Shown here in pieces: positions 1 through 64,000 of a stretch of DNA of 64,000 bases. The notes beneath the pieces were generated by a model that was given only the letters and a program-made list of their open reading frames with translations, did not search any database and had not been told where the DNA came from. The stretch covers positions 21,685,971 through 21,749,970 of the forward strand of contig NC_003070.9 in assembly GCF_000001735.4 (NCBI RefSeq), read 5' to 3'. Every line of letters begins with the position of its first letter. Positions within the stretch are counted from its first letter, which is position 1. The translations under genes were made by a program, and so were the position numbers. The DNA is from Arabidopsis thaliana (lineage: Eukaryota; Streptophyta; Magnoliopsida; Brassicales; Brassicaceae).

Positions 1-1
1 T

Positions 2-2239
2 CTATGGGTCCAAAATCCAAATCAACGTGATCAATACATTGGCATTTCCACGTTAGTATTTAATGTATCACATTCTCCTATTCATGAATCATGGTTAACT
101 GCTGAAGTAGTTCTCTTTTTGTTTCCTTAAAAGTGTGCAAGCAACAGACAAAGAGTGGATACATTTGAAAGGGAAGTTCCTCCTCAACGGTTCTGCATCG
201 CGGGTAGTCATTTACATCGAAGGTCCACCTCCAGGAACCGATATTCTTCTCAATAGCTTAACTGTAAAACACGCCGAGAAAATTCCTCCTTCACCACCCC
301 CGTCTATTGAGGTAAGTCCAAAGATCCAGTTCACATTTTCACCGCCGTAAAATTATAGGTGAACAAAATATTCTAAACAAATATAACATTTTCTAAAGAA
401 TAAACAATTTAGCAAAATAATTTTGTTCTGAAGACTGTTGTTTAATTTGGAAAACGTAAACAAATAATCGATGTCTTAATCCGTGTTGTTTTGTTTTTTT
501 CTCGTAGAATCCTGCATTTGGAGTAAACATACTCACAAATAGTCATTTAAGTGATGATACGACCAACGGATGGTTTTCATTAGGGAACTGCACGCTAAGT
601 GTGGCGGAAGGGTCACCTCGGATCCTTCCTCCGATGGCAAGAGACTCGCTTGGAGCACACGAGCGTCTAAGTGGCCGCTATATACTTGTGACTAACCGAA
701 CACAGACATGGATGGGTCCAGCACAAATGATCACTGATAAACTTAAGCTTTTCTTGACGTACCAAATATCAGTTTGGGTCAAAGTTGGTTCTGGCATTAA
801 TAGTCCGCAAAATGTTAATGTCGCACTTGGTATCGATAGCCAATGGGTAAATGGAGGACAGGTAGAGATCAACGATGATAGATGGCATGAAATTGGCGGT
901 TCTTTTCGAATTGAGAAGAACCCATCTAAGGCTTTGGTTTACGTTCAAGGCCCTTCTTCCGGCATTGATCTCATGGTCGCGGGATTGCAGATTTTTCCCG
1001 TCGATCGACTCGCGAGAATAAAACATTTGAAAAGACAATGTGACAAGGTAACACAAAAACTCTGCTTTCAAACAAGCAATGAGACTTAATAGTAACTTTC
1101 TTGAAATGCAGATCCGTAAGCGTGACGTTATCCTCAAGTTTGCTGGTGTTGATTCTAGCAAATTTTCTGGAGCTAGTGTTAGAGTTCGACAGATAAGAAA
1201 TAGCTTCCCGGTGGGGACTTGCATTAGCAGATCAAATATAGATAACGAAGATTTCGTCGATTTCTTCTTAAAGAACTTTAATTGGGCGGTTTTCGCTAAC
1301 GAATTGAAATGGTACTGGACGGAACCAGAACAAGGGAAGCTTAATTACCAAGACGCAGATGATATGCTCAACTTGTGCAGTAGCAACAACATAGAAACAA
1401 GAGGACATTGTATCTTTTGGGAAGTTCAAGCAACTGTTCAGCAATGGATCCAAAATATGAACCAAACCGACTTAAACAACGCGGTGCAAAACCGCCTAAC
1501 CGATCTTCTAAACCGGTACAAGGGAAAATTCAAACATTACGACGTGAACAATGAGATGTTACATGGATCATTCTACCAAGATAAGCTAGGCAAAGACATT
1601 AGAGTCAACATGTTCAAAACCGCGCACCAACTAGACCCATCTGCGACATTGTTTGTGAACGACTACCACATAGAAGACGGGTGTGACCCAAAATCCTGCC
1701 CCGAAAAGTACACGGAACAGATTCTTGACTTGCAAGAAAAGGGTGCGCCGGTAGGAGGAATCGGGATTCAAGGCCATATCGACAGTCCGGTGGGTCCAAT
1801 TGTATGTTCAGCCCTAGACAAACTAGGAATTCTCGGTTTACCAATATGGTTCACAGAATTGGATGTCTCCTCGGTCAATGAGCACATAAGGGCAGATGAT
1901 TTGGAAGTAATGATGTGGGAAGCTTTTGGACATCCCGCGGTGGAAGGTATAATGTTATGGGGATTTTGGGAGTTGTTTATGAGCAGAGACAACTCTCATT
2001 TGGTGAATGCAGAAGGAGATGTTAATGAAGCTGGTAAAAGGTTTTTGGCTGTGAAAAAAGATTGGCTCTCTCATGCTAATGGACATATTGATCAAAACGG
2101 TGCGTTTCCGTTTAGAGGGTATAGTGGAAATTATGCCGTTGAAGTGATTACTACTTCATCTAGTAAGGTTCTGAAGACGTTTGGTGTTGATAAGGAAGAT
2201 TCGTCTCAGGTTATTACTGTTGATCTTCAAGGTTTGTGA
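2..2239 (+). CDS. XYN1: Endo-1,4-beta-xylanase, GH10 with CBM22 modules (5' part outside window)
   Basis: This is the 3' part of a plant GH10 xylanase that would cleave beta-1,4-xylan in the cell wall. Exons read as 2-51, 134-311, 508-1047 and 1112-2239; all junctions are GT-AG and keep frame. Two carbohydrate-binding (CBM22-like) stretches come first (to 311 and about 508-1040). The catalytic domain follows from about 1200. It shows RGHCIFWE, the acid/base glutamate in DVNNEML and the nucleophile in WFTELDV. The stop is TGA at 2237-2239. Order and neighbours match At1g58370 (XYN1/RXF12). The N-terminus, including any signal peptide and further CBM22 units, lies upstream of base 1. Both catalytic glutamates are present, so the enzyme looks active. 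Confidence 0.93.
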
Positions 2240-2960
2240 TTGTGACGCTTGTACATGTGCTAATGTATGTCTAGATTTCCAGTTTGCTGAAACTGTGGTG
2301 TTTATTTATTGAAAACAAAATAAAAGTCTCTCTTGATAGTTTCATTGTTCTAAATAGAAAACAAGAAACGTTTTTTACTTTAATCTTCTACATTGATAAT
2401 ATTGGATCAAAGGACTGTTTCTGCAAGACACAACACAACATAAATATACTTATACTAGTTTACTTATACTAACTTCATTATACATACACACACTTGCACT
2501 TACACCTATACCTTACTTCTAGACATCATTACCCCGTAGAACCAAGTTTACAAGCAAGTTTACCAACAACTCTAGTCTTTAGCCTTTAACTTGGACTTAC
2601 TAACTAGTCATTAGTTGTTTAAATTTTTTAATTTCCATCCATATGTTTTTGTTATAGATTCAAATTAAAGTCGGTTGCATTTAATAAATGTCACTTCGTT
2701 CTCTTGAGATAAAATTTCTCTATAGTATTGTGTTTTTTTGTTGTAAAATTTTCGAGTCTTTTTCCTAATTTGATACCATGTTTTTTTTCTGCACAAATTC
2801 ACTCACTGTTTTAACTTACTATCCACTTATTAATGATTTTACCATTAGGCGTCAGCTAGCCCTGTCAAATTGGTAAACAAGCCAAGCTATCTACATAATT
2901 AGAGATATCATTAACGTTAATCGTCGTCAATTCGAATTTGAAAGCATAGATAGCTTTAGC
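2240..2960. other. Intergenic, XYN1 3' flank
   Basis: AT-rich 3' flank of the xylanase gene. The 62-aa frame at 2284-2472 has low complexity and no recognisable motif. I see no gene here. Confidence 0.6.
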
Positions 2961-2965
2961 AGTAC

Positions 2966-3100
2966 AATGGGCAATGGTAAGAAGAATAGCAAAAGGCCCA
3001 ATATTTGGTTTGCAGAAATTAAAGCCTTAAAAAAGCCCACAGATATTTGTCAAAGAATCTTAATAACCTTTTTGTTGCTCAAGCGCCGTTCCTAGGGTTT
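2966..3100 (+). promoter_or_regulatory. RPS2A promoter: site II-like motifs and telo-box
   Basis: TGGGCA (2968-2973), GGCCCA (2995-3000) and AGCCCA (about 3034-3039) are site II-type elements (TGGGCY). TAGGGTTT at 3093-3100 is a telo-box in the leader. This pairing is typical of plant ribosomal-protein genes and supports coordinate expression in dividing cells. Motifs are seen directly; function is inferred. Confidence 0.65.
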
Positions 3101-3132
3101 TTCTCTGAGGAAGAAGCGTTTCATTTCTCTGA

Positions 3133-4115
<983 letters not shown>

Positions 4116-4991
4116 GACCTTCATGAGATAAGTTTTGGTTGTTCTTAATACTAATTCCTACTTTGAAAAAGAGTATTTTTTTTTCTTGATTATCTATGAG
4201 TTTTGTTATTGGTGGTTTCGTTACTGTTTTGGATTTTGTTAGATGTTTGCCTTAATGCAAATTTCAATGAAATAGCTTTTGCAATAGATTCTAGTGTTAC
4301 TGGTAACAACATACTACACGTGACCTGAGCTGCTCGCTGATATCAGAGACTTATTCATTCATTCTAGACTGACCAATAAATAAAACTTGTCATCTTTGAT
4401 TGTGCAAGTAACATGAACTTATCTCTTATGGTACAAAACTTACAATGTTTGGCTTCCATGCCATCTGCGCTTTTGCTTGGTCATGTATACTGAAATCAAG
4501 CTGAAGTGAAAGTAAAATTGAAAAACCTTTCTGATTCGGAACTGAAATGAAAGAAATGAGTTGAAATGCAGCTGAACCGAACGTCAATTGAAGAATCAAG
4601 TTAGTTTTTGTGATCACCAAAATAATAAGAGTGTTAAGATGACTGATCATCAACATCCAAACAAGTAAACATAAAAAAGCAAATTGTGATATGAAGCGCT
4701 AAGTAGTTTCGTTCTTCAGTCATGATACTCCAACAGAAATCGTTATGTCTGATTATACAACAAAAGACATCAAAAAAACAATGCAAAGAGTTTATTATGG
4801 ATAGATGGGGCATATGACCAACTTGATCTGAGATTTGCTTGAGAAGAGGTTCGTCTACAAAAAAAAAAGGCAATCAGATTAAGCAGAATATTACTTCCCT
4901 CTCTAAAAATATAGTAGAATGACTTCATTTTTGAATCCATTATGAAAAACAAATAAAACATAGTTAACCTGGTACATTCTCTGTAAGAGCC
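4116..4991. other. Intergenic; 3' flank shared with the next receptor gene
   Basis: This holds the RPS2A 3' UTR and the 3' region of the first receptor gene. About 4490-4670 is recognisably similar to 9535-9680, downstream of the second receptor, and weakly to 15160-15230. The tandem duplications therefore included 3' flanking DNA. Minus-strand frames at 4426-4961 have no support as proteins. Confidence 0.55.
4855..4968 (-). other. Probable 3'-UTR intron of the first receptor gene
   Basis: On the minus strand a donor (CCAG/GTTAAC) lies 25-30 nt after the stop. An acceptor (TTTTTGTAG) precedes a stretch homologous to the one after the matching intron of the second receptor gene (9997-10156). 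Conservation at both loci supports a real intron. The short stop-to-junction distance would not be expected to trigger nonsense-mediated decay. Confidence 0.5.
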
Positions 4992-7921
4992 TCATTTGAG
5001 GTAGCCTCCTATGAATTCAACGGAAGGAATGTGTTGTACTTTGTAATAATCTTCTCCTCCTACAGAAAATTTCTTCTTCCATCTGGTGCCCAACATCACA
5101 AGCTCTAAAGAATAGATGAATCTCAGCCCATCAGGAATCTCCTTTAACTCTTCACAATCCAAAATACTCAGAGTTTCAAGAAGTGGCATGGAGCCTTCTT
5201 CTACTAGCCACTCTTCCCACTTATTTAGTCCAACTATTTCAAGCTTCTTCAACTGAGGAAACCCGCCACCCGAGCAAACCATCCTCCTCCCACAGTAAGA
5301 GCCTTTCAATAAAATAACACCTTTCAAGTGAAGCAGCTTCTCTAGAATAGGCATTGGATCCTCCTCCAAGCCACACTCACTTAGCTTTACGAATGTTAGT
5401 CGAGAAGGGAAGTGTTGTTGCCTTGGCATATATAAATCCAACAATAGATGTTTGAGATGAATGAAATCCAGTACAATACCCTCTTCTCTCATTTTTTTAG
5501 AGTGAGTACCCACAATATAAAGATATTCAAGGTTTCTCAGTCCACTTATTGATGCCGATAGAGTTTCTGTACTCGTCACACGAGTTAATCTGATAGCAAG
5601 AGTCATCAATCTGGTCATACCACATAGATCCTTTGAGCTACTATGCCATGTTGAGAAATAAACCAAGGTCTCCAACTTTACTAGATTTCTCAAACTCAAC
5701 CTTGTCTTCTTGTGCATATGTAACGGTAGTTTAAGGTATCTCAATTCATGCATCCTCATGAAGACATCCGGCACGAATATAAATTCCGTATCGACATCTA
5801 AATTTAGATAGATCAGTAACATTAGGTTTCCTAGAGAAGAAGGTAGATGAGATACCTTAGCATCTTGTAAGCTCAAGTATCGTAAGTGGATGAGGTTTCC
5901 AATGCCAAAAGGTAACTTCATTCCTTCAAAATCTACATAAAAGAGATCTAACACTCTCAGAAGTTTTAACCTTGTAAAGCTTGTACCTAATAGCTTCCAA
6001 TTTTCTACCCATAAATCATGCCAGAGAACCACGAGAGATCTAAGTTTTGGATTGTTTATATCTCTCTCAACATGTAATGTAGTTGGACATTGGTAGACAA
6101 GCCTGCGAGATCTACAAGGAGATTGAGAGTTTCCGGTCGAGGAGCTGGTTACACCTACACTTTTTACAGCAATTTGTAGGAAGTTTTCTTCCTTGGCTTT
6201 AAACAAACAAACTTCTCTCATCATGTCATGCAAATGACAAGTTCCAAATCTCGAAGCAGTAGCATCTCTTTCCCAAATTATCATATTCCTCCTCACTAAC
6301 TCCTCTAGGTAGCTCTGTCCAACATCTTGAATGGTCTCTCCATTGTGATAATCTTCGGCGGTGGATATTCCTTCTGCAGCCCAACAATAAGACAATTTCT
6401 CCACGTTAATCTTATGATCTTCTGGAAAATGGGCCAGGTAGAGGAAACAATGTTTCAAATAACTAGGCAACTCCTCAAAGCTCATAGACAATACATGGTA
6501 TATTGAACTGTTGTTACTGCTGGTTCTTCCCACGATATCAGATCCGATATTTACGGATAGTCTTTCCCAATCATGCATTGTGTACTTTGCAGCTAACAAA
6601 CCTCCTAACACTTTGATGGCTAATGGTAGCCCTCCACAATGTTTTAACATTTGCTTACCCATATCTTCCATTTCCTCGTCAACCTTAGATTCTGCATAAC
6701 ATTATCACTAAATTATTAAAATCAGGCCATAGAAAAATAAAATACATGTCAACTTCATGCAATAAAGAGATATCAAAATGAGGTATTATTTAGGGTTAAA
6801 ACAACTGTGTCATGGAATGCTTACCAGATGCATCTTTCTTTGGAAATGCTATTCTTTGGAAAAGTGTCCAACTATCCTCAATGGCTAGGCATTCTGGTTT
6901 AAAGTTGAGATATTTTATATCCCCACGTACCGCGACACTCTCATTTTGAGAAGTAAGAAGCACCTTCCAACCTGTAGCAAAAACTTAGTTGTTTCATAAT
7001 AATTAAACACAAACAACGTATAATCAAGAAGAGTTGTTTCCAACCTTTATTGGGTGGAAATATTGGCTTTATTAGGTCCCAATCTTCGTCTTTCCATATG
7101 TCATCAAAGACAATTAATGATTTAGATGTCTCCAATAGCTGAAAGAGTTTATCATGGAGTTCAGCTTCTTCCATTTGCAAGATTTCATCTTTCTTTTCTC
7201 TAGAGGTTAGATTCTGCAAGATCATTTGCCATACATTCTTCCGAGTAAACTCTTGTGAGACACACACCCATGCGAGTCTATCAAACTGATGTTTAACATC
7301 CTCATGGTTAAAAACCTGTCTAGCAAGTGTGGTTTTACCTAGACCACCCATCCCGGTTATGGAAACCACTTGAACGTTTTCTTCGTCCACCAAATATCCA
7401 ACCAGTTTCTTAACATTTACCTCCAACCCCACAAAATCGCTTTCGTAGTCCTTAGAAAACGTTTGTCGCATCTCCCTTTGTCTATCACCTTGAGGTTGCA
7501 TATAACCACCATCAACGATAGCTTGTTGCACTCCAAAACTCTGCATATCTCGGATCACATCCGAGATCCTCGTACGTATGCCTCCAACATCTAATGCATT
7601 TCTCCTACGATCTGAAATAATGCAAGCATGTCTTCTGATACGCATCTTGATTCCACTTGTTTTCCAAAGTTTTTCTTTAAGAAGATATGTTTCAATTATA
7701 TCTTCTGCGTCGTAAACAATTTCCTTTATTTCTTCGACAACATTTCTCACCACCGCAGTTGTATGTTTCTTTGCATCTGCATCTTTTAGAAAAGAGCTTA
7801 ACAAGTTTAGATCACGTTTTAGTCCAGTAACTTGATCTTCAACTCCCTGAAATTGCTCGCATTCTTGACTCAGTAGGTCCCAAAGCTTTTTTATTCCAAA
7901 CGACACAAGTTCTCCAGCCAT
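4992..7921 (-). CDS. CC-NB-LRR disease resistance protein (At1g58390-type)
   Basis: Intracellular immune receptor. Exons on the minus strand are 7921-7045, 6971-6825 and 6691-4992, giving 907 aa. An Rx-type coiled coil (residues 1-130) carries an EDVID-like AEDIIE. The NB-ARC has the P-loop GMGGLGKTT at about 189, [18 protein letters not shown], kinase-2 SLIVFDDIW at about 270, [13 protein letters not shown] at about 358, [11 protein letters not shown], and LHDMMRE (MHD position) at about 495. About 400 residues of LRR follow ([14 protein letters not shown]). The exon structure is identical in all three receptors of this cluster. RNBS-B reads LLTSQNES where the sisters have TSRTE, so the usual sensor Arg is Gln. 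The frame is otherwise intact. Confidence 0.92.
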
Positions 7922-7929
7922 AGTTGCTC

Positions 7930-8480
7930 CTGTTTAAGCGATATGAAAATCATAATCAAGCTATGTACTACTGATGAACATTCATAATCACCAAGAGTAA
8001 AACAAAATTTCGTCATTTTATATTCCACACATTGATCTTGTGTATCTTATATAGACACTCATAAAATACGGGAGAGAGAGAGAGTGTGTGACGTGTGACG
8101 CTGGACATTAACACATTTTAACCAAATGTAGTTAAGATTTAACATTTTTAGTGAGATATAATCAAACTGCTATACATTTTTTCAAGTAATGAATTCTTGG
8201 CGTAAGGCTTGTTTTTTGTTATTCAACATATAGAAGTCAAACAAAACCTATCTTTAACTGGACTCAAGCTTTATGTGTCTCTTAAGTCTTAACATACCCC
8301 GAGTCCCCGATGCAATTACAGAGACAAATAGTAGTACCGATCCAGAACATGGACAAAGAAAGTTTTCTAAGAATAAAAGAGCAAATAACATTACAAGAAA
8401 ATTTTACTAACCTCTTGATGGCGTCGAGGAACTCTTCTGTTGTCGCTCTTTAGGAGAAACAGGGATGCTTAATTCAGCTT
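7930..8480 (-). promoter_or_regulatory. Leader intron and non-coding first exon of the first receptor gene
   Basis: Minus-strand donor ATCAAGAG/GTTAGT (exon ends at 8412) and acceptor AAACAG/GAGCAA (exon resumes at 7929), nine bases before the ATG. The leader exon (about 8412-8480) is similar to those at 13583-13650 and 18819-18890, all containing CTCCTAAAG- or CTTCCTAAAG-like text. A poly-A/T tract (about 8490-8510) adjoins it. A non-coding first exon with a roughly 0.5-kb leader intron is thus a shared trait of the cluster. Confidence 0.65.
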
Positions 8481-8654
8481 GACGTTGACTGAAAAAAAAA
8501 AAAAAAAAAAAGTCTCTGGTAGTGCTTAAAACGACAACTCTTTATTGCAGCCTTTGAGTACTGTTCGAGTTTCTGTGGTCACCAAAATATACAAACAGTA
8601 AAAAGAAATTATCTAGCAAGATACATTGTAATATGTTTCTCCAAGGTTTGTGAT

Positions 8655-8775
8655 CAAGTAAAACCCTTTTATTTGGGCGAAGTAAAACCCTTAAATTATT
8701 GTTGATAAGTAAAACCCTTAAATTATTGTTTGATTATTGAGTTATTATGTTTAAAAATAATGTAAAACCCTTAAT
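8655..8775. repeat. Short tandem repeat, AAGTAAAACCCTT units
   Basis: The core GTAAAACCC followed by TT recurs at about 8657, 8681, 8708 and 8762. The first spacings are 24-27 bp, and two units also share the following AAATTATTG. This is a local direct duplication. Confidence 0.6.
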
Positions 8776-9996
8776 AAATCTTGAGAATTAGCGCATTGTG
8801 AGTTACGATATAAAAGCTTCACGGTAGTTGCTTTTATAAACTAGCACAAAGAGGATCAAACAGTTATTTATTTTTATAATAATCAATTCAATTTGTATAG
8901 GGATGATATAATAGCATTACGTACAGTTACAGTTTAAGTGAATACAGCGAGCTCATGCAGTCATTTGCATTTGGATGCAATCCCTAAAAGATATTTTGAT
9001 AAACTCTAAAACTTTCTAGTTTTCTCAGTCAACAAAACCATCGGTGTCGCCTACTCCACCAATTTGTCTTTGAACTAAAGAGTTCAGAGTTAAATATCTG
9101 TTGAAGATCACCAACCAAATGGAGAGAAGTACCAATATGAATCATTCTTATAAGATTAAATTTGCTTAAGAAAAATCTTTGATTCCATGCGTACCAAATC
9201 CATAGAAAGAAGCTTGAGGCCCTTAATACAGAACTTAACCTATCCGCTTCTAAAGAGTAAAGAATGACACCCGATTTTTTTTGGAGCTTCCTAAATTCTT
9301 ATCAGCTGCACACATATTAGAGGTTTATATAGGCTTCTCAACTATCAATTCATAAGTGAGATCTCATCTATAAAGCAAGACTTGGAGGTGAAAACATAAT
9401 TAATCTTTCAATCTATAAATTTTATCTATAGATGATTTTCAAACTGAGTCATTATAAGATAGGTTGTCCAAAAGTTACATTCCGGCGAATTCGGTTGCTA
9501 GAAGCAGATGAGATGGTGAGAAACTTCCATCTGCATTTTTACTTGGTCCTGGATGAAATCAAGCTAAAGTGAAAGTATGAAAAAGCCATGCTAAATTGGA
9601 ACTAAAATCAAAGAAACGAGTTGAAATGTAACTGAACTGAAAGGTGAATCAAAGAATCAAGCTTTTTCACCAATATAAGATGTAGACAAAACAAACAAAA
9701 AAATAATTGAAGGAGAAACAAACAAGGAGCTATCTAAAGCTTTTATACAGTTTTCATTAGGAACTATACAATAAAAGGAGTGTTGTAATTGACTGATCAT
9801 CAGTCCACAAACATAAAAACCATTATTGCTATGACGCACAAAGTACTTTTATTCTTCTCTCATGATATTCTTCACATAAATCGTAAGTCTGAATATACAT
9901 ACAGAATAAAATCATTACAACAATGCAAAAAAGATTATCTTGTGTAGATAGGCAGATGACCAATTTGATAAGAAATTCGCCTCTCAAGTGAGCCGC

Positions 9997-10156
9997 CTAC
10001 AAAACAAAAAAAAATCGAACAAAAAAATCAAACAGATCAAGCATCATTCTACTTATCTCATTAACAAATGTTATATATATAAAAAACATAGAACATATTT
10101 CTCTATAGATCATTTTGTGTACTTGATATTTAGATATAGGGGAAATAATATTTTAC
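9997..10156 (-). other. Probable 3'-UTR intron of the second receptor gene
   Basis: Minus-strand donor ATTCCAG/GTAAAA lies 38 nt after the stop. The acceptor TTTTGTAG/GCGGCT precedes text similar to the corresponding segment after 4855. Conserved position in paralogues supports it; no transcript evidence is available here. Confidence 0.5.
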
Positions 10157-10194
10157 CTGGAATATAGTGTGTTACTGCATATTGTAGAACCTCA

Positions 10195-13148
10195 TTATTT
10201 GTAGTCCTTTTCGAATTTAACAGAAGGAATGTGTTGGACTTTGTAATATTCTTCTCCTCCTTCTGACAATATTTCCTTCCATTTCTTGTCCATATCCAAA
10301 TCTTTTATAGAATAGATGAATCGCAAACCATCAGGAAGCTGCTTTAATTTTTGACAATTCCATATAGTCAGAGTATGAAGACGTGGCATGGAGCCTTCTT
10401 CTACTATCCACTCTTCCCACTCAGCTAATCCCCATATATATAGCCTGTGCAATTGAGGAAACCCACCGTCCGAGCTAACCATTCTCTTCCCACAGAAAGC
10501 TCGAAAGTCTAAACGAACCTCTTTCAACTCAAGTAATTTCTCTAGAATCGGTAACGGATCCTCCACCAAACAACAACCATCTAGAGATATGCTTGTAAGG
10601 TGAGAAGGGAAGTGTTGTTCATCAGGTAACTTTGGCATATATAACCTCAAATTCAATTGTTTTAGATGAATGGCATCCAATACGATTCCATCTTCCATTA
10701 TCCTTTTAAACTTTGAAGACCCGTCTGGTGTCCTTATGCTAAGATTTTCCAGGTGCCTCATCCCAAGTATTGATGCAAACAGAGTCTCTTTACTAATGTG
10801 CTTAAATAAACCAATGGTGAGAGTCCTCAAACTTACCATACCACGAAGATCCTCTAAGCTGCTATTCTCTGTTGAGAAATTCTCTAAGGTCTCCAAGTTT
10901 ACGAGATTACACAGTCCCAACTTTATCTCCTTCGACGTATTAAATGGTAGTCTAAGGTATCTTAATTCATGCATCCCCATCAAGCAATTGGGCACGAATA
11001 GAGATTTCGTGCATACATTTATGTCTAGATAGATCAGCAACCTTAGGTTTCCTAGAGAAGAAGGTAGACGAGATACACGAGCCAAATCTAAGTTCAAGTA
11101 TCTCAAGTGGATGAGCTTTCCAATGCCAGAAGGTAAATTTCTCCCTTCAAACTTGGCTTTATAGAGATCTAATACCCTCAGTAGTTCTAACCTTATAAAG
11201 CTTGAACCTAATAGCTTCCAACTCTTTCTTCTGTTCTCCCATACAATAAGGAGAGATTGAAGTTTTGGATTATTTATATCTCTACTAACATGTAATGTAG
11301 TAGGATTTTGTGAGACAAATCTGCGAGATGTACCAGGATATTGCGAGTTTGCGGTTGGAGGGAGGATACTTGCGATTTGAACGAAGTTCTCTTCTTTGGC
11401 TTTTAACAAACAAACTTCTCTCATCATGTCATGCAAATGACAAGCTTCAAATCTCAAAGTCGTAACATCTCTTTCGGCAATAACCATATTTCTCCTCACT
11501 AACTCCTCTATGTAGCTTTCTCCAACATCTCGAATAGTCTGTCCATGGTAATGTCGAGGTTCTAATATTCCTTCAGCAGCCCAACAATAAGACAATTTTT
11601 CTACCTTTATGTTATGATCTTCTGGAAAATGGGCCAAGTAGAGGAAGCAATGCTTCAAATAACTAGGCAACTCTTCAAAGCTCAGAGACAATACATGGTA
11701 AACTGAACTGTTGTTACCGTCACTGAAATCGGTTCTTCCCACGATATGACATCCAATATTCTCAGATAATCGTTTCCAATCATGAAAAGTGTATTTTGCA
11801 GCTAACAACCCTCCCAACACTTTGACGGCCAATGGTAGTCCTCCACAATATTTAATCATTTGCTTACCCATCATTTCCATTTCCTTATCAACCTTGAATT
11901 CTGCACAACATCATAAAACAAATAAATAAGACTTCATATGTAGCATAAAACAGATACAGTTAAGGGCTTAAATAGTTTCTTGCAATCATTTTAAAACCCA
12001 TCTCATTGTGACCAAAATGTTGCAAAAAATACTTTTATTTAAAAGCGCACCTGATTCATCTACCCTTGGCATTGCAATTCTTTGGAAAAGTATCCAACTC
12101 TCTAGAATAGTTAGGCATTCTGGTTTAAAGTTGACATATCTTCTATTTCCATGCATTGCGATAGTCTCTGTTCGAGATGTAATCAACACCTTCCAACCTG
12201 CAAGATATTTACTTTGGTTCATAACAAACAAAACACAAAGAAAATAAGGTGTACAATAAGATGGTCACCTTTTTTTGGTGGAAATATTGGATTGATTAGG
12301 CCCCAGTCTTCTTCTTTCCATATGTCATCAAAAACAATTAATGATTTAGATGTCTCCAATAGCTGAAAGAGTTCATCATGGAGTTCAGCTTCTTCCATTT
12401 GCAAGATTTCATCTTTCGTTTCTCTAGAGGTTAGATTCTGCAAGATCATTTGCCATACATTTTTCCGAGTAAACTCTTGTGAGACACACACCCATGCGAG
12501 TCTATCAAACTGATGTTTAACATCCTCATGGTTAAAAACTTGTCTTGCAAGGGTGGTTTTACCAAGACCTCCCATCCCGGTTACCGAAACAATTTGAATG
12601 TCATCTTCCTCCACCAAATATCCAACCAGTTTCTTAACATTTACCTCCAACCCCACAAAGTCGCTTTCGTAACCCCTAGAAAACGTTTGTCGCATCTCCC
12701 TTTCTCTTTCTTGTAGTAGATGTGAAGACTGACTACCATCGGAAATCATCTGTTGTACTCCAAAACTATGCATGTCTTGAATCACCTTAGAGATCCTCTT
12801 ACTTATGCCTCCAATATCGGACGCAAATTCCCAACGATGCACTTTAATGCAAGTTAGTTTTGTGATACGCCTGATGATGCCACTTCTTTTTCGGGCTGCT
12901 TCTTTGAGAATAAACGTTTCGATCATATTCTCCGTATCATAAACAATTTCTTTAATCTCTTCAACACAATGTCGCACCATCTGACTTGTATTTTTCTTGG
13001 CTTCTGCATCTTTCAAAAAGGACTTTAACAAGTTTAGATTACTTTTTAGTTCAGCTATTCGATCTTCAACTCCTTGAAATTGCTCGTATTCTTGGGTCAG
13101 TCGGTCCCAAAGCTTTTCTACTCCAAATGAAACAATTGCCTCGACCAT
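10195..13148 (-). CDS. CC-NB-LRR disease resistance protein (At1g58400-type)
   Basis: Second receptor of the tandem cluster. Exons 13148-12269, 12197-12051 and 11900-10195 encode 910 aa. The coiled coil contains TENMIE at the EDVID position. The NB-ARC shows P-loop [22 protein letters not shown], kinase-2 [47 protein letters not shown] and LHDMMREVC. The LRR region runs from about residue 540 to the end. The stretch from RNBS-A to kinase-2 is almost identical to the first receptor, including the Phe in VFDD where most NLRs have VLDD. This suggests recent duplication or gene conversion. No frameshift or early stop is seen. Confidence 0.92.
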
Positions 13149-13156
13149 AGTGGCTC

Positions 13157-13650
13157 CTGCCTAAGTAGTTTGAAAAATAATAATCAAGTTACGTACTATT
13201 CATATACAATATATATTCGCTAGAAGCAATTGGAGTTTCATATTTTGATTAAATCTTAAAAGCGTTTTCTGCCAAAAACAATAACTCTACAAATTGCTAT
13301 TTTTGGTCTTTACTTCTAACTTAAAAGGGTTAATCTCACGAAATAAAAAATAATATACAACATAGAAGCAAGTGTTGGATTTTTCCTTTCCTCTTGCCAT
13401 GTATTGAATTCTTGTTTATGGCATCCAACTTATAGAAGTCCAAACAAAACTAGATCTACAGTTTTGCCGTCAACTCCGAAGATAAAGAGACAGGTAGAGA
13501 CATATTTCATCGGAAGCAAAGAAATTTGCCATGAACCACACAAAAACAAAAACAAAAAAGTAACAATGGAAAAGTGACTAACCTCTTGAAAGCGGCAAGG
13601 AAGACTCTCGTCGTCGCCTTTAGGAAGAAGGGAGAGGCTTGCTCTAGTTA
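13157..13650 (-). promoter_or_regulatory. Leader intron and non-coding first exon of the second receptor gene
   Basis: The minus-strand leader exon ends at 13583 (TTCAAGAG/GTTAGT). The intron runs 13582-13157 and the exon resumes at 13156 (GGCAG/GAGCCA), just before the ATG at 13148. Architecture is the same as in the other two receptors. The transcription start cannot be fixed from sequence. Confidence 0.65.
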
Positions 13651-14100
13651 TTAATCTCACTTACTGTGAATAAGCGTTTGTTTACTCACTAAAATAATTG
13701 AAATAATATGGTGCTACAAAAAACTGTTAAAAATGTCATATTTTTAGTGTTATTTTTTATGCAATTTATTTCAACATTAATTTAAATCTGTTAATTGGTA
13801 ATGATAATTAATTTAAGGATGTAATTTATTTGGTAAAGTCAACAAAGTTAGCCGCGAAAACAAAAAATTAATAAAAATTAAATGAATCCGCAAAAGATAG
13901 TATTTTAAATTATTCGAGATAAAATTGACGCATTTTTTGACAAATGAAGACTTCTTTTCTTTGACAAATTTTCCCAAAACAAATAAGGGTCCGTTCTTTT
14001 TTTTATATATTTCAATGGATACTGCAGAAGGAAAACGACAATTCTTACCCATGATAGGCTAATGAAAAACAAAACTATATAAAATCTATTATTTTTCAGC
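13651..14100. other. Intergenic, AT-rich
   Basis: Upstream region of the second receptor gene. Low-complexity AT-rich DNA with poly-A and poly-T runs. The minus-strand frame 13813-14052 has no recognisable domain. Nothing else seen. Confidence 0.5.
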
Positions 14101-15131
14101 CAAGTGGTGGAAGTGCATGTATTTTAAGAGTCCCCATAGTTCTCTGCCTTTTATGGGTTTCGTTATAAAACAAAAATTGCCGACAAAAAAAAAAGAAAAA
14201 AAAAAAGAATCCCCATAGTTCAAGGTTTGACTGTCATGGCACCATGTACCTTACTTAGTCATATATTATTAAAAAAAAGTAACGTTATGTATATATCAAA
14301 TGAACATCAACATACCAAAATTAATGAAGTTCAAAATTCTTCAGAAAATTAATATCTCTTTTTTGACCAGGAAGATCCTGAATATGCATGTAAAATTAAC
14401 ACCCTCGTAGCGAGAAGTACGTAAACATCTTCCAACCTGCAAAATAGTTCTTGTTTGACATACCAACACGACAATTTTTTCTGGTTGTTCTTGTAAGCAC
14501 GAATGTGATATTCAAGGGATCATTATATCTGCTTGGGCTTTAGAGTTCCACTGAACAGCCAAACTCTACATGCTTTGATGTTTTCTTTGTAAAGAGTTTC
14601 AGCAGTAGAAAGAAGATGATGGCGCATGATGTTTACGAGTTCAGATCAATCGGTCTGATTGATCCTACGTTTCAGCCAGAACGGAATCCAGCAATTCACT
14701 ATCTCAAGATTACAGATTCTTCGAGCGCTAACTTATTTGGAGATTTGCGGTCAATATATCTATCTCTAGCGATCACAACATGAACATTGCTCATATAAGC
14801 CTTAATTATATATTTTGTTGTATTAAACAAAGACTTAAACCGCTTAACTACTACTAAACCAGCATTGGCTCAATTAGTCTTTCGTTTTAATGCCCTTAAC
14901 CAGTAACCAATTGAATCTGTTTTTTTTTGGTAGAGCCCAATTGAATCTGTTTTGAAAACAAGAAGTTAACAATTTATTAGAGATAGACAATAAAGAGTGT
15001 TCAATAGTTTTTTTTTGGTTTTGGTTAAAAAAGAGTGTTGAATAGTTCTAACAATAAATAAAGAAGAGTGTTGAATGTTTCATTTCCGCGTTAAGATACA
15101 AATATACGGCCACGGCAACGAATTCAAGGTC
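14100..15131. repeat. Segmental duplication, copy A (pairs with about 19270-20737)
   Basis: Several collinear blocks match copy B: a block near 14100-14250, the short-ORF block 14616-14783, a block at about 14810-14900, and a near-identical 190-bp block at about 14940-15131. Copies A and B bracket the third receptor gene. This fits a tandem duplication that created or moved a receptor together with flanking DNA. The last block is so similar that the event, or a later conversion, must be fairly recent. Confidence 0.8.
14616..14783 (+). pseudogene. Short conserved ORF in the duplicated segment, copy A
   Basis: A 55-codon frame beginning MMAHDVYEF and containing IGLIDP and NPAIHYLKI, ending TGA. 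It is not recognised as a known family. Copy B keeps the same start and most of the first 32 codons but stops at the position of the following Thr. The surrounding text is also duplicated. It could be the 5' end of a gene carried by the duplication, or a real small protein. I favour a gene fragment. Confidence 0.4.
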
Positions 15132-15315
15132 AATATTGATTGCGAATGATCGATCCAATAAAATGAGTGCTAAGATTAACTATTATTATCATTCATAGTT
15201 ATACTAGCAAACATAAAACCAATATATTTTTGCAAGAAAATCTGTAAGTGTTATTATACAACAAAAGACACCCATACAAAAACAGTGCAAAGAGTTCAAA
15301 AGATTATAATAAGAA

Positions 15316-18285
15316 TTAAGAACTGAATTTAATAAAAGGAATGTTTTGAACTTTGTAAAATTCTTCTCCTCGTTCCGATAATCTCTCCATCCAGCTCTTT
15401 CCCATGATCAGATTCTTTAAAGAATATATGAATCGCAGCCCATCAGGAAGCTCCTTTAATGTTGAACTCCAAATACTTAGAGTATGAAGCCGTGACATGG
15501 AGCCTTCTTCTACTATCCACTCTTCCCACTCCTCTTGTTCATCCAAAGCTAGCTTACGCAATTGAGGAAACCCACCAGCCGAGCAAACCATTTTCCTCCC
15601 GGAGAAAGATAGATAATCTAAACTTAAATCTTTTAACTCGAGTAATTTCTCTAGAATCGGCATTGGATCTTCCTCCAAACAACAGTAAGATAGATCTAAG
15701 ACCGTAAGGTGAGAAGGAAGGTGTTGTATTTTAGGAAGCCTTGGCATCTCTATACTCAAGGTGAGCTTTTTGAGATAAGTGAAATCCAATACCATTCTCT
15801 CTTCTCCCATCCTGTTAACGCCAGCGTTTTCCATTATTTTAAAATTTTCCAAGTGTCTCAGTCCACATACTGATGCAGATAGAGTTTGTAGACTAGTCCC
15901 CTCACTTAAAATGATCACAAGAGTCCTCAACCTGACCATACCACGGAGATCCTCCAAGCTGCTACTCTTTGTTGAGAAATTCTCTAAGGCCTCCAATTTT
16001 TCTAGATTACTCAACTCCAACTTTGTCTTCTCATGCATAAATCTGGGTAGTTCAAGATATCTCAATTCTCTCATCCCCATGAAGACATTGGGCACGAATA
16101 TATCCGTGAAATCTGTGCGTATATCTAAATAGATTAGCAGGACTAGATTTCTTAGAGAAGAAGGTAGATGAGATACCTTGGCATCTTTTAAGCTCAAGTA
16201 TCTTAAGTGGATGAGCTTTCCAATGTCAGAAGGTAACTTCCCTCCTTTAAACTTGGCTTGAACGAGATCTAACACCCGTAGAAGTTTTACCCTTGTAAAG
16301 ATTGAACCTGATAGCATCCATCTTCTATTTCCAATATCATCATAGACAACCACGAGCGATCGAAGTTTTGGATTATTTTTATATCTCTCAACATGTAATG
16401 TAGTAGGATTATGTAAGACAAATCTGCGAGAAGCACCAAGAGTTTGAGGGTTTGATGTCGGGGAGTGGTTACTGACAATTTGTAGGAAGTTCTCTTCTTT
16501 GGCTTTAAACAAACAAATTTCTCTCATCATGTCATGCAAACGACAAGTTTCAAATCTGGAAGTCATAACGTCCCTTTCAGAAATAACCATATTTCTTCTC
16601 ACCAACTCCTCTATGTAGCTATCTCCAGTATCTCGAATGGTCTCTCCATCGTAACGCCTACGTTCAGATATTCCTTCTGCAGCCCAATAATAATGCAACT
16701 TCTCTACGTCTATCTCATGATCTTCTGGAAAGTGGGCGAGGTATAGGAAACAATGCTTCAAATAATTAGGCAATTCTTCAAAGCTCACAGACAATACATG
16801 ATCAATAGAACTGTTGTTACCGCTAGTTCTTTCCACGATATGAGATCCAATATTCTCAGATAATCTTTTCCAATCATGCAGTGTGTATTTTGCAGCTAAC
16901 AACCCTCCTAAGACTTTGACAGCCAATGATAGTCCTCCACAATGTTTGATCATCTTCTTACCCATATTTTCCATTTCCTCATCAACCTTAAATTCTATAC
17001 AATGTAAAAACAAGTAATCATTTGGACCAGCAAAAAAATATAAATATCAATAGGATTTGATAGCATCAGTTATTCAGAGCTAAGAAGATTATTTTGCTAT
17101 CATCCGAAAACATATATCATTGTGATCGAAATGGATAAAAAAAACCTTCGTTTGAAATTCTTACCGGATGTATCTTTCCTTGGCATTGCTATGCTTTGGA
17201 AAAGTGTCCAACTGTCTGGGATAGATAGGCATTTTGGTTTAAAGCTAATATATGTTGTATCTCCACGCATCGCGATACTCTCAGTTCGAGAAGTAAGTAG
17301 CACCTTCCAACCTGCAAAATATATACTCGTTTAATAATAACCAAAGAAAAAGAACATAATGAGTATGAGGTTTTATCATCTTTCTATTTATTAAGTACAA
17401 TAACAGGTCACCTTTTTTGGGTGGAAATATTGGCTTGATTAAGTCCCAATCTTCTTCTTTCCATATGTCATCTAGCACAATTAATGTTTTAGATGATTCC
17501 AACAATCGGAAGAGATCATCATGAAGGTCAGCTTCTTTCATATTCTGGATTTCATCTTTCCTCTCTTTAGATGTGAGATTCTGCAAGATCGTTTGCCACA
17601 CCGATATCCGAGTAAACTCTTGCGAAACACTCACCCATGCGAATCCATCAAACCGATCTTTTACAACATCATGATTAAAAACTTGTCTAGCAAGGGTGGT
17701 TTTACCAAGACCACCCATCCCGGTTAAAGAAACAATTTGATAGTCATCTTTCTCCACCAAATATCCAACCAATTTCTTAACATTTGCTTCCATTCCCACA
17801 AAATCGTTTTCGGAGTCCCTAGAAAACGTGTGCCGCATCTCCCTTTGTCTTTCTTGTAGTGGATGTGAAGAACGGCTGCCATCAGTAATTATCTGTTGTA
17901 CTCCAAAACTTTGCATATCCTGTATCACCTTGGAGATCCGCTTACTTATTCCTCCAATATCAGACGCAAGTTCCCTACGATCCATTATAGTCGAAGCAAA
18001 TCTTTTGATACGCTTCATGATGCCACGTTTCATTTCAACTTTTTCCTTGAGAATAAACGTTTCGATTATGTCCTCCGTGTCATAAACAATATCTTTGATC
18101 TCTTCCACACAGTGTCGCACCATCTCACTTATATGTTTCTTGGCATCTGCATCTTTCAAAAATGACTTTAACAAGTTTAGGTTACTTTTTAACTCAGTTA
18201 CTTGATCTTCAACTCCTTTAAATTGGTCATATTCTTGGCTCAGTCGGTCCCAAAGCTTTTCTACTCCAAACGACACAAGTTCCAT
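15316..18285 (-). CDS. RXW24L: CC-NB-LRR disease resistance protein (RXW24L-type, At1g58410)
   Basis: Third receptor of the cluster. Exons 18285-17412, 17311-17165 and 16994-15316 encode 899 aa, the length I recall for RXW24L. The coiled coil has TEDIIE. The NB-ARC has [22 protein letters not shown], kinase-2 [34 protein letters not shown] and LHDMMREIC. The LRR region follows to the stop TAA at 15316-15318. The GLPL motif reads [13 protein letters not shown], with Ser for the conserved Pro. This copy is the most diverged of the three in the NB-ARC. It lies between two copies of a duplicated flanking segment. The reading frame is intact. Confidence 0.92.
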
Positions 18286-18293
18286 ACTGGCTC

Positions 18294-18890
18294 CTGCTTA
18301 AATATTATGATAATAGGACTTAAGTTTACTATTGAAAAACATGTTATTATCGCAAGAAGTAAATAATATAAGTTCGAAGAGGTAAAACTAATCAATATTG
18401 GAGTTTCATGATTCGATTAAATTTTAAAAGATGTTGTACGCATTTCATCGTGATCAATAATACAAACAATATTGAACTCTGAACTCCTTTATATATGTGT
18501 ATTCATAGTGAGGGTTTACAAATTGACAATAGCATCAAGACAGCAATAAATTTTTGTTAGGATGTTATAATACTAGTGCGATCTAATCGAATAGCTAGAA
18601 ATCATCTCTAAACACAATTATAATTAACTTTCTTTAATAAATATTGACACTATATCTTCAAGCGTACCCAGAATCTGTATCTCTTTCTAGATCCAGACTA
18701 TGAACACAGTTTAACTAGCAAGACTCCGGAGATCGAGAGAAAAATAGAGATATCTTTCACCAAAAACAAAGAAATTAATATGAGCAAAAGGAAAGACGAA
18801 AAAGGAAAAGTGACTTACCTCTTGAAGGCGCCAAGAAACTCTCTCGTTGTCGCCTTTAGGAAGAAGACACAGGCTTGCTCTTTAGTTTTT
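18294..18890 (-). promoter_or_regulatory. Leader intron and non-coding first exon of RXW24L
   Basis: The leader exon ends at 18819 (TTCAAGAG/GTAAGT). The intron is 18818-18294 and the exon resumes at 18293, a few bases before the ATG at 18285. The exon contains CTTCCTAAAGGCGACAACG and TTGGCGCC, which also help identify the similar leader at 60460-60529. A short direct duplication (AGGCTTGCTCTTTAGTT, twice) lies just upstream at about 18868-18928. Confidence 0.65.
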
Positions 18891-19124
18891 TCTTCGTCAA
18901 AGGTTCGTCAAAGGCTTGCTCTTTAGTTATTAAATATCAACTTACTATGAAAATAAACCTTTTAATAAGTTGATATTTAAGCCATCTTTTTTTTATAAGT
19001 TTAGTAGTTTACCATGCATCTTCAAAAATATACAATTAACTCTATAAAGTCAAAAATCTAATAATAATAGCAATCTCGATAGATGCCATTTGCACTTGTG
19101 AAAATATGTGTTTTTTTAAAAAGT

Positions 19125-19250
19125 CTTTGACATGTTGCATAAAAAGAATAGTAAACAAAACACTATGACATGTTGCATAAAAAGAATAGAAGACAAAGCT
19201 CTACTACCTGTTGCATAAAGAATAAACAAAACTCTACGACATGCTGCATA
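19125..19250. repeat. Tandem repeat, about 38-40 bp, around GACATGTTGCATAAA
   Basis: Four imperfect units (GACATGTTGCAT at 19129 and 19167, then CTGTTGCATAAAGAATA and GACATGCTGCAT). Seen directly. No coding capacity. Confidence 0.65.
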
Positions 19251-19269
19251 TTATAAAATTACATATCTA

Positions 19270-20737
19270 ATGTATTTTTTTCAGGGAAATTGGTGGAAAT
19301 GCATGTGTTATTAGGAGTCCCCATAATTCAACGTTTGACTTTCATGGCACCTTGTACTTACTTAACCATATTAGTAAAAAAAAAAGAGAATAAAAATGCA
19401 GTTCTCAAATCAACAGGTCCACCACCTTCAAATAGAGTAAAACCAGTTCTGTGGGGCTTCCTGCAGACAAAAAAAAAATTAAAAAATATCTAAAACTTCT
19501 AAGTAGTTCTTTTAAAAAAATTTAGGTTTTTATCTTTAATTTTTTATGCTTTCTAGAGAGTTTGTAAGGAGTTTGAGCAGAAGAAAATTGATAATTATTC
19601 CAGTTATATCTATTATGATTTTTCTTGTGACTACTATTCCCACAATCCCATTACCATTGATACATTTGGACTTGATCATTGACTGGTTCTTCATCATCAC
19701 TTCTTTCTTCCGTTTGTGAACTGGAGGTTGATCTTCTATGGGAAAAAGTCTTTGATCAAGTATTGTCACAGAAGATCGAAGAGAATCAAGTCACTCGAGA
19801 TCAGGAACAGAACATAAACGAAGAAACAGAATAAAGAAAGACGATGATGGCGCACGATGTTTACGAGTTAAGGTCAATCGGTGTGATTGATCCTATATCT
19901 CAGCGAGAACGGAATCCAGCAATTCACTATCTCAAGATTTAAGATTTTTCGAGCGCTAACATATTTGGAGATTCACGATCAAGATATCTATCTCTAATGA
20001 TCACAACATGAACATGGCAAGGCTCATATAAGCCTCTTTTTATTTTTGGTAAAAGATTAAATTCATATAAGCCTTAATATTTCTTGTTGTCTTAAACAAA
20101 GACTTAAACCGCTTAACTACTACTAAACCAGCTCTGGTTCAGTTAAGTCTTTCGGTTTCATGTCCTTAACCAGTGCCTCAACACTATGAATGGTACTTAT
20201 ATTCATATTCGTACTTGGAAGATCCTTATTGAAAGCTTCTTGTTTTTTTTGGACAAAAAAAAAACCTATGATGGCTAGACAGGCTCTGTTCTTGGAAGTC
20301 CTTATTGAACTAGGCATGGCTCTGTTCACTAATTTTCTTACAAAACTATTGATGGATAACTCGAGTGATTTAGTTATATAGACCATTCAAATGTTAGTGT
20401 AAACCCTTTACTGATTAGTCAATCATTCGTTGACAAAAAAAAAAAAAAAAAAATCTAATTGGGTAACTACAAATAACAAATGAAGGCACATGCAAGCTTT
20501 TGGAATCGATATGGAATCAATCATGCCGAATTCAGTAATAGTAACCAACTGAATCTGTTTTGAAAACAAGAAGTTAACAATTTATTAGAGATAGACAATA
20601 AAGAGTGTTCAATAGTTTTTTTTTGGTTTTGGTTAAAAAAGAGTGTTGAATAGTTCTAACAATAAATAAAGAAGAGTGTTGAATGTTTCATTTCCGCGTT
20701 AAGATACAAATATACGGCCACGGCAACGAATTCAAGG
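19270..20737. repeat. Segmental duplication, copy B (pairs with about 14100-15131)
   Basis: Collinear blocks shared with copy A: 19288-19370, 19835-20010, 20080-20160 and the near-identical 20548-20737. Copy B is longer because of extra AT-rich and poly-A DNA between blocks. No intact gene is seen. The minus-strand frame 20123-20386 and plus-strand frame 20190-20381 overlap and neither is supported. Confidence 0.78.
19844..19942 (+). pseudogene. Short conserved ORF, copy B (truncated)
   Basis: A 32-codon frame beginning MMAHDVYEL with IGVIDP and NPAIHYLKI, then TAA. Compared with copy A, single-base changes alter several residues and the stop falls where copy A reads on for 23 codons. Probably a decaying fragment. 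Confidence 0.4.
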
Positions 20738-21436
20738 TCTTTAATTATACTAATGTTTTTATCAATGTATCCAAATCGTCGAATTGGACATTTTGGAATT
20801 TACGTTGACTACAGATTTAATTTGGGATTGTTTTCTTGCTATAGTCAGGTTCGTATCAAATTTATTTAAATATACAAAATAAATTTTAAATGTCCCAATC
20901 ATAATTCAATTTGTTTTGTTTTTTGTAGTCGAAGTAACACATAACACAAGTTACATACATCTTTCACAAAGATGGATATATATACTTATTGTACATATTT
21001 TTTTTTTTTACAATGTCTAACACACTCTTAATCATAAAAAGTTTTTTAAAAAGGTTCCTATGGTGTTTCACCCTTACTATTTTGGGAAATTGTTGCTTCA
21101 CTAAGGTAATACAGACAAATTAATTAGAACCTGTTCAGCAAAAGAGAATACAAAACATCAATTTTCATTAGATAAACAATTTGTGAAAGAAAGATAGAGA
21201 AGATATAACGAAAGAAAAAGCATTTAATGTCCGCGTAAATAAAGTGGACTCATCCAAAATTTTACTACAACAGTCCGTACCACCAAGTCAACAAAAACCA
21301 TGTTGCACTCTTTATTTCTTCAACACGCTATTATCCCCCTTTTCTCAAAATTGACCTTGAACAATCTCTCTACCTACTTAAAACCAACTCATGTTCCCAA
21401 ACCAAACCAAACATCATTATTACATCAAAACAAAAA
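20738..21436. other. Promoter region of the PolyQ protein gene
   Basis: AT-rich intergenic DNA ahead of the plus-strand gene at 21437. No further gene or mobile element was recognised. Confidence 0.5.
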
Positions 21437-21976
21437 ATGGGAAAGAGAGGACAAAAACAGAACAGGTTCTTGAGAATCGTCACCATGCCTCTTAAAGTTC
21501 TATGCAAAGCTCGTGATCTCTACATGAGAAGCATCACAGGTTGTGCAGCTCGAACTCACTACTCTTCAGCCGTCGACGCCGCATCCGTTCCATTTCCGAG
21601 AAGCCGGAGTACTTCCTCCGCCTTCTCTTCCTCTGCCTCTTCTCGGAGAAGATCTTCGGATTTCACTTTCGACGATGATTATAGCGAGCTGCTTAGAGCT
21701 GCTTCCGTTAGGAGTTTAGGTCATAAGAATGAGATTGACATGATCATACAACAACAGCAACAGCAGCAGCAGCAACGGCAGGAGAATCGCGTTGCGATGG
21801 GAGCGGTTACGGTTAAAGGCGGTTTGCCTAAGAGCTCGAGTGTTGGGATGACAATGGCTAGGATTGATGAAGAAGATGAAGAAGAAGGATCTGTAAAGAA
21901 TCAAAAGAAGGGATCTGATTTCTTATATCCTCGTAGCAGATCACATGCTGTTACTATTAGAGGATCCAAGTTTTAA
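21437..21976 (+). CDS. Small basic protein of the UCP031279 family (At1g58420-type)
   Basis: Intronless 179-aa protein with no assigned reaction. The N-terminus is strongly basic (MGKRGQKQNRFLRIVTMPLK) and could interact with membrane or nucleic acid. A Ser-rich middle (about 45-75), an acidic DFTFDDDYSELLRAASVRSLG motif near 75-95, and a run of about nine Gln (105-113) follow. An acidic patch (EEDEEEG) and a basic, Ser-rich C-terminus close it. Family assignment rests on recalling that At1g58420 belongs to this uncharacterised plant family, members of which are often wound- or stress-induced. The CAG/CAA run may vary in length between accessions. Confidence 0.8.
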   Translation: MGKRGQKQNRFLRIVTMPLKVLCKARDLYMRSITGCAARTHYSSAVDAASVPFPRSRSTSSAFSSSASSRRRSSDFTFDDDYSELLRAASVRSLGHKNEIDMIIQQQQQQQQQRQENRVAMGAVTVKGGLPKSSSVGMTMARIDEEDEEEGSVKNQKKGSDFLYPRSRSHAVTIRGSKF

Positions 21977-24278
21977 TATATACTACTAATTAATTGTCAG
22001 TTTTATTTTTCTTTTGATTTAATTTAAAAGAATGTTCCTAATTATACATGTTTATGGAATTATTTTGATGTAAAGTTACTGTCATGGATTTATACAAAAA
22101 AAAAGTTACTGTCAAATTTATTTCAATAAAAATTCCTATATAGATTAAGACAGAATCTAAAGTTTCGTTTTATATTTTTGGTAAAGGAATCTAGAGTTTT
22201 CGTTTGTTGAACATTCGTTTTCCCGAAACTGAAACTACAGGATTTAAATTGACCAATAAAGTAAAGACAAACACATGCAGTGGAAATGGAAACAACATAA
22301 ATAATAGAAAGTTGAAAATAAAAAGAATAGTGATTTTCAGAAAAGGAACTTTTTGTTTGTGAACTACCTTATTATAGTTTTGTCTACTTTTCTAGACCAA
22401 GAAAAGCAAATGAGACGAAAGTTTTTTTACGTGATCGATAAAATATAGTTCAATAAGTTGACCCAAGATATTTTTTCTCAGAAAAGATGGACCAGAATCT
22501 AAATTCAGGTGGTACAGAAAACAGGCTTTACTAGCCAAGAATATTAATAGGCTCTTATGATTTCAATTCCGAAAGGGAGAATATGGATGGCAGATCCAAA
22601 ATTCGTTAAAATCTGATTTGATCACCTTAATTATACGTTATAAGATACATAAATGTTGATATTGAAGGCTTATATATCTATACTAGCAAACGACGATACT
22701 AACATATATCACTAAGCTATATGTCCTTCTCCTTATAATCAATCCTAAGGTCTTGTATCACTTAGTTTTATACTTGTAGGTAGTCTTTTTATCTTTTACT
22801 CCGTATTAGTGGCTTAAGCAATTAATTTAGAATCTATTATGCTTTCTATGAATGATACGAGTTCTATATAATATCAAGGGACTTATGATGATTGTTTAAG
22901 TTAGAAAAGCAATGTTGTAATGCCTAAACACGGAATATCGATGATTTACTGAATTCATGTTTCTGGTTGCAATTTTTATATCTAAATACTGAATTGTTCA
23001 CACATATATACCCGTGTCGTCATGTGTTCTGGTTGTACTTAAATAAATATACTTAACGTAGCAGGCCAATAATTTGTGGGTGCATACGTATTAATTGTTC
23101 ATCGAAAACATTAATTCCGCTTTGTCTTTAGTGTGGCTGAAGTCATATGTTCACCAAACTTTGTTGCCGCATTAACAAAATGAAACTACCAACTTATTTT
23201 CATAACTTCATTTACTTACTGGCCATCCCCTTATCTGTAATGGACTTGCCGACTTGGTGGGAATTGTTAAACCTTATATATTTTGGATTCATCCTCTAAA
23301 TCTAAATAATTTTCAATTCAAAATCTAAAATAGCCTAGTAGGTAAGTAGATACAATATCAACCAGAAACAAATAAGAACTTCACTTATTGAAGTTAATGT
23401 ATTAAATTTCATCTTAGAAAACAAGAAAAATTATAATATTATAACAAAATAGACTAAAGGCCTTATTAAACACTTTATCTAGATACATATGCACAAGATT
23501 TCAGAAGCTAACGGTTACGAATTCTACCTTTATTAAGTAATTTATATGATTGATTTAGCGGTTAGAACAGCTGCGTTTACGAGCATTTATGACTGGTTGT
23601 CACCGGTCGTCATAGCGGTTTAACATCAAACTTAACAAAAATACATATAATATAGTTTTGGTTTATCTTATTTACTATTTATTTATTATAATTTTAATTT
23701 ATAATAATATCATTTTTGGGTTATTATAGTTATATAATTTCTATGCTAATTTTTTGTTTTATTTTAAGAGGTGTGGAATATTATCTTAGATATAAGAAAT
23801 ATCTTTGTAGTTATAATATTTTTTTGTTTAGTTTAGTTAATCTAGAAATATAGAGAGAGTATATAAGAATTTGATATGATAATATTTGGTAAGAATTAAA
23901 TTTTTGTTTAGTTTTTTTCTTATTTTTTTAGTGAATCTTAACCAACTATTGTAGATTTTTTATTTTAAAAGTCTTGTTTATATCAAAGCAACTGTCCGCT
24001 GCCACAAAGACTAGCAAGAAAAAAGTCTTTAAACCCGTTTCTCTAAGGCTCTAACAGTGAGGGCCTCATTATTAACCAAAATAAACATGTGGCCTTATCC
24101 GTCAAGTTGCTTGGGCCTTGAGTGCATGCCAAAGCACCTCTAGGACCGTTCGAATGACCGATTCATCTAAGCGAAGAGAGCGAATTATCCCAAACATTAA
24201 TGATCCCATAAAATTAATGAGCTATGTCATCACGTTAATGATAACTACTTTATTATAGAAGTTAATGATCATAAGATA
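21977..24278. other. Intergenic, AT-rich
   Basis: Long gene-free region. No open frame of note and no recognisable gene; dominated by AT-rich low-complexity DNA. Confidence 0.5.
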
Positions 24279-24636
24279 TGTAACACTCCCGTTTTTATGG
24301 TGACGCATATAGAGAAATTTAAAATAACTGATTTGGTCAGTGAGTAAAGTTCACTATCTTTCGGTCAAACGTTATAAAAAAACTTTATAGTTAATTGTGA
24401 TTCGTCTAGAAAAATCTCATGATGAGTGACCTGCTATAGGAATTGATTATTGGATCTATATGAGTAAAGACAAAACAAAAAGAAAGATCGTGATAATTTG
24501 TAGAACCAATAAACAAGTTTTTAAAAATTTTAGACATAACGAACCGACCGTCAGACATGGATGAGACCTAGGGATGAAACCTATGGACCCAAGAGAGATG
24601 TGAGTGCTCACTACTAAAGACGGTCGGAGCGTTACA
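24279..24636. mobile_element. Probable solo LTR of a Ty3/gypsy-type retrotransposon
   Basis: The 358-bp block starts TGTAACACTCC and ends GGAGCGTTACA, so it has TG...CA ends inside an 11-bp imperfect inverted repeat. It is flanked by identical 5-bp direct repeats AGATA (24274-24278 and 24637-24641). An internal inverted pair CCGACCGTC (24544-24552) and GACGGTCGG (24619-24627) lies near the 3' end, as in many plant gypsy LTRs. No internal retroviral-type coding region adjoins, so it fits a solo LTR left by recombination. Confidence 0.75.
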
Positions 24637-24641
24637 AGATA

Positions 24642-25713
24642 GATGGTTAATTAGACTACTTACAATAGTTACTTTAAGTTGTGGATGATTAATTTTAAGA
24701 TGTTGAAGAAAAGAAATATGATGTGAAGACGACATTGTTGAACTCATTCAACAACGTTGAAACACAAATGACATAGGTCTCACTACGTCATGTGACACAT
24801 ACTGAATGATTTTTTTTAATCAGATAATAGAGATTTGAAAAGTATACTTCTTTTATATTCTGATTGGTTAGAAAAAGAAAAAGTGGATAAAAGGGTTTAC
24901 CCCCATGAACCCATGATTTTCGAAGTTTATTTTCAAGTTTGGAGATCTCTAGAAAATTCTGAAAACAAATGATAGTAGACTCCAACTAGTTTGACTCAAA
25001 TGGTTATATCTAAGTAGCCCTCGTTTGAGAGCATTCCTGAATCCTGACAAAATTGGTAAACCTTTTCTCAGGCCTTCCCCCTCCCAAGCCAAGCAACAAA
25101 TGGGGTCAGCAGCGTGGTAAACAAAATAGAAGTACAAGGGTTTGGGTAGAAAAATACATTAATCATTGGCCCAAGTTGACCCAATGATACCCGAGAGGTA
25201 TTTCGTACTCCATTTTGTAATTTAGAACATGTTTACATAAATGAAAGTTTCCGTAAAGTTTTGGGGAGCAGTTTTGTGATATCACCAATCTCGTCAGTTT
25301 GTTTTCCACAAACACCTCCTTCTTTAGAATATGAATTCACACCATCATTGAAGACAGTAATGTCGTTATTGTCTGAGTTTTAAACAACGGAAACCATAGT
25401 AATCCTGAACCGTCTAAAACCATTTATCTCAAGACATTTCCCCGTATTCTTGCAAGATATAACTTTAGAAGAACCGTTTAATTAGGTTCTAAAACATTCG
25501 TGTTTCTTGCTGCTTTGTGTTACTATTGCCACTTATGGCTATCTCATATGAAAGTTTGTCGTTTTTCTTTTTCAACTGATTTTCTAGTAGCATATTTCGC
25601 TAAGTTAAAGCGCCAGTAAGAGCCAAAGTTAATAGTTGATAAACAAACGAAGTCCACAAATAGTCACATTATGAAACAGATAATTTTGTTCAATCTTTGC
25701 AAATCTTGATAAC
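24642..25713. other. Intergenic, RXF26 3' flank
   Basis: No gene supported. Minus-strand frames at 24788-25137 have no recognised domain. The region near 25600-25713 is the 3' flank of the GDSL gene. Confidence 0.5.
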
Positions 25714-27022
25714 TTAAGCCTTAAGCCACCCACGAATCTTAGTATCCAGAACATTACCAATGTAATTGTAGGTAGCTTCAGATGGATGAATCGAGTCAAA
25801 GAACAGAAACTCCGAGCGATTCTGACACATGGAAGAATAAGCATTACACATGAAGCTCGTCTCCAAGAACCCTGTTCCACAACATCCTCTCGTCGTCTCT
25901 TTAAATCCTGTTTTAATTCCACATACAACGATGTTATAATCAACCATCAATATCGTCTTATAGTGATAACTTGTGAAACAAGAATGGTTTTTCTATGTAT
26001 TATGTATACCGTATTTGCTAGGGTTTTGGAGCATCTCCATCATAGGGTCATAGACATCAGAGTAAAGGATCTTGCTTCCTGTAAGAGATGCTTGTGTCTG
26101 AGGTAAGAGCTTCTGAAGTTTCTGATTGTATAAAACAGAGTCTCTGTTCTCTTGTTCCAAGCAAAACCTTAGGACGTTGCGGAATTGAGCAGTCATTTGA
26201 ATCGGTAAACATCCCATTGGCGGTAAACCTCCGACCAAAATTTTCCGGCAACCTAGGCTGTAAAGCTCCTGCAAAAAATACCGGAAAAATGATCCGAGAG
26301 ATTAACAAAACTAATACATAAAAAAACAAAAAAAAACTAACATCCGTTCCAAACCCTAATTTCTTGTAGTGAGGAAATATCTTAAGACTTACCTTCACGA
26401 AATTGTTAAGCCTACTAAGAACAAAATCTTGGTAATCAGAAATGCTAGGATACATGCGACGCCATGAGGGAACCTCGTAATAATTCAAGATGAAATCATT
26501 AGGCCCTGCACTCACAACCACCAAAGCATTGTTTATGATCTTCATGGCTTTCTTGTCTCCTACGATACTCTTAAGACGAGCAATGTAACTCTTGAACATA
26601 TTTGGTTGTTCCGAGACACGAATCGCTTGTGTCGTGAGACTGGTTTGGTCATCGTAACCGGCACCTGCTGATGCGAAACAGACTCCGGTTACAATTTCTT
26701 GGTCGGTGAGATTTGGTTGTAAGAAAGGAGGAACAAACTGTTTGATGTTGAGTTTGGTTGCGATTATGTCGGAGAAAATTTTCCCGTTTGAGAATCTTCC
26801 GTTAGGTGAGTGGTTTGGGAGATCAATTCCGTAAGGAACATGTTTAGCTCTGAAGATTGTTTGTGAAGGGTAATTATTGTTGCCTGTGTCGACTGTTGAA
26901 TCACCAAAGATTAGAATCGCTGGGAATAGCGGTTGCGTTTTGGCCTTTGCAGATGCGTTGCAGGACCCGAGAAGTGTTGTTGTGATGAAGAGAGTGAAGC
27001 TTATGGTTTTAGAAGTCCACAT
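25714..27022 (-). CDS. RXF26: GDSL esterase/lipase (RXF26, At1g58430)
   Basis: Secreted SGNH-fold esterase/lipase. Exons 27022-26393, 26268-26010 and 25907-25714 encode 360 aa. A hydrophobic N-terminus (residues 1-24) is a signal peptide. Block I is FGDSTVDTGNNN with the nucleophile Ser. Block II is FASAGAGYDD, block III is SAGPNDF, and block V is DSIHPS with the catalytic Asp and His. Cys residues near the C-terminus (RGCCGTGF) are typical of the plant family. A TATA-like TTATAAA lies about 55-60 bp upstream of the ATG on the minus strand. The substrate cannot be told from sequence. Confidence 0.92.
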
Positions 27023-28123
27023 TATATTTTTGTTTTTGTTTTTATGGAATTAAAGAAATGTGTGTGTTTGGTCGTGAATTTATAAGGAATTTTTGTGGAT
27101 GAAATTTCACTCCTGATTAGTGTTATATAACCAATAGTAACAACTCTACATAAATTATTGAACTTGAACAAATGTAGTTCACTTTTTTTTTTTTTCTGCC
27201 TCTTAATATAGCTGACCAATTTGTACAACTTCTTTGTACTCTGTTATGAAATTTATTATGTTTGATAATAGACCAACATCTTGTAGGTGCGTCAATAATC
27301 ACTATTGATTGTCCTTCAAAATCATTAATTTCACCAAACCTTTGTGTCGCAATAACAAAACGAAACTACCAACTTGTTTTCTTAACTTCGTGGTGCATTT
27401 ACTAACCACCCGCATATACGTGATGGACTTGTTAAACCTATATATTTTTGCTCCATCTGAATTGAATCCTTGTCTATTATAACTCTATATTATTGCCTGA
27501 TAGCTAAGTGATTACAAATATGACCCAAAAAAAGACTTCATGTTTGGTCATTTGCATTACACACATGCTCGACATAATTGTTGACGGTTGCTTGCTAGGA
27601 AGTAGATGAGCATGTACTAAGGAGAAATTGGTTACGATCACTCGGAGCACCGAGAGAAAGTGTTCCTAAGTATTAGTTTTATGTGAAAACGTGAACAAAC
27701 GGTATATCATTATCCCATCAAAAATTGATTTTTAGCTACTGAAAATTATGTTAAATGGAACAAGATGGATTTGGCGGTTTCCGATCAATCAAATTAAGGA
27801 AGTAGTCGTTTGTGGCTGGGAATTACTTTAAGGAAATATCGAGATCCAAGTAAAGTAAGAACTGACTCTTGTAAAACTAGTAGAAACAGCGGATTAAAAA
27901 CCAAATTTTATAACGCAGCGACTTGGATATATGTAAAAGAATGGTATACCGTTTGCAACTAAGATACAACCATCATATACCTATATAAAAAAAACAGAGA
28001 TAATCATCGCAGTATCATCACTTTTATACGTTTAAAGAACACTTACACAACAAACACACCAAATGCAATCCACAACTTTCATTTTCTTTTGTATGGCATT
28101 TCTCGTGACAGAATTATTTGGAA
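27023..28123. other. Intergenic between RXF26 and SQE1
   Basis: RXF26 promoter (near end) and SQE1 3' flank (far end). AT-rich, no open frame of note and no repeat recognised. Confidence 0.5.
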
Positions 28124-31276
<3,153 letters not shown>

Positions 31277-32043
31277 TATCGTTCTGCTTTTACAGAGATT
31301 TTTTTGCTTTGTGCGGAAACAACGAGAAAGGAGAGAAGTATATAAGTGTATATAAATTCTGTTTGCTTATTTTTTTCTATTTTTATTTGATTTTTTGGAC
31401 TTTTGGGAATAGTCCAAGTTAGTTTAAGCTGGCAATTTGTCACGGTCTTATGTACATCCTAAAATATTCGTGTTGGTAAATCTCGAAGTAGTAACGACAA
31501 AAGAATCAAATAACGCGAGGTGAATAAAATATTTAACGACAAAATTGACATATTTTGGTGTTTATTGTAATTGGGTTTGATAAAAATAGACTTCAGTGAA
31601 ACAGAAGTTATTGGGCCTCTTCTTCTCATATGAATAGAGAAAAGCCCTTGTGAATGCTTATTCAGTAGATCCATATCAAATGAACTCATACTAATTTTGA
31701 CTATATCAGAATAGAGTTTGCATCTTGCTCTTAGTTGCCCTTGTGAATTTTCCTTTGAATGTGTAATTTCTGTCTAGTAAAATGCAAAGCTATGGAAATA
31801 GTTTTCTTATGTCTCTAAATTTAAAAAAATTCCATGTATTTGGTTGATAGCTTAATGAAATTTGAAATATTCTCCCGAATCAAAACAGAGCTTTAAGCTG
31901 TATCCAAAACCTGCCTCTCTAGAGACAGAGTCTTCATTTTGTTGGAATTACATTTTGCATGACTTATTTTTCATATCTGAAATCTTCTACACCACTAAGT
32001 TTTTCTGTTGTGTCGTTGAGAACAGGAGAAAACACCAAGAGAG
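31277..32043. promoter_or_regulatory. Divergent promoter region between SQE1 and the TPR gene
   Basis: The two flanking genes point away from each other and share about 770 bp. On the minus strand a TATA-like TTTATATAC (about 31347-31357) lies some 75 bp before the SQE1 start. No clear TATA is seen for the plus-strand gene. Confidence 0.5.
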
Positions 32044-33084
32044 ATGAACAATGGAGAGAAGATAGAGGCTGCTAATAGAAAGAAAGAAGAAGGCAATCTG
32101 CTATACAAAACTCAAAAGTACGAGCGAGCAGCAAAGAAATATAATAAGGTGATTCACCACAAAAGCTATAATTGAAATTTACACAACATACCATCGGAAA
32201 CCCTGACATGTATACTTTGGAACATGATAATATATGTTTACAGGCTGCAGAATGTATTGAAAATGGCAAATTTGAAGGTGGTGACGAAAAGCAAGTCAAG
32301 GCTTTGAGAGTATCTTGCTTCTTGAATGGTGCAGCCTGTAGTCTAAAACTAAAGAATTTTCTGGAAACTATCGTTCTATGTTCGGAGGTAAAGTTGAAGA
32401 AAAAAAAAGAAGTAGACTCATCTCTAATGAGACTTGGGGTTGCTTTCTTTTTTGTCTTCGTTATGCAATATTTCACTTTTGAGTAGTTTTAACTTCCAGT
32501 GGATGTTCTGTGTGCCATTATGTAGAATGAGTAGCAAGTTACTTCTGTGACATGTACATGATCTTGGAAATATTCCTATTAGATATATTGAATGACTTCT
32601 CATGTTTTTTTGTCACAGGTGTTAGATATTGAGTTCCAAAATGTGAAAGCTCTATATAGGCGAGCACAATCCTATATTGAGGTGGGAGATTTGATTTCAG
32701 CAGAAATGGATATAAATAGGGCTTTGGAGGCTGATCCTGAGAATCGGTAAAAGAAGAAATTGTGTATGTTGTTTGTTGCATCCTCATTTCTCCTGGGCAT
32801 GTTATGCAATGACACTTTATGTTTCCAGGGAAGTGAAGTCTCTTTACAAGGCGATGAAACTCTCTAAAGCTGAGAGCGACAGAAGAGACGCTAAGTTGTA
32901 TGCAAACATGTTTGCACTATCTAAAGTAAGAACTCACTTTCCATGATCGTTTTCCGTGATTCGATTGTAATGCCAAACGTTGTGACGATATCTTAATATG
33001 TACTTGTGGCAGAAATTAAAAGTTGAGGGAGTAGAAGAGAAGATGACAACAAACATAGAGACTACTGATCATTCTAAGGAATAG
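32044..33084 (+). CDS. TPR-domain protein related to large FKBPs (At1g58450)
   Basis: Exons 32044-32148, 32244-32387, 32619-32746, 32829-32925 and 33013-33084 encode about 181 aa. The whole product corresponds to the C-terminal three-TPR region of FKBP62/FKBP65-type immunophilins (for example KKEEGNLLYK and KALYRRAQSYIEVGD). No peptidyl-prolyl isomerase domain is present, so it should not be an isomerase. Residues that form the Hsp90-binding carboxylate clamp appear kept: Lys and Asn in KKEEGN, Asn in FLNGAACS, and Lys and Arg in KALYRR. Role as an Hsp90-binding adaptor or competitor is inference. The first exon may begin at an alternative ATG. Confidence 0.82.
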
Positions 33085-33503
33085 ACGAACAGTCCAGCTC
33101 AATACTTATGCCACTGACAGACCGGTAAGGCGCCCGCAAAAGTAGCACAATGTCACAAAAATTACTCGAAACAGTAAAAGGGAACATAATTTAGATTTTC
33201 GTAAGTAGTGAAAATAGTTAATTTGATTGAGACATCTCTTTTGTGTAATCCATGTAGTTGCTCTAGAATGTACATTATGAACATGGAATCATGAAAGTAT
33301 GACTTGGAGTCGCCAGGCCTTAATAGCATAGGTTTGAATCTCGTTTATCGGAGTTAAACTAATGGCCTCTTTATTAGGGGTGGATCTTGGGATTCATGTG
33401 TAATAACTAATAAGTATATTACAATTCACAATTTCACATAAAAACATTTCCGATGCTAGTAAGCATTCACTAAATTACAAAGCTGCATATTCTTTTTACC
33501 ATG
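33085..33503. other. 3' flank of the TPR gene
   Basis: Untranslated and intergenic sequence. A stretch near 33330-33360 has a weak pol III B-box resemblance; see rejected items. No gene seen. Confidence 0.45.
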
Positions 33504-33511
33504 ATTATAAC

Positions 33512-33948
33512 TAGGCATGGGCATTCAGGTTTTTCGGGTCGGTCTAGATCGGGTTTTTTGGATAAGGAGGTTTAGGATCCGTGTAGGAACCAGAAACTTT
33601 TTGGTTTGGATCGGTTAGGGTCATTCGGCTTCGGTGAAATTTAATTGATACCCGATATAAAACTGACATTTGGACCCGAAAACCTTGAAAAACAATCATG
33701 TGTATGTATTGTTTAAAGTTTTATGGATATACATTCGAGTTTAGGTTTCAGATTTTTCAGAAATCCGTTCGGATTTTGGGGTATCAGCTTGATTCAGGAC
33801 CCTACCGTCAACCAAACCGAAAACCAAAAAGAATTAGTTTAGGATTTGTTCTGATTAATATAGGCTATCCGAAACCAAATCTACAGGTTTTTTTGGGTCG
33901 GTTGGAATCAGTTTTTTTTTCCGTATCCGGTTTTTGGGTCCAGGTCTT
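33512..33948. mobile_element. hAT-like non-autonomous element 1
   Basis: A 437-bp block rich in CGGGT/CGGTT motifs begins TAGGCATGGGCA and ends in GGTCCAGGTCTT, a degenerate inverted terminus. It is flanked by 8-bp near-identical direct repeats, ATTATAAC (33504-33511) and GTTATAAC (33949-33956), 7 of 8 matching. The 8-bp duplication and TAGG-type ends fit the hAT superfamily. No transposase is encoded. Confidence 0.6.
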
Positions 33949-33956
33949 GTTATAAC

Positions 33957-35433
33957 AGCCGCACTACAAAAAACACTAATACAAAGGACAAACAACCATG
34001 TCACAAGCATCAAATGAATCGTTCTAAATTCTCAAATATCCAAACTCAAACTCCATCTATACCAAAAACCTATCCAAAATACTTGTACCTAGTCCAAAGT
34101 AATACAATGGTTAGATTTTTTTACCGAATAAAGAATTTGATGAAACTAGTCATGATTTTTCCAAACAAGTTATAACAAGTAAAATACTGTAGTATCAATT
34201 CGAATTAACCGAATTGTACGATGAGAAACCTAATATTTTAATATATAGATAGGCAGGCACATATAATGGATGGTGCAGGGTAATAGGTGTAAAGTGAAAG
34301 AGAGTATAAGATGGGATATAAATGAATAGTACGTAAACATCTATTGCCACTACCACTAACCTATTGGCCCAATGTTCATAATCAGCAAGCCAACTGTCAA
34401 TTATCTACTGCATGCAAGCTAAGAGTGTCCAAAAGGAGTTTTACGCTATATGACAAAAACATTTCTTTAAATTATATTATTTCTGTCTTTTTGAGTTTTG
34501 GATTCGATCTCATGTTTCGACTTGAAACGACAAAAGCAAAATAATTTTGTTTGTTCTCATACTACATGTCAAAATAAGATCACATCATCTCAACCTCTAA
34601 TGATATGGGATTAGTTTTATATCGGTGGTAGGACAAACAAGAGAGAAATGTCAAAAAGATCACATCATTTCAAATTCTAATGATATGGATTAGTTTTCTA
34701 TTGGTGGAAGAACAAACAGAAGAAAGAATGATCTTCAACTCTAAACATAGTTTAGACAAAAATAAACGCTTTTCTAATATCATGAAAATTTGTTTTCTCT
34801 TATACCGGTTGTTTTGTTGAAATTTAGTTAGAATATCTTACACTGGAAGAAGAATTGTATCTAACCTAGTATATAATCAAATACAATCTTTCTACTCATT
34901 GTCAATTGTTTTTTCTGATTTGAACGTTAGTAATTTTTAAATGGTATCATAACCCATGTTTACTCGATTGACGATTTTCGTATTATAGATGTTTGTTGTG
35001 TGGTGGTATTTTCGAGATGCTGAGTTGTTCTCGCCTTCATTTCGAAGAAGTCTATTAGAATATCTAACAAAGATAAAGAGTTTTATTTAGCATAGTATAT
35101 AATCTATATGAACTTCTAAATAATTTTTAATTAGTTTTATATTAGAAACTCATGATTTTAAAAAAAGTTTTGTGGTGATTCTGAACTAGATGGTGACATA
35201 AATTATATCCAACTTGTTTTTGTCGACAATCATACATTAATATTTAAATTTTCAAATATAAATAAAATACTCAAAAAATATGGTTATATATATTTTTTCC
35301 AAACCAATACCCTTATTGGCTGCATTGAAAGAGTATATCTTCTTCTTAAAGGCCTTGAAGCCTAGAGAGAAAGAAAACAAATAACAGAAAGAAAAAAAGG
35401 TAGTGTTTTCATTTTGGGAGGAATCAAAAGAAA
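33957..35433. other. Intergenic upstream of the SOFL-like gene
   Basis: AT-rich. A local duplication is visible: AAAGATCACATCAT with following TCTAATGATATGG-type text occurs at about 34575-34610 and 34654-34690. No gene supported. Confidence 0.5.
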
Positions 35434-36459
35434 ATGGATTTCTCGGATTTAGATTACAGTGATGCTGGAGATTCAGGTTGGACAATGTACTTAGGCCACT
35501 CTTCTTCTGTTTCACTTCATCATTTTGATTATCACAATGGAGAAACAAAACAAGAACATGATGAAGACTCTTCAATGGTGTCTGATGCATCTTCTGGACC
35601 TCCATATTATTGCGAAGAGACCGTCCATGAAGATCATCTCCAACAAAACACGCAATATTGGTGCAAGAGCAAGAGCAAGAACAAGAACAAAAACAAGAAG
35701 AAGGTTCATGAAGAACAAGGATATAGTGAGAGATTCAATTCTTCCTTTGATGACACAGCTAGTTCATTGGTATTGTTTCTACAAACTTGTCTTTGGCTTT
35801 TTATTTTTCTTAATTCCCAAACCACTTTATTATTGTAAATATGAGTTTTTACATATTCACTAATTTGGTGCTATCGTTATATCATTTTAATCTTCATTTT
35901 TTGGAAAACATAAAATAGCCGGTTGGAGAAGAAGTTTCAGCGCATAAGCAACATCAAAATCAGTATCAACGGTTTCATGACTTCTGCCAAAGCTACTCTA
36001 CAAGAAGAATATGCAAGGTTTAATTTATATATACATCTTTTCTTTTTTTTGCTTCATGGTCACAAATTAAAACTTTTTTAATGATGATAAGGCATACTTC
36101 TGCTTATCACTTTGGCTTCTCAACGTATTTCGTATGAAAAGTAGTTTAAACTTTCTATCTCCATTGCAGGAAAAAGTTAACTCGGGTTTCCTACAACAAG
36201 CTTTCCCGGTGGATAAACTAGCGTTGGATAATCAAGGTTCTGAAATGTCTATTTTTTTAGTCTCTAACCATAATACATAAATAGAAATGCATGCATAACA
36301 TCTCATTGACTGGTCGGTTTACTTAATTCTCATGTATATCATGTATATTAATGTATCATGCATTTAGAGAGTATAAAAATATTTATGTAAAAGTAAATCT
36401 CTAGCTTGACAATATGTGTATTTTCAGGTGGCGATAATCAGAGGAAGAGGAGAGGATAA
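35434..36459 (+). CDS. SOB FIVE-LIKE (SOFL) family protein
   Basis: Exons 35434-35769, 35919-36017, 36170-36236 and 36428-36459 encode 177 aa. The first 27 residues hold SGWTMYL, and residues about 45-60 hold SSMVSDASSGP. These two blocks define the SOFL family of small plant proteins that raise cytokinin levels when overexpressed. Later features are a basic Lys/Asn run (KSKNKNKNKKK), a conserved FDDTASSL, and a basic C-terminus (NQRKRRG) that could act as a nuclear signal. The locus is At1g58460, possibly named SOFL6, but I am not sure of the number. Molecular activity is unknown. Confidence 0.75.
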
Positions 36460-39400
36460 AGAATGGAATTTGAATAGTTATTATTTACTTTTTCATCTCT
36501 CAAAAGTTGGAAGTTAGGGAGAAAAAAAAAGCAGAAGGAACGCCTTCTCTTCCTTAAATGTGTTTTGATATCATGTACATTCTCTTTAAGAAACCATGTG
36601 GTTTTTCTTTTTATTCAATTAATATATGATAAATCTTATTAAATAAATATTATGGAGTTGTATTTGATATGAAATTTGAACGTACATATATATAGGTGAA
36701 ACATTAATATAACGTTAATTAGCACACATAATGTAAAAGTTTCTAATTAGACTCTAATGCATTCAAACAAAAACCAAAATAGAAATATGTTTTTACAAAA
36801 ATAGTTAGAAGATCTATAGAATATTCTTCTGTTTGAGCTTCATTTCTATTGTGAGTTTTGACGGTCCGTTGTAATTAGTCTCCATGTTATTTTGATATTT
36901 TCTATTGCATACTATCAAAAACTTATCAATGTTCGAAACAAAATATCTTCCAATGCAACCATTCTTCTTATATTAATTAAGATCTTAAGTTTTTATCGTG
37001 GAGTTTAAAAGGCATCTATGCAAAAAAAAGAAAATAATGGGAAGAATAAATTATTTTAAGCAAAGTGAATTTGGGTTATTTTATTTATAAAAGGAAAAAT
37101 AATTGTGCAAACTAATAAATATATGTCCACAATCTCGCCATGTCCTAACAATAGATTGTTTTAAATTAGATATATATTGTTGTAATGTTATAATTCAAAT
37201 TCACTTGTAATGTTGTAATTACTTAAATTAGATAAATAATTCATAATTCATATTATGATTGTTTATATATAGATTAGTTGTAATGTTAATTTGGAAGCTC
37301 CAGTAAAGAAAACATACGAATATAAGTTAGATGTCTCAGTTTTTACGCTGTCAATTATTGTTATCTCAACTTGAACTTGATTAGTACTAAACAAATGCAA
37401 AATTCTAGTTTGTAAGACTTCTAAGAATATTTTTGAGTACTACATAAATAAAGGGATAAAATAAAGTTACACACAGAAGAAGCATAAGTACCATTGATTG
37501 AACATGTAAATATATAGCGACCATTTCTACTTATTTACTATTTTAAGTTTCGTACTCCCATTTCTTTGTACATTCCTACACAGCTGGTCATGGGTCCTTC
37601 TCATTATTGTACACTTTATGTGTATTACTGGCCACATTTATTTGTTTTGTATATATAGCAAGCTATTTTATTTATCAAAATTTCTTAAACAACAGAATTC
37701 TAAACTATTTTTATCAACGTTTTTCTTGAACCGGAATTAAAATGGTTTTTTTTTTTGGACTAGCTCAAAATAAGTTTTCTCCAAAGGAAAAATTTAATCT
37801 CGTTTTCTCTTGAAATGAATTTTTAGTCTCCATTATATTTATGTAACGTAGAAGTGTTGAAACGGGCCAAATCCGTGGGCCAAACTCAAGTTGTTCCGCA
37901 TGTGTTTAAGATTCAGTTAAGAACAAAACTCGAGGATCAGTCTATGGTTGGTTTCGATTTTCGACAACTAATCATGTAGTCCATTTATTTTCCAATTCAA
38001 AATTTTAAACGCACAAGGACCAAAACTCACACATCTTAATTCCAAAATATGTTAGATTCCTATTTCTAACACGTTATTATTATCTTTTCTTATAGTAAAG
38101 AAAGAGATGTAAATTAAAGATCATTTCTATATATACATGCAAAATCGAGCATATTTTTAGCACATAACGATTATTCAGAAAAAATGGCAATACTAACCGA
38201 CACGACTTGTAGCCTAGTGGTTAGTGCAATTGATGATGTCGTTATGTGGCAACCTGATTCCAACTTACACATGCTGACATGCATTCTTATATATTGATCC
38301 TAAGTTCCTAACCCATAAAGTTTGAATACACGTGATATGCACGTTAAATAATTGGTATTTCTTTGAGAGTAGAGGTGCCAGTCTTCTCCTCCTCTTCTAA
38401 GATCAGAAACCTAATCATATACGCAAGTGTTTTTGAGCAATATATATTAGAACATAGCTTAAGCCCAACAACAACATAAAATTGGATAAATAGGTATTCT
38501 TGATTAGAGAAACCGATGTATCCAATCTTGAGTGTGTCCACTCAATCTTACTAAGTGTGCCCACTAGTAATTGATGAATTTGACAAAAGAGTGAAACCAA
38601 TTTATTACCATTTTTATTCGATCCTTAACAATTTCTTAAAAGAATTAATATTGTTCCATTCAACTTTTAAGATTAAATATTCCAATAATTGTCATTGTCC
38701 ACCAAAAACTATGAGGTTCGCTAAAAAGATATTTTTCCTTGGATACGTATAATGCATATGTACGTTGTATGCATGTGGGACTCAAGATATATGTATTTAT
38801 GCATATGTTTGTAGATGAATAAATTTTAAAACCATATAATGTGATTACACATGAACGCATGTACGTGTATGCATGTGAGACTCTACTATATACAGATGTA
38901 TTTATGTGTATGTTTGTAGATTGAATGGTAATAATGGAAATGGACCAATTGGTCCCTTAGGATGTGAAATTTCATGTTCACATGGCAAATTGGTTAGTGG
39001 CTAGTAGTGGCCCTTGTGACAGTCTATCGTCCGTAATCTGCGTCTCTATAGGTATACACACATCCATCGCTTCTGTCATTTTATCTCATGTATTGAAATT
39101 TCATATGATTTTCAAATATGTACTATAAATTTTTACAATATTTAGATAATGTTAGATATTGGCTCATAAGAGAAAATAGATTAGGCAGAGCGAATCAAAC
39201 AGTTTAATAGGATCAAGTCGAACAATACAAATCATGTGATTTTGGCGAAACAAGTGCATATCAACCGGTTCTTACAGTCCAAAAAAATTTTAAATGGTGA
39301 AAGAAGTTTAAGTCATACGTATCAAATATTTATATTACAAACACCCTATTTTATATAAATAATTTTACCAAATTTATACAAATTATATGAAATTAAATTT

Positions 39401-41090
39401 TGCTAATTTATAGAATATTATACCGATTAAAATAATTATACACATTATTTAGTATTTTAGATATAAAAGAATAACACATAATGTTAACAATTATAACCAT
39501 AAAATAAGTGCAGATGAATTAAGCTATCTACTGTATTAACCTAAAAGTTCATGTTGACAAAACAAAATACATAATCTTCTGACTTATTTCAAAAATTAGA
39601 AGTATTGAGCTAAAAAAAAACATCACAACCAAAGCAAATAAGCAGTGTATTTACTGTACAAGGCAGATCACAAAATCAAAACAAAATACCATTTGAAAAC
39701 AATTTTGACCCATGAAAAATGAAAAAGCTCAAAAATCTCAAAAAAAAAAAGACAATAGACTAAGTGAAGCAAATGATTAAAATCGATGATGCAAATGGAG
39801 GACTAGTTATCCAAATTAATTTTCTTTTCTTACTTTCTTTTAAAGCTGCTTGTTCTCTTCATATGCATGAATTGTAAATTATTTGTGGTACGTCCGTTTT
39901 GCTTTTGAACCTTCTTTAAACTAGTTATCCATCAAACAAATTGTAGCAGTTTTAATTATAGGTATGATTTCAGTTGGGATCTTTCTATTTTGTTGGATTC
40001 TTAGGTTTAAGAAGTATACATATTGAATAAAAACATAATCTAGTTTGGTTAGGATGAATTTCTCAGATTTGAAAATTAGTAAATAAAATTTAATATTAAC
40101 AAACTTGATGTCATCATTTAGACCAAAGCCGAAGCACATGAGTACACAATCTTTGTTTTTGATAATTACGTCAAATATGTTAAGATTTTTTTGCTTTCTT
40201 TTTTTTCAAGATATACTCAATTATAACAATATTTAAAAACATGAGAAATAATGATTTTTTTTGTTTTTTAAACAATAAAATCACTCGTTTACATTGTCAC
40301 AATAAAATTAGCCGTTACACAAATTTATTCGGGTTGTTATTTTTTTTTCTTTTCATAAGTGGATATTGTCTTAATGAAAATTCATATAATTTTTTAACCC
40401 CATAATACTATTTTGATAATAGTTGACTTCATATACTTATAACTCTTTTTTTTAGTTAAATTATTTTTTCAATTTTATAATCCAACGACCCATCCAATAT
40501 GTTATAGCCTAATAGGACGTATTCTGTAGCTAGATTTCAAATACAAAACTTTTTGTGAAAAGATTTGGTGTAGTTTATTGCATTTGTTTTAGAGAAAAAA
40601 AAATATTAAGTTCTTTAAAAACACACATAAATTGGGCTTTATAAATAAACAACCATAAATAATAAAACATAATCCAATTTTATAAAAAAAAAGTTTTTAA
40701 AAAAAAATGTAGTTATTACTTCTATGAATTTTTTTATTTATAATATACTCATCCAAATTATGCAAAACCTCAAGCTAATCTTTACAAAATAAAATATTTA
40801 AACAAAATGTAAATATTCTCTCTTCCAACGAGGATAACATTTTTTTAAACCAAAAAAAAAAAACGAGGATAACATTAAACAGAACATCAACAAACAATAC
40901 GATAAGATTTGGGCTTACAATCTTTATCACAAAGGCTTTTTTAAAGCCCATTAGTTACATTCATCATTATCTCTCGACATTAAAAAAAAAAAGTTAAACT
41001 GAAGAAGCTAAAAAGAGTTTTTAACTTTTAACTCTCTTCGTCTTCTCCCTCGTGCCGTGTCAAATCAATCTACTGTTCTCTCTCCTATCT
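36460..41090. other. Long AT-rich gene-poor interval
   Basis: About 4.6 kb without a convincing gene. Frames at 38344-38860 and 39921-40139 are short, without recognised domains. There is a short tandem repeat at 38754-38926. A duplicated AACGAGGATAACATT (about 40828 and 40862) surrounds a poly-A run. Confidence 0.5.
38754..38926. repeat. Two-copy tandem repeat, about 105-bp period
   Basis: The block GCATATGTACG...GTTTGTAGATGAA (38754-38819) recurs as GCATGTACG...GTTTGTAGATTGAA (38857-38926). Rich in GCATG/CATGC, non-coding. Confidence 0.65.
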
Positions 41091-41403
41091 GGTAAACTTT
41101 TCCTCTTCGCCATGAAATTTTTTTCTTGCTAGGGTTTTAGTTTCTACAGTTCGCTTCCCAAAAATTAGGGGTTTTGTCACAATTTCTCAATTTCTTGTTC
41201 CATTTTTCTTCTTTTCTCCATAATCATTGCTTAATTTAGAATCCCAAATTTTACAAATTAGGGTTTTTGTTTAATTTTAGGGGTTTTTGATTTTCAACTG
41301 TTAATAGTGTTCTCGATGTCATAATTCTGATTTTTTTTATTATCTATTCCGAAATTAGGGCAAAAATCTCAGACAAACCTGCAAAATTAGGGTATTTGAG
41401 GAT
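41091..41403 (+). promoter_or_regulatory. RBP1 leader with probable leader intron
   Basis: A donor-like TCTG/GTAAAC lies at 41091-41092 and a possible acceptor at 41372 (AATCTCAG). The leader contains several AGGGTTTT-type telo-box-like words (GCTAGGGTTTT near 41128-41140, TTAGGGTTTTTG near 41260), as in many genes expressed in dividing tissue. Confidence 0.5.
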
Positions 41404-42569
41404 ATGGATTATGATCGGTACAAGTTATTTGTTGGTGGTATTGCGAAAGAGACAAGTGAAGAAGCTCTGAAGCAGTATTTTAGCAGATATGGAGCTGTGT
41501 TGGAAGCTGTTGTAGCTAAAGAGAAAGTCACTGGAAAACCTAGAGGTTTTGGGTTTGTTCGCTTTGCTAATGATTGTGATGTTGTTAAAGCTCTTAGAGA
41601 CACTCACTTCATTCTCGGTAAACCCGTAAGTGTTACCGCCTTTTTATGCTTGTGTCAATTGGGTTTTGTGTATACTCTGTGGATTGATTATGTGTGTGTT
41701 TGTATTAGGTTGATGTGAGAAAGGCGATTAGGAAACATGAACTATACCAACAGCCGTTTAGCATGCAGTTTTTGGAGAGAAAAGTGCAACAGATGAATGG
41801 TGGTTTGCGTGAGATGTCGAGTAATGGTGTGACCAGTAGGACTAAGAAGATATTTGTTGGGGGTTTGTCGTCTAACACGACTGAGGAAGAGTTTAAGAGT
41901 TACTTTGAGAGGTTTGGTAGGACTACTGATGTAGTTGTGATGCATGACGGTGTGACTAACAGGCCAAGGGGTTTTGGGTTTGTTACTTATGATTCGGAGG
42001 ACTCTGTTGAGGTTGTTATGCAGAGTAATTTCCATGAGTTGAGTGATAAACGCGTGGAAGTGAAACGGGCAATACCTAAAGAAGGAATCCAGAGCAATAA
42101 CGGTAATGCTGTTAATATTCCTCCTTCCTACAGCAGCTTTCAAGCAACACCTTATGTCCCTGAGCAAAACGGATATGGGATGGTTTTACAGTTTCCTCCT
42201 CCTGTCTTTGGTTATCATCACAATGTCCAAGCCGTTCAATATCCTTATGGTTACCAATTCACAGCACAAGTGGCTAACGTTTCATGGAACAATCCGATTA
42301 TGCAACCCACCGGTTTTTACTGTGCTCCTCCTCATCCTACTCCTCCTCCCACCAACAATCTTGGTTATATCCAATACATGAACGGGTTTGATCTTTCGGG
42401 TACGAACATTTCCGGGTACAATCCTCTAGCATGGCCTGTAACGGGGGATGCAGCTGGTGCGCTAATACATCAGTTTGTAGATTTGAAGCTTGATGTCCAC
42501 AGTCAAGCCCATCAGAGAATGAATGGAGGTAACATGGGAATACCATTGCAGAATGGTACATATATATGA
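41404..42569 (+). CDS. RBP1: Two-RRM RNA-binding protein (RBP1, At1g58470)
   Basis: Exons 41404-41625 and 41709-42569 encode 360 aa. RRM1 (about residues 6-80) has RNP2 KLFVGGI and RNP1 RGFGFVRF. RRM2 (about 118-195) has RNP2 KIFVGGL and RNP1 RGFGFVTY. The C-terminal half is rich in Pro, Tyr, Asn and Gln, the usual disordered tail of Musashi/hnRNP A-type proteins. The domain order and length match RBP1/XF41, a single-stranded RNA-binding protein reported from dividing root tissue. Both RRMs keep the aromatic RNA-contacting positions, so binding is expected. Localisation is not shown by the sequence. Confidence 0.93.
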
Positions 42570-43942
42570 CAGTTGCAGAATGATAAATGCAAATAGGCTC
42601 ACAAGGGTAGTGAAATTCTTTGGACTCTTTTAAATGGTTTTTTAGGTTCCTCATCTTTCTTCATTAACTCTTTGGTAAATGTGTTGGGTTGGTTTGGTTA
42701 CCTTGTATATTGTTTAGGTATTTGATTTTAACCCCAAGACTTATGTATCATATATTACTGCATTTGTAATATATCACACTCATTTAGTTCATTTTGTTGC
42801 TTTTATGGTTTTGTTGATTTTGTGGTTTCGTTGATTAAATTGGCAATGATGTTTTAAATTCATCAAGGAAAACAAAGAAATAGATTGTCGATTAAACAGT
42901 AGAAAAAGGAAATAGTTTTGTAGAAATAGGAACTGAATCTGGAAATCTCTAAGAATACCATATTGTAGAAAGAAAATAAATCTGAGACGGGAGAAACTAT
43001 CGAGCATCCTTGAGCTTTAAGTTGGAGAAACCGGGTAAGCGTTTGTGGGATTTTGTTGTAAGATTGAACGCACAGATGTCCAGGGATGAACTTTCGAAGT
43101 GACAGACCCGATCATGGCGGGTGAAATAGATGGAGTTTGGATTGAAAGTTACAATCCAGTGAACTATGTAAAAGAGCTTTTGGACGTAGATGGTGTGTGG
43201 TGTGGTAGAATCAAAGGGCTTTCAAACTTATTTATTTTCTGTATTTGTGGGCTTCGATAACAAGAGGGAAACTCAATGCCATGAAGACATATGTGGTACA
43301 AAACCAAGTGAGAGAAGTCATGGTTAATATTATTTAGCAAAAATACAAAGTCATGGTTAAAATCTTTATTTAATTTGTTTGAGACAAATTGTGGAGAATT
43401 AGTTTTCAAGAATCTATTAACCATTATAAAATGTTTCAATTTTTTTTTTATGTAAATGTCTTTACTTTTCTTTTTGTTAGGCAATGCAACAAATCATGAA
43501 ATCGAACGTAATGTGTGGTTGGCAGCACCTAAGTTACCGTTGAGTGTTGTTGACAAAAGAGAAAATTTAAATTTATATTACCATATTCTGAGAGATCATG
43601 TTCAATTACACTACCATATTACTCATACTTTTCTTTGTGTCTTCATTAATTTACGGTTATATTTATGAAATTGGTGTTAATGCCAAACATAGTATATTCA
43701 CGTGATAGACCATTTTGTTACCATGTCATTGGTAAGAAATAACAGTTAAATTTCGTTATCGTTCCAACTAATATCAAAGTAATAACTAATTCGAGATTTC
43801 ATATATAGAACCTAACAACTGTTGTTTGAAAGAGTTATTTTTAGAAGTCCAACAAATCGAAACCATGTATATATGTGCACATGTCTTTGAATGTAAAACG
43901 CAAGCCAATCTCGAGCAGAAAAGTTACAAACTAAAGAAGAAG
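42570..43942. other. Intergenic between RBP1 and the second GDSL gene
   Basis: RBP1 3' UTR and AT-rich intergenic DNA. About 43010-43330 has somewhat higher GC and an interrupted minus-strand frame (43164-43484), but no domain is recognised. Confidence 0.5.
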
Positions 43943-45374
43943 ATGAAGCTTCAAATTCTATTGCTTGCTTTGGTTTTAATCGCTGTTGAAGCGAATGCAG
44001 TCAAGCAAGGGATAAACGCAACGATCCCAGCGCTAATAGTTTTTGGAGATTCAATAATGGATACAGGAAATAACAATAATCTTCCGACTCTTCTTAAATG
44101 TAACTTTCCTCCATATGGTAAAGATTATCCTGGAGGCGACGCCACTGGAAGATTTTCTGATGGAAGAGTTCCTTCTGATCTTATTGGTAACTATTTGAAT
44201 TAACTTTTATATTTTTCAAAATTATAAATCATATCTATTTATATATATAATCTGATAAATATGTTATCAAATATTTCAGCGGAAAAGTTGGGATTGGCTA
44301 AGACATTACCAGCATATATGAATTCATATTTGAAGCCTGAGGATCTTCTTAAAGGTGTAACATTTGCATCTCGAGGAACTGGTTATGATCCATTGACAGC
44401 AAAAATTATGGTACCATATATCTTATGTTTTTCCATCACGACTGTTAGTTGTTTTTATGGGTGATTCCTTTTTGTTACATTTATGTTTATTTTTGTAGTC
44501 AGTGATATCGGTATGGGATCAACTCATATATTTCAAAGAATATATATCAAAGATCAAGAGGCATTTCGGAGAAGAAAAAGCCAAAGATATCTTGGAACAT
44601 AGTTTCTTTCTTGTGGTGTCTAGTAGCAATGACCTTGCTCACACTTATTTAGCTCAAGCTCATAGATATGACCGTACCTCTTATGCCAATTTCTTGGCTG
44701 ACTCTGCTGTCCATTTCGTGAGAGTAAGTATTTTATTCGTAGTTATATATAATAATACATAAACTAATCAATAATATATTGTTATATCCACTAACTATTT
44801 TATCTTATCTATAACTGATAATTAGGAATTACATAAGCTTGGAGCTCGAAAAATTGGAGTGTTTAGTGCAGTCCCCGTTGGTTGTGTTCCATTACAAAGA
44901 ACAGTTTTTGGAGGTTTTTTTACAAGAGGATGTAATGAACCTCTAAACAACATGGCAAAACAATTCAACGCAAGACTTTCTCCAGCATTAGATTCTTTAG
45001 ATAAAGAGTTGGATGGTGTTATCCTTTACATTAATGTTTATGATACTCTTTTTGACATGATCCAACACCCTAAAAAATACGGTAAGTTCATCTAACAGAT
45101 TTATCTATATAGAAACTATATATTATAATTCATTTTTATTGTCGAACTAAATTTTATTCCAATTATCTCATTTCTTTTAGGTTTTGACGTAGCCGATAAA
45201 GGATGTTGCGGTAAAGGACTGCTCACAATATCCTATTTATGTAACTCATTGAACCCATTTACGTGTTCTAATTCTTCATCATACATATTTTGGGATAGCT
45301 ATCATCCATCTGAAAGAGCTTATCAAGTTATCGTCGACAATTTACTCGATAAATATTTGAGCAAAGTCTATTGA
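43943..45374 (+). CDS. GDSL esterase/lipase (At1g58480-type)
   Basis: Exons 43943-44186, 44280-44410, 44499-44723, 44826-45081 and 45181-45374 give about 349 aa by my splice choices; the annotated length may differ slightly. The ATG at 43943 is preferred over an upstream in-frame ATG at 43826 because it is followed directly by a signal peptide ([17 protein letters not shown]). Block I is [13 protein letters not shown] and block V is DSYHPS, so the Ser, Asp and His are present. Block II reads FASRGTGYD and block III reads SSSNDL. These differ from the FASxGxGYD and GxNDF of most members and of RXF26. The Asn of block III is kept. Activity is likely but could be altered. Confidence 0.87.
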
Positions 45375-45659
45375 TGTTGAGGAATCAAAGAAAATTGTAT
45401 CTTTTTGTTTCAAATTTTTTTTCATCTTAATTCATGTCTCACTATGTATTCATATCTTAAATTTTAAATATTCATTCTTTTTCTATAATAATATTTGGTG
45501 GGATAAAGATAAATATTTTCAACGGAAAAATATACAATCAAATAGTGGAATTTTATACGTTTTAGACTATTTTATTCCTTTTGTAACATACTAGTATAAT
45601 AATACCCAAAATAGTATACATATGTTACTTTCATAAGAAAAAAAAAAAAAAACTATTCT
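45375..45659. other. 3' flank of the second GDSL gene
   Basis: AT-rich 3' UTR and spacer ending in a poly-A run just before the hAT-like element. No gene. Confidence 0.5.
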
Positions 45660-45667
45660 ACAGTACT

Positions 45668-46263
45668 TAGGCCTGGGCAAAAGAACCGCTAACCGATTAA
45701 CCGAACCGAGCCGAACCGAAAAACATGGTTCGGTTCGGGTTTGGATAGCTTAAAATAACCGGCTGGATATTATATGTTTTAGATTTCGGTTTCGGTTTTG
45801 GTTAGGTTAGTAACCGATAACCAAAGGATAACCAAAGCATATATGTATGATAGATAATATATCACATATATTGTATGTATTGACACTTAACTATGTTCTT
45901 CTCTTTATTAGTTTGCAAGTTGAATTTTGTGAGTTGTGAATCAGGTATTTTAATATTATGGAGAGTATGGACCATATTTGCATCTTTGTGAGTTGTGAAT
46001 ATATCTTTTTTTACGTACGTTCTATATCGGTTATTGGTCAATTTTTTTTTTTTGTTTCGGTTTTTAGTCGGTTATTTCGGTTTTGGTTTATTTATGGTTA
46101 CCAAGTTTAATATCCGAACCGAACCGAACCGAAAGATATCCGAATCGAACCGAACCAAAATTCCTCAAATATCCAAAATGGTTCTTATATTACTATAACC
46201 GAAATAACCGAAACCATGCGCAACCGAACCGAAACCGAATGGTTAACCGAATGTCCAGGCCTA
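45668..46263. mobile_element. hAT-like non-autonomous element 2
   Basis: A 596-bp element with terminal inverted repeats TAGGCCTGGGCA and TGTCCAGGCCTA (11 of 12 complementary). It is flanked by ACAGTACT (45660-45667) and GTAGTACT (46264-46271), 6 of 8 matching, as expected for an 8-bp hAT target duplication. Both ends are packed with GGTTCGGTT/AACCGAACC subterminal repeats in opposite orientation, a usual transposase-binding arrangement. The two overlapping frames inside (45995-46382) are repeat translations, not a transposase. Confidence 0.75.
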
Positions 46264-46271
46264 GTAGTACT

Positions 46272-46833
46272 ATATTGAATAAAACTTTTATGTCATACTC
46301 ATGCATATCTCACTTGCAACAAGAAACACATGAATCCAAAATCCATGATTCCTTCTTCACCTTTCCTTTAATTTTTCAATAGTCATAACAGTTTTAACTA
46401 ACACTTGAGCGAACGTTGTGAAAAAAAACGCACCCACACGTGTCGCTATCTTACCCATTCTATCACAAAACCAACGGTCATAATAAATTCGACCACAGAG
46501 TAGTCGCTCTCACATAGTATCAAATCTTGGAGCATCAACCATTTTATAACCGACACGTGGCCTAATCGTCGCTCCCTTCTTCACCGGCCACACAACGTGG
46601 CCTAATCATTTGTATTTAATTTTAATTATTTGCATGTTTTCATTTTAAGTTATGATTTGAATGAACTGGAAATGCGAACTCTTCGCGGAATTGGAATTTT
46701 AAAAGCAATTCGGTGTTTCATTTTTTTTTTTTTCTCTTCTCTTCTCTGCGAATTCTTAGGGTTTCTGAATCTTCTGGTTCTCTTCGCAATCGAATTCTCT
46801 GAAGTCAAACCAAAGTTTTTGGTATTTCTCTCT
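46272..46833. promoter_or_regulatory. RXW8 promoter and first leader exon
   Basis: ACACGTGTCG-like text (about 46436-46443, CACGTGTC) and ACACGTGGCC (about 46553-46562) are ABRE/G-box-type motifs ahead of a dehydration-related family gene. The leader exon probably covers about 46730-46833. Confidence 0.5.
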
Positions 46834-47447
46834 GTAAGTCATGTTTTTTTTTTTTTTTCTGAAATCTCTTCGATTTGGTTTATTCTGTTATACAACTTCG
46901 TGTTGTATCTGTAATTTTTCTGACGAATTGGATTTGATGATTTTGCTTCGATTGATTTCCCTGGGAATCGAAATTGTGTTTGTTTCACTGGATTTAGTGG
47001 AATGCGATTCTCTGATTCATTGTTTGTTCTACGTTTCCGCGTTTTCATCTATCGTAGTTCTACTTTATTGTTTAGGCACCATTGAAATTGCGAATCGTAA
47101 TTTTGATTAACGGAAAACAGAAATTGATAACTTGAAATTGAATCTCAGTGCATTATGTTGTTTGTTATCTTTGGGTCGTATGTAACCAACTTATCTTCCT
47201 CTGCAAGTTTAGGTACTGATTATGATTTGATTCATGTTTCCAATTTTTCGTATCTGCAATGCAAATGCAGAAAGTTTTGGTTAGTGTTAAGATAGTTTGG
47301 ATTCAACTTACACGTTTGATCGACGATTGTTTATCAGTCTCTTTCGCGGTGTTTCGTTAGCCTATCTGTTTTTTTAAGCATTGGATTTCAGGACTTTTGT
47401 TATTTCGATGTTCTTATCTTTTTTCTTTTTGTGATGTTTTCTTACAG
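46834..47447 (+). other. Probable RXW8 leader intron
   Basis: Donor TCT/GTAAGT at 46834 and acceptor CTTACAG ending at 47447, in a T-rich sequence upstream of the ATG at 47573. Frames inside (46630-47110) are low-complexity. Exact ends need transcript support. Confidence 0.5.
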
Positions 47448-47572
47448 TTTCTCCTGCCAATCTAAGAACCTCCTGTATTGCTAGGTTGGCCATCTTGTGA
47501 CGAGACGACGTACTTATGAAGTTCTTCTCTTCCTGCGATTTTTAGTCAGGAAGGAGTTGAACTAAGATTAAG

Positions 47573-50500
47573 ATGGAGATATCAGCTCTTCTTACATCTG
47601 CTGGAATTAATATTTCGATATGCATAGTTCTTTTATCACTTTACTCCATACTTAGGAAACAGCCAGCCAATTACTGTGTATATTTTGGCCGAAGGCTTGT
47701 TTGTGGTGGTGCTAGACGTTATGATCCTTTTTGGTATGAGAGGTTTGTGCCGTCTCCAAGTTGGCTTGTGAAAGCATGGGAGACTAGTGAAGACGAGTTA
47801 TTAGCTGCTGCTGGTCTTGATGCTGTCGTCTTCCTTAGGATGGTCATTTTCAGGTTACTGAAAATAAACTCTCCCAGATGCTTTTTCTTTGTTCTGCTTC
47901 TTGGTTTTGTTCTGTAGTGTTTGTTTTACTTTGTGTTTTTTGTTCTGCAGCATTCGTATTTTCTTTATAGTTGCTGTTATTTGCATTGCCTTTGTGCTGC
48001 CTGTTAATTATTATGGGCAACCGATGGTGCATAAGGAAATCCATTTGGAGTCATCCGAAGTGTTTACAATTGAAAATCTTAAAGAAGGCTCAAAATGGTA
48101 AATGTTTTTTTTTATCTCTACCTATGTCTCTTTGAAAGATGTTACTCTATGCAGAGTGTGTAAAGTGCTGATTTTTTCTCATTACATTTATTGCTCTCAG
48201 GCTGTGGGTTCATTGTCTTGCACTGTACATTATAACCTCAGCGGCATGTCTTCTGCTCTACTTTGTGAGGACCTCGTACCTTAGTTTATCTCATGCATAC
48301 AGCATACTTGAATACTTACTCTTGGTTCCTCCATGTATCTTCTTATTAGTTTATTTCCCAACCTTTTGACATTTTTTTTATACTGTAGGAGTATAGCACC
48401 ATAGCTAAAATGAGGCTTGGGCATATTACTGGATGTGCCTCAAAGCCAAGTCAATTTACCGTTCTTATCCGTGCTATTCCATGGTCTCCTGAGCAATCTT
48501 ACAGCGACACGCTGAGCAAATTCTTCACAAACTACTACTCGTCCAGCTACGTGTCCCACCAAATGGTCTACCATAATGGCATCATTCAGAGACTGCTGGT
48601 ACGTATATTTCTTGGAACAGTCATTTTTAACTAAACTATTACGCAGGCCACCTTCCTCTTGCTTTACTTGTCAGATTAAAACCGTCACCTAGATTTATTT
48701 TAAAAAACTGTTATTGCTCTTTGTGAAAATGATTTGAAGTTTTGAACATTTTGCCAGCTTTAAGTGTTACTTCTTATTGCAGTATTCATTTTGGTTGATA
48801 GCTTTCGTAGTTGGTGTAAATTTCATGGTTCTGAATTGTTATGTGCTGCTTGGATGTTATAAAGGGTTATTTGATGACTAGATGCAGAGATTGATGATAT
48901 TACATAGCACAGTAGATATAATAATGAAATTTAGTTCGTGTATCAGCTAAAAGGGGTACAGTTTAGATGCATATTCTGGGAATATGAAAGGACCTTCTAG
49001 AGCAACTCTGTCTGTATCCTACTGCTGGGCTTTCATTCTACTGCTTTCTGATACTGTGGTTATTTCAGTATCACTACATCAGTTTCTCATTTATTACCTG
49101 TCAGCATGTTGTAGAAATTGGGTAAATGATATGTGGATGGTTTGTGCTTGTGATAAAGTATTTGAAATTTAATGTTCTATGTCAGATAAAAAGTGTGACG
49201 TTTAGATTATTCCAATTTCTGTCTCAGCGTGATGCGGAGAGGATGTGCCAGACTCTAAAACACGTTTCTCCTGAAATCAATTGTAAACCGAGTTTAAGGC
49301 CATGCACCTTTTGTGGAGGACCTACAGCCACAAGTTCTTTTCATATCCTATCGAATGAGGCAGACAGTGTGAAAGGAATGGAGCTTGGTGAGTTGACTAT
49401 GACTACGACTACGACAGAGCAAGTAAGGAATTCTTCTGTCTTTCCCTGATCTAGGCATAGGATGTGGATATCTGTTATTTCTTCTGTCCAGTGGAGAGGA
49501 TCGTTTCAACTAACATTACAAACTGATTTAGAAGTTTCCACTGCATTTCTTCTCAGTTTTTCACCTGGTCCTGACAGATAAAGACTTCTTTTACTTTAAT
49601 GGGATACAAATTGAACTTTGGAAGTGGCAGTCTGATTGTCTGATACTGCATAGACTTGTATAGTTTTGTTTACTCGGTACAGTTTTAAACCATCATTAAT
49701 GATTTGTAGCACCATATTCGACAATTCAGTATAGTTAACTAAGATTTTTCACTTTTGTGGTAGCGATTAGAAGTAGCAATGCTTGATTTTAATTAGTCAC
49801 AATATAGAATAGCTTACTAAAGCCACAAAATTTTCTGCGTTTTGCAGGAACGTTCAGCTGCTTTTGTGTTTTTTAAGACTCGCTATGATGCTCTTGTTGT
49901 TTCGGAGGTTCTACAATCATCAAATCCTATGTTATGGGTGACAGACTTAGCCCCAGAACCTCATGATGTGTACTGGAAGAATCTCAACATTCCTTATCGA
50001 CAACTTTGGATACGGAAAATAGCAACCCTTGTTGGTGCAGTTGCTTTCATGTTTGTGTTTCTTATTCCCGTTACCTTCATTCAAGGGCTGACTCAACTAG
50101 TGCAGCTGTCTCACGCATTTCCTTTTCTAAGAGGCATCTTGAGCAAGTGAGTGCCCTGCTGGTTCCTTACGCATGTATATATATATGGTTTTGTTTCTTC
50201 TGGACATGATATTAGAATTGGCGTTAAAAAGTAGGCGGAACTCCGGTGCAGTATAGAACACACGAGCCTTCTCTATAGCTTTCAAACCATTGGAGAAATC
50301 AAAATTTATGTTCTTGATTTGTTTTATCATCTTTCAAGTTAATCGGGCCACCAAAACCATTTTGCAGGAACTTTATAAACCAGGTCATCACAGGGTACTT
50401 ACCCAGTGTGATCTTGATTCTATTTTTCTATGCCGTTCCACCATTGATGATGTATTTTTCGGCCTTGGAGGGATGTATTTCACGGAGTATAAGGAAGAAG

Positions 50501-52195
50501 AGTGCTTGCATCAAAGTCTTATATTTTACCATTTGGAATGTGTTCTTCGTGAATATATTATCAGGGTCTGTTATCAGGCAACTGAATGTCTTTTCTAGTG
50601 TCAGAGACATACCTGCACAACTTGCTAGAGCAGTGCCAACACAGGTAATTTACCCATAGTCCTTTTACATTTCAGAGCAAAAGTTTGAATTTTGCTAATG
50701 TTCAGGTTTCTACAGTCTCTGAACATTAGCTAGGTTACATTTTGCCAAGATCTTGCAGCTTTCGGATTGGATATAGTGTTTTCTTGCGCTGGAACTTTAA
50801 TAGTTTGTTCTTTTTCCTCGTTCCATGATAAAATTATATATCAGAGATATTAAAGCCCATTGGAGGAATTATTTGGGATTGAGCTTTTCTGGTTGCTTGT
50901 GTTTCATATTTATTAGGAAAAATGAAAATTGTATCATTGATTTTGAATATGGCTTTAACCATGTATGCAGGCTGGCTTCTTCATGACCTATTGTTTCACA
51001 TCTGGTTGGGCCAGTTTGGCTTGTGAAATAATGCAGCCTATGGCTCTTATCTGGAATCTGGTAGCAAAAGTTGTTACCAAGAACGAGGATGAGTCATATG
51101 AAACACTTAGGTTCCCATACCACACCGAAATTCCTCGGCTGCTTTTGTTTGGGCTCCTGGGTTTCACCAATTCAGTCATAGCACCACTGATACTGCCGTT
51201 TTTGCTGATATACTTTTTCCTTGCATATCTCATATACAAAAATCAAGTAAGTGTGTTCTCTGATCTCTTGTACATAATATCACAGTTAATCTCTCCAAAA
51301 GCATCATAATGGACTTGTACCTAATTTGTGAAAGCTTAGTTACTTTGTGACCTGCATGTTTTAGATGGAAATTGGATTTGTGCTTTTCGGAATTTTGCTT
51401 CTGCAATGTTTATAGTCATGTACAATGTGATAAGAGCCATTAGTAGTGCCAAGCTCATGCATTGAGTAAAAAGAACTCTTGATATATATTTTTAAAGACA
51501 ACCCTTTGTAGATGCTCAACAGAATTGTTTCTATTTGCAGATACTCAACGTGTATATTACGAAGTACGAAAGCGGTGGACAATACTGGCCTATTTTCCAC
51601 AACACAACAATCTTTTCACTGATCTTGACACAGATTATAGCTTTGGGGTTTTTCGGATTAAAGCTATCAACAGTTGCTTCGGGTTTCACCATACCGTTAA
51701 TTCTTCTCACGTTACTTTTTAGTGAGTATTGTCGGCAGAGGTTTGCGCCCATTTTCAACAAAAATCCTGCCCAGGTATATTAAATGTAACCAAAACCTTT
51801 GATGTTCCTACTGCAGTTTATGCGTCTTCTCGGTGCTTGATTGATGTGTTTCTTTTCAGGTTCTCATAGATATGGACAGAGCTGATGAAATATCAGGAAA
51901 GATGGAAGAGTTACATAAAAAATTGCATAATGTATACTCGCAGATACCATTACACTCTCAGAAATCATCGAGTAAAGCTGAATGTAGTAATCCTTTCAAA
52001 AAGCAGGAGTTACCAGATCCTGAAAAATTGAAGCCAGGTTTCGAGTTTATATCACTGTTTGTGTATGATTATAGATATCACTTGATTAGAGACTAATGAG
52101 ATTTATATTTTTCAGAGGAGGGGGATGCGATAGCTAAAGAGTTATGGGGATTCCAAGGCAATGAATCTGGTCAAGAACATGACACTAAGTCCTGA
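47573..52195 (+). CDS. RXW8: OSCA/CSC1-like calcium-permeable channel family protein (RXW8, At1g58520)
   Basis: Eleven exons: 47573-47853, 47951-48097, 48201-48264, 48389-48598, 49228-49422, 49848-50146, 50368-50644, 50971-51246, 51541-51774, 51860-52037 and 52116-52195. They encode 746 aa, the length I recall for RXW8. The N-terminal RSN1-type region has three membrane segments. A cytosolic loop follows (about 190-340, with IPWSPEQSYSDTLSKFF). The DUF221/RSN1_7TM domain has YAVPPLMMYFSALEG, CFTSGWASLACEIMQP, LRFPYHTEIPRLLLFG and FGLKLSTVASGF. The family (ERD4/OSCA/TMEM63) forms osmotically or mechanically gated cation channels in eukaryotic membranes. Channel activity of this member is inferred. 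Upstream ABRE-like motifs fit stress control. Confidence 0.92.
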
Positions 52196-53106
52196 GCATC
52201 TTTCTCCAAAGAAGATCGAACTTCACAAACGGAACTAGACAGATGTTTTTACTAGTGAAGTGCCTATGTGTTGGTTCAATCACAAAGTCTCCAACAAATC
52301 AGTGCATTAAGCACAAGAGTTCTCTCGTAGGCATGCTCAGCTGCAAAACCAATGTTACTGGGAATACTTTCACTCACTTGAAGAAAAGTAGATGTAAGTT
52401 TTTCTGGGATATTTGATAATTTCTTCAATGAAAATTCCTATACAAATTATATGGGGGAAACATGTACAGTCTTGTTGCCAAGATAAAAATGTACATCTTA
52501 TAGTTACTGCAAGAAGAAATGGAACTTCTTTATAGAGCTCAGAGTATGAGAAACTAAAACTATCAATCTCTTTGATGAGATGGCCATTTTTCAGTTGTTC
52601 ATCTATGGAAATTATGTCGTACGAAAGGTGGAAGAAGTAGGATATTGTGAGTTCCTAGCAGATAGGATTTATATACATAAGATCAGGGAAGTAAGTGGTG
52701 AAAAAGCAGAGATGATGATTTTACCGAGGAAAAACAAAAAAAGCGAGATGTTGACACATGTTATCTAATAAAATTTGAGAATTTTTAATTTTATTGGCTG
52801 ATTTGTTTGGAGTTTAACTAATAACAATTGTTACATAATCTTAAATTAATTATATAAAAAAATTATGGTTTCAATTTACAAAAAGCTTAATATTTAACTT
52901 AGAGATATATTTTCCCTACTTTTTCCATAATATGAAGTTAAAAATAAATAAAACTATACTTATGCTAAATAATAAAACAAAACAATTGGAATTTTATTTC
53001 ATTAGCTTATCTGGTTGGAGTTCTAATAATAACAATTGCTTGACATTTCATTTATTATATTAAAAAATAAGAATATTTATTTCCATTTAACCCATATTGT
53101 AACTCA
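52196..53106. other. RXW8 3' flank, AT-rich
   Basis: 3' UTR and AT-rich spacer. The plus-strand frame 52580-52768 (62 aa) has no recognised motif. Nothing further supported. Confidence 0.5.
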
Positions 53107-54634
53107 CTAGATTTTAACCCGCGGTATACCGCGGGGATAATATATTTTTTTAAAGTTAATATATAGAAAAATTTGCAACTTGTATCTATCTATAAAATAT
53201 TTTTATTTTATAATTTACAATTGTTATTAAGTAACGTCCTGCCAAATCCGTCCCGCCAACCCGTCACGTAAAAATACTTATTTATTTTATTAATGTTGAT
53301 TTTATTTATGGTATGTTTATGAATTATTGTCTAAATATTTTGTAATTTTGTAGTAATTAACTGATATCAAATATCTTAACGGTTTGATGCTTATAATCGA
53401 ATTGTTATAGTTATGCAAAAAAGCAATATAAAAAATGATAATTTTGTAATTTTTAAATGAGGTTAAATATTTTGGAAGTTTTATTTTAGTAACTAATCGT
53501 GTAGTTAATGTAGAGAGATTTTGGGAAGATAGTTAAATGTCAAATATTTAATTCGAAGATTTACTTTCTAATTATCAAAAACAATTATTAAATGTTAGTG
53601 ACAGACACTGTAAATAAGTCTCAACTTGAGGATTTATTTCACAAAGTGGTTGCAAAAATGTATATGTAGATGTGTAATGGATTCATGAAAATATCTAATA
53701 AAATATTTTTGTTTAAAAGTCTAACAATAATCTTAAACTGTTGAAAGCAAATTACCATAATGAAAAGAAATTAATTTGTATAATTCAAAATCATGTATCA
53801 AATGTATTATTATACATGATGCATATTAGTTCTTTTAATATAATTTTTGGGAAAAATCCAGTAAAAAAAACATTCAAGGTGATAAATTTTTTACTTGCTC
53901 TTAATTTTTGGTGAAGTGGGAGGGTTCATTTATTATTCGACTTTCAAGACAATTGGCAATACATGTATTTGCATTTCACCCAAAAAAGTAATATTTAAGG
54001 TTTTTATATTAAGTAAAACATAGAGTTTTCACAAAAAAAAATAAAACAGAAAATGAAACTTAGTGCATTGATAACTCATAATTAACTAAAGTGTCTGTTT
54101 TAAAGACATCAAAATTTGTAAACATCAAAATTAATATTTTTAATTATTTTCGAGTTTTATTTTAATTATTATAGATATAATTTATCGTTTTCCGTATATT
54201 TATCATATTTTGTATTTAGATAAGTTGGTGGTCCCATTTTTCATTGAAACTTATCTTAAATCATAGACTTTAAAAATTTTAACGTGAAAAATTGATCAAT
54301 TTATTCAATTTTCAAGACGATTGGTAATACATGCATTTCCATTTAAAAAAAAAAAACATTCCTGACTATTTTAAGTTTTTTATATAGTAAAACATACTGT
54401 TTTCAAAAAAAAAAAAACAAATTAGTGCATTGAACATTTTTAATCAACTAAAGTGTCTTCTTTAAACACATCATAATTTATAAACATCAAACTCAATATT
54501 TTAAATTATTTTTGAGCGATATATTAACAATAATAGATAATTATTATATATACTTAATATAAATCATCTTATATTCAAAACTAAAACCGAACATATAATA
54601 CACGCATAGCGTGGATAACTTTATAGTTTCTAGA
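53107..54634 (-). mobile_element. Helitron, 3' end clear, 5' end tentative
   Basis: On the minus strand the sequence CCCGCGGTATACCGCGGG (53135-53118, a perfect 18-nt palindrome) is followed by seven bases and CTAG, then host T. That is the classic Helitron 3' terminus: hairpin plus CTRR. A minus-strand TCTAGAAACTATAAAG starting at about 54634 and preceded by A could be the 5' TC end, giving a 1.5-kb non-autonomous element, but this is weak. No Rep/helicase is encoded. A tandem duplication sits inside. Confidence 0.6.
53930..54545. repeat. Two-copy direct repeat, about 365-bp period
   Basis: Blocks TCAAGACAATTGGCAATACA (53944) and TCAAGACGATTGGTAATACA (54312), then GTAAAACATA, TTAGTGCATTGA, AACTAAAGTGTCT and AAACATCAAA, recur in the same order at offsets of 362-368 bp. 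Each is imperfect. Non-coding and AT-rich. Confidence 0.75.
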
Positions 54635-55068
54635 TACCTGAAGGTAAGTTTTTACAAGATAAACACAAGCACCAATGCACACAACAAGCGACTGTGGGAT
54701 AACTTGTTGGGCATTCATCAGCCCATATCCTGCAAACAAATAGCCATCATGACCCCACATGTTCATCAATCTGATTAAGATATACAATCGCTATCAAGAA
54801 GAAAGCCAACGTGAGTGAAGCAGTCATAAGATATATGTCTGTCTCCAGCTTGAGTGAAAATTTCATCCAGTTGAAAAGATAGAAAGATGTCATAAATGGA
54901 TAATGGATACCTTAACTTTGAAGAGATCATATTATAGGCATTCGGCTCTCTGCTGTTTGTGTTGTAGCTCTGATTGCTACCCTTATAATCCATTGACGTG
55001 GGATTGATTATTTGGAGGTAAGAACCATATGATATTTGCAATCTCTTAATTAGAGAAATTTCTAACAA
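54635..55068 (-). pseudogene. Possible gene remnant, unrecognised
   Basis: Two overlapping minus-strand frames cover this stretch (54581-54787 and 54775-55068). The first contains GHDGYLFAGYGLMNAQQ and a hydrophobic VVCIGACVYLV that could be a membrane segment. I cannot assign a family. A third minus-strand frame (59101-59331) starts at the other side of the transposon block; whether they once formed one gene is speculative. Confidence 0.25.
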
Positions 55069-55612
55069 ATAAATTTTAAAAGAGCAATGATGAGGAACTA
55101 AATAAATCCAAATTCGTCACAAAATATTTGTCAACCGCTTTATTCTTAGAGAGGAGAAATAACTTGATGTACCCAAAAGACAAATATAAGAGAATTGCAA
55201 TTACAATCTAACTTTTTGTTTGAAATTACCTCATTTTTGGCATGAATCAGGATACAATAGAAAGGGAGCGGAATTGGAATAAATATATAAATAGCTTTGT
55301 AGTCACATAAACCCTAGTAAAAAGTGGGGGTTAGTCCTATGTAGTCCTAAATGGCTAAACAATAGAGCAGTTTCAGAAGAAAAAAACCCTCTCATATTAT
55401 ATTATGTTAACAAAAATTTATAAAGTCAAAGTTCTTCGATAAGTTATAAAGAAAATTGCTCCCTCAAGCTGCATGATCTCTGTTTAAATATGGGTCTCCT
55501 TTAGTTTATTATACAATCCAAGTAAAAGCCGATCAAATCACTATAGGAATGAAAAAAAAAAGAGAAAAAAAAAGAAGTTAATCTAAGATGCTCGACCTCT
55601 CAACAAAGTATT
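55069..55612. other. Intergenic spacer
   Basis: AT-rich sequence with poly-A tracts. No gene or repeat recognised. Confidence 0.45.
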
Positions 55613-55811
55613 ACCATATTCTGAGATGTTGTGGTGGTAAAAAAGCCCAGCCCGACCTGAACCCAAAATAAACCCGCCCACCAAAAACCCAATTTTAGAA
55701 AACCCAGATGGGTTTTTAATTTAGTGGGTAAAGCCCGAAAAAACTTGATTGTTTCGAGACTACCCGTGGGTACCCAACTTGGTTTCTGTCATTTTCTTAG
55801 AGTTTATTTTA

Positions 55812-58223
55812 AGAGAATATTATACTCTAAGGCACTTTATTGAAAGTATTTGTGCGTTGAGACACTTTCAAAAGAAAGGACACTTTCTCCAAGTGAAATT
55901 CCTTATTTGTCCCTTAACCACATCTCTCTTTCATTTACCCTAATTCCTCTTGTTACGATTATTTTTTTTCTCCATCTCTAATCTGTCTCTTTCTCTCTGC
56001 GTACAATCCATTGAATTCATAGCAATTTCAGAACTACAAAACTACATCTTTTTTCTTTTCCCTTGTTCCCTTGAAGAACGAAATTTCACAATCAATCATT
56101 TGTTTTAAACAAAACTTCTCGCTCAAATTGATTTCATCTCTTCTTTCTTATGGAGACACCAAATCAATAAGCTATCAACGCTAAATCCAGCATCTCGAAT
56201 TGATTTCACTCTTATTTGCTTTTAACAAGGGTCTCAAAGTTAAATCCAGTACAATGCTTTTGACAGTTTCAATTCTGGATTTTTTAAGAATTTTCAGGAA
56301 ACTTAAGTTAGAAATTATTTATTGATTGTGATACCTTAGGTGGCTGCTCAATGTGGTGTTTTAGCATGGTATAGGTGATTTTTTTGCTTTCTTACTCGTT
56401 ATGTTCAATTAGATATCTAGATTGTTACGAAGAAGGTCTATGAAATTAATTGGACTCTTGAATTGAGTTTAGGATATTTATTGCTTCAACTTACATTATA
56501 CTGGATTTAACTTAGTCTCCCACTTGTTGTAGATATCATCCCGAAGATATTGGATGTCTTTACAAAAACACATGATGTTTTTAGCGCATACCGAAGATTA
56601 AAATTGCTCCGATGGTTGGAACTAGTATGTAGATATTAAGTTTTGATCTTTGTTTTGTTTCTTCTCCCTTGTGATAGAGCATGACTTCAAGGCTTTGTTA
56701 AATTGAAATGGTCAAAATTACAATGACATCCACGTGGTCAATACATTGACATAACATACTATGAAAACTCTACCATAGAACTTTGACTATGTGGACAGAT
56801 TTACGTGGACATAGCTTCATGACATTCAACGTTGTGGAGGGCTTTTGCTAATTTTGGTTCATGTTAGTAAAGCTAGTTATTTATTGTAATCATATAGTGA
56901 TCTAGTATTCATGTCTAGGTTAACTGAGCTTTTTTTGCAAAAGCTTTGTAGCGGTTAATCAAGCTTTAATATGTTGGTGTTAACTTGAGTTTCCCTTCAT
57001 ATAACTTGTGTTCATATGTAATTTTACAAATTGGTTTATCCATATGGACGACTATAAATGGTCGGGTGCGTCCAACAACATCCATAAACAATTTTGGATA
57101 TGATTAAGTCAATAGAAAAATGTAAAGGATCCATATAACTCTAACTATATGTTCAACATGAAATGGTCACTTGTGGATGGATACTTGTAAAGCGTTAGAG
57201 TATAAACGCAAAGCATCGGCTGTGAAAGCAAAGATTCCATGATTTTTCAAGTCCAGAGATTTCTCTTCGTTCTTCCTACATCAACCCAAAACACGATGTG
57301 CTAACTCTCTCACCGCCTGAAATGGCAACTAAAGGAAACAAACTTTCTTATTATGTTTTCACTTTCGAATTTTGTTGGCTTCGATGACTATAACAAATTG
57401 AATTTGATCAAGCTCACATATATAACTTGGCCAATAAAAAATTCAATCAAAATTCATTTTTTGTATAACTAACATATATAACTGGCCAAAAATAAGTAAA
57501 TCAGAACTGTACCAGTGATTCAAAAAAAAATCAAAAAAGCTTCATTCAAGAAGAAGATGAAATCAATCAGAACTGGTTTTCGATTTATGGAGTTGTGTCA
57601 CGTCATCACCGCCTCTTTTGTCGTTGTTTTGCACTAAATCTGAAACAAAAGATAGTAAGGGACGAGGGAGTTCAGATCTACAACAGATCTCGTCGTCTTT
57701 AGAAACACAATTTCGCTCATATGAATCAGATATTTACAAAATTCAACAAAATTTATAATTTTGTTCGTAAAATTGAGGAAACAAACCTACACAAAATCAA
57801 AATCTAGAGAGGTTTCTCCGTGATGTAAAGTACAAAAGCTACACAATCTTCACAAACTCCATTGTTGCTCTCACCACACAAACTCTATATCACCACACAT
57901 ACTCAGCAAGGAAAGAGAAAAAAAAAAGTAAAGATAAAGAGATTTGCCTTAAAAAAAAAAGTGATCGATCAGATCTTAATAGAACTTCCATCGCTGAGAA
58001 AAAGAAAATAACTAAATTTTTTATCCAACCACTCACGTACGTCACATATTTGTTTGTTTGTAACCGACAAGAATCTAAATTCAAAAGCTTATTATCTTTT
58101 TTCTTATTAGTCAGGGGTAAAATGGTCTCAATTTCACTAAAAGAATTAGAAAAGTGCCTTTTCCCTCTAAAGTGTGTAAAACGTATAAACTTTCCTTTAA
58201 AGTGCTCTATTATGCAACTCTCC
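55812..58223. mobile_element. Nested Mutator-like non-autonomous element with long TIRs
   Basis: About 110 bp at each end form an imperfect long inverted repeat. The left end AGAGAATATTATACTC and the complement of the right end GGAGAGTTGCATAATA align, and the GCACTTT, ACACTTT and AGTGAAATT words follow in the same order. Flanking 9-bp repeats TTTATTTTA (55803-55811) and CTTATTTTA (58224-58232) match 8 of 9, the Mutator signature. The 2.4-kb interior has no transposase frame and may contain captured or filler DNA. Confidence 0.65.
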
Positions 58224-58351
58224 CTTATTTTAACTGCTAATATACTATTATATGTATGTTGTATCTATAATTTGCTTATAAATATATTTTAAATTGTATT
58301 TATTTCCTGTATTACATATAAATTTGATGGGAAAAATGTCAAATCCTTTTC

Positions 58352-58920
58352 TTGGCCGGAAATATTGAATATTGTTTTTGGCGGGAAAATGTTAAATTGC
58401 GTTTTTGGTGGAAAAATGTTGAATATCATTTTTGGCGGGAAATTTCTAAATTGCGTTTTTGACAGAAAAATGTCAACTCCTTTTTGGCGGGAAAATGTTC
58501 AATGTCGTTTTTGGCGGAAAATGTTGAATCGCGTTTTTTGGCGAAAAAATGTTGAATTGCGTTTTGGCGAGAAAATATTGAATGTCGTTTTTGGCGAGAA
58601 AATGTTGAATTGCGTTTTGGCGGAAAAATATTGAATGTCGTTTTTGGCTGGAAAATGTTGAATTGCTTTTTGGCGGGAAAATATTGAATGTCGTTTTTGG
58701 CGGGAAAATGTTGAATTGCGTTTTGGCGGGAAAATGTTGATTGTCGTTTTTGGCGAGAAAATGTTGAATTGCGTTTTGGCGGGAAAATAATGAATGTTGT
58801 TTTTGGCGGGAAAATGTTGAATTGCGTTTTGGCGGGAAAATATTGAATGTCGTTTTTGGCGGGAAAATGTTAAATCGCGGTTTTGGCGGAAAAATGTAGA
58901 AAAAAAAATTGACGCGAAAA
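58352..58920. repeat. Minisatellite of about 25-bp units with E2F-type sites
   Basis: More than twenty head-to-tail units of about 24-26 bp, each built on TTTTGGCGGGAAAATGTTGA with ATTGCG or ATGTCG spacers. I count ten exact copies of TTGGCGGGAA, which fits the E2F consensus TTSSCGSSAA, plus a similar number of one-base variants. Frames on either strand (58365-58634, 58473-58931) are translations of the repeat and not proteins. Confidence 0.85.
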
Positions 58921-59133
58921 TGTTGATACACTTGAAAAATGACTTAAAAAAAACCGTGGGTACCCATAACCCAATGAAATAAACCCATATGGGTTTTATT
59001 TATTTGGGTACCCAGCCCATTTTAAACCTGTGTTTTTTTTTCAAAAAAAGTAGATTTATAGACTTAAAATTTTATGTGGGTTTTGGGTACCCAGTGGGTT
59101 CTAACCCACCATTAACATCTCTAAGTCCATATT

Positions 59134-60389
59134 CGACTCTTCTTCCAACGAATAGATAACGGATAAACTCTTCTTCCCACCATCAATGCCCTTCAGCATT
59201 ATGGAATAGTTATGGCCTAATGGGAAAGAAACTGAATAAATACGAATCATCATCATATACGTTTGCAATTGAGATGAAACAAAATAAAATACAAATCTAA
59301 GAAGATTTAACCACTTTGATTTCCAGGACATGGAAAAGGGAAATTAATCAATAGAGTTTGAGAGCAAACCTTTAAAACATCTTGATAGAGATTGAATGAT
59401 AAGAAGCTAGAGTTATGGGGAACTGGAATATAAATACACAAAATAAAGATGAGGAGAAAATATATATATAGCATTCAAAATTAAGGAATCAAGGAGATTA
59501 GAGTTCAGAGGTCAAATATGTATGCAAAATCAAGAGTAATAATTACTATCAGTTATGGTATTAATTAAGGAATCAAAATTGCGTTAGAATTCCTATTGTC
59601 GTTACCTCTTTCAACTCAAAAACACAAAGACGTTACAAATTTGATTTTAAAGAATTGATTGAAAGTGATAATTAAGAAATAATTGAGAGGTGGACAAGTG
59701 TCAAAAGTACATATGATGCCAAATGTCATCGTGTTATGCCAAAAAATTAGCAAAACAAAACGCAGTTTCGTGCTTCGCATGGATGATTTGACACTTTTCG
59801 CCCATGGTAAATCAATTCTGTGTAATCAACTATTGATGAAGCTCCGTCGTTTCATTTTTATACTTGACTAGCAAGTAAAACTGATGTGAGCTTGTATGTT
59901 GTCTCTTCGGTAAGTCAAATTGCGTTGGATTTAATCTATTGTTTTTGGTTTAATAATCTCCACTGCTTTCAGGTCATGTTGATGATCATAAACAATGCTT
60001 AACCGTTGAAATAAAGGTGTTCATGACCATTATCTTGTCCTTTCTTTCTTTTTGGCTTGCCATTTATTGCTTTTTGGCAGATATATTTTCTTTGGTGAAA
60101 TAGCCCAAAATGTGGATTTCTTCCTTCTTCAAGTTTCATAGCGGAGAAAATTAGAAAAACAAGCCTTACTATGCCAATAATTATAGTAGCCGACGACTCA
60201 TTGAAATGTCTTTCATTATATAGTCGTCGGGGACCACTAGCCATTACTTTCTGTGAAATGTATCAAGAGACAAGTTGGAAGAAGAAGACGAGACGAATCA
60301 AGATAATTCAAAGTAAGGCTGCTATTAAGATAGAAAATGGGTGGATTTTAAAGTAGTTGTGGTTTAAAATAAGTCCATCACATGGAGAG
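59134..60389. other. Interval before the probable RPP7 leader
   Basis: The minus-strand frame 59101-59331, plus-strand 59683-59871 and the overlapping pair at 59999-60356 have no recognised domains. Part of this should be promoter of the gene starting near 60400. No other feature supported. Confidence 0.45.
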
Positions 60390-60529
60390 TTTTCAAAAGT
60401 CTGAAGCAGAGAGACATACTTACATATGTGTGATTCTTCCCTAAGAGGAATTCTCAAAAATCAAAGCATCTCTCCTCTTCTTCCTAAACGTCGACGAGTG
60501 GAGTCCTTGGCGCGATCAAGATTCAAAAG
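60390..60529 (+). promoter_or_regulatory. RPP7: Probable non-coding first exon (leader) of RPP7
   Basis: The stretch 60474-60529 (CTTCTTCCTAAACGTCGACG, then CCTTGGCGCGATCAAGA, then AAAG/GTTAGT) is similar to the leader exons of the three receptors at 8412, 13583 and 18819 (CTTCCTAAAGGCGACAACG, CTTGGCGCC, TCAAGAG/GTAAGT). It ends in a splice donor at 60530 on the plus strand. From memory, the next receptor locus is RPP7 (At1g58602), in this orientation and with a Copia element in its first intron. The sequence that follows fits exactly. The transcription start is unknown. The coding exons lie beyond 64000. Confidence 0.65.
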
Positions 60530-60812
60530 GTTAGTCATTTTTATTATTTTTTATTTATTTATTTTTATTTATTAATTTTATTCTTAGCAAATGTTTTTGT
60601 TTCCTATGAAGAATATTTAAATTTATCTCTTAAACTATTGAGTATTGACTATAAAAACTTTTCAATATATTTCTAAAATCTTGTAAAATGAACAGCATTC
60701 CTAATAAGAGTATTATAATTGAAAATGAACAGCAACTAGAGGCATTTTCGAAACGAGGTAACGTAAAAAGAGTATTTCTAATATATTAACATAAGTAGGT
60801 CTTTAACATGCT

Positions 60813-61357
60813 TAGGGATAGCCGTTCAAGTTCGGATTGGGTATTTCAGATTTTTGGGTTTTTGGATTTAGAAGTATATAACATGTTCGGGTATTTGTAA
60901 ATTTTGGATTTTGATCGGGCTTGGGTTGGAATTTAAGGGTTCAGATTCGGATTATCCGAAGTTCCCAAAAATCAATTTTTTTACAACAAAATCTATTCAA
61001 ACTACTCGAAAATACACATAAATATCTGAAATTCTTGAACATTTTTTATTCAAAATACTCAAAAGTAGATTAAATACCAAAAATATTTTAAATATCTTAA
61101 AATCCGTATACTGGATTTGATTATTAGATTACTACAAATATAAATAATAATTATACATTATTACAATATATTTAAATTGTGGATATGTTCAATACCTGTT
61201 CGGATACCGGTTTGGATCCGCTTTGAATTCGAATTTTTGGGTTTAGAAATATTGAACCAGTTCGGGTAATTTGAAATTTTGGATTCGTATTTGGATCGGT
61301 TTTTTTGGACCGGATTCGGATTGGATGCTCGGATTCGGATATTATGCCTAAGTCCTA
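60813..61357. mobile_element. hAT-like non-autonomous element 3
   Basis: A 545-bp block rich in TTCGGAT/TCGGGTA motifs starts TAGGGATAGCCG and ends GCCTAAGTCCTA. It is flanked by perfect 8-bp direct repeats AACATGCT (60805-60812 and 61358-61365). Perfect duplication suggests a younger insertion than elements 1 and 2. No coding capacity. Confidence 0.75.
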
Positions 61358-61421
61358 AACATGCTCCTTTATGTTATCTCTCTCGAAAACAAAAGAGACA
61401 ACCCTAACATACTAAGATCTG

Positions 61422-61461
61422 CCTCTCCAGTTCACGACCCTCCTTGCCGTGACTGGAGAGG
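61422..61461. other. Strong inverted repeat / hairpin
   Basis: CCTCTCCAGTTCACG (61422-61436) is complementary, with one unpaired base, to CGTGACTGGAGAGG (61448-61461) around a loop of about 11 nt. It is seen directly. Its role is unknown; it could be the terminus of a decayed element. Confidence 0.55.
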
Positions 61462-62200
61462 ACTCCCCTCTATTTTTCTCTCGCCGATCTACTTTCTAGT
61501 CAGGACCTCTGTGCAAGATTTCGAAGAAAAAAAACATCATCAATCACAAATCCTCTGCTTAAGCATTCCTCGCTGGTGGTGGTGGCGAGAATTCTCTTCG
61601 AAGAGGTTCCTTTCCCGACGCTCTAAGCTTCATCCTCTTTGAGGCGGTACACTACTTGAGGGCGGTTGTCCTAGCCCTCTCTGAATCCTACGTGGATCTC
61701 ATTCTTTGGATTCACAGTTGGGTGGTGGTTGTTCTTCTAAAAAGAACTGCAGTGTGGTGAGGTCGTATGACTCTAGACGGTTAGTAACGGTGGTGGAGCT
61801 CCTTCTGTTGATCATGCGGTTATTTCCCTGAAAAGAAGAAGTTGCTCCGAGGACGGCAACACGGTCTCTCAAAGGAGCGTTCTGTCAAAATTTTGGGTGA
61901 GGCAAGACAAGATCCCTTCGTATTGGTCACGACAGAGACGCCATTTTGATGGTGTGAGTTTGTTGGTTCCTGTTAAGTTTTTCGGCGTGGGAAGGTTGGA
62001 GTCTAATAGTGTGATTAGCTTCTCCGTTAGTGTTATGGCAAAGGTTTTCTCAGGGTGGTGTGTTTCTACGTTTTCAGCAGTCACTCGGTTCTCTCTAAGT
62101 AGGGAGTCGGCGGATCTAAGCCCAAATCCCACAAGTGCGCACGCCAGATATAACCAGTGTTTGTAGGCAGCGTTAGGAGTGACGATCGCGTTAACGATGA

Positions 62201-62515
62201 CCGTTTCAGCAGGTAGAGGTGTCTATCAACACAATACAGGTAAGAGCAGAGGCTTTCTCTGGCAAACGACAATACGTTGTCGTTTCGGCTAATGGAGCAA
62301 AGAGGAAAATGAAACAGATGGGCCTCGCACAAACCAAGCCCAAGAAGCAGAGGCAACGGTCATCTGTTTCAAGTAAACAGAGTCTAGAATCTTCCTCAAG
62401 TAATGACAAAAGTGGAGCTGGCAATAAGGAGACAACGACCTCTTGTACGGCAAAGCAGTTCAACGTAAAGCTCGAGAATCGTTTCTCAACCCTTGATTCA
62501 GAAGACTCAACTTGA
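62201..62515 (+). pseudogene. ORF fragment cut by the Copia insertion
   Basis: An open frame from 62201 containing KRQYVVVSANGAKRKMKQMG and a Ser/Lys-rich tail. It ends at a TGA whose first base is the first base of the LTR (62513). The stop is therefore created by the inserted element, so the original frame was longer. The surrounding 61380-62512 is GC-richer than its neighbours. The family is uncertain; the tail resembles the end of plant LINE-type ORF1 proteins, but weakly. Confidence 0.35.
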
Positions 62516-62647
62516 TGTATGACATCTGTCCAATGTCTCTAGGGTTTTAGCTAAGTCTCCACCTTTGTATTTAAGTATTCTCAAACTCAAGTTGTAAGCT
62601 TTAAGCAAACTATCAATGAAAACCTAAAAAGATTGATTTTGTCTTCA
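62513..62647 (+). repeat. 5' LTR of Copia element (probable COPIA-R7)
   Basis: Starts TGATGTATGACATC and ends TTTTGTCTTCA, immediately before a tRNA primer-binding site. It contains a TATA-like TATTTAAG (62568-62575) and AATGAA (62615-62620), a plausible poly(A) near-upstream element, then A-rich text. The predicted target duplication upstream is CAACT (62508-62512). The 135-bp length is by boundary inspection; the 3' LTR needed to confirm it is outside the window. Confidence 0.75.
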
Positions 62648-62660
62648 TGGTATCAGAGCT
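62648..62660 (+). other. Primer-binding site
   Basis: TGGTATCAGAGCT directly follows the LTR. TGGTATCAGAGC is complementary to the 3' end of initiator tRNA-Met and is the standard primer site of plant Copia elements. Its perfect state supports a fairly intact element. Confidence 0.9.
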
Positions 62661-62661
62661 C

Positions 62662-64000
62662 ATGGAGAATAGATCCATGGAACTCTACTCACTCCCTTCT
62701 CTAAACATCTCAAATTGTGTCACCGTTACTCTCACTTCAAAGAACTACATCCTCTGGAAATCTCAGTTTGAATCGTTTCTTGACGGCCAAGGGCTTCTAG
62801 GGTTTGTCATTGGCTCCATCCCTGCTCCGAACACAACAAGTGTGGTCTCCGACATCGATGGTTCTACCTCCTCTTCTCCAAACCAAGAATACTTCACATG
62901 GTTCAAAACAGACAGTGTAGTGAAGTCCTGGCTGCTTGGTTCTTTCTCAGAAGACTTTCTCAGCGTCGCCGTCGACTGTAAAACGTCTCATGAGGTATGG
63001 CTCTCTGTTGCTAGACACTGTAATAAGATCTCTTCCTCTAGGTTGTTTGAGCTTCAGAGACGTCTTCAGAATATTAGTAAAAAGGATAAGTCTATGGATG
63101 TCTATCTTAAGGATCTCAAACAAATCTGTGAACAACTAGCATCCGTAGGAAGTTCTGTAACAGAGAAAATGAAGATCTTTGCTGCCTTAAATGGGTTAGG
63201 CCGTGAGTATGAACCAATCAAAACCACTATTGAGAACTCCATTGATACTCAACCCGGTCCAACCCTTGAAGATGTTATTCCCAAGCTCACTGGCTATGAC
63301 GACAGACTGCAAGGTTATCTTGAGGAAACATCTATCTCTCCACATGTTGCGTTCAACATCACAACCTCCAGCAACTCTCCTTCCTCTGATTACTATCACA
63401 ACTCTTACAACCGAGGCAGAGGGAGATCCAACAAAGGCAGAGGTGCTTTCAGCACTCGTGGCAGAGGATTCCACCAGCAAATCTCTTCATCAGTTAGTTC
63501 TGGCAACTCTCAGTCAGGTAGCAATAGTATTATTGTCTGTCAGATCTGTGGAAAGATGGGTCATCCAGCTCTGAAATGTTGGCATCGCTTCAACAACAGC
63601 TATCAGCATGAGGATCTTCCACTTGCCTTAGCTGCAATGAGAATCACAGATGTTACAGATCAGAATGGTAATGAATGGCTCCCTGATTCAGCTGCTACTG
63701 CTCATGTCACAAATAGCCCGTGTTCTCTGCAACAGTCTCAGCCTTATCACGGTTCAGATGCAGTGATGGTAGCTGACGGTAACTTTCTTCCCATCACTCA
63801 CACTGGTTCCACAAATTTGGCTTCTCCATCAGGTATTGTACCTTTAACTGATGTGCTTGTTTGTCCCAGTGTAACGAAATCTTTGTTGTCTGTGTCAAAA
63901 CTCACTAGAGACTACCCATGTACTGTTGAGTTTGACTTTGATAGTGTGAGTATCAATGATAAGGAAACCAAGAAGCTTCTCATAATGGGAAGCACACGTG
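62662..64000 (+). CDS. Copia gag-pol polyprotein, 5' part (runs off window)
   Basis: An uninterrupted frame of 446 codons from ATG at 62662 (two bases after the primer site) to the window end. The gag part starts with the usual Copia N-terminal block (KNYILWKSQFESFLDG). It then has the UBN2-type region (SKKDKSMDVYLKDLKQICEQ), a Gly/Arg-rich linker (NRGRGRSNKGRG) and a zinc knuckle CQICGKMGHPALKC. The protease region starts with WLPDSAATAHVTN, where DSG is replaced by DSA, and continues VLVCPSVTKSLLSVSKL. Integrase and reverse transcriptase must follow beyond base 64000. The absence of stops shows a young or conserved copy. Proposed identity is COPIA-R7 (ATCOPIA4-type) in RPP7 intron 1. Confidence 0.85.
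   Translation, partial: MENRSMELYSLPSLNISNCVTVTLTSKNYILWKSQFESFLDGQGLLGFVIGSIPAPNTTSVVSDIDGSTSSSPNQEYFTWFKTDSVVKSWLLGSFSEDFLSVAVDCKTSHEVWLSVARHCNKISSSRLFELQRRLQNISKKDKSMDVYLKDLKQICEQLASVGSSVTEKMKIFAALNGLGREYEPIKTTIENSIDTQPGPTLEDVIPKLTGYDDRLQGYLEETSISPHVAFNITTSSNSPSSDYYHNSYNRGRGRSNKGRGAFSTRGRGFHQQISSSVSSGNSQSGSNSIIVCQICGKMGHPALKCWHRFNNSYQHEDLPLALAAMRITDVTDQNGNEWLPDSAATAHVTNSPCSLQQSQPYHGSDAVMVADGNFLPITHTGSTNLASPSGIVPLTDVLVCPSVTKSLLSVSKLTRDYPCTVEFDFDSVSINDKETKKLLIMGSTR

Follow-up and report, generated by a model that had tools for sequence, protein, structure and literature searches.

RPP7, a CNL receptor gene, is a well-studied example of how a silenced transposon can tune an immune receptor, and the primary paper on the RPP7/COPIA-R7 ECL switch is Tsuchiya and Eulgem 2013. 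That the element lies in RPP7 and that premature transcript ends fall within it is stated in PMC7529245, PMC8116057 and PMC4417168 (section 14). Control of these ends by EDM2 and H3K9me2 is described in PMC7529245: RPP7 intron 1 has a proximal poly(A) site at which EDM2 promotes H3K9me2 and whose use it suppresses; when EDM2 is missing, the ECL RNA, with its end in the 5′ LTR, builds up and there is less coding RNA; and in edm2-2 there is less RNA downstream of COPIA-R7. Premature polyadenylation at intronic transposable elements, RPP7 included, is reported in PMC4417168 (section 14) and PMC10241880, and EDM2, EDM3 and IBM2 are described as acting jointly at RPP7 (PMC10852260). The published numbering has an exon upstream of the one at 21753888, and ECL takes its name from exon 1 (PMC8116057 and PMC7529245).

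We analysed a stretch of 64,000 nucleotides of Arabidopsis thaliana (the window; C1:21685971-21749970, within a 119.66-Mb genome). Five-digit positions below are those of the window and eight-digit positions those of C1. The end of the window is the 5′ end of RPP7 (At1g58602), with COPIA-R7 sense-oriented within intron 1. This case is already published, and the identification adds nothing to the standing of RPP7 as an example.

RPP7 exons on either side of COPIA-R7

The RPP7 exon-2 primers of PMC8116057 were located at L009 7919 (+) and 8094 (reverse), that is at 21753888-21754087, after the 3′ LTR end at 21753389. In the four loci searched each primer had one match, in order, on the + strand and between leader and CDS. 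By sequence, exon 2 extends from 21753884 to 21754088 and is bounded by CCACAG and by AG followed by GTTAGT; assuming a donor at 60529, intron 1 is 7,384 bp long and runs to L009 7914. RPP7 receptor ORFs follow on the + strand from 21760155 (ATG at 21760167), with Rx_N, NB-ARC, winged-helix and LRR domains by Pfam. Because the exon-2 primers match past the 3′ LTR on the + strand and the RPP7 coding ORFs come next on that strand, the sense Copia element lies inside RPP7 intron 1. The sequence-only reading had named RPP7 here, had tied it to the published LTR poly(A) case and had named the strand of the next receptor as one point on which this would turn. That strand is +, exon 2 lies past the 3′ LTR, and both the name and the link agree with PMC7529245, PMC8116057 and PMC4417168.

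The 3′ portion of exon 1 was assigned to 60432-60529 (+), the 5′ end of the exon not being fixed. The sequence at 60432-60542 gives an 85% match, continuing across the donor, to two cluster copies at 21766898 and 21803156 (L011 1098-1209 and L012 2157-2268). Further leader copies, with 40 of 52 candidates scored, lie at 21839414 (85%) and at 21785452, 21821710 and C1:12924894 (80-86%). The boundary between 60529 and 60530 reads AAAAG followed by GTTAGTCA, and in a six-row leader alignment (RPP7, four cluster copies and one at C1:12.925 Mb) AAG followed by GTTAGTCA is kept in every row. From this alignment, GTTAGT at 60530-60535 (+) is the candidate 5′ splice donor that starts RPP7 intron 1. 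A leader-like stretch ending in a donor had been proposed here, and this was borne out, with the cluster copies aligning across the donor.

The same stretch had been likened to the leaders of the three upstream receptors, which sit on the minus strand. Local scores were 59, 46 and 30, while the maxima of 200 first-order Markov shuffles were 30, 31 and 31, respectively; therefore two of the three receptors stand out from the shuffles, and the third does not. The third shares two short stretches of similarity with RPP7 exon 2 and the sequence flanking it upstream. The strongest leader similarity is that to the downstream cluster copies. An exon start at 60474, as first suggested, is probably too late: leader homology begins at 60243-60350, and TATATAG at 60217-60223 (+), a string match, may serve the distal RPP7 promoter as its TATA box. 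The true start of exon 1 probably lies before 60474.

The anatomy of the locus is demonstrated by these positions, and from it the following course of transcription may be proposed. Pol II would start at the distal leader, presumably near 60.25-60.45 kb. Cleavage within the 5′ LTR (62224-62647), at a site that LTR words may set, would then give the non-coding ECL RNA. Where EDM2, acting with EDM3 and IBM2 as heterochromatin readers on H3K9me2, suppresses the 5′ LTR site, polymerase would read through the element, and splicing of 60529 to exon 2 at 21753884, the predicted junction, would give receptor mRNA. As a whole explanation, the 5′ end of RPP7 with COPIA-R7 in intron 1 and a choice between ECL and receptor mRNA seems to us nearly certain. 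Published results that count against it are that 3′ RACE failed to recover the full-length RPP7 transcript (PMC4417168, in section 14) and that FPA affects RPP7 mainly through termination in exon 6 rather than at COPIA-R7 (PMC8116057).

Structure of COPIA-R7 and its surroundings in intron 1

Alignment of the LTR pair gives a 5′ LTR of 424 bp at 62224-62647 (+), with TATCAA...CTTCA ends, and a 3′ LTR of 430 bp at L009 6991-7420 (end 21753389). Of 430 aligned columns, 423 are identical, the differences being a single substitution and a 6-bp indel. The whole element is 5,196 bp long and its 5′ LTR starts 1,694 bp past the donor. A target-site duplication, GTGTC, lies at 62219-62223 (+), with GTGTT after the 3′ LTR (one mismatch). 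Directly after the 5′ LTR comes the primer-binding site TGGTATCAGAGC at 62648-62659 (+), which we take to be that of the initiator tRNA; it reads TGGTATCAGAG at 62648, and GAGGGGGAG stands directly before the 3′ LTR. An ARAGORN tRNA scan (bacterial code) returned 0 genes, an uninformative result. Two LTRs, a primer-binding site, a 5-bp duplication with one mismatch and the order gag-integrase-RT agree with Ty1/Copia, and the sense Copia element that had been placed downstream of the leader is present. TATTTAA at 62568-62574 (+) may serve as a TATA-like box of the LTR.

The LTR had been started at 62513. This was ruled out, since the LTR pair aligns from 62224, 289 bp earlier. The TG that lies slightly upstream, within GTGTCTATC, was ruled out as the start as well: GGGGGAG precedes the 3′ LTR, and the LTRs are common only from TATCAACAC. 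The LTR ends are thus TA...CA (TATCAA...TCTTCA), not the canonical TG...CA, which is usual in Ty1/Copia but not required, and the TATCAACAC start is found in two of five other LTR regions aligned. One substitution in 424 sites corresponds to an age of 0.17 Myr at 7e-9 substitutions per site per year (Poisson 95% 0.004-0.95 Myr), or 0.08 Myr at 1.5e-8, an estimate that shifts under gene conversion or methylated-cytosine decay. Among the papers listed in a search of the open-licence literature, and in passages of PMC6684095, no mention of COPIA-R7 in other accessions was found.

Gag and the start of pol occupy 62620-64000 (+) and stay open past the window end to L009 4480 (21750449), where the frame, open for 619 aa, stops inside the integrase core. 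It has Pfam matches to Retrotran_gag_2, Retrotran_gag_3 and Pol_BBD, and an rve match of 23.2 bits, under the Pfam cut-off of 32.6. SH3-like and RT stretches come later, in separate ORFs, and a stop splits RT; RVT_2 is above the Pfam cut-off in one of the two RT pieces. RNase H after RT is how we read the last ORF; it was not a Pfam match. A continuous gag-pol frame had been claimed, and this holds inside the window but not beyond it, where the stop at 21750449 and the split RT interrupt it. COPIA-R7 lacks the single unbroken gag-pol frame of an autonomous Copia element.

AATGAA is present where it had been read, at 62615-62620 (+), as a candidate near-upstream poly(A) element, and again at L009 7388 in the 3′ LTR. 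TTGTAA at 62592-62597 (+) is a candidate far-upstream element, presumably acting in poly(A) site choice as that motif does. In 60530-62700 AATGAA occurs four times, two of them in the 5′ LTR (62308 and 62615); among 2,000 shuffles of the LTR, about 22% contain at least one copy. Taken alone, AATGAA is a chance-level word and not significant, and it was not accepted as proof of a poly(A) site. Among seven LTR rows (two of them R7's own), its column reads AATGAA in three, AATAAA in one and AATGGA in one, with two unaligned there. The three further AATGAA in 60530-62700 were counted against the best explanation. Because the words of one LTR, AATGAA among them, recur in the other, we infer that the two reported poly(A) sites may be the two LTRs, with full-length RNA passing both. 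The corrected borders are useful for placing the poly(A) site.

Upstream of the element, a degenerate interspersed repeat extends over about 60816-61348, as seen from genome matches: 34 of 44 fall inside query 424-969, at 64-92% identity (40 of 52 candidates scored). For the intron stretch from there to the element, 61349-62218, no second copy was found; a search for a transposon family, which skips simple repeats and very common words, returned the self match alone at E<=10. This stretch is part of the area of the published ECL template (PMC7529245). High H3K9me2 is reported in that paper both on COPIA-R7 and on the upstream intron segment templating ECL, so the mark is not confined to 62513 onward.

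Two leader copies in RPP7

The leader module is present twice in RPP7, its second copy being exon 2. We tentatively consider, at rather less than even chances, that exon 2 was the ancestral first exon and was made internal by capture of an upstream leader and promoter; COPIA-R7 would then lie in former intergenic or promoter space, and the intron would be an innovation. This reading is favoured by the similarity of the two regions, the 5′ part of the module at 60326-60412 (+) being 76% identical to part of exon 2 (L009 7947-8027), with a local score of 66 against a maximum of 32 in 500 Markov shuffles. It is also favoured by the intron after exon 1, which at 21746551-21746638 is 72% identical to 21791893-21791982, the sequence after the leader of one paralog (E 1.6e-6). 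All four cluster paralogs have the exon-2-type leader at about 85% identity, and in each of them 258 bp separate its end from the ATG, compared with 6,078 bp in RPP7, and all four read CCACAA, without the acceptor AG, where RPP7 has CCACAG; since the paralogs are of two types in recent tandem copies, they amount to fewer than four independent observations. The genes At1g58807, At1g58848, At1g59124 and At1g59218, named in PMC8116057, are probably these four paralogs. In addition, the homology of RPP7 to RF45-type upstream DNA ends at 21753729, with none before it.

Against capture of a leader, upstream receptor R1 also reads CCACAG, so the AG may be ancestral and have been lost in the paralogs. 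The four paralogs also carry exon-1-type leaders 6-13 kb upstream, which could likewise be far first exons, and the drop of downstream RNA in edm2-2 (PMC7529245) suggests that exon 2 has at best a weak promoter. NLR remnants in intron 1 would mark exon 1 as coming from a lost receptor; between exon 1 and exon 2 none was found at E<=1e-3 with two RPP7 protein pieces against the tiled 111,031-base cluster.

It is possible, with still somewhat more doubt, that the retrotransposon switch itself rests on the duplicated leader, exon 2, which has an acceptor, having once been the first exon, and the captured distal leader having made the COPIA-R7 space into intron 1. If so, the receptor promoter would have moved from beside the ATG to a place beyond both the element and a second block of about 5.8 kb of extra sequence in intron 2. 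The leader duplication may be the new part of this work; among the papers listed in searches of the open-licence literature, nothing on a duplicated RPP7 leader was found. The two-leader anatomy raises a testable question, namely the origin of the long intron in RPP7, which is absent from its neighbours.

Alternatively, RPP7 might have a promoter in the 3′ LTR or in the sequence that precedes exon 2, so that part of the receptor mRNA would be independent of readthrough of COPIA-R7. The TATA-like box is kept in the 3′ LTR, the LTRs being identical there, and the 5′ region of exon 2 is of the leader type. However, according to PMC7529245, the element carries high H3K9me2 in wild type, and in edm2-2 RNA downstream of it drops, and we regard such a promoter as improbable. 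It is very improbable that the leader at 60.4 kb, rather than being spliced to RPP7, is an orphan from some lost gene or from a neighbour, given the conserved donor and the published exon upstream of 21753888 for which ECL is named, even though three of the five non-RPP7 exon-1-type cluster leaders precede identical inositol-pentakisphosphate 2-kinase-like ORFs and the leader module is therefore not receptor-specific.

Comparison with known systems

The arrangement preferred here, with COPIA-R7 in RPP7 intron 1 and a choice between ECL and receptor mRNA, is that of the published ECL switch: locus, element and intron are the same, the sense orientation is found here, and no difference at the level of the locus was seen. 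Beyond PMC7529245, the present analysis gives the LTR borders, the TA...CA ends, the target-site duplication, the broken pol and the leader duplication. RPP4/COPIA4, as described in PMC7529245, is alike in that NLR transcripts end in a Copia 5′ LTR and EDM2/H3K9me2 affects the proximal poly(A) site, and unlike in that COPIA4 lies downstream of RPP4, whereas COPIA-R7 lies in the first intron of RPP7. AT3G05410 and AT1G11270 (PMC4417168, within section 14) share with RPP7 a retroelement of about 5 kb in the gene and premature polyadenylation upon loss of heterochromatin; their elements are reported with intact ORFs, in contrast to COPIA-R7, whose pol is broken.

Leader copies in RPP7 exons 1 and 2

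RPP7 exon 1 (window 60326-60529) and exon 2 (L009 7915-8119, in the cluster locus that carries the rest of COPIA-R7) are two copies of one leader module. Sequence comparison showed that all four cluster paralogs read AA at the position of the exon-2 acceptor AG. Exon 1 also holds a predicted upstream ORF (window 60426-60529). Splicing to exon 2 would give it a length of 44 aa, against 49 aa in unspliced RNA.

The COPIA-R7 LTR and the repetitive blocks

In the LTR alignment, the COPIA-R7 LTR ends are TA...CA, and its start is common to two relatives. A stop-to-stop open frame of 104 aa (window 62201-62515) spans most of the 5' LTR; no Pfam match was found for it. Compared with the paralogs, RPP7 intron 2 (L009 8227 to L010 4211, L010 being a further cluster locus that takes in the end of this intron) contains ~5.8 kb of additional sequence. 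Some segments are repeated within the block, and one portion has a relative with 93% identity at C1:16840607. The block is TE-like and is the second of its kind ahead of the ATG. Upstream of exon 1, window 58373-58897 is repetitive, with inverted relatives (66-71%) in intron 2 at 21758774-21759428.

A leader before a kinase-like ORF

At cluster locus L011, an exon-1-type leader (1034-1209) lies 1.6 kb 5' of an inositol-pentakisphosphate 2-kinase-like ORF (2818-3480), which matches Pfam PF06090. Three tandem copies carry this ORF in identical form. Different gene types may have swapped leaders here.
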